Shown in pieces: positions 1 to 46,341 of a stretch of DNA of 46,341 bases. The stretch's first letter is position 1. The number at the start of each line of letters is the position of its first letter. The stretch is from Planctomycetota bacterium (GTDB taxonomy: Bacteria; Planctomycetota; Phycisphaerae; Tepidisphaerales; Tepidisphaeraceae): positions 1 through 46,341 of the forward strand of contig JBCDCH010000028.1 of NCBI GenBank assembly GCA_039182125.1, read 5' to 3'. Position numbers and translations under genes: made by a program. A model generated the notes under the pieces. That model was not told the origin of the DNA and searched no databases. It worked only from the letters and a program-made list of their open reading frames with translations.

Positions 1-1046
1 CGGAAGAAGACCGACCCGCTGATGTCGGCGGCGTTCATGTTGACGGCCATCGAGCCTGGCTTGGCAAGGACGGTGGCGTTGTCGAAGGCGACTTGCCCGC
101 CGACCTTGGCCCGCAGGTTAACGTATCCGGTGAGGTGGGTGCCATTGCGGAAGAAGACGGACTTGCCTACGTCGGCGCGGCCCATGTCGACGGCCCTTGA
201 TCCCGGCTCGGCGATGACGGTGGCATTGTCGAAGTTGACATGCCCGCCGACCTTGGCCCGCAGGTCGACGTATCCGGTGAGGTGGGTGCCGTTCTGAAAG
301 AATACCGTCCCACCGACGTCGGCGGCGTCCATGTTGACCGCCTTCGAGCCCTTGCCGGCGTCCACAACCGCACCACTAAACGTGACACTCATGCCGACTT
401 TCGCTCGGAAGTCGGCGGATCCGGTCAGCTTGGTCGGGCGGCCGTCGATCTCGAACAGCAGCAGGTCACGGCGGATGTCGGCGCCGCGCATCTGCACCGC
501 GACGCCGATCATGAAGTTGCCGAGGTGTTGCAGCAGGCCCGGGGCGGCATCGGGGGGTAGGTCGATGTCGGACCGTTTCTTGATCGTCGCCGTCGCGTGG
601 AGGCCGTCGAGGCGGACTTCGTCTTCGCACGTCAGGCTGGTCAGGTCGATGCCGACGTGGCTGGTGCTGCAGGCGAGATTGAGGCGGCCGGTGACGTGGA
701 GGCGGCGGAAGTCGAGGAACTTGTACACCTTGTCCTCGAACTCGCAGGACCGCAGGCGGCAGTTGCCGTCGATGCGGGCGTCGCGCAGCACCAGGCCCTG
801 CTCGAACGTGCAGGCGTCGACGTTCAGCGAGGCGTCGAAGCGGCTTTCAGCAAGGTCGACCCGGCCGGTGAACGTGATGTTGGCCAACTCGACCGTGACC
901 GGGAACCGTCGCCCGGCCAGGTCGACTGCGTCGTCCACGGCAAAGCCGCCCGGTTGCAGGGCCACCAGCCGGACGATCGTGCGTCCGGCGTTCTTGGCCT
1001 TGTCGGCTTCATCGATGAGAAACTGCCCCCAGTCCGATCCATTCAT
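1..1046 (-). CDS. Partial repeat protein with 49-residue tandem units (C-terminus outside window)
   Basis: The minus-strand frame stays open from an ATG at 1046 (MNGSDWGQFL) to the window edge, so the gene is cut at its 3' end. About 348 codons are visible. There is no signal peptide or membrane segment. From about residue 55 the chain is built of short beta-type repeats (for example VTVELANITFTGRVDL). Towards the window edge these become regular 49-residue units, each with a GTHLTGYV, LRAKVGG, FDNATV and VFF block. The last two units are also very similar as DNA, with exactly 147-bp spacing (1-147 against 148-294). This pattern fits a beta-solenoid resembling pentapeptide-repeat or polymer-forming proteins, but the strict A(D/N)LXX pentapeptide is absent. 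Function unknown; probably a cytoplasmic structural or scaffold protein. Spacing to a weak GGGGA ribosome site supports the start. Confidence 0.75.
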   Translation of the reverse strand, partial: MNGSDWGQFLIDEADKAKNAGRTIVRLVALQPGGFAVDDAVDLAGRRFPVTVELANITFTGRVDLAESRFDASLNVDACTFEQGLVLRDARIDGNCRLRSCEFEDKVYKFLDFRRLHVTGRLNLACSTSHVGIDLTSLTCEDEVRLDGLHATATIKKRSDIDLPPDAAPGLLQHLGNFMIGVAVQMRGADIRRDLLLFEIDGRPTKLTGSADFRAKVGMSVTFSGAVVDAGKGSKAVNMDAADVGGTVFFQNGTHLTGYVDLRAKVGGHVNFDNATVIAEPGSRAVDMGRADVGKSVFFRNGTHLTGYVNLRAKVGGQVAFDNATVLAKPGSMAVNMNAADISGSVFF

Positions 1047-1177
1047 CCGTCACGTCCCCGGTGTTACCCAGCGTTCTACCCGCGGACGTCGGTGACGACC
1101 AACAAAAATCCCGTTTCGCAACGCTTTGAGCGGTTGCAAATTGAAGCCGGCGATTGTCGTGCGTGACGCGTCCACAG

Positions 1178-1339
1178 TCACCGGGGCTTGCCGGTGTTCG
1201 ACATCGACGCTTCGACTCGGCCGGCGCGGTACTCGGCAAGCGTGCCCTTCAGTTCCCCGATGAGCATCGGCTCGTCGGCGTGGCTGATCGCTTTCTGCTG
1301 CAGTTCGATCGTCTTCTCGACGTTGCCCTTCCCCCGGGT
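1178..1339 (-). pseudogene. Remnant of the C-terminal tail of a thioredoxin/TPR protein
   Basis: Read on the minus strand, this frame encodes a tail matching the C-terminus of the intact thioredoxin/TPR protein at 3572-4612. Shared blocks are LQQKAI against FQQKAI, DEP, ELK and EYRAG; 21 of 35 aligned residues are identical by eye. The copy has about 12 extra residues after EYRAG before its TGA. Similarity begins within 10 bp of the stop codon of the aldolase gene and nothing upstream encodes the thioredoxin domain. It is therefore best read as a truncated duplicate. No plausible start codon precedes it. Confidence 0.7.
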
Positions 1340-1343
1340 CTGA

Positions 1344-2642
1344 TCAGAAAAACGCCGCCTTCAACTCCTCGATTGCCGTATCGTTCATCGGGCTGACCTC
1401 GCCGAGCGGGCGGCTGTTGATGATCGCTTCGGCGGTGGTTTCCAGGACTTCCAGGCAATCGAACGCGCTGAGCATGTCCTTGCCGACCGCGAGGACGCCG
1501 TCGTTTTCGAGCAGGGCCACGGGCGCGTCGAGGCCGACCGTTTCGGCGACGGTGTCGTGGTCGTGCGTCGCCTGTGCATAGGTCAGACGTTGCACGTCGC
1601 GGAGGAAGACGTAGCTCTCGGGGATGATGCGTGAGTCGAGGTGCTCGCCCGCGATGGCGAAGGCGGTGGCGTTGACGCTGTTGGCGTTGATGATCGCGCG
1701 GACGCCCGGGTGTTTGCGGTAGATCGCCGCGTGGAGTTTCGTAGCGCGGCTGGGGGTCTTGCCGGCTTCGGCCTTGTCGCCGTCGATGAGCACCGGGTCG
1801 GCCACGTTCATCGTGAGCCGGTCGGCGTTGCTCGGCGTGATGACGAACCGGTCGTGGTTGCCGTCGCCGTCGAGCCGGGCCGAGAGCGAGCCTTCGGTGC
1901 TGATGAGCAGGCGTTGCTGGTAGCCGCGATGGCAGAAGTCCACGACCTGTTGGCGGGCGTCCTTTTCGTGGACCGTCGCCGGGCCGGGGTCGAACTCGGC
2001 CAGCGGCTGCGGGGCGGTCGCACGCTCGGCGATCTGGGCGTCGGTCAGGTAGGTCACCGGCCCGAGATGCCCGGCCTTGATGAGCGTCTTGGCGGTGAAC
2101 TCGAACGTTTCGAACCGGCCGAACGCCTCAGCAAGCGAGGTGCCGCCGACGACCACGCCATGGTTTTCGAGGACGACCGCGTCGTGGCCGTCGGCGAAGG
2201 TGTTGGCGATCACGTCGCCGAGCGCCTTGGAGCCGGGCAGTGCGTACGGCGCGAAGCCCGGCTTGCCGCAAGTGTACCAGCTCTTCGCGAACAGCCGCGT
2301 GTCCGGCACCTGTTTGCTCACGCTGAAGGCGACGAGCGCGACGGGGTGCGCGTGGACGATCGCCCGCAGGTCGGGCCGGGCCTGGTAGATCGCCTTGTGG
2401 AACGGCAGCTCGCTCGACGGTGGGTGCGGGCCGTGGGCCTGACCATCGCTATCGACGCGGATCATGTCGTCGCGGCGGAGGTTGCCCTTGTCGACGCGGG
2501 CCGGGGTGATCCAGATGTCGCCGTTGGTGTCGCGGACGCTGATGTTGCCGCCGGACGTGGTGGTCATGCGGTAGCGGTAGATGCGTTGCATGGTGCGCAT
2601 CAGCGCGTCGCGCGGGTGGAGCAGTTCGCGTGCGAAAGTCAT
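1344..2642 (-). CDS. Tandem class II aldolase/adducin-domain protein
   Basis: This is a 432-residue protein made of two class II aldolase/adducin domains in tandem. The usual family member (L-fuculose- or L-rhamnulose-phosphate aldolase, ribulose-phosphate epimerase) is about 215-275 residues with one domain. Domain 1 (about 1-205) has SGGNIS, SSELPFHKAIY, the zinc pair HAHP and the third histidine in ENHG, so a Zn-dependent lyase or epimerase site looks complete. Domain 2 (about 225-425) aligns along its length but reads SRATKLHAAIY, NANS and ENDG at those positions, so the metal ligands are gone. It probably acts on a sugar phosphate in the cytoplasm; the substrate cannot be told. Start at ATG 2642; a 275-bp AT-richer spacer precedes it. 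A remnant pseudogene lies directly after its stop. Confidence 0.88.
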   Translation of the reverse strand: MTFARELLHPRDALMRTMQRIYRYRMTTTSGGNISVRDTNGDIWITPARVDKGNLRRDDMIRVDSDGQAHGPHPPSSELPFHKAIYQARPDLRAIVHAHPVALVAFSVSKQVPDTRLFAKSWYTCGKPGFAPYALPGSKALGDVIANTFADGHDAVVLENHGVVVGGTSLAEAFGRFETFEFTAKTLIKAGHLGPVTYLTDAQIAERATAPQPLAEFDPGPATVHEKDARQQVVDFCHRGYQQRLLISTEGSLSARLDGDGNHDRFVITPSNADRLTMNVADPVLIDGDKAEAGKTPSRATKLHAAIYRKHPGVRAIINANSVNATAFAIAGEHLDSRIIPESYVFLRDVQRLTYAQATHDHDTVAETVGLDAPVALLENDGVLAVGKDMLSAFDCLEVLETTAEAIINSRPLGEVSPMNDTAIEELKAAFF

Positions 2643-2917
2643 ATAGGCAACATAGCCGCCGCCAAAAGTGAGGCGTTTGGCGACGTGCGACAGTTGGACA
2701 TGGCTGAGCTTCCGTCGTGAAAACCGACTCGAGCGCTCGCGGTTTCTTCGTGCGCCATGTGAAGGTAAGTCGCATTTAAATAGATACTTATGTCAATGTT
2801 GTCGTCGAACTTAATCAAATTCAAACCGTTATGCGCGCGTTCGTTCGCTAGCTTCAAAGCGGAGGTCGAGGGACGTCCTCGGCACACGTTTGTACGAGTT
2901 TTGGAGAAACGAGAAAC

Positions 2918-3442
2918 ATGAAGAAGAACGCGATTTTCTGCGCGGCGGCCATGCTCGCCTGCGCCGGGGTGTCTTACGGCCAAACGATCCTGACAGTTAA
3001 CGTGAGCGATCCCTCGGCGGTCGTGTTTGCCGCCACGGGCGAACCTGCCGCACTGGATGTGACTGATGCGGTCGTGTCGCTGACGTTGCTGGACTTTGAG
3101 ACTGGCGCCGGCTTCGATTCACTGGGCGGTCCCGGGCTCTCGGCTGACGGTGCTGACCCGTTCGCCTTCGGAATCAATGGTGGCACGATGTCTTATGTGC
3201 TTGGCAGTAGCGCACCGCCGACGGCTAACTACTCCACCACGTCTCCCGCGTTGACCGGGTCGGCTATCGCCGATTTGTCTGACACGGGTTTCCCTGCGGT
3301 CGGTACGGTTGCCGACATTCAGATCGCCGTGAGTGGTGAAGGTTTTGTCGTCGATCAGTACGCGGTTGTCGTTCCAGAGCCGACCAGCGCGTTGGCGCTG
3401 TTTGGTACCGCAGGCCTGCTCGGAATCCGACGTCGGCGTTAG
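2918..3442 (+). CDS. PEP-CTERM sorting-domain protein
   Basis: This 174-residue secreted protein has a classic signal peptide (MKKNAIFCAAAMLACAGVSYG, cleavage before Q22), a beta-rich middle without a recognised domain, and a PEP-CTERM tail: VVPEPTSA, a short hydrophobic helix, then GIRRRR at the very end. PEP-CTERM proteins are exported by Sec, processed by exosortase and usually end up associated with the envelope or exopolysaccharide. The middle is acidic and Gly/Ala/Thr rich with no cysteine. A GGAG ribosome site lies about 12 bases before the ATG. The gene stands alone and is closed by a perfect hairpin at 3479-3515. Confidence 0.85.
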   Translation: MKKNAIFCAAAMLACAGVSYGQTILTVNVSDPSAVVFAATGEPAALDVTDAVVSLTLLDFETGAGFDSLGGPGLSADGADPFAFGINGGTMSYVLGSSAPPTANYSTTSPALTGSAIADLSDTGFPAVGTVADIQIAVSGEGFVVDQYAVVVPEPTSALALFGTAGLLGIRRRR

Positions 3443-3478
3443 CCGAGCCGGACGAAACTCACACAATGCACAGAAGCA

Positions 3479-3515
3479 ATATCCCCCGTCGCATGATTCA
3501 TGCGACGGGGGATAT
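3479..3515. terminator. Perfect 17-bp inverted repeat between convergent genes
   Basis: Two perfectly complementary 17-base arms (3479-3495 and 3499-3515) enclose a three-base loop. The stem core is CCCCCGTCGCATG. It lies 36 bp after the PEP-CTERM gene and 56 bp after the stop of the convergent thioredoxin gene, so it can serve both directions. T runs are short on either side. Confidence 0.8.
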
Positions 3516-3571
3516 GTTCGTTACTCAGCCTGCATCCGCTAAGCCGCTTGATGCGGACCGGAGCGCGTTGT

Positions 3572-4612
3572 TTACTGGCCTGCACGGTACTCGTCGAGCG
3601 ACTTCTTCAGTTCGGCCATCAGGGCGGGTTCGTCGTTGACCTCGATGGCTTTCTGCTGAAACTCGATCGCTTTGTCGGTGTGGCCCATGCGGTAGTGAAC
3701 GCGGGCGACGTTGTCGAGAATGCCGGCGTCGCCGTGGTTGGTCAACTCGTTGGCCTTCTCGGCAGCGGTCAGGGCGACGTCGAAGTCCGGGTTCTTGAAC
3801 AGGCTGTCGGGCGCGACCATGGTCCACGCGACTTCGTTGAGCACCTGCGGATCGTCGGAGCTGTCGGCCAAACCGGCGGCGATGACGTTGGCCTCGGCTT
3901 CGCGATTGTTCTCGGCGAGCAGCGCCATCTTGAACACGCCGATCCGCGGTGCCATGTCGGGCGAGAGCACTTCGAGTTCGGCGAAGTGGGCGAGGGCGCC
4001 GTCGATGTCACCGGCCTGCAATGCCTGGCCGATCTCTTGGTTCAGAGCGTCCAACTGCTCGGCCTTGGCGGCTTCGGCGGCGGCGTCGAAGTTGCCGGCG
4101 ACGATCTTTTCCAGCGGGCCGTCCATCGCCATCGGGTGACCGATCCACGCGACGATGCCTTGCTGGTCGATGATGATCGAGCAGGGGATGCCGTTCTGAC
4201 CGGCGGCGCGGAGCCAGGTCGTGGCCATCGCGCCCTCCGGGTCGGCCGACTTGTCGTCGAGCGCAACGCGGTAATCCATCTCGTCGCCCATGCGTTGCAC
4301 GAACGGTGCCGGTGCGCTGTCGTCCTGTTCCCAGACGTTCTGGCCGATCATGACGACATCGTCGCCGTAGTGCTGCTGAAGTTTGGTCACATGCGGAATG
4401 GCCTGGATGCACGGCCCGCACCACGTCGCCCAGAACTCTAGGACGTACACGGTGCCTTCCTCGAACTCGGTGACGGGCTCGCCCTTGAGATACTCACCCT
4501 GCTGCAACGGCGGCGCGGGATCGCCGACTTTGAGGGTGACTGCTTGAGCGAATGCCGTGATCGCCAACGCGAACGTAAGAAGGACCGCGAGAAAGGTGAT
4601 GTAAGTTTTCAT
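3572..4612 (-). CDS. TlpA-like secreted thioredoxin with C-terminal TPR region
   Basis: This is a 346-residue exported protein. Residues 1-23 form a signal peptide ending AFA. Residues 25-165 form a TlpA/ResA-like thioredoxin fold with the redox pair in WCGPC (about 64-68) and the cis-proline loop GIPCSIIID. Residues 180-346 are helical TPR-like repeats ending in EYRAGQ. TlpA-type proteins reduce disulfides or assist cytochrome and cofactor maturation outside the cytoplasmic membrane; the TPR part presumably binds a partner. An additional Cys follows the cis-Pro, which is unusual because Thr is common there. The start is the ATG at 4612, right at the signal peptide. A truncated copy of the tail lies at 1178-1339. 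Confidence 0.88.
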   Translation of the reverse strand: MKTYITFLAVLLTFALAITAFAQAVTLKVGDPAPPLQQGEYLKGEPVTEFEEGTVYVLEFWATWCGPCIQAIPHVTKLQQHYGDDVVMIGQNVWEQDDSAPAPFVQRMGDEMDYRVALDDKSADPEGAMATTWLRAAGQNGIPCSIIIDQQGIVAWIGHPMAMDGPLEKIVAGNFDAAAEAAKAEQLDALNQEIGQALQAGDIDGALAHFAELEVLSPDMAPRIGVFKMALLAENNREAEANVIAAGLADSSDDPQVLNEVAWTMVAPDSLFKNPDFDVALTAAEKANELTNHGDAGILDNVARVHYRMGHTDKAIEFQQKAIEVNDEPALMAELKKSLDEYRAGQ

Positions 4613-4837
4613 TATGGCTCCGGTGTGGGTCGGTGTGACGCTACCAGATAGCGTGTCGGTGCACGACCGAAAATCTCCGGCATCGTCGCCTAACTGCCCG
4701 ACGTCGGTCAGCGCGGTGTCCTCGGCATCAACCCTGCAACGAGCTCGCGGAAGCTAACCGTGTCCGTTTTTCCAGTTAGCCCATGTTCGATTTTGTCCTA
4801 CCTGTTCGGGGGATTGACGACTGTAAGGCCGGTAAAG

Positions 4838-5239
4838 ATGACTCATGGTATGATGCAAGGACTCGAAGCACTCGAAAATCGCCGTCTTCTCACCGCCGCC
4901 GCCATTCTCGTTGAAGCCGCCGATGCGGTTGTCACCGAGGGTGAGGTGATCGAGATCGAAATCACACGCACGGGAGACTTGAACGAAGCCCTCACCCTTG
5001 AGGTGGACTTTGACGGCACGGCCACGCCCGGCCAAGATACGCAGATCCCCAGTGGAACTGTGTCATTCGCACCCGGCGAGGATTCGACGACTTACTCGCT
5101 CGCCTCATTGCCCGATGACGTCACCGAGGGTGATGGGGAAGGGGAGCAGCTTGTGGCTCGTGTCGGTGAACGCGTGGACGCCGAAACCCTTGTGTATAAA
5201 GGCGAAACCACCGTGAAGATCGAGGATTTGGTCGCTTAG
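4838..5239 (+). CDS. LEPR-XLL-motif protein with Calx-beta domain (probable 5' part of a disrupted gene)
   Basis: The frame encodes 133 residues from ATG 4838. Near the N-terminus is LEALENRRLLTAA, a form of the LEPR-XLL motif found at the N-terminus of large planctomycete surface or exported proteins. Then comes one Calx-beta domain (about 22-130: VTEGEVIEIEITRTG, VDFDGTAT, FAPGEDSTTYSL). Calx-beta modules are calcium-binding adhesion or spacer domains. The frame ends at a TAG (5237-5239), but the same frame continues without another stop through a Pro/Gly/Asp-rich linker into a T4-type lysozyme domain. I read the TAG as an in-frame nonsense codon splitting one longer gene. Alternative: a real short protein coupled to the next frame. 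Other in-frame ATGs at 4850 and 4853 are possible starts. Confidence 0.7.
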   Translation: MTHGMMQGLEALENRRLLTAAAILVEAADAVVTEGEVIEIEITRTGDLNEALTLEVDFDGTATPGQDTQIPSGTVSFAPGEDSTTYSLASLPDDVTEGDGEGEQLVARVGERVDAETLVYKGETTVKIEDLVA

Positions 5240-5257
5240 CCGGGTGATGATGCGGGT

Positions 5258-6012
5258 GTGACACCGATTCCCGCAGGGCCGGCTGATGGCGGTCCGATTG
5301 ATCCGGGCGGAGCAGGCATCGACAATGCCCAAGCGTTCAGAGAGCGCACGCGCCAACGCTTGATCCATGAGGAAGGTTTAGGGCATGAAGCCTACGGGGA
5401 CACCAAGGGCAATGCGACGATCGGCATTGGTCATCACTTCAATGACAGAAGCCACCAAACCTTGGAAGACGTGACGGGCAATCCTTACACCGATTACCTG
5501 CCCCCACTCAAGCGGACGACGACGGAAATCTCATTCTCGATGAAGACGGTGACCCCATTTACGACTGGAGTGTTGACCCGGAACGCACCCTTACACAAGA
5601 CCAGATCGAGGAGTTATTCTCGCGTGACTTGCAGCTTCACATCGATCGTGCGCTAGCAGCCGTGCCGAACTTGGCTAATCTGCTGGCGGGCGTGCAAGAG
5701 GCTGTCGTCGATTTTGTCTTTAACAACGGCAGTATGGCGAACTTCCCGAGCATGGCCGCCGCATTGCGTGACGGAAGACTACGCGATGCGGCTTGGCAGA
5801 TGAGCCATCGCAACGGTGATCGTGACTCGGAGAAATCAAGGTACTTCCAGTACTTTGAAGGTGAAAAGGATGAGAATGGCAACTGGACCCGCCGTCCGAA
5901 CGATCGTGCCCGCGATAATGTCGCAGCCTTGAACGAGGCGGCGACCGCCAACGGTGAACCCCCGAAGTGGGGCTACTGGAACGATGTCGATGACCAAGAC
6001 CCACAGGGTTAG
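5258..6012 (+). pseudogene. T4-lysozyme-type muramidase domain, interrupted by a frameshift
   Basis: From 5258 (GTG) the frame gives a GH24 lysozyme start: IHEEGLGHEAYGDTKG then ATIGIGHHF. This lines up with T4 lysozyme, and the catalytic Glu (EEG), Asp (GDT) and Thr (ATIGIGH) are all present. The frame then runs into nonsense after NPYTDYLPP and stops at 5656. The overlapping frame -1 carries the rest of the domain down to a TAG at 6010-6012: DDDGNLILDEDGD, LTQDQIEELFSRDL, VQEAVVDFVFNNG and SMAAALRDGRLRDAA. The two halves join if one C is added to the five-C run at 5501-5505. The enzyme would hydrolyse peptidoglycan. It is most simply the 3' part of the LEPR-XLL/Calx-beta gene upstream. Sequencing error at the C run is possible. 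Confidence 0.75.
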
Positions 6013-6079
6013 GATCGGCGGGAATTAACATAGCACTTAACGGCCCGGCCGCCATCTGATCCGAGCGAGGAACCATCGC

Positions 6080-6673
6080 ATGATCGCTATCTGCGCGTTT
6101 TTGTTGTTCTCGGTGGCACCAGTCGATCACGACGGCAAAGACCAACGCGCCGCGTTGGTCGAAGACGTTTTGGACGATTTCATCATCGACGACGAGCCGA
6201 TTCACCCGATGGTCATCGAGCCTTTCATGCCCACTATGAAGGGTGGGGCACCGAAGGTGTTGAGCGTATCGCTCGATACGTCACTGCACCTCACATCATG
6301 GCTGGACGAGCCCGTGTCTGATTCAATGCGGCCGGCTTACTTGATTTACAGCCAGACGAGCGATTTGGAACGACTAACCATCTGGTACGACCACATTGGA
6401 GTGCTTTCAGACAACCGCGTCGTCTTGCGGGCAGCCATCAATCACGGTGGCACAATGACCATCGTCAAGACACTTATCCTGCGCGTTGTGACCGTCGAGG
6501 CCATCGTCGAAGGCGATGGTCCCGAGGTGATCGTTGCCTTGGAAAAGGTGCTGCCGCTCGACCATTTCGGTTCCAGTGTCGAGATTGCCGGCGACGTCGT
6601 CACGGTCACTCGGCCGAGCGAGGGGGCGGGTTCTGTCACATCGACATACGACCTTTCGCGCAGCGAGAAGTAA
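6080..6673 (+). CDS. Exported protein of unknown function
   Basis: This 197-residue protein begins with a short hydrophobic N-terminus (MIAICAFLLFSVAPV), probably a signal peptide. The rest is mixed alpha/beta with acidic patches and no cysteine. I recognise no family. It follows the broken lysozyme gene by 67 bp on the same strand, with a GAGG ribosome site about 10 bases before the ATG, so it may have been co-expressed with that gene, for example as a partner or immunity-type protein. That role is only a guess from position. Its stop lies 47 bp before the end of the convergent pdxH. Confidence 0.65.
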   Translation: MIAICAFLLFSVAPVDHDGKDQRAALVEDVLDDFIIDDEPIHPMVIEPFMPTMKGGAPKVLSVSLDTSLHLTSWLDEPVSDSMRPAYLIYSQTSDLERLTIWYDHIGVLSDNRVVLRAAINHGGTMTIVKTLILRVVTVEAIVEGDGPEVIVALEKVLPLDHFGSSVEIAGDVVTVTRPSEGAGSVTSTYDLSRSEK

Positions 6674-6720
6674 TGACGGTCGTTTTAACCGGTGTTGAAA
6701 AGAACGCAGGCATGTCCCGT

Positions 6721-7317
6721 TCACGGCTGCAAAAGACCCATTTCCCAGCCCTCGTCGGTCTTGGTGAAGCGTTCGCGGTGGTGGATGCGGTACTCGCCAT
6801 CGTGCCAGATTTCGACTTCGTCGGCGAGGATGCGGTAGCCGCCCCAGTGCGGGGGGCGGGGGATCTGTTTGACGCCTTCGAACCGCCGGGTCTGTTCGGC
6901 GACGGCGTCGAGCAGGGTCTGTCGGTTCTCGAGCGGGCGGGATTGGTCGGAGGCCCACGCACCGATCTGGCTGCCGCGCGGCCGGGTGGCGAAGTACGCA
7001 TCGTTCTCCGCGTCGAGCAGGGGTTCGACCGGGCCGGCGAGTTGGACCTGCTTGAGCGTGTGGTGCCAGTAGACGCATAACACCGCACGCGGGTTGGCCG
7101 CGAGGTCGAGCGACTTGGCCGATTGCTTGTTGGTGAAGAACGTCACCGCGTCGGGCGTGACATCCTTGACCAGGACCGTCCGCGCCCACGGTCGGCCGTC
7201 GGCATCGACGGTGCAGAGCGTCACGGCGTTTTCGAGAATGCCGCCGATTTTCGCGGCGTCGGCCATCAACTCGGCGAATCGTTCGAGCGGATTCATGGGC
7301 CAAGCGTAACGACTCAT
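6721..7317 (-). CDS. pdxH: Pyridoxamine 5'-phosphate oxidase
   Basis: This FMN enzyme oxidises pyridoxamine or pyridoxine 5'-phosphate to pyridoxal phosphate in the cytoplasm. The protein (198 residues from ATG 7317) has the family blocks in order: NAVTLCTVDADGRPWARTVLVK (substrate and FMN pocket), FFTNKQSAKSLDLAANP, WHHTLKQVQLAGPVE, ATRPRGSQIGAWAS, IPRPPHWGGYRI and the RIH pair near the end (GEYRIHHRERF), which corresponds to the substrate-binding Arg and His of the E. coli enzyme. The C-terminus ends GLLQP instead of the usual RLxP. An upstream TTG at 7338 is in frame, but ATG 7317 or 7296 is more likely. The gene is divergent from the GH32-like gene with 67 bp between starts. Confidence 0.9.
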   Translation of the reverse strand: MSRYAWPMNPLERFAELMADAAKIGGILENAVTLCTVDADGRPWARTVLVKDVTPDAVTFFTNKQSAKSLDLAANPRAVLCVYWHHTLKQVQLAGPVEPLLDAENDAYFATRPRGSQIGAWASDQSRPLENRQTLLDAVAEQTRRFEGVKQIPRPPHWGGYRILADEVEIWHDGEYRIHHRERFTKTDEGWEMGLLQP

Positions 7318-7384
7318 CGGTCGATTACCCTGCGACAACCACGACCGCCACGACCATGCGTGGCCGCGCTATCGTCATTGCCGC

Positions 7385-8989
7385 ATGTACACCGACTTCG
7401 GCTTTCTTCGCAAAAACGTCGGCGACGTCGACGTGCTGTACCACGACGGCCAGTACCACCTCTTCCATCTGGTCCTGCCCAACCACGACTTCATCGCCCA
7501 CGCCGTCTCCGAGGATGCGTTCAACTGGCGGCGGGTCGACAACGCGCTGTTCATCGGCAATCCGGGCGCGTGGGACGACGACATGCTCTGGACCATGCAC
7601 GTGAGCATCGACCCGGTCTGCTTTGGCACCGACACGCTCCGTTGGCGGATGTTCTACACCGGGCTCTCGCGCCGCGACCATGGTTACGTCCAACGCGTCG
7701 GGCTTGCGGTGAGCGAGGACCTGCATCACTGGGAAAAGGTGCCGGTGAACTGGCCGCCCGACGAACGCCGCAACGGTGGTAGCGCGGCCGATGCCGACAG
7801 TTGCTTTCCGCTGTGCGCGCAAGAGCCGTATTATGAGGATTCGTTGGACGAAGGTCGCCGTTGGGTGAGCTGGCGTGACCCGTTTTTCTTTTCGGATGCG
7901 GGCAAGAGCTATTTGCTGACATCGGCGCGGGTGCCGGACGGCCCGGTGATCCGCCGGGGATGCGTGGGGCTGAGCGAGGAGGTCGAGCCGGGCCGGTTCG
8001 AGCTTCGACCACCGTTGTACCACCCGCGGATCTACGACGACGTCGAGGTGCCGGGCCTGGTCAAGATCGAGGACCGGTACTACTTGATCGGCAGCATCCG
8101 CGAAGACGTGAAAGTGCGTTACTGGTACGCCGACTCGCTCGAAGGTCCGTGGCGGAACTTCTTCGACAACGTGCTGCTGCCGCAGGGCAACTACGCAGCG
8201 CGAGTCGGTTACGACGACAAGGGCCCGCTCGTGTGGAACTTCTTCACCGTTGGCAGCGACCGATTGCGGGCCCGCAACCTGATGCCACCGCCCAAGCGGT
8301 TGACCGTCGCCGAAGACGGCCGGCTCAAGCTCGCGCCCTACGAGGGGTTCGACAAGCAGGTGCGGCAGACGATGACGTGTCACGAGCTCACGCCGTTCGA
8401 ACCGCTCGTCGACAATCCACACGCGTGTGCCACCCTCGATGACGGCTACGCGACCTTCGACTCCGACGGTGGTTTCGAGGCGTTCCTGCTGAGCGAAACC
8501 GTCGACTGCTTCCGTCTCAAGGCCAAGCTCCATCTTGAAGGTCGCGGCAAGTGTGGGTTCATCTTCCGCACCAACCCCGATACGTCCAATGGCTACCACC
8601 TCTCGCTCGACCTGATCAAAGGCGTTGCACAGCTTCGCGCGTGGGGCGCTTACGAGGGGGGGACCGACGAGAACGCGTTTCGCTTCGAAACGTTGCAGGC
8701 CGGCTATTGGCTCAGCGACGCCGGCGGGCCGTGGGAGGTCGAGTTGCTCGCGTTCGGGAGCTACATCGAGTTCAGCGTCAACGGGTACGTCCTGCTGACG
8801 CTCGCGGATGACACCTACACCCGCGGCCGGGTGGGTTTGTACGTGGAGACGGCGCTACTCCGGGCCGAAGGACTCACCGTCGAAAAGCTCCAAAGCCCGC
8901 GCCGCCCGACCGACATGCTCACCAACCAGCACAGCCCCATCCCCGCCCCGGGCACCGGCATCGGCAGCAACGCCGGCGTGTCGGCGTGA
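7385..8989 (+). CDS. GH32/GH43-like five-bladed propeller protein with C-terminal beta-sandwich
   Basis: This 534-residue protein has no signal peptide, so it is probably cytoplasmic. Residues 1-330 look like the five-bladed propeller of the GH32/GH43/GH68 clan: DVLYHDGQYHLFH, FYTGLSRRDHG, VSWRDPFFF (the RDP motif), DVEVPGLVKIEDRYYLIGS (Glu in the position of the general acid of ECPDLF) and AARVGYDDKGPLVWNFF. Residues 370-515 form a jelly-roll module of the GH32 C-terminal type. The hallmark WMNDPNG is missing; its place has VGDVD, so the nucleophile would have to be the Asp of GDV or the activity differs from invertase. Substrate unknown. The ATG at 7385 lies 67 bp from the divergent pdxH start. 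Confidence 0.72.
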   Translation: MYTDFGFLRKNVGDVDVLYHDGQYHLFHLVLPNHDFIAHAVSEDAFNWRRVDNALFIGNPGAWDDDMLWTMHVSIDPVCFGTDTLRWRMFYTGLSRRDHGYVQRVGLAVSEDLHHWEKVPVNWPPDERRNGGSAADADSCFPLCAQEPYYEDSLDEGRRWVSWRDPFFFSDAGKSYLLTSARVPDGPVIRRGCVGLSEEVEPGRFELRPPLYHPRIYDDVEVPGLVKIEDRYYLIGSIREDVKVRYWYADSLEGPWRNFFDNVLLPQGNYAARVGYDDKGPLVWNFFTVGSDRLRARNLMPPPKRLTVAEDGRLKLAPYEGFDKQVRQTMTCHELTPFEPLVDNPHACATLDDGYATFDSDGGFEAFLLSETVDCFRLKAKLHLEGRGKCGFIFRTNPDTSNGYHLSLDLIKGVAQLRAWGAYEGGTDENAFRFETLQAGYWLSDAGGPWEVELLAFGSYIEFSVNGYVLLTLADDTYTRGRVGLYVETALLRAEGLTVEKLQSPRRPTDMLTNQHSPIPAPGTGIGSNAGVSA

Positions 8990-8990
8990 G

Positions 8991-9071
8991 CACGGGCGGC
9001 TGCGCCGCACCGCTACACAGTTTCTTCAGCGATGAGAATGTTTGCGTAGCGGTGCGACGAAGTCGCCCGTG
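8991..9071. repeat. Upstream REP-like long inverted repeat of the transposase unit
   Basis: The arms 8991-9016 and 9046-9071 (26 bases each, three mismatches) enclose a 29-base loop. The outer end reads CACGGGCG and the right arm carries GCGACGAAGTCGCCCGTG, which recurs exactly in the palindrome after the transposase. The left arm starts one base after the GH32-like stop codon; the right arm ends 18 bases before the likely transposase ATG. Confidence 0.8.
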
Positions 9072-9089
9072 TGCGGTACGTTCCGCTGC

Positions 9090-9686
9090 ATGGTCATCGC
9101 GTACCACCTGATCCTCACGGCGTACGGCTTCTGGTTGCCGAACGACCCACGCGGATCGTGGTCGACGTTCGTGCGATCGTTTGCGCTGTACCGCGCGGGT
9201 GGCCCGGCGACGAAGACCGAGACGCCGCGCTCTGTCGCGAACGTCAAGCATGACCGCGCCGCCCGAGAACTTGCGAAGACCGCGTTGAAATACCCGCCGG
9301 TCACTTTCAACGGCGAGCAGGCCCGCGAAGTCATGCGTGGCATCGGCGATTACGTCGAGAAGAACCGTCGCCCCGTCCACGCCGCGGCGGTGATGCCGGA
9401 TCATGTGCATTTGTTGGCGGGGTGTTGCGAGCACGATGTCGAGACCGTCGCGGATCAACTCAAGGAACGGGCGACGACGTTTCTCAATCGTGCGGGGATC
9501 AATCCGATGAAGCCGTTCGCAAATCGCCGCGGTCGTATCCCGACACCATGGGCGCGGGGGCAATGGGTCGTTTATCTGAATGACGTCGACGACATCGACC
9601 GAGTCACGGGGTACATCGAATCAAACCCGGTTAAAGCGGGCCACAAACCGCAGCGGTATTCGTGGATCGTGCCCTTCACCGAATGA
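9090..9686 (+). CDS. REP-associated tyrosine transposase (RAYT, IS200-like Y1 family)
   Basis: This 198-residue single-domain nuclease is of the Y1/HUH transposase family. The histidine-hydrophobic-histidine metal motif is in AAVMPDHVHLLAG. The N-terminal strand VIAYHLILTAYGFWLPND and the C-terminal YIESNPVKAG block are typical of RAYTs. Such enzymes cut single-stranded REP hairpins and are usually domesticated, single-copy genes. The frame extends upstream to a TTG at 9042, but that part lies in the palindrome arm, so ATG 9090 is preferred. The catalytic Tyr is probably in the C-terminal helix (VVYLNDVDD or TGYIESNP). It is flanked on both sides by long REP-like palindromes sharing the same outer 18 bases or more. 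Confidence 0.85.
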   Translation: MVIAYHLILTAYGFWLPNDPRGSWSTFVRSFALYRAGGPATKTETPRSVANVKHDRAARELAKTALKYPPVTFNGEQAREVMRGIGDYVEKNRRPVHAAAVMPDHVHLLAGCCEHDVETVADQLKERATTFLNRAGINPMKPFANRRGRIPTPWARGQWVVYLNDVDDIDRVTGYIESNPVKAGHKPQRYSWIVPFTE

Positions 9687-9693
9687 CCCAGGT

Positions 9694-9765
9694 GCGACTT
9701 TGTCGCGTCCGCTAAACGATGATTGCGATATGCAGTCGATCGTTTAGCGGACGCGACGAAGTCGC
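9694..9765. repeat. Downstream REP-like long inverted repeat of the transposase unit
   Basis: The arms 9694-9720 and 9739-9765 (27 bases, one mismatch that would form G-U in RNA) enclose an 18-base loop. The right arm and flank contain GCGACGAAGTCGCCCGTG, identical to the upstream palindrome. It sits between the transposase stop and the convergent glyA stop and could also terminate transcription. Confidence 0.85.
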
Positions 9766-9782
9766 CCGTGTGCGTGTCCGTG

Positions 9783-11087
9783 TCAGTGCGGCATCGCGAA
9801 GCCGCTTGCGAAGTCGGCGACTTCTTCGCGGATGGTGGCGAGCTTGGCGTCGTCGCCTCCGCTGCGGAGGGCGGCGTCGATGAAGTCGGCGACGGTGGCG
9901 AAGTCGTCCTCGACGAGGCCGCGCGTGGTGAGGGCGGGGGTGCCGATGCGGATGCCGCTGGTTTGGAACGGCGATCGCGTTTCGTTGGGCACGGTGTTCA
10001 TGTTGGCGATGATGCCGGCATCTTCGAGCCAACCGGCCGCGACCTTGCCGGTGAGTTCGGCGTCGGTGGCGCGCAGGTCGATCAGCAGCAGATGGTTGTC
10101 GGTGCCACCGCTGGCGAGCTTGTAGCCCTTGCCGACAAGTTCCGTCGCGAGCCGCTTGGCGTTGGCGACGACTTGGGCGGCGTAGTCCTTGAACTCCGGC
10201 CGAAGTGCCTCGCCGAACGCGACGGCCTTCGCCGCGATGACGTGCATGAGCGGCCCGCCCTGGCTACCGGGGAACACCGCCCGGTTGAAGCTCTTGGCCA
10301 ACTCTTCGTCGTTCGTCAGGATCAACCCGCCACGCGCCCCACGCAGCGTCTTGTGCGTCGTCGTCGTCACCACATGGCAATGCGGGAACGGCGACGGATG
10401 CGCCCCGCCGGCAACCAGCCCCGCGATGTGTGCGATGTCCGCCCACAGGATCGCCCCGTGCCGATCGGCAATCTCGCGGAACTTCGCGAAGTCGATCACC
10501 CGCGGATACGCCGAGTAACCACACATCAGCACCTTCGGCTTGTGCTCGGCGCAGACCGCTTCGACCGTGTCGTAATCGATGTGCCCGAAGTCCGGCTTCG
10601 ACTCATCCAGCACCAGGTCATAGGTGACCGGGTTGAGCCACTTGCCGGAGATGTTCACCGGCGAGCCGTGCGTGAGGTGCCCGCCCTTGGAGAGGTCGAT
10701 CGCGGCGAAGGTGTCGTGCGGCTCGAGCAGGGCGAGCTGCACGGCGATGTTGGCCGAGGCCCCCGAGTGCGGTTGGACATTGGCAAAGCCGCAACCGAAG
10801 AGCTCCTTTGCCCGCTCGATCGCGAGGTTCTCGACGGTGTCGTAGTGCTCGCAGCCGGAGTAGTACCGTTTGCCGGGGTAGCCCTCGCAGTACTTGTTGG
10901 TCAGGCACGACCCCTGTGCGGCCATCACGGCGGGCGAGGCGTGGTTTTCGCTGGCGATCATCTCCAGCGTGGACGCCTGCCGGTCCTGCTCGGCCTCGAT
11001 CAGGCGGGCGATCTCGGGGTCCGCGGCGGCAACGGTATCGATGCCGGCTTGGAGGGCGGTCGTGAGCGGCGTGTCGGCGAGCGTCAT
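9783..11087 (-). CDS. glyA: Serine hydroxymethyltransferase
   Basis: This PLP enzyme interconverts serine and glycine with tetrahydrofolate, supplying one-carbon units in the cytoplasm. From ATG 11087 the protein has 434 residues, a normal bacterial GlyA length. It shows [68 protein letters not shown], the PLP lysine in [14 protein letters not shown] (about residue 245) and [14 protein letters not shown]. The frame continues 23 codons further upstream, but that part is not conserved and overlaps the divergent gene's leader. The start regions of glyA and the charged membrane protein gene are 67 bp apart, so promoters must overlap there. Confidence 0.96.
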
Positions 11088-11154
11088 GGTCAATGATCGT
11101 ATCGCGCGAAATAATCCGGGACAGCCGGGCGTTTCACTTGTTGGAGACCTCGTC

Positions 11155-11814
11155 ATGAATCAATCGGACATCAAGTTTGCCGCCCCGAGCCCGGAAAAGA
11201 AGGCCCGCCAACGTCGTAACGCCATCGCCGGAGCCGCGGTGGCGGTGCTGGTCGTGGGGGCGGCGGCGTGGGCGTTTTGGCCGACGCCGGATGTGCCGAC
11301 CGTGGCCAAGGACCGTGACGAGTTCCGCGAACTGCCCAAGGAAGAACGCCGGGCCGCGATTGAGGAGCTGGGCGAGACCGTTCCCGAGCGGATGGAAAAG
11401 ATCCGCGAGATCGAGGATCCGCAAGCCCGTCGGGCCGCCGTGCGGAACATGTTTCGCGAGGAGATGCAAAAGCGTCAGGATGCCTACTTCGCCGCCCCGC
11501 CCGAGGAGCGGGAATCGGTGCTCGACGCCCAGCTCGACGAGTTTTTGGAGATGCGCGAAGAGCGCCAGCGTCGTCGGGAAGAGGCGCAGGCCAACGGCGA
11601 AGCCCGGCCCGAGCGGGGGCCGGGCGAACGCGGTGAGCGGGATCGTGCCCGTGAAGGCGGTCGGCGTGGCGGCGGGGCAAACAACCCGGCGGCTCGCGCC
11701 CAACGGGCCGAATACATGGCCGCCATGCGTCAACGGGCTCAGGAACGCGGTATCGAAATGCCCGGCCGGGGCGGTTTCGGCGGGCGCCGCGGCGGCCCGG
11801 GCGGTGGCCGGTAG
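11155..11814 (+). CDS. Membrane-anchored charged coiled-coil protein, Gly/Arg-rich tail
   Basis: This is a 219-residue protein of unknown function. Residues 1-22 are cytoplasmic and basic (EKKARQRR), and about 23-43 form one transmembrane helix ([20 protein letters not shown]). The rest is a highly charged Glu/Arg helical region, with [18 protein letters not shown], a block around [20 protein letters not shown] and [15 protein letters not shown]. It ends in a Gly/Arg-rich low-complexity tail ([11 protein letters not shown]). Similar helical, Arg/Glu-rich single-pass proteins are common in planctomycetes, and some resemble Spy/CpxP-like or periplasmic helical proteins, but I cannot assign this one. 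The start is supported by GGAG nine bases upstream. The next gene starts 42 bp downstream on the same strand, so the two are probably co-transcribed. Confidence 0.75.
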
Positions 11815-11856
11815 CTTGGCCGCGAGACTCCAGATTCCCTCACCAACGGACACCCC

Positions 11857-12597
11857 ATGTCTTCCTTGACGAAACGCCAACGTGGGTTCTCGCTCGTCGA
11901 ACTGCTGGTCGTGATCGGCATCATCGCGCTGCTGATCTCGATCTTGCTGCCGACGCTCAGCAATGTTCGTCGGTCCGCACGCCAGGTCGCTTGTGCGGCC
12001 CAACTGCGTGACATCGGGCTCGCTTTCGTCATGTATCTCGAAGACGGCGATCAACGCGTGCCTCGGGTCAACCCGTTGCCGAGCTACGGTCGGGAGGCGG
12101 GCACACCGATCAATGCCTACCCCAGCATTTACGAGGTGCTAGCCCCGTACACGGCCGGTTATCTGAACCAAGACGACACGCTCCTGCAGTCCGGCGAGGT
12201 CTGGCGGTGTCCGGCCGACTTCATCACGGAACAGGTCGATCCCGATCTGATCCCCACCGATGTCGAGACCTATTTCGAGCGTGAGGGTGGCAGTTATGCC
12301 TACAACGAGTTTCTCAACGCTTTTTCGCAGGACGACGACGGCACGCACCGACGCTGGCAAATGGCCCTCGCGGACATCGAAAAGCGTCGCAACCGTCCGC
12401 CGTCGGAACTGCGGCTGATGAACGATTTCGAGACGTTCCACGCCGATCGGTCGTTCCTGGTCGACCTGATCTCGGGCACCAGCGTGAACGAGAACCCCGA
12501 AGCGACCCGGCGGGGGGCCAACATTCTCTTTGCCGACTGGCATGTGGACAACGAACGGCCGCAGCGTCGGTCGGGTCCGGCGGGCAGTTCCGGATGA
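11857..12597 (+). CDS. Type II secretion-type pseudopilin-like protein
   Basis: This 246-residue protein has a prepilin peptidase site (RGFSLVE, cleaved after Gly) followed at once by the hydrophobic helix [20 protein letters not shown]. The C-terminus has a planctomycete-type ILFADWHVD motif, related to the H-X9-DG end of the DUF1559/pseudopilin group. Proteins of this kind are highly multiplied in planctomycetes. They resemble GspG/GspH-like minor pseudopilins but have a divergent globular domain, so each may be a surface or secretion-associated fibre component. Only three codons (KRQ) separate the short leader's hydrophilic start from RGF. It probably forms an operon with the charged membrane protein upstream. 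Confidence 0.85.
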
Positions 12598-13131
12598 ATT
12601 TTCTCGGCTGAGCGAAAAATCACTTTGACGCTGCTCGTAGCAGTCGGTAGGTTTTGGCTGGAGAGCGGCAGGAAAGCCGTTCCGGAGAGAATTTCGGAGA
12701 GACGACGCCGGCGATCCAGCCGGGCCCCATGACATCAAACCCGTTTGCTTCTCGGTGATCGTGATTCACGTTTCACATGAGAGACCGCGACCCCGCTTAC
12801 GGGTCGGCAATCGGGATTCGATGCGTGTGGGCCTGACAGGATCGCCGGCGTTGCGTTGTTACGCAGGTCCGAAGGGCCTGGAAAGTCACGCCGGTAAGGC
12901 CGGGGTGGCAACGGAGAGGCGGTGCGGTGCGACGTACGCATCGTTCCGGGGCTAACGGGAATGGTCGGCCGAGAGGCCGTTTCGCTCCCGGGGTCCGAAT
13001 GAGAAAACGAGTTCGGGCAAGCCGGTGTGTCAAATGTCGGTCCGATGCCCGGGGTGATTCCGCCCCTGAGGGGGGCAACATTCGTTCGACGACGAGTTTC
13101 GATGAGGCTTGCCGGGCGAGAGGGTTCGAAA
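12598..13131 (+). other. Hairpin-rich 534-bp non-coding leader, candidate structured RNA
   Basis: No convincing coding frame is present. The stretch before the PEP-CTERM gene contains a run of strong local hairpins: 12788-12806 (CGACCC/GGGTCG), 12852-12865 (TGCG/CGCA), 12866-12878 (GGTCC/GGGCC), 12891-12903 (CCGG/CCGG), 12966-12979 (CGGCC-GAGA-GGCCG with a GNRA loop), 12995-13016 (CCGAAT/GTTCGG) and 13062-13075 (GCCCC/GGGGGC). This density suggests a long structured 5' leader or a separate RNA. I could not match it to RNase P RNA, tmRNA, or common riboswitches. Confidence 0.4.
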
Positions 13132-14010
13132 ATGATCAACATGACCAAAATCGCCGCCGCAGCGGCCGCAGTGACACTTTCCATAGGTTCCGCCGCCTCC
13201 GCCCAAGTCATTTATGACTCCGAGGGTTTCGAGGCACCGGACTTCGTGTTCGGCAACGTCGTCGGTCAGACCGGCGGTTCGCCCGACGCGACCTGGGTCG
13301 AATCCGTCGCCGGCGTTCCGCCGACGGCCGTCGTTCAGGGCAGTGTCTTCCGGGAAGGCTCGCAGGCCCTGCAACTCGACCGCAACGGTGATGGCAGCGG
13401 TCTTTTCGGCCCCAGCGGCATTTCCGTGCCGATCACCGACCCGTCCAACACCCAACGCTTCGTCGGGATGACTTGGGACATGACCGTCGAGGACGTCGGT
13501 GACGGCCTCACCGGCCCGTTCTTCGGTGCCTCGCTCGCCGTGAGCCTTGGCGGCGCGCCCACCACGATCAGCTTCGGCGTCGATGCGTCCGACCCGTTCG
13601 GGAGCGGCACGGGCGAAGTCGGTTACTTCTTCGCCGGCGGGAACTTCGTCGCCATCACCGGTAGCGATGGCTTGGCCATCGAAGTGCCGCTGAGCGACAG
13701 CGACTGGTTCACCTACACCATCCGCATCGACGCGGATGCCGGTGCGACAGGTACCGTGACGTTTTTGCTGGGCGATGGCGTCGCGACGCCGTTGGCGTCG
13801 GGCCCGGTTGCACTGCCGGACGAACTGACCCTGCTGACGACCGGCGTGGTGACCACCAGCGACATCATCGGCGGTCCTGACGGCGACGATCAGATCGGGA
13901 CGGCGTTCTACGACGCGTTCTCGATCGAAATCGAGGCCATTCCCGAGCCCACCAGCATGGCTTTGCTGGGCACCCTCGGGCTGGGTTTGATCCGCCGTCG
14001 TCGCGTTTGA
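13132..14010 (+). CDS. PEP-CTERM sorting-domain protein, lectin-like beta-sandwich
   Basis: This is a 292-residue secreted protein. The signal peptide is MTKIAAAAAAVTLSIGSAASAQ, cleaved before VIYDSEGFE. The mature part begins with a DSEGFEAPDFVFG segment, as in concanavalin-like/LamG-type jelly-roll PEP-CTERM proteins. It is acidic and Gly/Ser/Thr rich and lacks cysteine. The tail is IPEPTSMALLG, a hydrophobic stretch and IRRRRV. The frame is open further upstream to 13027 but that is leader sequence. ATG 13132 is preferred, with ATG 13141 as an alternative. It likely becomes envelope- or matrix-associated after exosortase processing. It lies between the hairpin-rich leader and a 233-bp second leader. 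Confidence 0.83.
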   Translation: MINMTKIAAAAAAVTLSIGSAASAQVIYDSEGFEAPDFVFGNVVGQTGGSPDATWVESVAGVPPTAVVQGSVFREGSQALQLDRNGDGSGLFGPSGISVPITDPSNTQRFVGMTWDMTVEDVGDGLTGPFFGASLAVSLGGAPTTISFGVDASDPFGSGTGEVGYFFAGGNFVAITGSDGLAIEVPLSDSDWFTYTIRIDADAGATGTVTFLLGDGVATPLASGPVALPDELTLLTTGVVTTSDIIGGPDGDDQIGTAFYDAFSIEIEAIPEPTSMALLGTLGLGLIRRRRV

Positions 14011-14243
14011 GCGGCGTTTCGTCGCGGGGTCGATCGGTGGAAACGCGAAAAATCTGGATTTTTTCCATATCTCCAGCGTCGACAACGCGATACTCTGCGT
14101 ATCCACGGAAGGATTTCACAGTCCCATCATCGCCATATCGGCGGAGATGATCGTTGCCGGGGGGAGTCCACGGCAAGGCAACCCGTTTGGAACTTATTGC
14201 GGCCCAGGCGTTTGAGGAGGCGACCGGCCGGGAAGAAAACAAC
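14011..14243 (+). other. Non-coding leader with inverted repeats
   Basis: It holds no convincing gene. Visible are an A/T-stem hairpin with a T tract (14047-14065) that may terminate the PEP-CTERM transcript, and a GC-rich hairpin with TTGCCG/CGGCAA arms (14154-14159 and 14171-14176). A GGAAG ribosome site follows near 14230 for the small membrane protein gene. Confidence 0.4.
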
Positions 14244-14636
14244 ATGTACGACGAAACATCTAACTCAACGCGTACTTACGCCAAGTCCACGGCTTGGGTG
14301 TGGTTGAGTGCCCCGGCGGTCGCCGTGGTTGCAGGGCTGGGCATCGCCTCGTTCGGTACCACCGATATCGACCGCCCCGCAGACTCCGCGTTCCTCGAAG
14401 CGGTCAACGGAGACACCAGTTTTGACCCATACGCCTTGGAGCGTGTGGCCATCGACGTAACGGCCGAAGACAAAGTTGGTTTCGGTGGCGGCTCGGCGAC
14501 GTCCGGCGGCGATGCCGCAGGCTTGTTCGCACCGGTCGGCGGTGGCGGGATTTTCCTCCCGCCGTTCTCCGAGCGATTCCCGCGCCCGCGAAGCCCGTTC
14601 GCTCCGCCGCTCCCCGGGACCGGTCCGTTCGGCTAA
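14244..14636 (+). CDS. Small membrane protein of unknown function with Pro-rich C-terminus
   Basis: The protein has 130 residues from the ATG at 14244, which has GGAAG eight bases upstream. One transmembrane segment lies at about residues 15-36 (TAWVWLSAPAVAVVAGLGIASF). After it come an acidic stretch and a Gly-rich then Pro/Phe/Arg-rich end (LPPFSERFPRPRSPFAPP). I recognise no family. It ends with its own terminator, so it is a separate unit from the polysaccharide genes that begin 285 bp further on, though it may act with them. The Pro-rich exported tail could anchor to the envelope. Confidence 0.6.
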   Translation: MYDETSNSTRTYAKSTAWVWLSAPAVAVVAGLGIASFGTTDIDRPADSAFLEAVNGDTSFDPYALERVAIDVTAEDKVGFGGGSATSGGDAAGLFAPVGGGGIFLPPFSERFPRPRSPFAPPLPGTGPFG

Positions 14637-14676
14637 TGAGTGGGTCCGACCAACGGACGCCATGCAACGAACTCTT

Positions 14677-14709
14677 CGAACCGGTCGCCCGAGGCGGTCG
14701 GTTCGTTTT
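14677..14709 (+). terminator. Rho-independent terminator after the small membrane protein
   Basis: A 13-bp stem (arms CGAACCGGTCGCC and GGCGGTCGGTTCG, two G-U pairs) with a CGA loop is followed by TTTTG. It lies 40 bp downstream of the stop codon. Confidence 0.85.
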
Positions 14710-14921
14710 GTGTTAAGACCGCGTAAGTATTGCGCGTCGCTCATTTGTGCCAGTTTCTATTGCGTCATTGGCGTTTGGCTGTCATGGTGAATGTCGCCAA
14801 CGCCCGGCCTAAAACTCCGTAGCTCCATGCACCGAGCTTCCGATCTGCCCAGCACCATGCGGTGCGTCGCGATCAAGCTCGGACAACACCTCTGTAACAA
14901 CCACGTATTGATCTGGAAGTA

Positions 14922-17303
14922 ATGGCGATGACTGAAAATGGTGCTTCCCACCACGACGGTGGCGACGACGTAACGGCCGTCTCCAGCTCGGCGATTCGGC
15001 AACTCGGTGGCCGCGCCGAGACGGTGCCCGTCCGCACCCGACGCGGCGGATCGCTCGACGATCCGTCGGCCCGTTACGCGGGTCACGACTTCGTTTACAG
15101 CCAGCCGACCGACAACGACGGCGGACCCCAGATCAACATCGTCGCCATGCTCTGGCGTCGTCGCTGGATCATTCTGCTTTGCCTGTTGCTCGGCGTCGGC
15201 GGGTCGGTCTGGTACCTGAGCCAAGCGCAGACGATTTACCGTTCCACGGCCACCGTGCAGGTGTCTCCGATCACGCCGCGTCTGGTCGGCGAGGGGATCG
15301 GCGGCGCGAGCAGCCGGAACTACCTCAACACCGAGGTGATGGTGATGCAGTCGTCGTCGATGCTGCAGGCCGTGATCCGCAAGCCGGGGCTTCTCGAAGG
15401 GCCGTCGATCAAGTCGACCGAGACCCCTGCTGCGACCGTCGCGGGCATGCTGACCGTCGAACCCGACGACAAGTCCGACGCGATCTTCATCATCGCCGAA
15501 GGCACCGATAAGAACGACACGCAGGACGTCGCCAACGCGCTGCTCGAAGCCTACCTCCAGGAAAGTCGGGTCGGTGCGCAGAGCAAGTCCGAGGAGTTCC
15601 AGAAGATCCTCGGCGATGCCATCGCGGCGAGTGACCAGGAGTTGGAGGAGATTCACCAGCGCAAGATCGAGATGAGCCGAAAGGTCGGCACGCTCGACAG
15701 CGAAGCGGGCAACATCCTTGTCAGCCAACTCGCGACGCTCGAAATCGAGATCAACGAAGCGTTCACGCAACTGCTCGATCTCGAAGTGCTGCTCACGCAG
15801 ATCGAGCAGGCCGGTGAGGATCAGGGGTTGCTGCGGGCACTGCTGCCGATCGCCGACACGCGGAACGATGACCTCTGGGGTTCGCTGCGGACACTCGAAC
15901 GCGAACGTCAACTGCTTTCGCTACGGCTCGGCGAGAAGAACAAGCAGGTCGAACAACTCGACACCCGAATCGGACTGCTCCGCAACGAACTCGAAGGCAT
16001 CGATCAGTCGGCGATGGAGAATGCGATCCGCGCGTTGCAAGTTCGGTACGAAGGTGCCAAGGCACGTTACGAGTCGTTGCAAACCGCTTACGACGAACGT
16101 CTGACCGACGCGTTCGATGCGAACGAGGAGCGTGCCGAGTACCAACGACTCCTTGCCAAGGAACGCCGCGAGAACGCCGAGCAAGACATCCTTCTTTCGC
16201 GCTTGCAGGACATCGATGTCAACGCCGAAGTCAGCGGCATGAACATCAAGCCGATCGAGCTTGCCGGCAAGGGCGTCGCGGTGGCTCCGGTCAAGCCCCA
16301 AGTTCTGGCGATGGGCCTGGTGTTGGGCACCATGCTCGGGATGGGTTTGGCGTTCCTGCTCGAATGGGCGGACCCGCGGATTCGGGATGCCGAGGAGATT
16401 CAGCAGCTGCTCGATGTCTCGGTCCTCGGTGCGGTGCCGGCGCTCGACAAGCGCAGCGGCCACCACGAGAAAGCCCTGCACGTTTCTCATCAGCCCACCA
16501 CCGAGGCGTCCGAAGCGTTCCGCGACATTCGCACCGTCGTGTTCTTCGAGCTCGGCCTGAGCAGTCCCGGCACTCGCGTTGAGCGGGCCGACGGGCCGCG
16601 TGCGTTGCCGGGCGTCGTCAACGGCCAGGTGATCTTGGTGACCAGCCCGCTCAGCGGTGACGGCAAGACGACGACCGCGTGCAATCTCGCCGCCGCCATC
16701 GCCGACAGCGGCCGGAAGACCATCCTCCTTGATGCCGACTGCCGCCGTCCGAGCGTGTGTCGCTACCTCGAGGTGGATGCCAGCCAGGGTTTGACCAACG
16801 TCCTCGGCGTCGAGTCGCCCGATCTGTCGCTCGACAAGGCGATCCAGAACACGTCGGTCGCCAACCTTGACGTGTTGCCGTGTGGCCCGGTGCCCGACCG
16901 ACCGGCGGAAATGCTCAACGGTGCCGACTTCTGCGAAACGATGGAAACGCTCCGCGAGAAGTACGACGTGATCGTCGTTGATTCGCCGCCGGTGTTGCCG
17001 GTCACCGATGCACGGGTGCTTTCCGACAAGGCCGACGCGACGATCCTCGTGCTCCGCGCCGGGACCAGCACGCGCCGCTCGGCTCAACACGCGGTTGACT
17101 CGCTGTTGCGTGTGAACGCCCGACTCGCCGGCGTGGTCGTCAACGGCGTGCCGGTCAAGAAGAAAGCTTTCGGCGGCTACAGCAAGGGGAACTATGGCTA
17201 CGACTACCGTCACAGCTACAAGTCCGATCGGCCCGATCGAAACAACGGCTCGGCGAACGGTGCGTCGCGCGGCGGTGACAAGCTCCTCGCCGATGATGCT
17301 TAA
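14922..17303 (+). CDS. Polysaccharide co-polymerase fused to BY-family tyrosine autokinase
   Basis: This 793-residue protein is of the Wzc type. It controls chain length and export of capsule or exopolysaccharide at the cytoplasmic membrane. Residues 1-70 are a hydrophilic N-terminus. TM1 is at about 80-100 (MLWRRRWIILLCLLLGVGG). A Wzz periplasmic domain with a long coiled coil (about 200-420) leads to TM2 near 460-480 (LAMGLVLGTMLGMGLAFLLEW). The C-terminal kinase has Walker A SPLSGDGKTTT (about 575-585), Walker A' ILLDADCRRP, Walker B VIVVDSPP and a Tyr cluster at the end (GGYSKGNYGYDYRHSY). That cluster is the usual autophosphorylation site. The next gene starts 28 bp downstream, so they are co-transcribed. 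A terminator upstream separates it from the small membrane protein. Confidence 0.92.
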   Translation: MAMTENGASHHDGGDDVTAVSSSAIRQLGGRAETVPVRTRRGGSLDDPSARYAGHDFVYSQPTDNDGGPQINIVAMLWRRRWIILLCLLLGVGGSVWYLSQAQTIYRSTATVQVSPITPRLVGEGIGGASSRNYLNTEVMVMQSSSMLQAVIRKPGLLEGPSIKSTETPAATVAGMLTVEPDDKSDAIFIIAEGTDKNDTQDVANALLEAYLQESRVGAQSKSEEFQKILGDAIAASDQELEEIHQRKIEMSRKVGTLDSEAGNILVSQLATLEIEINEAFTQLLDLEVLLTQIEQAGEDQGLLRALLPIADTRNDDLWGSLRTLERERQLLSLRLGEKNKQVEQLDTRIGLLRNELEGIDQSAMENAIRALQVRYEGAKARYESLQTAYDERLTDAFDANEERAEYQRLLAKERRENAEQDILLSRLQDIDVNAEVSGMNIKPIELAGKGVAVAPVKPQVLAMGLVLGTMLGMGLAFLLEWADPRIRDAEEIQQLLDVSVLGAVPALDKRSGHHEKALHVSHQPTTEASEAFRDIRTVVFFELGLSSPGTRVERADGPRALPGVVNGQVILVTSPLSGDGKTTTACNLAAAIADSGRKTILLDADCRRPSVCRYLEVDASQGLTNVLGVESPDLSLDKAIQNTSVANLDVLPCGPVPDRPAEMLNGADFCETMETLREKYDVIVVDSPPVLPVTDARVLSDKADATILVLRAGTSTRRSAQHAVDSLLRVNARLAGVVVNGVPVKKKAFGGYSKGNYGYDYRHSYKSDRPDRNNGSANGASRGGDKLLADDA

Positions 17304-17331
17304 CGGCGATGTCGCTCGCCGCTGATCCGTG

Positions 17332-19911
17332 ATGTTACTGCGATCCCACATCATCGGCGTTCAGCCACGCACCGGGGGCGAACTGACGGCCGAGTCGGCC
17401 CTGGCCGCACTTGTGGTGGCCGGGCCGCTGATGTTCGGCGCGACCGAGGCATGGAGCTTTCAGATACTGCTCTCCCTCGCCGGCGTCGCGTTCCTGGGTG
17501 CATGCGTTGACCTGGCCTTGCACCGTGACAAGCCGATGCGTTGGTCGTGGTCGTTCGTGCCGATCGTGGCGTTCCTTGCTTTGATCGTGGTGCAACTCGT
17601 GCCGCTGCCCGCGGGATTGGTCGGCACGATCGCGCCGCAGGTGGCGACATTCTGGCAGGCGGCCGGCGTTGACGGCGCGATCACGCTGAGCGTCTACCCG
17701 TTCGAAACGCAGCGTCAGCTTTGGCTGATGCTGGTCGTCGCCGCCGTGTTCTTCACGGTCGTGCAGACCCACCGCCGGCCCGAGCAGGTGCAGTTGTTGC
17801 TCATGGCGATCGTCATCGGCGGCGGGCTCGCGGTGGCACTCGCTCTCGGACAGAACATCGTCGGCAGCCGTGTTGCATGGGGCATCTCGCCCAACGGCAC
17901 GACGGTCAGCGCGCAATACCTCCACCCGTTCAGCGGGCCTTTCCTCAACCACAGCCACTTCTCGCAGCTCGCGAACCTGACCATCGGTGCGTGTTTCGCG
18001 CTGCTGTTGGTCCAGCTCAACGAGATACTGGACGGCGGGTCGCGCCGGGTCTGGACGCGCGTGAGCGACATCGTTCGGCACCCGCAACTGCGCCTGGGAC
18101 GGGTGGTGACGGTGGTTGCCCTCGCGTCGGCGGTGGCCATCGTTTTGTCGTTGAGCCGGGGCGGCGTGCTGAGCATGGCCGTCGCGCTGGGCGTGACGGT
18201 GTGTGCCTTGGCGTTGAGCAGTCGCCGTCGCGGGGCCGGCACGTTCGCGACGCTTTTCGGCATCGTGGTGCTCGTGTTGTTGCTCGGCCTCGGGGTCGAT
18301 GTCGCGGCCCAACGCCTCAGCACCTTGCGTGATTTTCAGGAAGCCTCGGGCGGCCGGATGCAGATCGTCATGGACGTGATCGCGGCCGTGCGCGGGTTCC
18401 CCGTGACCGGGGCCGGACTGGGCAGTTTCGGCGTCGCGTATCCGGCCTTCGACTCCACCGGCTCGGCCGCCGTTGCGACACACGCGGAAAACGAATACGC
18501 ACAACTGTTGTTCGAGACCGGGCTGATCGGCGTCGGCTGCCTGCTGGCATTCGTGGCGTTTCTCTTGGTTGCCGCGTGGCATTGCGTGTCGTCGGTCGCC
18601 AAGTTCCGCGACGCGCCGATCATCCGCTATGCGGCCTACGGGATTGGTTACGGGCTCATCGCGGTGGCCGTTCATTCGCTCAGTGATTTCGGCCAGCACG
18701 TCCCGGGCATCGCGGTCGTCACCGCGTCGATGGCCGGCTTGCTCGTGGCGCTGCCCAAAGTCCGCCGCAGTGAAAAGTACGGCGTACGGCGTGACGCGAA
18801 GCTGGTTATTCCCGTCCGGTGGGCGGCGTTGCTTGTGGGCGTGGGTGTCGTCGGCTGGATGTGGTGGGGCATCGAACAGGATCGTCGGGCGCGTGCGATC
18901 CTGGAAAAGGCCACGATGCTGTACGTCGCGGACCTCGACGCCGAGGAGCCGCTCGTGGCGGACCGCGCATACGCCGCCCTGATTCTCGCCGGCGAGAAAG
19001 CCCGGGCGACCACCCCGGGCGACGCGCAGCTTGCGTTCCGGCTCGCGAGGTTGCGGTATGACGCACTCCGCCGAACGGTGACCGACGCGGGTCTGGCGAA
19101 CCATGCCGACACCCTCGGCCGGATCGCGACGGACCTGCGGGCAGCCCACCGGTTGGCCCCGACGTACGGCCCGCCTTTGGCCGTGGCCGGTGGGATCGAG
19201 CGGTTCATCCTGAACGACGAAGCCGGCGGTGACGCGATCCGTCGCGCCCGTGAACTGACCGCCTACGACGCGGAGACGCATTTCGTCGACGCACGACTGA
19301 CGTTGTTCGAGGGGGACGAACAGGCGGCGCTCGAACGGTTCGACCGGGCCGTGGCGCTCGAGCCGGGACGCCGGCCTGATGTGATCGACGTCATGGTCAG
19401 CGCTGGCGAGTTGGAGTTTGCCTATCGCTACGCCGAAGGCGACGGCTCGTTGCTCGAACACCTTGCGCGTCGGCTCGAAGCACAAGACGAAGTCTCGGCC
19501 GCATCGCTGGAACTCGTTCGCCGTGCGCGGCTCGAGGCGTTGGCGCTGCTGCGGGCCGAGGTGTCCAGCGGCAACGCGTCGGGCCGAAAGCTGCTGCAGT
19601 TGGCCGAGGTGGAATGGACCGCCGGCGATCACTCCGCCGCGCTGGATCTCATGTCACGGGCCGTCTCCCGCGAGCCGACCAACGCCCGTTGGCGCATGCG
19701 CTATGCGACGATGCTCTTCGAGCAAGGGCGGTACGACAACGCGGTGGAACAGTTGAAGCTCCTGTTGCGGTTTAAGCCCGACGACCGGCGTGCGGCCGAC
19801 TTGCTGGAAGAAGCCAATCGTGCCCTGATCCTGCAAAAGGCCGATGCCCGGCGCGAGCGCCGGGAGGCCGAGAACGCACCGTCGACCGGGGACGAACCCG
19901 CGAGCGACTGA
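17332..19911 (+). CDS. O-antigen ligase/Wzy-type membrane protein with C-terminal TPR region
   Basis: This protein of about 859 residues has two parts. Residues 10-500 contain at least ten transmembrane helices with the O-antigen ligase signature region (about 360-400: GRMQIVMDVI, GAGLGSFGVAYP, HAENEYAQLLFETGLIG). After a further TM (about 495-510), residues 520-860 are soluble, exported tetratricopeptide-like helical repeats. Such proteins polymerise or transfer glycan repeat units on undecaprenyl phosphate. The TPRs probably recruit export partners outside the membrane. GTG 17329 and ATG 17332 are both in frame; ATG is chosen. The stop codon directly abuts the stop of the convergent gene. 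It forms a two-gene unit with the co-polymerase kinase. Confidence 0.82.
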   Translation: MLLRSHIIGVQPRTGGELTAESALAALVVAGPLMFGATEAWSFQILLSLAGVAFLGACVDLALHRDKPMRWSWSFVPIVAFLALIVVQLVPLPAGLVGTIAPQVATFWQAAGVDGAITLSVYPFETQRQLWLMLVVAAVFFTVVQTHRRPEQVQLLLMAIVIGGGLAVALALGQNIVGSRVAWGISPNGTTVSAQYLHPFSGPFLNHSHFSQLANLTIGACFALLLVQLNEILDGGSRRVWTRVSDIVRHPQLRLGRVVTVVALASAVAIVLSLSRGGVLSMAVALGVTVCALALSSRRRGAGTFATLFGIVVLVLLLGLGVDVAAQRLSTLRDFQEASGGRMQIVMDVIAAVRGFPVTGAGLGSFGVAYPAFDSTGSAAVATHAENEYAQLLFETGLIGVGCLLAFVAFLLVAAWHCVSSVAKFRDAPIIRYAAYGIGYGLIAVAVHSLSDFGQHVPGIAVVTASMAGLLVALPKVRRSEKYGVRRDAKLVIPVRWAALLVGVGVVGWMWWGIEQDRRARAILEKATMLYVADLDAEEPLVADRAYAALILAGEKARATTPGDAQLAFRLARLRYDALRRTVTDAGLANHADTLGRIATDLRAAHRLAPTYGPPLAVAGGIERFILNDEAGGDAIRRARELTAYDAETHFVDARLTLFEGDEQAALERFDRAVALEPGRRPDVIDVMVSAGELEFAYRYAEGDGSLLEHLARRLEAQDEVSAASLELVRRARLEALALLRAEVSSGNASGRKLLQLAEVEWTAGDHSAALDLMSRAVSREPTNARWRMRYATMLFEQGRYDNAVEQLKLLLRFKPDDRRAADLLEEANRALILQKADARRERREAENAPSTGDEPASD

Positions 19912-21327
19912 TTACCCTGTGCCCCAGAACCTGCCGGTGACGCCGAAGCCGAACGCGGCGGCCAGCCCCAGCGGCAGGAACACGAAGTCCGCACACGAGA
20001 AAATTTCGCCCACGGTCATGCTCGTGGCGGCAAGCTCCTCCACCTTGTTGTTGCGTTGCAGCGACTCGACCTCGGCCTCGATCTCCACGTCGTAAACGGC
20101 GCTGCGGTACTTGTCGTACAAGTCGAACTGTTCTTCGCCGGTTAGTGCGGCGAGTTCGACCTTGGCGTCTTCGGTCAGGGCGGTGAGTTGCTCGTAGGTG
20201 CTGTTGTCGTACGCCTCGGGATCACCGCCGGCTTCGACGAGTTTGGCTTCGGCGTGCAGGCGCACCAGATCGTCGAAACGTTCCTGCTCACGCTCTTCCC
20301 GTGTCGCTTCCAGCACCTGCTCGTCGGTCATCGCGTCGAGCTCTTCCTGGGCGCGCTTCTCGTAAATCTTGATGACGCGGTCGCGGAAGCTGGGCGCTTC
20401 CTCTTGCTGCCGGGCCATCGCTGCGTCGAGGATGATTTGCTGGGCGACACGTAAGTCCCGGCGATCTTCGAGCGCTTCAAGCTCCTCGTCGGTGATGTTC
20501 ATCGCCTGCTTGCGTGAGTGTCGCCGTCGGCCATCGACTTGGTCGGGGCCGGCATACAGGTACTCTTCGAACGAGCCGAACATCTCGATGGTCATTTGTT
20601 CGACCACGTCCTCGCGTCGCCAGTCCATTTTCATGTCCTCGACCTTCACCTGTTCGCCGAACTCTTGTTCGACGATGGCCGCCTGACGTTCGTCGGCGTT
20701 GGGCAGGATGATGACGGTGGTGATGAGGAACTTGGCGGTGGCCATGCCGACGAGCGCGATGAGGGTCGCGACGAAGGCGGTGTTGTTGTTGCCACGGACC
20801 GCGCCGAAGGCCATGCCGAGTCCTGCGAGCAGGCCGACGGCCAGCGCCATCGCGCCCACGGGGATCGGCGACCCCGGCGGCAGGCTCGCCTTGATCGCGT
20901 ACCACAGGCCAACGGTACCCGCGGTGAGTACCGCGGCGATGAGTGCGCCCTTGGCCAGCGCGGGCGGCTCGTCGTGTTCGACGTGGCGTTTGCCGGTGAG
21001 GCCGATGCCGACCGCGCCGGACGCGTCGTAGCCGCCGATCTTGTTGCCGCCACCCTTGCCACCTTTCTTTTTGGCGCGAGGTGCCGCGGCACGAGGCGCG
21101 GCGACCGGTGCCGCGGGGGCGACCGGCGGGGGCGGCGGACTCGACAGGGCCGGGATGTCATCGTCGTCCTCGGCGAACGCGTACATGTCGTCATCGTCCG
21201 GCGGCGCGGGCAGTTCGAGCTTGAACATCTCGCCGCACGGGCACTTGGCGGATTTGCCCAGTTTGCTCGGCGGGACCTTGAACGATCGGTTGCAGGCCGG
21301 GCAGAAGACTTCAACTTTGTCGGACAT
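19912..21327 (-). CDS. Zinc-ribbon membrane protein of unknown function
   Basis: The protein has 471 residues from ATG 21327, which has an AAGGGG ribosome site. Residues 1-40 form a zinc ribbon (FCPACNRSF then KCPCGEMF, four Cys). A Pro/Ala/Lys low-complexity linker follows (PPPPPVAP, RAKKKGGKGGG). Four or so hydrophobic segments lie between about 120 and 215 (LIAAVLTAGTVGLWY, GAMALAVGLLAGLGMAFGA, TAFVATLIALVGMATAKFLITTVIIL). Then comes a long acidic, Glu-rich helical domain (about 220-420), and a last hydrophobic stretch at the C-terminus (FVFLPLGLAAAFGFGV). This zinc-ribbon-plus-membrane layout is common in planctomycetes and usually uncharacterised. The Cys ribbon faces the cytoplasm if the N-terminus is inside. 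Confidence 0.78.
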   Translation of the reverse strand: MSDKVEVFCPACNRSFKVPPSKLGKSAKCPCGEMFKLELPAPPDDDDMYAFAEDDDDIPALSSPPPPPVAPAAPVAAPRAAAPRAKKKGGKGGGNKIGGYDASGAVGIGLTGKRHVEHDEPPALAKGALIAAVLTAGTVGLWYAIKASLPPGSPIPVGAMALAVGLLAGLGMAFGAVRGNNNTAFVATLIALVGMATAKFLITTVIILPNADERQAAIVEQEFGEQVKVEDMKMDWRREDVVEQMTIEMFGSFEEYLYAGPDQVDGRRRHSRKQAMNITDEELEALEDRRDLRVAQQIILDAAMARQQEEAPSFRDRVIKIYEKRAQEELDAMTDEQVLEATREEREQERFDDLVRLHAEAKLVEAGGDPEAYDNSTYEQLTALTEDAKVELAALTGEEQFDLYDKYRSAVYDVEIEAEVESLQRNNKVEELAATSMTVGEIFSCADFVFLPLGLAAAFGFGVTGRFWGTG

Positions 21328-21500
21328 CGAAAAACCCCTTCGCGGTTGGTTCGGGTACGGGACGTGCAGGATGCGGCAGCCGTTCGCTTTGTGCAAGCGC
21401 TCCGGGTATTCCCTGTTTAGGGGATAGTGACCGGGCAGACACATCACCCGTGCGGTACATCTTCGTTGGTGAGGCGCGCGTGAGTCGTTACGATCCGACC

Positions 21501-22097
21501 ATGCTCGCCGAGGCAGGGATGCCCAACTTCATCGACCAAAACACGGCCGTGGCCATCGTCGGGGTCGGGGCCGCCGTCTTCGGTTATCTCTACCTGCGTG
21601 GTGCCGCCAAGCGCAAGCCCAAACGCAGCGATCCGCTCGACGATCTGGCCGGCAAAAAGTCGTTGGCCCAGCAGCGCAACCTCGAGCGTGACATGCAGCA
21701 GCTTCTGCTCGAGCTGACCGACATGACGCGGCAGATGAACGCTCAGATCGACACCAAGGCGGCCAAACTCGAGACGCTTATTCAGGACGCCGAGCAGGCC
21801 GAGCAGCGGCTCCGCGCGGCGCTGGGCGAAAGCGGTCAGATCGACACGCCGGTGCAGCCGCTCACGGCCGATCAGTTCCCTGAGCCCCGCAGGCAGGCTA
21901 CTGCGGCCAATGGGGCGACCAACGGGGACCGGACGGCGATGAACAACATCGAACTGCCCGACGCGAAGAGTCCGCTTGCTCGTCACGACGAGGTTTACCG
22001 GCTCGCCGACGAGGGCGTGAGCGTCGACGACATTGCGCAGCGGACGAGCCGGCCACGCGGAGAGATCGACCTGATCCTCGCGCTTCGCCGGACGTGA
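21501..22097 (+). CDS. Single-pass membrane protein with coiled coil and helix-turn-helix-like C-terminus
   Basis: From ATG 21501 it has 198 residues; the frame is open upstream to 21450 and ATG 21519, with GAGGCAGGG before it, is another option. One N-terminal transmembrane helix (NTAVAIVGVGAAVFGYLYLRG) is followed by basic residues. A long Gln/Glu-rich coiled coil follows (about 50-110), then a linker. The C-terminus is DEVYRLADEGVSVDDIAQRTSRPRGEIDLILALRR, which looks like a sigma-type helix-turn-helix (VDDIAQRTSRPRGEI), the pattern of the DUF6115/DUF2802 group. DNA binding by a membrane protein is only a suggestion. It ends 19 bp before the convergent HD-domain gene. Confidence 0.7.
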   Translation: MLAEAGMPNFIDQNTAVAIVGVGAAVFGYLYLRGAAKRKPKRSDPLDDLAGKKSLAQQRNLERDMQQLLLELTDMTRQMNAQIDTKAAKLETLIQDAEQAEQRLRAALGESGQIDTPVQPLTADQFPEPRRQATAANGATNGDRTAMNNIELPDAKSPLARHDEVYRLADEGVSVDDIAQRTSRPRGEIDLILALRRT

Positions 22098-22116
22098 GTT
22101 GACTTACGTGAGCCAT

Positions 22117-22770
22117 TTACGCGGCCATGGCGAGGCGAGCGGCCAGATGGACCTCGACCTCGATCCGGATGCCAAGCGTGTCACGGAGCAGTGCGAACTT
22201 CTTGCGTCCGAGTCCGAGTTTGCGGAGGTGGCGGTTGGGCTCGGTGGCGTACACGTGTACCACGACGGCGGTCCGGCGTTTCTCGAAGATCAGCGTCGGC
22301 GGCTCGCACTTGCGGCAATCCAACGCGTCGGCGGCCCGGAGCATGCCCAGCAATAGGCGTGTCGTGCGGCGGCTGGCGCGGTCGTCGAGCAAAGGGTCGT
22401 CGGTCGGTACCTTGCCGCGGTGACGGCGGGTGAGATACGCGAGCATCTTCCGCTCGGCGCGGTCGATGGGCAGCGTCGTGTCCTCGGCGATCATGTCGGC
22501 ACCGTGGACCTCGTGGCCGTCGTCGGCGATGCACCGGCCCACATCGTGCAGCCATGCCGCACGCCGCAACGTCCGGCGGGCGTCGGCGTCCAGCTTGTGC
22601 AGCGGGGCGAGTAGTTCGAACAAACGATCCGCATGCGCGGCAACGCGGTCTTCGTGGCCGAGCCTCACGATCCGACGTTCACACCAACCACGAATCACGC
22701 GATCGTCCGCCGAGAGAATCGGCGTGGTCGCGTGTTCGAGTTTGAGGTTGGTCGCGTCCGAGCGGGTCAT
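22117..22770 (-). CDS. HD-domain phosphohydrolase, Ppx/GppA C-terminal-like
   Basis: This 217-residue cytoplasmic protein has the order H...HD...D of the HD superfamily. The first His is in DRVAAHADRLF, the HD pair in AAWLHDVGRCI, then GHEVHGADMI and LRAADALDCRK. The arrangement with RRAAWLHDVGR and GHEVHGADMI resembles the free-standing HD domain of Ppx/GppA exopolyphosphatases and related proteins. It would hydrolyse a phosphoester of a nucleotide or polyphosphate; the substrate is not visible. Start at ATG 22770. It is divergently placed from no close gene, with 141 bp of non-coding DNA to the beta-mannosidase stop. Confidence 0.8.
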   Translation of the reverse strand: MTRSDATNLKLEHATTPILSADDRVIRGWCERRIVRLGHEDRVAAHADRLFELLAPLHKLDADARRTLRRAAWLHDVGRCIADDGHEVHGADMIAEDTTLPIDRAERKMLAYLTRRHRGKVPTDDPLLDDRASRRTTRLLLGMLRAADALDCRKCEPPTLIFEKRRTAVVVHVYATEPNRHLRKLGLGRKKFALLRDTLGIRIEVEVHLAARLAMAA

Positions 22771-22911
22771 GTCGGTTGTACGTCCGTACTTCTACGTAAG
22801 TCGGACAAAAATACATGCGAGTTCGTTAAGGCCGTGCGAAGATTTTGATGCACAGGGATGTATCGGACTTTAACGCAGCTCGAGAGTAGGACGCAAGGTT
22901 TGATCGACGGT

Positions 22912-25419
22912 TCACGCCCAGTCGTTCCAACAGCGGAGCACCGGCTTGCGGATCGCGGCTTCGGTGGCGGGGACGTTGAGCTTGAACCGCATCGACTCGC
23001 CCGGCAGCAATGTACCGAGTTGCTGGTCGGCCTCGGCGTTGGGGTCGAGCCGGTCGGCGAAGAGGCATGTTTCGTAGAGCAGCGTCTTGGCTTTGACCGT
23101 GACGACGTTGCCGTCGGTCCATGCTTCGAACACGGGCTTGGGGAAGTCGACCTGAGCGGGGCGCTGAAAGAGGAACGTCGCCCGGGCCGCGCCGGCACCG
23201 TCGACGACGATGATCTCCTTGGACGGGTCGGCGGGCTTGTCGAGCTTGCCGTCGGCGAGCCGGAGTCGGCCGACGCTTTGCGGCGGAATGGCAATGTTCG
23301 CGGTGATGGACACCCACTCGCGACCGTCGAGGCCCAGGCGGCGGATCGTGATCTCGCCGGTCCAGGTTTCGTTGGTGTCATTGCACAGGGCCAGCTGCAA
23401 CGGCTCGCCCGGCTTCCAGTCGGCGGCGTTGGCCAGGTCGGCCGGCTGGACGGTGAATATCCTCGGCGCGAAGAAGTTGTGGGTCGCGTACCAGAGCAGC
23501 TTCTTTCCGCCGGACGAGTCGAGGGCCGCCCAACTAATCACCGGCCAGCAGTCGTTCCACTGCCAATAGACCGCGCCCATGCAGTGTGGTCGGATGGCCC
23601 GCCAGTACTCGACGCCCTCGCCGACGCCACGGGCCTGAAAGATCTGCGCGGCGTAGTGCCAGGTATCGAAGTCCACCGTTTGCGGATCGACGCCCCACAG
23701 TTCGCGGAGGTGCTTGTTGATGCGGACCGCGGTGCCTTTGCCGGCTTTTTGGTGGTGCTCGAGGATCGGGCTGTTCACGTCGAGCGCGTCGGCCGGCAGG
23801 GCGCTGGCGAGGGTGGCGTAGTTCGCCGGGCCCTGCTGGCCGAACTCATTGACGAAGCGTGCGCGGCGGCGTTTGTACTCGACCGGGGAGTAGTCGCCCG
23901 TCCAGATATGCACGGTGCCGTGATCGTTGGACTGGGCACGCACGTCGCGTGTCTTGCTGAACGGGCTGCCCGGCGTGTAGCTACGCGTCGGGTCGAGCGC
24001 GAGCATGAGCTTGGGCAGCAGGTCGAAGTAATAGCCGGCACCCCAGGTGCGCTTCTCGGCGACGTCCTTCCATTCCATGCCCTGGTTCGTCCACTCCTCG
24101 GAACCCCAGATGTTTTCGTTGCAACCGTTCCAGTGGATCAGCGACGCGTGGCGGGCGAGGTCGCGGAGCTGGAAGACGGCTTCGCTCTCGACCTGCGTGC
24201 GGTAGGGTTCTTCCTCCGGGTACATCGCACACGCGAACATGAAGTCCTGCGCGACCATGATCCCGAGCTCGTCGCAGAGGTCGTAGAAGTCGTGTGATGC
24301 GTAAAGCCCGCCGCCCCAGACGCGGATCATGTTCACATGCGCGTCGACCGCGGCGGTCAGGCTCTGCCGTAGTTGGTCCTTGGTTACGCGGACGGGGAAA
24401 CAGTCGTCGGGGATCCAGTTGGCACCCTTGCAGAAAATCTCGCGGCCGTTGATGACCCATGCGAACCGCGAGCCGGTCTCGTCTTCGGATTGGTCGAGGC
24501 GGACTGAGCGGATGCCGACACGGCAGGCGAAGTCGTCGAGCGGGTCGCCGGCGGCGGTGGTGAGTTCGACGTGCAGGTCGTAGAGCGGCTGATCGCCCTG
24601 GCCGGCGGGCCACCAAAGGAGGGGGTTGGTGACTTCGAGCGGGATGCCGATCTGGATGTCGGTGCCGAGCACCTCACGGTCGGCGATGGTGTTGCCGTCC
24701 GGGTCGATGAGCGTTGCGCGTGCCATGACCGCGCCGCGGCCGGCCTTGCGGATGTCGCACAGCACGTCGACCTTGGCCGACGTGTCGGACACGTCCATGA
24801 CCATGGGCCGCACGAACTCGATGCGTGCCTCGTCCCAGGCGAGGATGTCCACCGCTCCCTCGACACCGCAGGTCATCAGCACCGGGCCCCAGTCCCAGCC
24901 CATGTTGCACGACATCTTGCGCAGGAAGTTGTGCGGGTGCTGGACCGGGTGACCGCCGTAGCCGGCGTGCGGAAGGGTGCCGTAGGTTTGCTCGTTTTCT
25001 TCGGCGGCGGTGAGCGGGCTGCGGAAAGCGATGACCAGTTCGTTACCCGCCGGTCGGACGTGGTCCTTGATGTCGAAGGTGTGCGCGTGGTGTTGGTTGG
25101 CGACGTCGCCGAGGTGTTGGCCGTTGAGCGTGACCGACGCGACGGTGTCGAGCATCTCGAAGCGCAGTTCGATCCGCTGCTTGCCAAGCGTCTTCGGGTC
25201 GAGATCGAACCGGCACGCATAGGTCCAATCGCAGCGGTTGATCCATTGGACCAGCTTTTCGTTGTCGCCGAAGTACGGATCGGGGATGAGTTCGTGACGG
25301 AGCAGGTCGAGGTGAACGCAGCCGGGAACTTCCGCGTCGATCGTCCCGATGGGCGCGGGCGGTTCGCCGGCGGCCAGCGTCAAGGTCCAATCGAATACGG
25401 TGAGGTCCGTGGTGAGCAT
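22912..25419 (-). CDS. Glycoside hydrolase family 2, beta-mannosidase-like
   Basis: This 835-residue enzyme probably removes beta-mannosyl units from oligosaccharides. The N-terminal sandwich has VPGCVHLDLLRHELIPDPYFGDNE and WINRCDWTYACRFDLD, typical of GH2 beta-mannosidases. The catalytic barrel has WGGGLYASHDFYDLCDELGI, the acid/base Glu in HWNGCNENIWG (about 435) and the nucleophile Glu in RFVNEFGQQGP (about 524). A cluster of Trp (CWPVISWAALD) follows. There is no signal peptide, so it acts in the cytoplasm on imported material. ATG 25419 is chosen because the 17 codons upstream overlap the neighbouring gene's end. It closes a four-gene minus-strand run. Confidence 0.9.
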   Translation of the reverse strand: MLTTDLTVFDWTLTLAAGEPPAPIGTIDAEVPGCVHLDLLRHELIPDPYFGDNEKLVQWINRCDWTYACRFDLDPKTLGKQRIELRFEMLDTVASVTLNGQHLGDVANQHHAHTFDIKDHVRPAGNELVIAFRSPLTAAEENEQTYGTLPHAGYGGHPVQHPHNFLRKMSCNMGWDWGPVLMTCGVEGAVDILAWDEARIEFVRPMVMDVSDTSAKVDVLCDIRKAGRGAVMARATLIDPDGNTIADREVLGTDIQIGIPLEVTNPLLWWPAGQGDQPLYDLHVELTTAAGDPLDDFACRVGIRSVRLDQSEDETGSRFAWVINGREIFCKGANWIPDDCFPVRVTKDQLRQSLTAAVDAHVNMIRVWGGGLYASHDFYDLCDELGIMVAQDFMFACAMYPEEEPYRTQVESEAVFQLRDLARHASLIHWNGCNENIWGSEEWTNQGMEWKDVAEKRTWGAGYYFDLLPKLMLALDPTRSYTPGSPFSKTRDVRAQSNDHGTVHIWTGDYSPVEYKRRRARFVNEFGQQGPANYATLASALPADALDVNSPILEHHQKAGKGTAVRINKHLRELWGVDPQTVDFDTWHYAAQIFQARGVGEGVEYWRAIRPHCMGAVYWQWNDCWPVISWAALDSSGGKKLLWYATHNFFAPRIFTVQPADLANAADWKPGEPLQLALCNDTNETWTGEITIRRLGLDGREWVSITANIAIPPQSVGRLRLADGKLDKPADPSKEIIVVDGAGAARATFLFQRPAQVDFPKPVFEAWTDGNVVTVKAKTLLYETCLFADRLDPNAEADQQLGTLLPGESMRFKLNVPATEAAIRKPVLRCWNDWA

Positions 25420-25466
25420 CGGGCGAGGATAGCCGATCGGCCCGCGCTTGCCCGAGGCCGGGCGGT

Positions 25467-26390
25467 TCAACGGCCGGCGGTATCCCAGCGGACGTCGCTG
25501 GTCCGGCGGGCGAAGATTTCGCTCCGGGTATCGCCGAACCGCGGGTCACCGACGTCTTCACCCTCGTACGACTGTTCGAAGATCGACACCTCGCGCCAGG
25601 CGGTGCCGCCGTCGAGCGGGACGAACAGCGTGTATCGAATTTCGATCTGGCCCGAGTAGTTTCGTGGCTGGCCACGATGGCGGACGTTGTCGGCCCAGAG
25701 CAGCATGCGGACCACGGCGACCTTCTGCCGGGCGTGATCAGGGTCACCGTCGATCTCGGCGAACGTCGCTTCGCCACCGACGTCCTGGAAGCCGACGACG
25801 TAGCCGATCTCGGTGAGTCGTTGCCGCCAGGCGACAAGGTTGACCGTCCATCGATCACCCAACTCAGCACCCTCCGGCCAAGCGGCGATGTCGGTCAGTG
25901 TCGGTGCGTCCGGCGAGTTGGGTCCGAGCAGCGCGGACAAGTCCATGCGATCCGCCCCCATCAGTATCGCGCCGTTGGGGAGCGTGTAGTGCGGCGCACG
26001 CTCTCCCCAAGTGCCGTAAATCTCCGTCTCGGACGGGACCAGTGATTCGACACTCTGCGACTCGAGCAAGCGGTTCGCGTTATCGACGGTCAACTCGAAC
26101 TGCGCGGGCTGACCGTTGTCGAGCATCAACATCGGCTTGTACATCCCCTCGATCGAAAGCTCGTAGCGATTGGAGCGGGTGGCGACTTGCTCTTCGTTGA
26201 TGAACCGTGCCCGCCTGAACGCCACCGTGCTGGTCGCCTCGACATGGATCGGGCGATCCAGTTCGAACGGCACCGTCAACCGGTCCGGTGCGAACACCGG
26301 AGTATCGGCCTGCGTTGTTGCTGGGGACGCCCCGACTTCCATCGGCTGAGCGATGGCAACCACCCCGGCGAGCATCAGCGCTGCGATCAT
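25467..26390 (-). CDS. Exported protein of unknown function
   Basis: This 307-residue protein starts with a hydrophobic N-terminus (MIAALMLAGVVAIAQP), a plausible signal peptide, and a Thr/Pro-rich segment. The rest is mainly beta, with no cysteine. I recognise no domain. It lies 47 bp upstream of the GH2 beta-mannosidase and 32 bp downstream of the hydrolase gene, all on the same strand, so it probably belongs to the same transcript. Confidence 0.68.
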   Translation of the reverse strand: MIAALMLAGVVAIAQPMEVGASPATTQADTPVFAPDRLTVPFELDRPIHVEATSTVAFRRARFINEEQVATRSNRYELSIEGMYKPMLMLDNGQPAQFELTVDNANRLLESQSVESLVPSETEIYGTWGERAPHYTLPNGAILMGADRMDLSALLGPNSPDAPTLTDIAAWPEGAELGDRWTVNLVAWRQRLTEIGYVVGFQDVGGEATFAEIDGDPDHARQKVAVVRMLLWADNVRHRGQPRNYSGQIEIRYTLFVPLDGGTAWREVSIFEQSYEGEDVGDPRFGDTRSEIFARRTSDVRWDTAGR

Positions 26391-26422
26391 CGGCGGATCG
26401 TATCACAACGCCCTTTCGCCTG

Positions 26423-27259
26423 TCATTGTTCGCCGGTATCGGCGGTGACCGAATGACACCAATCGGCGATGTCGTCCCACATGGCCGCGCCGCCGACCTG
26501 GAACAGGTCGTTGTGCCCGGCGCCGTCGATCGGCACATGCGTCACCACGCCGCCTGCGGCGTCCGCAAGATCCAGGCTCATCGAGTACGGGATCAGCTCG
26601 TCGTCGGTGCCATGCACGATGTACATCGGTACTTCGATGTCCGGCAGCCGCGCGAGGTTGTCGTAGTCGTCGAGTACGAGTATCGGCGGGATGATCTTGA
26701 TCGCTCGCACGGCCATCGACCGCATCGACGTGAACGTGCTCATCGTGACCAGGCCGGCGACCGGATGTTTCTCGGCGACATGCACCGCGCTACCGCCGCC
26801 GAGCGAGACCCCCAGCGCGACGATCTTGTTTGGGTCGACGCCCTCGCGACTGGCGACGAGTGTGTAGAGCTGGCTCGCGGCACCGAAGGCGTTGGCTTCG
26901 GACATGCTCCCGCTCGACATCCCGTAGCCCGGATACTCCATGACGGCGACGTTCATGCCACGGTCGCGCATGCCTTCGCCGAAGGGCAGAAAGTTCTTCA
27001 GCGAGTCGCCGTTGCCGTAGAACATGATCAGTGTCGGCGCGTCGGCTCGGTCGGCGGGCAGAAACGCGGCGACGGCGTCGCCGAGATCGATCAACTCCAG
27101 CCCCGCCCGTTCGCTGACGACCGCACGCGGGTCCCCCTGGGTCATGCGGCCCGGGTACATGAGTGTCCGCTGAAACGAGAACAGCAGCACCAACACGACG
27201 CCATACGCCAGCAAGATCAATCGGCCCACCTTCCAGACTCGTCGGGTTGCGGTGTTCAT
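26423..27259 (-). CDS. Membrane-anchored alpha/beta hydrolase
   Basis: The protein has 278 residues from ATG 27259. There is an N-terminal transmembrane helix at about 10-30 (VGRLILLAYGVVLVLLFSF), then an alpha/beta-hydrolase fold of the YfhR/BEM46 type: oxyanion strand MFYGNGDS, Tyr-Pro-Gly YPGYGMSSG, nucleophile Ser in GVSLGGGSA, acid Asp in HGTDDELIP and His in DGAGHNDLF. The catalytic triad is therefore complete. It would act on an ester or peptide at the outer side or inner face of the membrane; the substrate is unknown. The preceding gene ends seven bases upstream, so it is translationally close-coupled. An in-frame upstream start at 27301 is ignored because it overlaps that gene. Confidence 0.86.
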   Translation of the reverse strand: MNTATRRVWKVGRLILLAYGVVLVLLFSFQRTLMYPGRMTQGDPRAVVSERAGLELIDLGDAVAAFLPADRADAPTLIMFYGNGDSLKNFLPFGEGMRDRGMNVAVMEYPGYGMSSGSMSEANAFGAASQLYTLVASREGVDPNKIVALGVSLGGGSAVHVAEKHPVAGLVTMSTFTSMRSMAVRAIKIIPPILVLDDYDNLARLPDIEVPMYIVHGTDDELIPYSMSLDLADAAGGVVTHVPIDGAGHNDLFQVGGAAMWDDIADWCHSVTADTGEQ

Positions 27260-27266
27260 GTGATAC

Positions 27267-28019
27267 CTACGACCGCGGATCGACGCCGAGCGCGCGGGCA
27301 TGGAACGCCAGTGCCGCGGGCAGGTGCGTGTCCCAGTAGGTCCAGCCGTGAGTGCCGGTCGAGGTTTCGTATTCGTGGTCGACGCCGAGCGTTTGCAGGT
27401 GGGCGTGGAATGTCTGATTGTGCTTGTAGAGGAAGTCCTCGGTGCCGCAGTCGATGCGCAAGGCGGGCATGGGGTCGGCGTGTCGTGCGAGGTGCTGTAG
27501 GTCGTGGTCGGTGCCGCGCGGGTCTTCGCCGAAGATGCGTTGGAACGCGGCGTCGGTGAGGTTGGTCGGTTCCTTGTGTTGGTGACTGCCGATCATCAGT
27601 GCGCCCGAGTGTGAGTGTGCCGAGATGTATCGGTCGGGCCGCCCCAAGGCGAGCCGCAGCGCGCCGTACCCACCCATGGACAAGCCGCCGACGCACCGCC
27701 CGCAGCGGTCGCTGCGGACCGGCAGGGTGCTTTCGATGAACGCGGGCAACGCGTCGGCGAAGTGCGCGAAGTAGTCTTCGCCCTGAACCTGCGTGGTGTA
27801 GAAGCTGTCCTCACCGTCGGGCATCACGATGCAGATCGGCCATCGCTCCGCGTGGTGTAGCGCCCTACCTTTGAGCGCCCATGCGGTGTGGTCGTCGTGC
27901 ATGCCGTGCAACAGGTACAGGACCGGCCAAGGCTTGGGCGTGTCGTCCGGGAGGATCACCGTCATCGGCACCGACCGCCGCAGGACGGGCGAAGTCCAGT
28001 TGATCGTTGCGTGAGCCAC
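27267..28019 (-). CDS. Esterase D/antigen 85-type serine hydrolase
   Basis: The protein has 250 residues from a GTG at 28019 (VAHATINWTSPVL). It has the feruloyl-esterase/S-formylglutathione hydrolase-type fold: LYLLHGMHDD, MPDGEDSFY, the nucleophile Ser in GLSMGGYGA, the acid in IDCGTEDFLY and the His in THGWTYWDTHL. It has no signal peptide. Members cleave acyl or formyl esters; in a run with a beta-mannosidase it might deacylate plant or algal glycans. It is divergent from the SDR gene with 40 bp between starts. Upstream alternatives at 28067 (TTG) are less likely. Confidence 0.85.
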   Translation of the reverse strand: MAHATINWTSPVLRRSVPMTVILPDDTPKPWPVLYLLHGMHDDHTAWALKGRALHHAERWPICIVMPDGEDSFYTTQVQGEDYFAHFADALPAFIESTLPVRSDRCGRCVGGLSMGGYGALRLALGRPDRYISAHSHSGALMIGSHQHKEPTNLTDAAFQRIFGEDPRGTDHDLQHLARHADPMPALRIDCGTEDFLYKHNQTFHAHLQTLGVDHEYETSTGTHGWTYWDTHLPAALAFHARALGVDPRS

Positions 28020-28059
28020 GCACCCACCATAGCGGCCGTGACCGGTACCATGCGTTCGG

Positions 28060-29037
28060 ATGTCCAAGCACTATCTCATCACCGGCGGGGCAGGGTTCAT
28101 CGGTTCGCACCTGGCCGAGCGGCTGCTGGGCGACGGACATCGCGTGACGGTGCTCGACGACTTTTCGACCGGCCGTAGCGAGAACCTCGACGTCGCCCGT
28201 GCCACCTACGGCACCGCGCTGCGGATCATCCGCGACACGGTCGAAAACGAGACGACCGTCGCCATGGCGATGAACGGCGTTGATGCGGTGTTTCACCTCG
28301 CGTCGGCGGTGGGGGTGCAACTCATCCTCGACGAGCCGGTCCGCACGATCCGCACCATCATCCGCGGCACCGAGGTCGTGCTCGATCACGCCCACCGGTT
28401 CGGACTTCCGACGCTCGTGACCAGCTCGTCGGAGGTCTACGGCAAGGGCAGCCAGATCCCGTTCAGCGAGGACGACGACATCGTCATGGGCCCGACCGCG
28501 CACGCGCGATGGTGCTACGCCTATGCCAAGGGCATCGACGAGTTTCTGAGCATCGCGTATCACAAACAGTTCGGCTTACCGGCAACAACGGTGCGGTTGT
28601 TCAACACGGTCGGCCCGCGGCAGATCGGGCGGTACGGCATGGTGATCCCACGGTTCGTCGAGGCCGCGAAGTCCGGCCGGCCGCTGACCGTCTACGGCGA
28701 CGGCACACAGACGCGGTGCTTCTGCCACGTGCTCGATGTGGTCGACGCGCTGGTGAAGCTCATCGACCACCCCGACGCCGCCGGCCGCGTGTTCAACCTC
28801 GGCTCCGATCAGGAGATCAGCATCGCCGATCTCGCGGCAGCCATCGTCAAGCAACTCGGGTCCGATAGTGCGGTCGAGCATGTGTCGTACGAGAAGGCCT
28901 ACGGCCAACAGTTCGACGACCTCCCGCGTCGCGTGCCCGACCTGAGCCGGTTGCGTGGGCTGATCGGTTTCGAGCCGACGCGCGATCTCTCGACGATCAT
29001 CGCGGATGTGGCCATGGCCGGGTCGTCGGTCGGCTGA
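28060..29037 (+). CDS. Extended SDR NAD-dependent epimerase/dehydratase
   Basis: This 325-residue enzyme is of the GalE/decarboxylase family. The Rossmann motif is GGAGFIGSH. The catalytic Ser is in VTSSSEVYG and the YxxxK pair is in CYAYAKG. It also has the C-terminal TRCFCHVLDVVDALVKLI and VFNLGSDQEISI blocks. It modifies a nucleotide sugar in the cytoplasm. The closeness of a UDP-glucose dehydrogenase makes UDP-glucuronate or UDP-xylose conversion possible, but the specific reaction is not shown by sequence. Start at ATG 28060. The WecA-like transferase follows 124 bp downstream on the same strand. Confidence 0.88.
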   Translation: MSKHYLITGGAGFIGSHLAERLLGDGHRVTVLDDFSTGRSENLDVARATYGTALRIIRDTVENETTVAMAMNGVDAVFHLASAVGVQLILDEPVRTIRTIIRGTEVVLDHAHRFGLPTLVTSSSEVYGKGSQIPFSEDDDIVMGPTAHARWCYAYAKGIDEFLSIAYHKQFGLPATTVRLFNTVGPRQIGRYGMVIPRFVEAAKSGRPLTVYGDGTQTRCFCHVLDVVDALVKLIDHPDAAGRVFNLGSDQEISIADLAAAIVKQLGSDSAVEHVSYEKAYGQQFDDLPRRVPDLSRLRGLIGFEPTRDLSTIIADVAMAGSSVG

Positions 29038-29161
29038 AAACTCGCTTACGCTGGCCGGACGCCCATCCGATGCAAACGTACGTGCAACTATCGTCCGTGT
29101 CGGTCGTCGGGTACGGTCCGGCCCCGGGGAGACGCGCATTGGTCAACGCATTCGAACCTTC

Positions 29162-30484
29162 ATGGCCCCGGTAATCGCGACATCCATGCAGCCGACGTTT
29201 GTCGATCCGCCCGCTCAGGACAACCTGACCACCGTGATCGGCGTCGACGGATCGGCCCGCGTCGATCCGCCGTGGGGCACCGGTCCGCTCGATGTCGAAC
29301 GGGTGCTTTCGCCATACGTGTTCGTCTTCTACGCCGCGTTTCTGCTGGCGTTGTTCTTCACCCCGCTTATGCGGCGGGTGGCGATTCACTTCGGCATCAT
29401 CGACCAGCCGGACAAGGCCCGGAAGATCCACAAGGCACCGGTGGCGTACCTCGGCGGATTGGCGGTGTTCGTAGGCTGGGTCGGCGGCATGGCGATGAGC
29501 CGGCTGACCAATATTCATGATGACCCGGGCATCGGGCCGTACCACTTGGTGGTGCCGCCATCGATCATTCTCGGGGCGGTGCTGGTGGTGGTGCTGGGCT
29601 TGTGGGACGACGTGTTCGGCCTTTCGCCGCGGACGAAGATCATCGGTCAGGTCGCGGCGGCGGTCGGACTGGTCCTCAGCGGTACCGGTACTGATATCAC
29701 GGCCCCGATTGTTGAGAACGTAGCGGTGCGGCTCGACGTGTTTCTCGGCATCGCCTTTTCGGCAGGCACGCTCGAGGCCATCGTCTATGCCACGAGCGTG
29801 GCGCTGGTCATCGCGATCATCGTGTTCTGCTGTAACGCTTCGAACCTGATGGACGGCCTCGATGGCCTCTGCGGCGGGGTGACGGCGATCATCGCACTGG
29901 GGTTTGTCATTCTCGCGGTCACCGTCGCCCTTGGCGGCCGGACCGGTACCGGGGATGTGCAGGACTACGGCATCCGCGTGATCGTCGCGCTGGCCTTACT
30001 CGGGGCGGTGCTCGGGTTCGTGCCGTTCAACTTCAACCCGGCGAGTATCTTCATGGGTGATGCCGGCTCGCTGCTGCTGGGCTTCCTGTGCGGCTTGATG
30101 ATCGTGCTGCTGGGCGAGGTGGAGCTGAAATGGCTGCTGGCGGCGAGTGTCATGTTCGCGTTGCCAGTGCTGGACACGGCGTTGGCGTTCGCGCGGCGGT
30201 ACGTGAACAAGCGGCCGTTGTTCTCCGCGGACCGGGGGCACTTTCATCACCAACTTGTTGCCCGCGGCCTCACCGTCAAGCAGGCCGTTCTTACGGCATA
30301 CGCACTGGCGGTCTTTTTCGTGATCTGCGGCGTGCTGATCGTGTTCATGCGGACGCGGTTCGCGGTGGCGTTTTACATGGTTTTGTTCGGGTTCCTGATC
30401 GTGACGGCGTACAAGATCGGGATGATCCACGAGCGGTCGTCTTCGGAGCCGGAGCATGAACCGGAGCCCGAAACGGCCGCGTGA
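29162..30484 (+). CDS. WecA/MraY-type glycosyl-1-phosphate transferase
   Basis: This membrane enzyme of about 440 residues has ten or more transmembrane helices. It transfers a sugar-1-phosphate, usually GlcNAc-1-P, to undecaprenyl phosphate. That is the first step in O-antigen, teichoic acid or exopolysaccharide synthesis. The family blocks are in order: KARKIHKAPVAYLGG, LWDDVFGLSPRTK (Asp pair), NASNLMDGLDGLCGG, FMGDAGSLLLGF, and HFHHQLVARGL. The C-terminal tail is hydrophilic and Glu/Pro-rich. ATG 29162 is chosen, although ATG 29186 is close. The frame is open to 29006, but that overlaps the SDR gene. It fits with the co-polymerase and ligase 12 kb away as a glycan pathway. Confidence 0.92.
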   Translation: MAPVIATSMQPTFVDPPAQDNLTTVIGVDGSARVDPPWGTGPLDVERVLSPYVFVFYAAFLLALFFTPLMRRVAIHFGIIDQPDKARKIHKAPVAYLGGLAVFVGWVGGMAMSRLTNIHDDPGIGPYHLVVPPSIILGAVLVVVLGLWDDVFGLSPRTKIIGQVAAAVGLVLSGTGTDITAPIVENVAVRLDVFLGIAFSAGTLEAIVYATSVALVIAIIVFCCNASNLMDGLDGLCGGVTAIIALGFVILAVTVALGGRTGTGDVQDYGIRVIVALALLGAVLGFVPFNFNPASIFMGDAGSLLLGFLCGLMIVLLGEVELKWLLAASVMFALPVLDTALAFARRYVNKRPLFSADRGHFHHQLVARGLTVKQAVLTAYALAVFFVICGVLIVFMRTRFAVAFYMVLFGFLIVTAYKIGMIHERSSSEPEHEPEPETAA

Positions 30485-30730
30485 ACCGCGGCAACGTCGC
30501 CGGTCGGCCGATTGGGCCGCTTGGCGCGATCGTTCGGTCGCGGCGTGGGGATGACGCGGATTGATCCGAAGAAAAGCGTGGACCGGCCGCATCGGTCAGG
30601 TATTCTCTGCCTTCCAAGGCGCGGGCGAAAGTCGGTCAAACGACCCGCCGATCGGGCCGATGTGTCTAGCATGGCGCCGTCCACAATCGTGGTCGACGCT
30701 CCGTCACTACCCACTCACCCTCCCTCACGA

Positions 30731-30768
30731 GTCACAGCCTCAAGGGTCACAGCCTCAAGGGTCACAGC
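30731..30768 (+). repeat. 15-bp tandem repeat carrying the ribosome site of ugd
   Basis: The unit GTCACAGCCTCAAGG is repeated at 30731-30745 and 30746-30760, followed by the first eight bases of a third copy up to the ATG. AAGG at the end of the second copy sits eight bases before the ugd start, so it is the likely ribosome site and is itself duplicated. Confidence 0.85.
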
Positions 30769-32142
30769 ATGAATATCACGGTCATTGGTTGCGGTTACGT
30801 CGGTCTGGTCACGGGCACCTGCCTCGCGTCGATCGGCCACAACGTCATCGGCGTCGAGATGATGCCGGAGAAGCTCGCCAAGCTCAAAGCCGGCGAGTGC
30901 CCGATCTTCGAGCCGGGCCTGGCGGAACTGATGACCGAGAACATGAAAGCCGGTCGCCTGAAGTTCACCGAGGACATGAAGGAAGCCTGCGCCGAGGCCG
31001 AGGTCGTGTACCTCGCGGTCGGCACGCCGCCCAAGCCCGACGGCACCGTCGACATGTCCTTCCTCGAGAACGCCGGCAAGCAGGTCTGCGACGCGCTGCC
31101 GCCCAAGAAGGATCTGCCCACCGTCATCATCGTCAAGTCGACCGTTCCCGCCGGTACCAACCGCAAGCTGGCCAACTTCCTCGCCGACAACTCCGACGCC
31201 TACGTCCACGTCGTCTCGAACCCGGAGTTCCTCAAGGAAGGCACCGCCGTCCAGGACTTCCTGCGGCCCGACCGCGTCGTCGTCGGCACCGATTCGCCGG
31301 ACGCCGCCGACGTCGTGCGGCAGGTCTATGACCCGATCCTGCGTGAGCAGATCAAGGCCGGTAACGTCGACTGCTGGTTCAGCATGAACTGGGAGTCGGC
31401 CGAGCTGACCAAGTACGCGGCCAACACGATGCTCGCGGCCCGCATCTCGTTCATGAACGAGCTGACCATCCTCTGCGAGCACTACGGCGCTGACATCGAA
31501 GCGATCCGCAAAGGCATGGGCTCCGACAAGCGCGTGGGCCCGGCGTTCCTGCGGGCCGGCTGCGGGTACGGCGGCTCGTGCTTCCCCAAGGATGTCGCCG
31601 CGATGGAGCACATCTCCAAGGCCGCTGGCTACGACAACAAGTTCGTCACCGCCATCCTCGCGATCAACGCTTACCAGAAGAAGCGCTTCGCCGAGAAGGT
31701 GATCGAGAAGCTCGGCAAGCCGGCCAAGGGCGCGACGGTTGCCGTGTGGGGGCTGGCGTTCAAGGCCGACACCGACGACATCCGCGAGTCCGCCGCGATC
31801 GACGTGATCCAGCACCTGCTCGACAACGGCGTCCACGTCAAAGCCACCGACCCCAAGGGCATGGACCACATGCAGAAGGTCTTCGGCGAGAAGGTCGAGT
31901 GGTGCATCGACCCGGTCCGCGCCGCCGAGGGTGCCGACGCGGTGGCGATCTGCACCGACTGGCTGCTGTATGAGACGCTCGACTACGGCAAAATCAAGAA
32001 CGTCATGAACCAGCCGGTTCTGTTCGACGGCCGCAACTGCCTGCACCGTTCGGAGATGAAGCGTCATGGCTTCCGCTACTACCCGATGGGTCGCCCGTCG
32101 GTCGAGGAGCCGGCCTCGCACCCCGAAGCCGTCAACGCGTAA
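30769..32142 (+). CDS. ugd: UDP-glucose 6-dehydrogenase
   Basis: This 457-residue enzyme oxidises UDP-glucose to UDP-glucuronate with two NAD+, providing acidic sugar for exopolysaccharide. The N-terminal Rossmann motif is GCGYVGLVTGTCLA. It also has VGTPPKPDGTVDMSFL, the SNPEFLKEGTAVQDF block, AELTKYAANTMLAARISFMNE and the catalytic Cys in GCGYGGSCFPKD. The C-terminal NAD/UDP domain has VWGLAFKADTDDIRESAAI. Length and motifs are normal. Start ATG 30769 has a duplicated 15-bp sequence including its ribosome site directly upstream. A palindrome follows 3 bp after the stop. Confidence 0.96.
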   Translation: MNITVIGCGYVGLVTGTCLASIGHNVIGVEMMPEKLAKLKAGECPIFEPGLAELMTENMKAGRLKFTEDMKEACAEAEVVYLAVGTPPKPDGTVDMSFLENAGKQVCDALPPKKDLPTVIIVKSTVPAGTNRKLANFLADNSDAYVHVVSNPEFLKEGTAVQDFLRPDRVVVGTDSPDAADVVRQVYDPILREQIKAGNVDCWFSMNWESAELTKYAANTMLAARISFMNELTILCEHYGADIEAIRKGMGSDKRVGPAFLRAGCGYGGSCFPKDVAAMEHISKAAGYDNKFVTAILAINAYQKKRFAEKVIEKLGKPAKGATVAVWGLAFKADTDDIRESAAIDVIQHLLDNGVHVKATDPKGMDHMQKVFGEKVEWCIDPVRAAEGADAVAICTDWLLYETLDYGKIKNVMNQPVLFDGRNCLHRSEMKRHGFRYYPMGRPSVEEPASHPEAVNA

Positions 32143-32144
32143 GG

Positions 32145-32166
32145 CCTGGTCACTTCAGTGACCAGG
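32145..32166. terminator. Palindrome after ugd, possible terminator or protein site
   Basis: The arms CCTGGTCACT and AGTGACCAGG enclose a two-base centre (TC), so nine to ten base pairs can form. It starts two bases after the ugd stop. There is no T run behind it, which weakens a terminator reading. Essentially the same palindrome occurs at 39457-39482. Confidence 0.6.
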
Positions 32167-32182
32167 GCGGTACGGTGTCGAT

Positions 32183-33091
32183 GTGAACATCCCCGCCGCC
32201 CTCGACAACCTGCACCCGTCCATCGCCCCCGACACGGTCACGATCGTCGTCGGGGGTGAGTTGATTCACGCAGGCCCCTGCGCCGATGAGCGGTTCAACA
32301 TCATGTCGGTGACCAAGGCCGCGACCTGCACGGTCGCAGGCCACCTTGTCACACAGGGCAAATGCACGCTCGACGATCCGGTCGCCAAGTGGATCGACGG
32401 CTTCGACGACCGCTACCCGGCGGTCACGCTCCGCCACCTGCTCACGATGACCAGCGGCTACAACGCCAAGGGCGGCACCTACGGCGTCGACGAGTGCAGC
32501 GACGGCGCGATCGACTTCCTCGACGCGGCCGACCCCGTCTTCGACCCCGGCACGATGTGGCACTACCACGACGACGCGCTGCGGCTTCTCACGGTCGCAT
32601 TGCCCAACATCGGCGGCGAGTCGTTGGACGCAATGCTGCGCAAGATCGTGCCGACGTTCACCGATTTCGAGTGGATCGACTACCACGGCAACGGCCGGGG
32701 CAACGACGCCGGCAGTGGCATCCTGACATCCGCGAGAGCGTTGTCCGACTTCGGTCGGTACTGGTGTGCCGGCGCTTCGGGCGTCGACCCTGTCTTTGTC
32801 GCGGACGCAACCAGACCGCAATCCGCCCACCTACCCGAGTACCGCGGTCCGCTCTATCGCGGCCTCGGCGGATCCGACGGCGGGGCGGCCATGGGCTACC
32901 TCTGGCGCTCCAACTCCAATGGCTGTTTTCCCGCGCTTCCGCCCGACGCCTTCTGGATCAGCGGCTGGAACCACAACCGACTCTTCGTCGTGCCGAGCAA
33001 ACAGCTGGTCGTCACCCGAACCGGCGCGGATGGTTACATCGACAACACGATCGGAAAGTGGGACGCGTTCTTTGCCGCGCTGCTGAACTGA
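32183..33091 (+). CDS. Beta-lactamase/penicillin-binding-type serine hydrolase
   Basis: This 302-residue protein is of the class C beta-lactamase/DD-peptidase/esterase superfamily. The nucleophile motif SxxK is SVTK (residues 42-45). HYHDDAL stands in for the YxN motif and a late block WNHNRLFVVPSKQLVVTRTG for the KTG strand. RHLLTMTSGYN is also typical. No signal peptide is visible from the GTG at 32183, so a cytoplasmic esterase or peptidase is more likely than a resistance enzyme. It lies 16 bp after the palindrome that follows ugd, on the same strand. Confidence 0.8.
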   Translation: MNIPAALDNLHPSIAPDTVTIVVGGELIHAGPCADERFNIMSVTKAATCTVAGHLVTQGKCTLDDPVAKWIDGFDDRYPAVTLRHLLTMTSGYNAKGGTYGVDECSDGAIDFLDAADPVFDPGTMWHYHDDALRLLTVALPNIGGESLDAMLRKIVPTFTDFEWIDYHGNGRGNDAGSGILTSARALSDFGRYWCAGASGVDPVFVADATRPQSAHLPEYRGPLYRGLGGSDGGAAMGYLWRSNSNGCFPALPPDAFWISGWNHNRLFVVPSKQLVVTRTGADGYIDNTIGKWDAFFAALLN

Positions 33092-33199
33092 GCAGCGCGA
33101 GACCGAGCGAACATGTGCATTCGGTTCGGATGAGATTAAAAGTGTCGCGGCGGTATTGTCGGCGGTGGTCGTCGCGGTGTCGATGGATACCCTGGCCGC

Positions 33200-34216
33200 A
33201 TGTGTACCTCCCAACGGCTCGTCGTTCTAAGCGTTCTCGGCCTCTCGACCTTCGGGGCCACGGCCTCGGCCAACTTCCTTGTTGACGGCGGGCCGCGCGA
33301 TCCCGGATCGCTGCGGATCGCCAATTGGAACGTTTGGCAAAGCAGCATCCTCCCGGACGAGAACGAGGAACGTGCCGAGGCGTTCGGGCGTGTGGTTCAG
33401 GCCGTCGACGCGGACATCTGGTTCCTTCAGGAACTCCATGTGTCATCGTCGGTGTTGGACTTCCATTTCTCGACCCGCTTCGCGCCCGACAGTGGACCGT
33501 GGTATGTCCACAGTCACGGTGGCGAGGCGATCGTGAGCCGGTACCCGCTGTCGTTCCTCCAGGACAATCCCGAGCCCGACGCGGGTCGGTCGCTACCGAT
33601 GGCCTTGGTGGATCTTCCGGATGACCACTTTGGTTTCGACCTGTACGCGGGGTCAGCCCATTTCCGTTGTTGCGGCGGGACGGGCAACGACCCGGATCGC
33701 CAGCGTGAGGCCGACGCGTTGGTCGGCTGGCTGCGCGACGTGAACCTGCCGGGCGAGTACGCCACGCTGATCGCTGGCGACCTCAACCTCGTCGGTGGCC
33801 AGGGCCCGCTCGAGACGCTGCTCACCGGCGACATTGTCAACGAAGACATCTACGGCCCCGACGCCGCGCCCGACGCCGACGGCACCGCGCTGGTCAACCT
33901 CGACCCGACCCACAACGACGACCCCGACGGCCCGACGTGGACGTTCCAGAACAGCAACGGCCAGTCACGCCTGGACTACATCGTCTACGGCGATTCGCTG
34001 CTGACGGCGACCGATTCGCTCGTGCTCAACAGCACGGAGCTGAGTTTCTTCGAGCGTGAGGCTTTGGGTCTGCTCCCCGGTGACACGGTGCTGAACCTCG
34101 AAACCGGCCGGTTCGATCACCTGCCGCTCGTCGCCGACTTCACGGCGATTCCCGAGCCGAGCCTGTTGGGCGTGTTGTTGCCCGCCGGGTTGCTGATGCG
34201 TCGCCGCGGCCGGTAG
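33200..34216 (+). CDS. Secreted endonuclease/exonuclease/phosphatase-fold protein with PEP-CTERM
   Basis: This is a 338-residue protein. The signal peptide is MCTSQRLVVLSVLGLSTFGATASA. The middle (about 37-310) is an EEP-superfamily domain: IANWNVWQSS, the metal Glu in FLQELHVS, GEAIVSRYPLS, YAGSAHFRC, the Asp-x-Asn in IAGDLNLVGG, SRLDYIVYG and the terminal DHLPLVADF. These are all the catalytic positions of a metal-dependent phosphodiesterase or nuclease. The tail is IPEPSLLG, a hydrophobic stretch and RRRGR, so it is a PEP-CTERM protein. It might act on extracellular DNA or another phosphodiester outside the cell. It starts at ATG 33200, 108 bp after the previous gene. Confidence 0.88.
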   Translation: MCTSQRLVVLSVLGLSTFGATASANFLVDGGPRDPGSLRIANWNVWQSSILPDENEERAEAFGRVVQAVDADIWFLQELHVSSSVLDFHFSTRFAPDSGPWYVHSHGGEAIVSRYPLSFLQDNPEPDAGRSLPMALVDLPDDHFGFDLYAGSAHFRCCGGTGNDPDRQREADALVGWLRDVNLPGEYATLIAGDLNLVGGQGPLETLLTGDIVNEDIYGPDAAPDADGTALVNLDPTHNDDPDGPTWTFQNSNGQSRLDYIVYGDSLLTATDSLVLNSTELSFFEREALGLLPGDTVLNLETGRFDHLPLVADFTAIPEPSLLGVLLPAGLLMRRRGR

Positions 34217-34220
34217 CGGC

Positions 34221-34607
34221 TCACTCCGGCAACATTTCGCGGGCCGCCTCGGCACGGGTGAGCAGCGCGTCGTTTCCGCCCATGGCCTGACTCGGCTCGA
34301 GTTCGACATGCACCGTCTTCTTGTCTTGCAGCCGCACCGGTGAGAGTTCCGCCGCGAGATCGAACGGAATCCACTGCCACCACGGCGCGACGAGCCATTT
34401 GTCGAACTTCTCGGTCTCGAAGCCGTCCTTGCGGACCGCGATTTCGAACTTGCCGTAGTAGACGAAGTCCTTGGTCATGGGCGTTCGGCCGGCTTCCTCG
34501 CCGTTGAGGTACACCAACGCACCGCTCGGCTCGGAGGTGACCGTCATCGTTCGCTGAACGCCACCACAGCCGACCACCAACATGAGCAAGAGGACAGTCC
34601 AACGCAT
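34221..34607 (-). CDS. PEGA-domain lipoprotein
   Basis: The protein has 128 residues from ATG 34607. The N-terminus MRWTVLLLMLVVGC is a lipoprotein signal peptide with the lipid-attached Cys at residue 14. Residues 20-60 form a PEGA domain (TVTSEPSGALVYLNGEEAGRTP then VYYGKFEIAVRKDGFE), a beta-module found in surface proteins of many bacteria. The rest includes a Trp-rich stretch (WLVAPWWQWIPFDL). Its stop is 4 bp from the convergent PEP-CTERM nuclease stop. It lies 23 bp downstream of the APH-type gene on the same strand. Confidence 0.85.
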   Translation of the reverse strand: MRWTVLLLMLVVGCGGVQRTMTVTSEPSGALVYLNGEEAGRTPMTKDFVYYGKFEIAVRKDGFETEKFDKWLVAPWWQWIPFDLAAELSPVRLQDKKTVHVELEPSQAMGGNDALLTRAEAAREMLPE

Positions 34608-34630
34608 GCCGCCAGCGTAGCGTCGCGCGG

Positions 34631-35605
34631 TCATCGGCCCAAACGCTGAGCTCGCCGAACATGCCCGGCGTGGCGACGCAGCCAGTCTTGGTGCTTGCCG
34701 ACGTGATGGAGGTTGTCGACCGCGTCGGGCCGGGCTTTGAACGCCACGGCGTCGTACTCGATCGCCTCGCACAGCCAATCCAGCGGCGCGAGATGGGCAT
34801 GCCAACGGACACGATCGTGCAGGCCGTCGTCAATGAATCCGCCGGCGTCGGCGTAGGTTCGCAGTGCGGTCGCGGTGAACTCATCGCCGAAGAAGTACTG
34901 GCCGATGACGAAATCCGACGCGGGGTCGCCCATGCGGGCGTCGGTGAAGTCGATCATTCCCACGGCCCGCCCGTCGGCGTCGAAGATGAAATGCTCCGTG
35001 CTGCAGTCGCCGTGGATGAACCGCTGTTGCGGCGTGGGCTCGGGCGGCTCGACGGCGTTGGCGAAGTAAGGCTCCCACAGGTCAACGATGTCCGCGGGGA
35101 TGAGTTCGCGCAGCAGGCTGCGCTTTTGGTCGAATGCCGATAACGCGTCTTTCGGGGTTGCACGGTCGGTCGTCACGTCCTCGGGGATGACGGCGCGCTC
35201 GATGCCGTGCAACTCGGCAAGCGTGCGGCCCAGCACCGGTGCGAAAGCCTGCGTGTCGACGGTCGTTTCGTCGTACCCGGATTCACCGGCGATGTGTTGA
35301 TAACCGAGAAAGGGATAGGGGAAGGCCGCCGTTGGCCGACCGACGTGCGTCACGACCGGCGTGGCGAGGGTGACGGCTTGGTTGATGAGTCGAAGCAGCT
35401 TGCGTTCGCGTTCGACAAACGGCACCACATTCGCTCTTCGCGGGAACCGAAACACATGGCCGCCGTACTGATAAGCATCGTGGTCCCACCCGCTACCCAG
35501 CAGCACCGGCGTTGCATGTGGTAGATCTTCGAACTGCTCCAATGTCGCGGAGACCTTTTCCGTGTTTAACGGACGGTCGGCGGCGAGCGGTGGTTGATCG
35601 GACAT
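34631..35605 (-). CDS. Aminoglycoside phosphotransferase (APH)-type kinase
   Basis: This 324-residue protein has the APH/choline-kinase fold. The N-lobe has GSGWDHDAYQYGGHVFRFPRR with the Lys replaced by Arg in VFRFPRR. The hinge and C-lobe have LGRTLAELHGI, the catalytic loop FIHGDCSTEHFIF and the metal loop GMIDFTDARMGDPASDF. The usual loop is HGDxxxxN; here the Asn position is His (HGDCSTEH). It probably phosphorylates a small molecule; drug resistance is not implied. It is divergent from the metallophosphoesterase gene with 55 bp between starts and forms a pair with the PEGA lipoprotein gene. Confidence 0.84.
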   Translation of the reverse strand: MSDQPPLAADRPLNTEKVSATLEQFEDLPHATPVLLGSGWDHDAYQYGGHVFRFPRRANVVPFVERERKLLRLINQAVTLATPVVTHVGRPTAAFPYPFLGYQHIAGESGYDETTVDTQAFAPVLGRTLAELHGIERAVIPEDVTTDRATPKDALSAFDQKRSLLRELIPADIVDLWEPYFANAVEPPEPTPQQRFIHGDCSTEHFIFDADGRAVGMIDFTDARMGDPASDFVIGQYFFGDEFTATALRTYADAGGFIDDGLHDRVRWHAHLAPLDWLCEAIEYDAVAFKARPDAVDNLHHVGKHQDWLRRHAGHVRRAQRLGR

Positions 35606-35660
35606 CGGCCGACGTTACGAACCTGCCCCACAAGTCGCCTGCTTTACAAACTCCAACACC

Positions 35661-36848
35661 ATGTGGTTCATCTTTGTCATTCTCGGCCTGATCTTGTTGC
35701 TCGACGGAATCTGGTGGTATGCCGCCGATCGGTTGGTCGTCCGCACGGGCCGGGGCAAGTATCGCTGGCTCATCGCGGCATTTGCGTTGATGCAGTTCGG
35801 GCTGATTGGCTACATCATGGCCGCTCGGTTCACCGGCTTGCCGGAGGTCACGTTCATCACCGGGTTGGCGTTGATCTGGCACCTGATCGTGCTGCCGGCG
35901 ACGATGATCATCTACACGCTCACGGTGCCGGTCGGGCTGCGGGTGTTCGCGCCGCGTGAGGACAAGCCGGACTTGGGTCGGCGTGCGTTTCTGGGCGCAC
36001 TCGCGGCGACGCCGCCGGCGGTTGCGTTGGTCGCGGCGGGGGTCGGTTCGGTGCAGACGAACCACTTCCGCGTCCGCCGGCTCGATGTGCCGCTGGCCGG
36101 ACTGCCCGACGAACTCGACGGGGCGGTCATTGCCCACGTCTCCGACACGCACGTCGGTACGTTCACCAACGGCTCGGTCCTGCGTGACATGACCGATGCG
36201 GTCAACTCACTCGATGCCGACGTGGTCGTGCACACCGGTGATCTGATCAACCACGACCCGGCCGACGTCCCCGCCGCCTGCGAAATGCTGAACGCCATGC
36301 GGGCCAAGCATGGCGTTTACCTCGTCGAGGGCAATCACGACCTGTTCGACGGGCGTCGAGTGTTTCGCAGGGCGGTCGAACAGGCGGGGACGGATCTGGT
36401 CAACAACGAAGCACGGCGTTTGCGGATCAACGGCGTCGACGTGGACCTGCTGGGTCTGCGTTGGGGAGGCGTGCCCGGGACCACCGGCGAGCCGGGCGGG
36501 CGCTCGGCTCAGCGGTCCGAGGCCGCCATCGGCCAGTCGCTTACGCAGCTGCTCACCAAGTACCCGCTGCGCGACGGGGCATTTCCGATCCTGTTGGCCC
36601 ACCACCCGCACACGCTGGACTTCGCCGCCGAGGCGGGGATTCCGTTGACACTCGCCGGTCACACCCACGGGGGCCAACTCATGCTCCCCGGCGGCATCGG
36701 CTTCGGCCCGGCGATGTACAAGTACTGGTCGGGTCTGTACCACAAGGGTGACGCGGCGACGGTGATTTCCAACGGCACCGGCAACTGGTTCCCCGTCCGC
36801 ACCTTCGCCCCCGCCGAGATCATCGCGGTAACACTGCGGGGAGCATGA
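35661..36848 (+). CDS. Membrane metallophosphoesterase (YkuE-like)
   Basis: This 395-residue protein has three or more N-terminal transmembrane helices (FIFVILGLILLLDGIWWY, WLIAAFALMQFGLIGYIM, LIWHLIVLPATMIIYTL). Another hydrophobic stretch at about 110-130 (RRAFLGALAATPPAVALVAAG) resembles a Tat-like signal. The rest is a calcineurin-type phosphoesterase with all metal motifs: DTHVG, GDLINHD, GNHD, AHHPH and GHTHGGQ. YkuE-type enzymes act on lipid-linked or envelope phosphoesters. Start at ATG 35661. A hairpin terminator lies 15 bp downstream. Confidence 0.9.
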   Translation: MWFIFVILGLILLLDGIWWYAADRLVVRTGRGKYRWLIAAFALMQFGLIGYIMAARFTGLPEVTFITGLALIWHLIVLPATMIIYTLTVPVGLRVFAPREDKPDLGRRAFLGALAATPPAVALVAAGVGSVQTNHFRVRRLDVPLAGLPDELDGAVIAHVSDTHVGTFTNGSVLRDMTDAVNSLDADVVVHTGDLINHDPADVPAACEMLNAMRAKHGVYLVEGNHDLFDGRRVFRRAVEQAGTDLVNNEARRLRINGVDVDLLGLRWGGVPGTTGEPGGRSAQRSEAAIGQSLTQLLTKYPLRDGAFPILLAHHPHTLDFAAEAGIPLTLAGHTHGGQLMLPGGIGFGPAMYKYWSGLYHKGDAATVISNGTGNWFPVRTFAPAEIIAVTLRGA

Positions 36849-36862
36849 AGTGACATGAGACA

Positions 36863-36888
36863 ACGCCCACGCCTGAAGGCGTGGGCGT
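36863..36888. terminator. Hairpin terminator between convergent genes
   Basis: The 11-base arms ACGCCCACGCC and GGCGTGGGCGT enclose a TGAA loop. It lies 15 bp after the metallophosphoesterase stop and 18 bp after the stop of the convergent amylase gene. Confidence 0.85.
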
Positions 36889-36905
36889 CCATTCGTGAGA
36901 TGGGT

Positions 36906-39428
36906 TTACTGACTTACGAGGATCGCCGTGCCGTAGGCCGGTAGGGTGCCGGTCATTTGGCCGTCGGTGTCGTAGCGCTCGGTGATGCCGAGCTCGGGGC
37001 GCTGCCCGTCGGTGAGGATCAGCGTCGCTTTCGTGTAGTCGGCGTAGGTGCCCGGCTCGACATCGATCGTCAGCTTCTGCGGTTGGTCGCTGCGGTTGAT
37101 GACAACGTACACGGTCTGCCCGTCGGTGCCGCGCTTCATCACAAGCACGTCACGCTCATCGTCGGTCATCGGGAACGAGACGTCGCCGACACGCAGGGCT
37201 TCGACACTGTTGCGGATGGCAATGGCGTGTTGGTAGTGGCGGAAGATGTCCTCGTTGAAGCCGACCCTGTCACCGTCATACGGACCCTTGTCCGGCCAGG
37301 GGAACGGCTGGCGGTTGCTCGGGTCATCGGGCGACCACATGCCGGCCTCGTCGCCGTAGTACGTCATCGGCGCGCCGACGAAGCTGTGTTGGAAGAGGAC
37401 CAGTTGCTTGAAGCGGTTCCATTCCTCGGCCGTCGGGGCGCGGTCGCTGTAGGGCGGGTCGAACGTCGCGGCGTTGTCCTGCGGGCGGTTGGCCCCGTCG
37501 TACGGACGGTCGGGGTTGACGAACATCGACGCGAGGCGGTCCGTGTCGTGGCTGCCCATCAGGTTCTGTTGCGCGTAGGCGATGGGACGCGGGTACGCCT
37601 CGACGACGTTCATCAGCGCCGCTGCGTACTCACTCGGCGAGATCGCGGTGGACTGGTCGACGAAGAAGTCCTGCGTCGGCATGCTGAACTGGTAGTTCAT
37701 CACCGCGTCGAACTGATCGCCTTTGAGCCAGGGCTGGGCGAAGGACCAGATCTCGCCGGTGATGTACGCGTCGGGGTTGAGGCCCTTGACGTGTTTGCGC
37801 CAGTCGATCCAGAACGGGTGGGGGATGTCCTGGGGCACGTCGAGCCGCCAGCCGTCGATGCCGTCGGACGGATCGCCGTCGCCGTTGGGATCCATCCAGC
37901 GGGTGGTGATGTCGAAGATGTGTTGGCGAGGCCCGGGGTGCAGGCCGAGCGTTTCGTCCTTGGCGAAGGCGGGCAGGTGGCCGTTGGGCTGGTCCCAGGC
38001 GTTCCACTGGATGCCGCCGTCCTTGCCGTGGACTTGGTAGGGGTCGTCCATCTCGCGCCAGTTGGCCGGGTCGCCCCAGTCGGTGATGTCGAACCACTCG
38101 GCGTACGGCGAGTTCTGCCCGTTGGCCAGCACGTCCTGGAAGAACGGATGCGCCCGGCCGACGTGGTTGAACACGCCGTCGATGATGACGCGCATGTCGT
38201 TGGCCTTGGCTTCTTTGAGGAACGCGAGGAAGACCTTGTCGCTCTCGGAGAACTCCCAGGTCGCAGGGTCGTCGGTCGAGCCTTCGATGTTGGGCGGGTA
38301 CTTGGCGTAGTCGGTGACGATGCCGAAGTTGTCGTCGACATGGCGGAAGTCCGCCGTGTCGTACTTGTGCATCGACTCACCCTCGAAGATGGGGTTCAGG
38401 TAGATGGCGTTGACGCCGAGGGATTTGAGGTAGGGGAGCTTTTCCTGCAGGCCCTGGAGGTCGCCGCCGTAGCGTCGGTCCCAGACGTCGCCGGTGCCGG
38501 TGTAGAAGTTGTCGCTGTCGGCCGAGGGCGGCGTCTCGCCGGGGAGCACGTCCCACCAGTCGCTGTTCCACGGGACCAGCAGTTCGTAGGGGTACTTGCC
38601 GGGGTCGTTGTCGGGATTGCCGTTGCGGAAGCGCTCAGCGAAGACCTGGTACCAGACGGCGTGGTGGGGCCACTCGGGGACGTCGAAAGCAAGAAGATCC
38701 TTCGAGAACGCTAGGCCGATCATGTTCCGCGCTGGATCGATCTCCTGAACCTCGCCCTGCGTGACCATCCACTCGCTTCCGCTGTCTGCTAGTACAAAGT
38801 GGTACTGTGCGACATCCTTTGCTGCTTCCTCAAGATTCAGAACTACGGTCCCGGTGAAGATGTCATAGCCGTCCTCGTTGCCTGCATGCTGAAGCTCACT
38901 CGTGGCACCCATACCTAGCATTGGTTTCACAAATACGGCATCCACGTCACCCTGCTGCGTACGGATCGAGACGCGTAGCTCGTTTGCGTCCAACTGCACC
39001 GCATCCTTCACCGGATCATGCCTGACGTACTCCGCGTTGATCTTCCCATCCTCCACCGGCGGGGCCTTGCGGATGTCGGGGCCGACGATGACGCCGCTGT
39101 TCTGGCCGCCGAAGTTGTCGCCGACACGTAGCTCGGCGTCGTCGGTCGGGTCGGTGATCCAGTTGCCGTCAACGACGAACTTGTAGTGGTGCGTGCCGTC
39201 GGGTAGTTCGATCGTGGCGGTCCAGACGCCGTCGCCGTCGTCGTCGGTCATGTCGGTGACGCCGGCGTTCCAGCCGTTGAAGCTGCCGGCGAGGTTCACG
39301 TCACGCGGGGCGTCCGCCATGGTGTTGGCGTCGAACTTGAAGGTGACGGTGTTGTCCTCGACGACCGCCTCGGCAAGGGCGATCGAAGGGCAAGCGAGAA
39401 CGGCGGCGGCGATGATGGCGCGGGTCAT
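36906..39428 (-). CDS. Secreted GH13 alpha-amylase with N-terminal starch-binding-type module
   Basis: This 840-residue enzyme hydrolyses alpha-1,4-glucan outside the cytoplasm. The signal peptide is MTRAIIAAAVLACPSIALA. Residues 25-115 are a CBM48-like sandwich (VNLAGSFNGWNAGVTDM, GTHHYKFVVDGNWITDP). Residues 125-245 are an alpha-amylase N-type beta domain. From about 250 comes the GH13 barrel with DGVFNHVG (region I), the nucleophile Asp in GWRLDVPQD (about 530), the acid Glu in ITGEIW (about 559) and GSHDTDR (about 626). The C-terminal beta domain ends with LPAYGTAILVS. The stretch 38700-39060, coding for the second domain, is clearly lower in GC than the flanks. It lies downstream of, and in the same direction as, the LacI-type gene. 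Neopullulanase or maltogenic activity is also possible. Confidence 0.92.
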   Translation of the reverse strand: MTRAIIAAAVLACPSIALAEAVVEDNTVTFKFDANTMADAPRDVNLAGSFNGWNAGVTDMTDDDGDGVWTATIELPDGTHHYKFVVDGNWITDPTDDAELRVGDNFGGQNSGVIVGPDIRKAPPVEDGKINAEYVRHDPVKDAVQLDANELRVSIRTQQGDVDAVFVKPMLGMGATSELQHAGNEDGYDIFTGTVVLNLEEAAKDVAQYHFVLADSGSEWMVTQGEVQEIDPARNMIGLAFSKDLLAFDVPEWPHHAVWYQVFAERFRNGNPDNDPGKYPYELLVPWNSDWWDVLPGETPPSADSDNFYTGTGDVWDRRYGGDLQGLQEKLPYLKSLGVNAIYLNPIFEGESMHKYDTADFRHVDDNFGIVTDYAKYPPNIEGSTDDPATWEFSESDKVFLAFLKEAKANDMRVIIDGVFNHVGRAHPFFQDVLANGQNSPYAEWFDITDWGDPANWREMDDPYQVHGKDGGIQWNAWDQPNGHLPAFAKDETLGLHPGPRQHIFDITTRWMDPNGDGDPSDGIDGWRLDVPQDIPHPFWIDWRKHVKGLNPDAYITGEIWSFAQPWLKGDQFDAVMNYQFSMPTQDFFVDQSTAISPSEYAAALMNVVEAYPRPIAYAQQNLMGSHDTDRLASMFVNPDRPYDGANRPQDNAATFDPPYSDRAPTAEEWNRFKQLVLFQHSFVGAPMTYYGDEAGMWSPDDPSNRQPFPWPDKGPYDGDRVGFNEDIFRHYQHAIAIRNSVEALRVGDVSFPMTDDERDVLVMKRGTDGQTVYVVINRSDQPQKLTIDVEPGTYADYTKATLILTDGQRPELGITERYDTDGQMTGTLPAYGTAILVSQ

Positions 39429-39456
39429 GGGGTCTCCTCAAGGATTTTTGGCGTTC

Positions 39457-39482
39457 GGCCTGGTCACTTAAGTGACCAGGCC
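39457..39482. promoter_or_regulatory. Perfect 26-bp palindrome upstream of the amylase gene
   Basis: The arm GGCCTGGTCACTT is exactly repeated in inverted form. It lies 28 bp upstream of the amylase start and 23 bp after the repressor's stop. It could be an operator, a terminator of the repressor gene, or a small mobile or structural repeat. The core also occurs after ugd (32145-32166). Confidence 0.5.
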
Positions 39483-39505
39483 CGGCATCCAATCAAGTTC
39501 TGTTG

Positions 39506-40594
39506 TCATTTAGCCGCCATCGCCGTCGACTCTCGCACGATCAGGTGCGTGTCGAGAACGTCGGCGACAGGCTTGTCTTTGCCTTTGACTTTTTCGAGCA
39601 ATCGACGGCAACTGGTGACGCCGACGTCGTAAAGCGGCAGGCGGATGGTCGTCAGGGCCGGGTTGACGAACGCGGCATGCCGCAGGTCGTCGAAACCGAC
39701 CACGCTGATTTCGTCGGGCACCTTGATGCCCTTGTGGTTCAGGTGGGCCATCGCCCCCATGGCCATCTTGTCGTTCATGGCCAGCAGGGCGGTGAAATGC
39801 GTGTCGGACTTCATGAGTTGACGGGCAGCGGCCGCGCCGCCTTCCTCGGTGTAGTGACCGTCGGCGATCCACTCGTCGGTCGGCTCGACGCCGAGCTTGA
39901 TCAGGGCGTTGTGCCAGGTGTTCTGGATCTCCCACGCCGTGGAAATGTCCGGTGCCGCCGAGATCAGGCCGATGTTGCGATGGCCGAGTTGGGTGAGGTA
40001 GTTCAGGGCCTGTTGCGCGCCGCCGGCGTAGTCGCAAACGACATGATCGCAGTCGATGTAGTTGTTGCCCTCGCCATCGGCCCGCAGGCGGTTGTTCACG
40101 ACGACGGCCGGGCAGTTGATCTGTTGTAAGTCCGAGAGGTACGCCTGGCTGTCGGAGGTACCCAGCAAGAGCATGCCATCGACGTAGCGGCGTTCGAAAA
40201 GCTCGACGTGCTTGTTGGCCTTGATGTAGTCGGGTTTGGCCTGTTCGAGCAGAACCTTCCAGCCGAGGCGTTGGGCCGTGTCGGAGATGCCCGAGAGCAA
40301 CTCTCCGAAATACGCATCGGCAAACGCGTGTCGCAGGGCCGGCAGGAGGATGGCGAGGACGTGGGTGTGTTTACCGGAGAGTGATTGGGCGAGCCGGTTC
40401 GGCTGGTAGCCGAGCTTTTTCATGACCTGCCGGACGCGTGTCTGGGTGGCCCGAGAGATGCGGGGGTTCTCGTTGAGGACCATGGAAACCGTCGCGACGG
40501 AGACGTCGGCCTCACGGGCGACGTCGCGGAGCGAAACCTGACGCGGCCGGCGTGGTTTGGCAGTGTTGACCGATAAAACGTCAGCTTGAGCCAT
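39506..40594 (-). CDS. LacI-family transcriptional regulator
   Basis: This 362-residue repressor is probably responsive to an alpha-glucan sugar or its breakdown product. From ATG 40594, residues 22-70 are the LacI helix-turn-helix and hinge (VSLRDVAREADVSVATVSMVLN, ISRATQTRVRQVMKKLGYQPN). The remainder is a periplasmic-binding-protein-like effector domain (VLAILLPALRHAFADAYFGELLSG, GMLLLGTSDS, ISVVGFDDLRHAAFVNPALTTIRLP). The length and motif order are normal. The genes for a GH13 amylase follow on the same strand and a PEP-CTERM protein plus a second amylase lie divergently. A promoter-like pair and a cre-like site lie in the spacer. The frame upstream to 40654 is ignored. Confidence 0.93.
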   Translation of the reverse strand: MAQADVLSVNTAKPRRPRQVSLRDVAREADVSVATVSMVLNENPRISRATQTRVRQVMKKLGYQPNRLAQSLSGKHTHVLAILLPALRHAFADAYFGELLSGISDTAQRLGWKVLLEQAKPDYIKANKHVELFERRYVDGMLLLGTSDSQAYLSDLQQINCPAVVVNNRLRADGEGNNYIDCDHVVCDYAGGAQQALNYLTQLGHRNIGLISAAPDISTAWEIQNTWHNALIKLGVEPTDEWIADGHYTEEGGAAAARQLMKSDTHFTALLAMNDKMAMGAMAHLNHKGIKVPDEISVVGFDDLRHAAFVNPALTTIRLPLYDVGVTSCRRLLEKVKGKDKPVADVLDTHLIVRESTAMAAK

Positions 40595-40688
40595 GGCGGT
40601 TGGTGGCGAGGGAAGCGGGCGGGCGACGGTGCGCCAGTTTGGATGCGCAAACACACCGGCCCGTTCGGTACCGGCAGGAAGGTGAACT

Positions 40689-40717
40689 AGTTTAACACAT
40701 CATCGAACAACGGTAAA
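40689..40717 (-). promoter_or_regulatory. Sigma-70-like promoter candidate for the LacI gene
   Basis: On the minus strand, TTTACC (rc of 40712-40717) and TAAACT (rc of 40689-40694) are separated by exactly 17 bp. This sits 95 bp upstream of the repressor start. Plausible but unproven. Confidence 0.4.
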
Positions 40718-40844
40718 GCCCACGGTTTCGATCGGCCGATGAAGTCCGTTCCGCGCCGATAGGCAGGGTGCCGGCTCGGCTGATGAATTAATGGGCACTG
40801 TCGCGAATCAAGGAAATTCCTGCCCAGCCTCTACGCAAAATGCG

Positions 40845-40872
40845 TTGACAGGCCCTGGGATGGTGGTAGGAT
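40845..40872 (+). promoter_or_regulatory. Sigma-70-like promoter candidate for the PEP-CTERM gene
   Basis: TTGACA at 40845-40850 and TAGGAT at 40867-40872 are separated by 16 bp. This is the best match to the sigma-70 consensus that I noticed in the window. It points towards the PEP-CTERM gene 151 bp away, leaving a long transcript leader. Confidence 0.6.
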
Positions 40873-40934
40873 CACGGAATCGCATGCCCGTTGTGGGTAT
40901 GTTGCCGTGGCCGATTGGATCCGTCGCGGAATGA

Positions 40935-40948
40935 TGAAACGGTTTACA
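40935..40948. promoter_or_regulatory. cre-like LacI-family operator candidate
   Basis: TGAAACGGTTTACA matches the TGWAANCGNTNWCA pattern of LacI/CcpA-family sites except that one central C is G. It lies 63 bp downstream of the candidate -10 box, which fits a roadblock-type operator. Short and imperfect, so tentative. Confidence 0.3.
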
Positions 40949-41023
40949 ACATGCCGCCGCAAGGTGTTCAAGGGCCAAATGTCAATGGGGCACGCGACGG
41001 CAAACTTTCGGGAGAAACTTACC

Positions 41024-41764
41024 ATGCGTACACGCAATCTTGCACTCGCAGCAGCGGCTGCTTTGATCGCCACGCCGGCGGTTGCATCGGCCGCTTCGTT
41101 CGCAGGCAATGGCAACACCGGCTTCGGCGGTGCTATCGGCACGAACACGCTCAACATCACCGACGACGGCACCAACGCGACCATCTCGCTCGACAGCCCG
41201 TTCGCCGGCAACGTTCTTGTCCTCTACCTGGACAACACCGCTGGCGGCTTGGCCGACACCGCGCTGCTGGATGACACCGATGACGGTGGTCGTACGGCCA
41301 CCAGCGGATTCAACGACAACGATCCGGCACTGCCTGACGACGACACCCGCACTCTGGCCACATTCGCGCCCGGCTTCGGGGCCGACACGTCCGTCGTGAT
41401 CGGCGAGTTCGGCTTGGTCATTTTCGACCTGATCGAGAATCCCGGCGATGGCGGACTGCCGTTCGTGTTCTTCGTTGATGACGATGCGAACGACTTTGTG
41501 TTCGAAGTGCCGTTGGCCGATCTGGGGATCGCCCCGGGCGGTTCTTTCGACTTTGTCGGTTCGTTGATCAGCGAAACCGCGTTCCGGTCGGACGAAACGA
41601 TCGGTGCGGCCGACTTCGTGCTCGACGCGGATCCGAACCCCGGTTTTACCGGCTCGGTCACGTTCACAGAGTCGCTGACCTACACCAGTACCGTGATCCC
41701 CGAGCCGGCGAGCCTTGGCTTGCTGAGTGTCGCGGGTCTCGGCCTGCTGCGTCGTCGTAAGTAA
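41024..41764 (+). CDS. PEP-CTERM sorting-domain protein
   Basis: This is a 246-residue secreted protein. The signal peptide is MRTRNLALAAAAALIATPAVASA, and ATG 41024 is preferred because GGAG lies nine bases upstream. The mature chain is acidic and Gly/Asp rich with repeated short beta-strands (FGGAIGTNTLNITDDGTNATI). I recognise no named domain. The tail is IPEPASLG, a short hydrophobic stretch and LRRRK. It is the first gene of a plus-strand run with the large amylase and pseudopilin, and divergent from the LacI-type gene, so sugar control is plausible. Confidence 0.84.
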   Translation: MRTRNLALAAAAALIATPAVASAASFAGNGNTGFGGAIGTNTLNITDDGTNATISLDSPFAGNVLVLYLDNTAGGLADTALLDDTDDGGRTATSGFNDNDPALPDDDTRTLATFAPGFGADTSVVIGEFGLVIFDLIENPGDGGLPFVFFVDDDANDFVFEVPLADLGIAPGGSFDFVGSLISETAFRSDETIGAADFVLDADPNPGFTGSVTFTESLTYTSTVIPEPASLGLLSVAGLGLLRRRK

Positions 41765-41778
41765 ACGACGGCGGCAAC

Positions 41779-41919
41779 GACCGTTCGCGGTCATGGTTCC
41801 CCCCTGCCATGACGCGAGCAGGCCCCGGCGGAGGCATCCGTCTTCGTCGGGGTCGCAGCTTTGGAACAACTCGGCCGGTCATCGTGAATGATGACCGGCT
41901 GATTTACAGGATTGCCTGT
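41779..41919 (+). other. Leader with four consecutive hairpins before the large amylase gene
   Basis: Arms seen are GACCG/CGGTC with a TTCG loop (41779-41792), TCATGG/CCATGA (41791-41812), GCCGGTCATC/GATGACCGGC (41874-41899, ten bp), and ACAGG/CCTGT (41906-41919). The first pair may terminate the PEP-CTERM transcript; the last two sit just before the GAGGAG ribosome site and could affect translation. Confidence 0.45.
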
Positions 41920-41937
41920 TTGAGGAGTAGCTTCGAC

Positions 41938-44900
41938 GTGTTGAACCGAACTTCATCCCGATCGGCCATCAGTGCCGCCGTGTTCGCGATGGGCGCCATC
42001 GCCTCCGCGCAGGATACGTCGGCTCCGGCGATCCTGCAGATCTTCGACGCGTCGTGGACGACGATCGAGGACCGCTCGGTCGATGCCTGGGCGGCCGGAT
42101 ACGGCAGCGTGTGGATGCCGCCGCCGGGCCGGGCCGAAACCGGCGGTTTCTCCGTTGGCTATGACGTGTACGACCGGTTCAACCTCGGCAACCCGGACGA
42201 TCGAACGCTCTACGGCACCGAGTCGGAACTCCGCGCCGCCATCGGCACTTGGCAGCGTTTCGGCGCGCAGACGTACGCCGACCTGATCTGGAATCACAAC
42301 GGCTTCTCCGACCGCTTCGATAGCGAGTTCGTCGCCTCGGGCGGCTATCCGGGTTTCGTCTTTCAGGGCGAGGGCGGCACCGGCGGTGACTTCCACACGT
42401 TCGTCGACAGCGTCTTTACCGAACGCATCAGCGGGCTGATCGACATCGATCACAGCTCGAACATTCAGTTTGTCCGTAATCCCGTGCCGGGGTTCAACAA
42501 CGTGCCGGCTGGGACGACGCCGTACTTCGGCCTGCTCGCCGACCAGCCGACCGAGGCCAACCGCCGGTTTTACACCGACCTCGACGGCCCCGGCCGGACG
42601 TACTTCGATCCGACGACCAACGAGACTTTTACGGTCCATGATTTTAACCGTTTCACCGGAGATGAAACCACGGATTGGGCCACCGGCGATCCGGTCGAGG
42701 AGAACGCGCTCGGTTACCTGATGCGCAATGCCCAGTGGATGATTCAGGACGTCGGCTTCGACGGCTTCCGCCTCGATGCGGTCAAGCACGTCGAGCCGTG
42801 GGTGTTCAACTACCTCGACCGCGCCGTCTACGAGGCCAACCCCCGCCTGCTGCTCGACGGGTCGATCAACCACGTCTTCAGTTTCGGCGAGGCGTTCGAA
42901 GGCAACGCGGGCATCATCCAGCAGTACATCCGCAAGGACCTGGTCGACGGCTCCAACAGTGTCGGCGGCAACCGCGACGCGCTCGACTTCCCGCTGCACT
43001 TCGCCCTCAAGGCCAACCTCACCGGCAACGGCTTCGGCAACGATTGGCGGAACATCCTCAACGCGTCGCAGGACCTCAACGATGACGGGCTCAACAACGG
43101 CAGCCAAGGCGTTTCCTTCGACGCGTCGCATGACGAAAACGGCGCTTTCCTCGGCAATGTGGCCAACGCCTACCTGCTGATGCGGCCGGGCAATCATGTC
43201 ACCTATTTCAACGCCGAGGAGTTCGGCCCCAACCGCGATTTCCCGAAAGACGGCCGCGGCGATGCGCTCGGCGGGCTTTACGGTGACACCATCACCACGC
43301 TCGTCGGCATCCGCAACACCCACGGTCGCGGCAACTTTCTCCCGCACCTCGTCGAGCAAAATCAACTGATCTACGAACGCGAGAAGTCCGCGTTGGTCGT
43401 GCTCTCGAGCCGAACCGACGAAGGCTTTGATGAGCGCACGGTCAGCACCACGTTCGAGCCGGGAACCTACCTGATCGAACTCACCGGCAAGGCCGCGCTC
43501 GACGCCGACATCCCTGAACTCGTTCAGGTCGATGGCAATGGCAATGTCGACCTCCGCGTTCAGCGGGCCAATGGCGGCGATGGCTACCTTGTCTATGGAC
43601 TTGCCACCCCGCAGGGCGAACTTTCGCTGTCCAATGTCGACTTCATCCTCGAAGGCGGCACGCCCACCGCGGCGACCAACGGCACCACCCGGCTCACCGA
43701 TCTCCACGTCGTTTCGGCCGACACCTTCCAGGTCCAACTGCAAACCGAGGAAGTCAACCTGCTCGGTCAGTTCCGCGATCCCGATGCCGACGGGGATAGT
43801 GCGCTGCTCAAGCTCAACGGTGGCCTCGACGCCAACGGCAACGGCCGCGTCGACTTCGTCCAGCCCGGCTCGGTCGCTTACGGCTTCGAGCTGTTCACCG
43901 ACAAATCCTCCCCGCTCGCCCTTGGCGGCGATGGCGAGTTCCTCCAGACCGTCGACACGACGCAACTGCCCGAGGGCGTCAACTTCGTCGAGGTCATCGC
44001 TTTCCGCCAACGTGATGACGGTGGTCCGCCGGTCTACTCGTCGTTCAAGAAAGCCCTGTACGTCGACCGCCTCGCTCCCGAGGTCGAGTTCGACGAGGCG
44101 GTGTCGTTCAACGGCGCGACCGAAGGCGAGCGTGATCTGCTCGTCAAGTCGACCGACCAGACCGCCAACAGCGTTCACGTCTTCGTCAACTTGCCCGCGA
44201 GCCTCACCGACGAGCAGATCCTTTCGTTCGTCAATGGAAGCAACCGCGCCGAGCAGATCGACCGTGACATCTTCAAGTACTACACCGACGGCCTGATCGA
44301 TGGCAACCACGCACTCACGACCGTGACGTTCGAGGTTACCGGCAACGTCGGCATTCAGCGTCTCGCCGGCGTGTACATCGACGGCATTGGCGCCGGGCTC
44401 GGTGATGTGAACGCCGACGGCGTGTTCGACACCACCGACGTCATCGGTGCCGGCGGCTTTGAGCAGTTCCTGTACGCCCGTGACACGCAGTTCAATGCCG
44501 CCGCCGACATCGACGGCGACGGCCGCGTGACCAGCGCCGACCTGTTCGCGCTCGAAGCCATCTACATGGACGAGCTTTCCGTGGACGCCGCCGCCGAGGC
44601 TCGCGCCGCGGAGCTTCGCCGTGGCAACGTCAACCAGTTCGGCTCCACCGACGCTTTCGACATCGACGACCTGCGTGCCAACTTCGGCACCGCCGACGGC
44701 TCGCTCGACGATTGGTACTACGACCTCTCCGGCGACGGCGTCATCGACACCGCCGACGTCGATCTCATCGTCGAAGAGGTTTTCGAGACCGCCTACGGCG
44801 ACACGAACCTTGACGGCTTCGTCGATGTTGATGACTTCCTGATCCTGATCGAAAACTGGCAGGAAGAGGGCGGCTGGGCCGACGGCGATTCCAACGGCTC

Positions 44901-45117
44901 GGGCGTCGTCGATAAGCCCGACCTGTTCATCATCAATGCCAACTATGGCTTCGGTTACGACGAACCGCTCGAACCCGTCGAGGTTTTGATCGACGGCCAA
45001 CCGTACCGGCTGGGCGTGAACGTGCCCGAGCCTTCCACCGTGCTAACACTTGCCGCTGCCGCGTGTCTGATGTTGACGCGTACCCGCCGGTCGAAGGACC
45101 GACCCGAGGTGGCGTGA
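41938..45117 (+). CDS. Large GH13 amylase with dockerin-like repeats and PEP-CTERM tail
   Basis: This secreted protein of about 1059 residues hydrolyses alpha-glucan. GTG 41938 (GAGGAG 10 bases upstream) starts the signal peptide ending IASAQ. The GH13 barrel spans about 30-450: ADLIWNHNG (region I), the nucleophile Asp in GFRLDAVKH (about 280), the acid Glu in FGEAFEG (about 317) and SHDENG (about 398). Beta domains follow. Residues about 820-1015 carry several dockerin-type EF-hand repeats (GDVNADGVFDTTDV, AADIDGDGRVTSADL, YDLSGDGVIDTADV, GDTNLDGFVDVDDF). The tail is VPEPSTVL, a hydrophobic stretch and TRTRRS. It lies 37 bp before the pseudopilin gene. TTG 41941 is an alternative start. Confidence 0.9.
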   Translation: MLNRTSSRSAISAAVFAMGAIASAQDTSAPAILQIFDASWTTIEDRSVDAWAAGYGSVWMPPPGRAETGGFSVGYDVYDRFNLGNPDDRTLYGTESELRAAIGTWQRFGAQTYADLIWNHNGFSDRFDSEFVASGGYPGFVFQGEGGTGGDFHTFVDSVFTERISGLIDIDHSSNIQFVRNPVPGFNNVPAGTTPYFGLLADQPTEANRRFYTDLDGPGRTYFDPTTNETFTVHDFNRFTGDETTDWATGDPVEENALGYLMRNAQWMIQDVGFDGFRLDAVKHVEPWVFNYLDRAVYEANPRLLLDGSINHVFSFGEAFEGNAGIIQQYIRKDLVDGSNSVGGNRDALDFPLHFALKANLTGNGFGNDWRNILNASQDLNDDGLNNGSQGVSFDASHDENGAFLGNVANAYLLMRPGNHVTYFNAEEFGPNRDFPKDGRGDALGGLYGDTITTLVGIRNTHGRGNFLPHLVEQNQLIYEREKSALVVLSSRTDEGFDERTVSTTFEPGTYLIELTGKAALDADIPELVQVDGNGNVDLRVQRANGGDGYLVYGLATPQGELSLSNVDFILEGGTPTAATNGTTRLTDLHVVSADTFQVQLQTEEVNLLGQFRDPDADGDSALLKLNGGLDANGNGRVDFVQPGSVAYGFELFTDKSSPLALGGDGEFLQTVDTTQLPEGVNFVEVIAFRQRDDGGPPVYSSFKKALYVDRLAPEVEFDEAVSFNGATEGERDLLVKSTDQTANSVHVFVNLPASLTDEQILSFVNGSNRAEQIDRDIFKYYTDGLIDGNHALTTVTFEVTGNVGIQRLAGVYIDGIGAGLGDVNADGVFDTTDVIGAGGFEQFLYARDTQFNAAADIDGDGRVTSADLFALEAIYMDELSVDAAAEARAAELRRGNVNQFGSTDAFDIDDLRANFGTADGSLDDWYYDLSGDGVIDTADVDLIVEEVFETAYGDTNLDGFVDVDDFLILIENWQEEGGWADGDSNGSGVVDKPDLFIINANYGFGYDEPLEPVEVLIDGQPYRLGVNVPEPSTVLTLAAAACLMLTRTRRSKDRPEVA

Positions 45118-45153
45118 CCCCTACCCAATTTTTCTCTCGTGAGGAGACCTCCC

Positions 45154-46191
45154 ATGCGGAACCCCAAACTGCGAACCCACCGCAAAACCGCCTTTACGCT
45201 CGTCGAACTCCTGGTCGTCATCGGCATCATCGCCCTGCTGATCAGCATCCTGCTGCCCAGTCTGCAACGAGCCCGACAGTCCGCACAGGATGTCAAGTGC
45301 CTGAGTAACCAACGGCAGCTTGCTCTTGCCGGCAACCTCATGCAGGCCGAGCTTGGTCGTGTCCAGACCGTCAGCGACAAAGATGTCGTGATGAGCGGCA
45401 ACGCCCTCAAGAGCGGCAAGCGCGGCATCCTCACCGACCGCCTCGGCACCGACGTGGTGCCGCTGGACTGGATCAGCGCCTTCGGTGAGTACGTCGGCCG
45501 CGCCAACACCGACAGCGGCCGCTACGAAGGCAACAGCGACGGCAGCGAAGTGTTCGTCTGCCCGCGCGACAAGTGGGCAACCCAAGAGCCGGTCGGCTAC
45601 TACCCCGGAAACAACTTCGTCAACACGTTCGGCTCGGGCACCGGCGTCGAAACGGACTATGCCAAGGCGTCCTACGGCATCAACATCGACATCGCCGCCG
45701 ACGTCAACCCCGACTCGGGCAATGGTGAGTACAACGCTGGCGGCACCATGGGTGTCTTTGGCGGTCCTGGGAACAACCCTGGCGGAGGTGGCGCTCCCGG
45801 CGACCTCGGGCAGCCGGCCAATGGCAACCTGACCAAGGTCCGCAGCGGCTCCGAGACGCTTTTCTTCGCCGATGCCGGCAACCGCCCGTTTATCGGCGTC
45901 TCCACCCTCGACCGCGTCGACATCCTCGCCTACACGACCAACTACATGGTCTTCAACGGCGCTACGGATGAGGACCAGCAGCTCTGGGGAACCCTCGGCG
46001 GCATCTTGCAGACGCCTTGGCTCCGTGGCCGCATCCCGACCGATCGCCACTACAACGATGTCGAGCTTGATGAGATTCCCAGTCCTGACACCGAGGGTGA
46101 GGGCGGCGGTATTCAGATCACCTTTGTCGATGGCCACGCCGAGAAAGTCACACGCGGCGAGTTCGATCGGGTCAAAGTCACGCCTTGGTAA
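45154..46191 (+). CDS. Type II secretion-type pseudopilin-like protein
   Basis: This 345-residue protein has the prepilin-type N-terminus [20 protein letters not shown] and [14 protein letters not shown] 45154 has GAGGAG at 45141-45146. The C-terminal domain has [13 protein letters not shown], the H-X9-DG-type end of planctomycete DUF1559-like pseudopilins. A Gly/Pro-rich linker ([14 protein letters not shown]) sits in the middle. Its position after the PEP-CTERM amylase suggests involvement in surface display or secretion of that enzyme; this is inference from context. It is followed 32 bp later by a strong terminator. Confidence 0.87.
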
Positions 46192-46223
46192 TCTCAAGCA
46201 AGGCAAAATCCTCGCTTAAACCT

Positions 46224-46255
46224 AACGACCCGCGTCAGCCATGACGCGGGTCGTT
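46224..46255 (+). terminator. Strong hairpin terminator after the pseudopilin gene
   Basis: The 14-base arms AACGACCCGCGTCA and TGACGCGGGTCGTT enclose a GCCA loop, followed by TGCTT. It closes the plus-strand run begun at the PEP-CTERM gene. The rest of the window (46256-46341) holds no feature I can support. Confidence 0.85.
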
Positions 46256-46341
46256 TGCTTCGCAGTGGACAAGGTTGTCGAAGCAACGCAGTTCAACTGT
46301 TTTCAATGCCCGAAGTATCCCACGTCTGGCACCTCCGCCGC

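What the first reader, a model, noticed from the sequence alone, without database searches (positions are those of the whole stretch)
4838..6012. A sorted Calx-beta/T4-lysozyme fusion gene broken by a nonsense codon and a C-run frameshift
Three pieces lie in one continuous stretch: a LEPR-XLL-type N-terminus plus Calx-beta domain, a P/G/D-rich linker, and a phage-T4-type muramidase with its Glu-Asp-Thr triad intact. The linker is in the same frame as the Calx-beta part and only an in-frame TAG (5237-5239) separates them. Further on, one C missing from the 5501-5505 run puts the second half of the lysozyme in the -1 frame. A surface-sorted peptidoglycan hydrolase would be an attractive antagonism or predation tool for a planctomycete. 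Either it is being lost, the sequence has two errors, or expression uses recoding.
Basis: partly seen in the sequence, partly recalled or inferred. Interest (0 to 1): 0.72.

Follow-up and report, generated by a model that had tools for sequence, protein, structure and literature searches.

The report
Broken member of surface lysozyme cassettes
A planctomycete gene that once joined a cell-surface anchoring module to a phage-type cell-wall-cutting enzyme has been broken by two mutations, and it is one of five cassettes in this genome that share the same front module but carry different back ends and different partner genes, an arrangement that resembles bacterial toxin/immunity systems.

Summary
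ORF 4838-5239 has an LExRRLL tag and a Calx-beta domain. The same frame continues past TAG 5237-5239 into a linker and the N-lobe of a T4-type lysozyme (Glu, Asp and Thr at T4 spacing). The rest of the lysozyme lies one frame back and ends at 6012. Both halves hit Pfam Phage_lysozyme at consecutive profile positions. The best explanation is recent gene decay: TAG is a normal stop here, no slippery heptamer exists at the frame change, the other window genes are each in one frame, and two sister loci also carry frame breaks.

The tag plus Calx-beta module is one of exactly five copies in this genome, absent from 346 other genomes of the class. It is under purifying selection, and DNA similarity stops at 5233, just before the TAG. 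C-terminal parts differ or diverge strongly, and each is followed by a small membrane or secreted gene that also varies. This is the anatomy of a lineage-specific polymorphic toxin/immunity family, like Neisseria MafB-N or Microscilla-N. Toxicity, immunity and export are inferred, not shown. Only the lysozyme payload has a recognisable activity, and it is broken.

The parts
4838..5239 (+). ORF1: LExRRLL surface tag (about 4871-4891) + single Calx-beta domain; ends at TAG 5237-5239 (133 aa)
   Evidence: PF03160 E=3.2e-8; 5 copies in this genome; dN/dS about 0.09 against the closest paralogue, dS near saturation
5237..5239 (+). TAG stop at the module/payload junction; no stop there in the 4 paralogues
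   Evidence: DNA similarity between copies ends at window 5233
5240..5446 (+). P/G/D-rich linker and N-lobe of T4-type lysozyme, in the frame of ORF1 (E11, D20, T26 equivalents)
   Evidence: PF00959 3-26; gapless match to T4 lysozyme 7-33
5446..5656 (+). interval in which the reading frame changes by one base back (last stop of the new frame at 5443; stop of the old frame at 5654-5656)
   Evidence: no slippery heptamer
5503..6012 (+). C-lobe of the T4-type lysozyme in the other frame, ending TAG 6010-6012
   Evidence: PF00959 29-105 E=3e-4; phrog_7 endolysin 4.2e-6
6080..6673 (+). downstream partner gene, 197 aa, hydrophobic N-terminus (short, signal-like), otherwise no family; candidate immunity protein, intact
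   Evidence: no confident Pfam/NCBIfam/PHROG/PADLOC hit; hydropathy; same position as the partner genes of the four sister cassettes

Best explanation
The locus is the decayed lysozyme-bearing member of a five-copy, lineage-specific family of two-gene cassettes. Gene 1 has a constant N-terminal module (LExRRLL surface tag + Calx-beta) followed by a variable C-terminal payload. Gene 2 encodes a variable membrane-anchored or secreted partner. The most likely function is surface-displayed antagonism: the constant module exports and holds the protein at the cell surface, the payload (here a muramidase) attacks a neighbour, and the partner protects the producer. In this copy a nonsense codon at the module/payload junction and a frame break inside the lysozyme end translation after Calx-beta, so the lysozyme is no longer made while the partner gene is intact. 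Shown: anatomy, paralogy, the break, selection on the module, composition. Inferred: export, toxicity, immunity. Separate confidences: decayed fusion gene 0.85; five-copy constant/variable cassette family 0.9; toxin/immunity function about 0.5.
For: Five copies in the genome, none in 346 other class genomes at E<=1e-12. DNA similarity between copies is confined to the N-module. The two closest modules (window and C17, 73% identical) carry C-parts and partners with no detectable similarity. The proportion of non-synonymous differences is about 0.10-0.13 in modules but 0.45-0.59 in C-parts among C8/C6/C117-87. In those three, C-part and partner have GC3 of about 0.43-0.56 against 0.80-0.91 in six long window genes; whole cassettes are 0.52-0.57 GC against 0.64. 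Partners are co-directional, within about 70 bp or overlapping, and in four of five loci have an N-terminal TM-like helix. C8 has tandem partner paralogues weakly related to the C6 partner. Decay: two lesions here, a probable -1 break in C17, a broken partner copy in C8, against 0 of 33 other window genes (Fisher p=0.012).
Against: Only the lysozyme payload has a known activity; the other C-parts and all partners match no family. No export, toxicity or immunity was tested. The partners could be membrane co-factors. PF07595 is below its cut-off in the window copy. In the window and C17 copies the module is as AT-rich as the payload, so composition supports joint arrival of payload and partner in only three of five. 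The AlphaFold model of the partner is poor (pLDDT 45), so a lysozyme-inhibitor fold could not be tested. Counting the C17 and C8 breaks rests on few genes.
Confidence: 0.55

Rival explanations
1. Simple pseudogene of a surface-anchored lysozyme acquired from a phage; the cassettes are ordinary diversified surface proteins and the downstream genes are membrane partners of some other kind, not immunity proteins.
For: T4-type lysozymes are rare in the class (1 of 248 genomes over the cut-off), consistent with acquisition; LExRRLL-tagged surface proteins are common in this genome; the other payloads are unidentified.
Against: Does not explain why C-part and partner change together while the module stays constant, nor the tandem partner paralogues in C8.
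Confidence: 0.3
2. Sequencing or assembly errors: the gene is intact in the organism.
For: The frame breaks in the window and in C17 both fall in stretches that contain short C runs; draft assembly of 131 contigs with one break inside a paralogue.
Against: About 33 other window genes are each in one frame, including long ones with full-length domain hits; needs a substitution and an indel in one gene, and errors clustered in the same gene family.
Confidence: 0.1
3. Programmed recoding: TAG readthrough plus -1 frameshifting make the full fusion protein.
For: Both frames stay open and look coding; the C17 break is also in the -1 direction.
Against: No X XXY YYZ heptamer in the overlap; TAG is a normal terminator here; two recoding events in series would be needed.
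Confidence: 0.02
4. Separate working ORFs: a stand-alone Calx-beta surface protein followed by a displaced, independent (orphan) lysozyme cassette.
For: The TAG lies exactly at the end of the shared module, as expected if a payload had been displaced downstream.
Against: The four sister copies are continuous fusions; the linker stays in the frame of the module; the lysozyme is itself split between frames and has no signal sequence of its own.
Confidence: 0.06

Closest known systems
Neisseria MafB-N and Microscilla-N lineage-specific polymorphic toxins (Zhang et al. 2012, PMC3482391, section 37)
   Same: Conserved N-terminal domain restricted to one lineage, hypervariable C-terminal domain, several copies per genome, presumed surface anchoring; polymorphic toxins in general have an immunity gene next door.
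   Different: Here the constant module is a planctomycete LExRRLL tag + Calx-beta instead of signal peptide + MafB-N; most payloads are unidentified; copies are scattered between housekeeping genes; no MafA-like anchor gene seen.
T4-type lysozyme / phage endolysin (Pfam PF00959, phrog_7)
   Same: Both lobes, and E11, D20, T26 at T4 spacing.
   Different: About 40-residue insertion between the lobes relative to Pfam, fused behind a surface module, and broken between the lobes.
Planctomycete cell-surface N-terminal motif (Pfam PF07595; Studholme et al. 2004, as cited in PMC8567305)
   Same: LExRRLL near the N-terminus, genome-wide on surface-type proteins.
   Different: Scores below the Pfam cut-off; attached here to small (about 240 aa) cassette proteins.

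Membership tests
T4-type phage lysozyme (PF00959) | Match over the profile | tested here: inconclusive
   Each half is below the 22.3-bit cut-off alone (16.5 and 21.5), but they cover consecutive profile positions 3-26 and 29-105
T4-type phage lysozyme (PF00959) | Glu-Asp-Thr catalytic triad at T4 spacing | tested here: met
   Gapless alignment to T4 lysozyme 7-33
T4-type phage lysozyme (PF00959) | One continuous reading frame | tested here: not met
   Frame change between the lobes
Calx-beta (PF03160) | Score over gathering cut-off | tested here: met
   34 bits against 27; C8, C6 and C17 also pass
LEPR-XLL / Planc_extracel (PF07595) | Score over curated cut-off | tested here: not met
   13.3 bits against 25.5; no NCBIfam hit; motif present by eye and genome-wide
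Polymorphic toxin system | Conserved N-terminus, polymorphic C-terminus across paralogues | tested here: met
Polymorphic toxin system | Adjacent small gene that changes together with the C-terminus (immunity gene position) | tested here: met
   position and covariation only, five loci
Polymorphic toxin system | Recognised toxin domain | tested here: inconclusive
   Lysozyme in one of five (broken); the others unidentified
Polymorphic toxin system | Toxicity and specific immunity | not testable with these tools
   needs expression assays

The most novel reading that the evidence does not exclude
Planctomycetes of this lineage use a surface-tag + Calx-beta module as a previously undescribed constant carrier for exchangeable antibacterial payloads with cognate membrane or periplasmic immunity proteins, one payload being a T4-type lysozyme.
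Probability: 0.4. Interest if true: 0.7.

Novelty: new variant of a known kind. Interest (0 to 1): 0.5.

Why it matters
A compact five-copy family with a constant surface module, variable payloads and matched small partner genes gives a testable entry point to antagonism between planctomycetes and their neighbours. The broken lysozyme copy, with its partner intact, is the one whose payload activity can be guessed from sequence.

Tried and rejected
Orthologues of the lysozyme: none in 60 relatives (the G020 hit lies in an unrelated frame), GTDB contigs (the Ignavibacteria hit lies in an ORF that looks like thymidylate synthase), IMG/VR or phage records. The one true PF00959 protein in 248 class genomes (L036) is a plain phage-type lysozyme. 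Synteny of the flanking thioredoxin-like and pyridoxamine-oxidase-like genes: their relatives lie on unrelated contigs, so an empty site could not be shown. AlphaFold of the partner and of the lysozyme second half: pLDDT 45 and 48, too poor for fold searches. Programmed -1 frameshift signal: none. PDB sequence search of the second half gave only chance hits. The G046 hit to the partner (E 5.6e-4, 24% identity) was not followed up. Papers on Calx-beta or LEPR-XLL in planctomycetes: nothing relevant held.

Full report
What is there. The window is the whole of contig 28 of a 4.13 Mb draft genome, planctomycete-like by its tagged surface proteins. At 4838-5239 an ORF encodes 133 residues with LENRRLL near its start and a Calx-beta domain (PF03160, E=3.2e-8). 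It ends in TAG at 5237-5239. The same frame then runs on through a P/G/D-rich linker into EEGLGHEAYGDTKGNATIGIGHH, which aligns without a gap to T4 lysozyme 7-33 and places Glu11, Asp20 and Thr26. The rest of the lysozyme is in the next frame back and ends at 6012. The two pieces match Phage_lysozyme positions 3-26 and 29-105, and the second piece matches endolysin phrog_7 at 4e-6. The LEPR-XLL label is loose: no curated model passes, but LExRRLL is a genome-wide N-terminal tag here (48 pattern matches against 24 for the reversed control; 25 of 30 inspected lie near the start of an ORF). PF07595 was used in a planctomycete proteome study as the cell-surface signal reported for Rhodopirellula baltica (PMC8567305).

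Why it is broken. TAG ends 4 of 34 window genes, and the lysozyme frame itself, so it is not generally a sense codon. No slippery heptamer lies in the interval where the frames overlap. The other genes of the window each occupy one frame, long ones with full-length domains, so this is not a generally error-ridden assembly. Sister cassettes show more damage: in C17 the coding signal moves to the -1 frame near the end, and the third gene at C8 matches the C6 partner in two pieces in two frames. Three of 11 cassette genes against 0 of 33 others gives p=0.012 (a small sample, and C17 is only probable). The long open frames that remain on both sides suggest the breakage is recent. Without reads, sequencing error cannot be excluded.

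The family. A search of the genome with the N-module finds exactly five copies: C28 (window), C17, C8, C6, and one split across the ends of contigs C117 and C87. None of 346 other genomes of the class has one at E<=1e-12. DNA similarity between copies covers essentially the module only; between the window and C17 it ends at window 5233, four bases before the TAG. The module is under purifying selection (dN/dS near 0.09 for window-C17, with dS close to saturation, so the ratio is approximate). The C-parts differ: lysozyme in the window, an unknown sequence in C17, and three divergent relatives in C8, C6 and C87 (26-37% identity). In all four sisters the C-part is fused in frame with the module.

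The partner. Directly behind each gene, on the same strand, comes a gene of 145-228 aa whose product has one N-terminal hydrophobic segment (four loci) or a short signal-like start (window). The partners of the window, C17 and C87 copies show no similarity to each other or to the rest; the C6 partner and the two tandem C8 partners are weakly related, as are their C-parts. In C8, C6 and C87 the C-part and partner share AT-rich third positions (GC3 0.43-0.56) while six long genes of the window are at 0.80-0.91. This is what is expected if payload and partner arrive together behind a resident module. In the window and C17 copies the module is as AT-rich as the rest, so there the composition does not separate them.

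How it most likely works. By analogy with lineage-specific N-terminal modules of polymorphic toxins such as MafB-N and Microscilla-N (PMC3482391 section 37), the tag and Calx-beta domain would take the protein out and hold it at the surface, the payload would act on a neighbour, and the partner would protect the producer. A lysozyme payload needs a protector outside the cytoplasm, which fits signal-bearing or membrane-anchored partners. Anatomy, selection and covariation are shown; export, toxicity and immunity are inference. In the window copy translation should stop after Calx-beta, leaving the partner as an orphan.

What remains open. No homologue of the modules, payloads or partners was found outside this genome in samples of about 200-350 class genomes, apart from a weak, unexamined hit to the window partner (24% identity, E 5.6e-4), so recombination between strains could not be watched. 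Structure predictions were too poor to use.

Noticed in passing
L025 (C8) 3574-4935: Two tandem partner-type genes; the second is split between two frames, a further decaying copy.
   Followed up: partly
L027 (C117) end 6359 / L028 (C87) end 4082: A contig break lies inside the fifth Calx-beta module, with an 8-base overlap of the two ends, so C117 and C87 are probably neighbours (cassette directly downstream of a gyrB-like gene).
   Followed up: yes
genome-wide, loci L057-L086: LExRRLL N-terminal tag on at least 25 ORFs, many very long; the window copy scores below the Pfam PF07595 cut-off, so the curated model may miss this lineage.
   Followed up: partly
window 2918-3442: PEP-CTERM protein of 174 aa upstream of the cassette, implying an exosortase system in the same genome.
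   Followed up: no
L024 4442-4795: Coding signal of 117 residues in the -1 frame at the end of the C17 copy, with no database match.
   Followed up: partly
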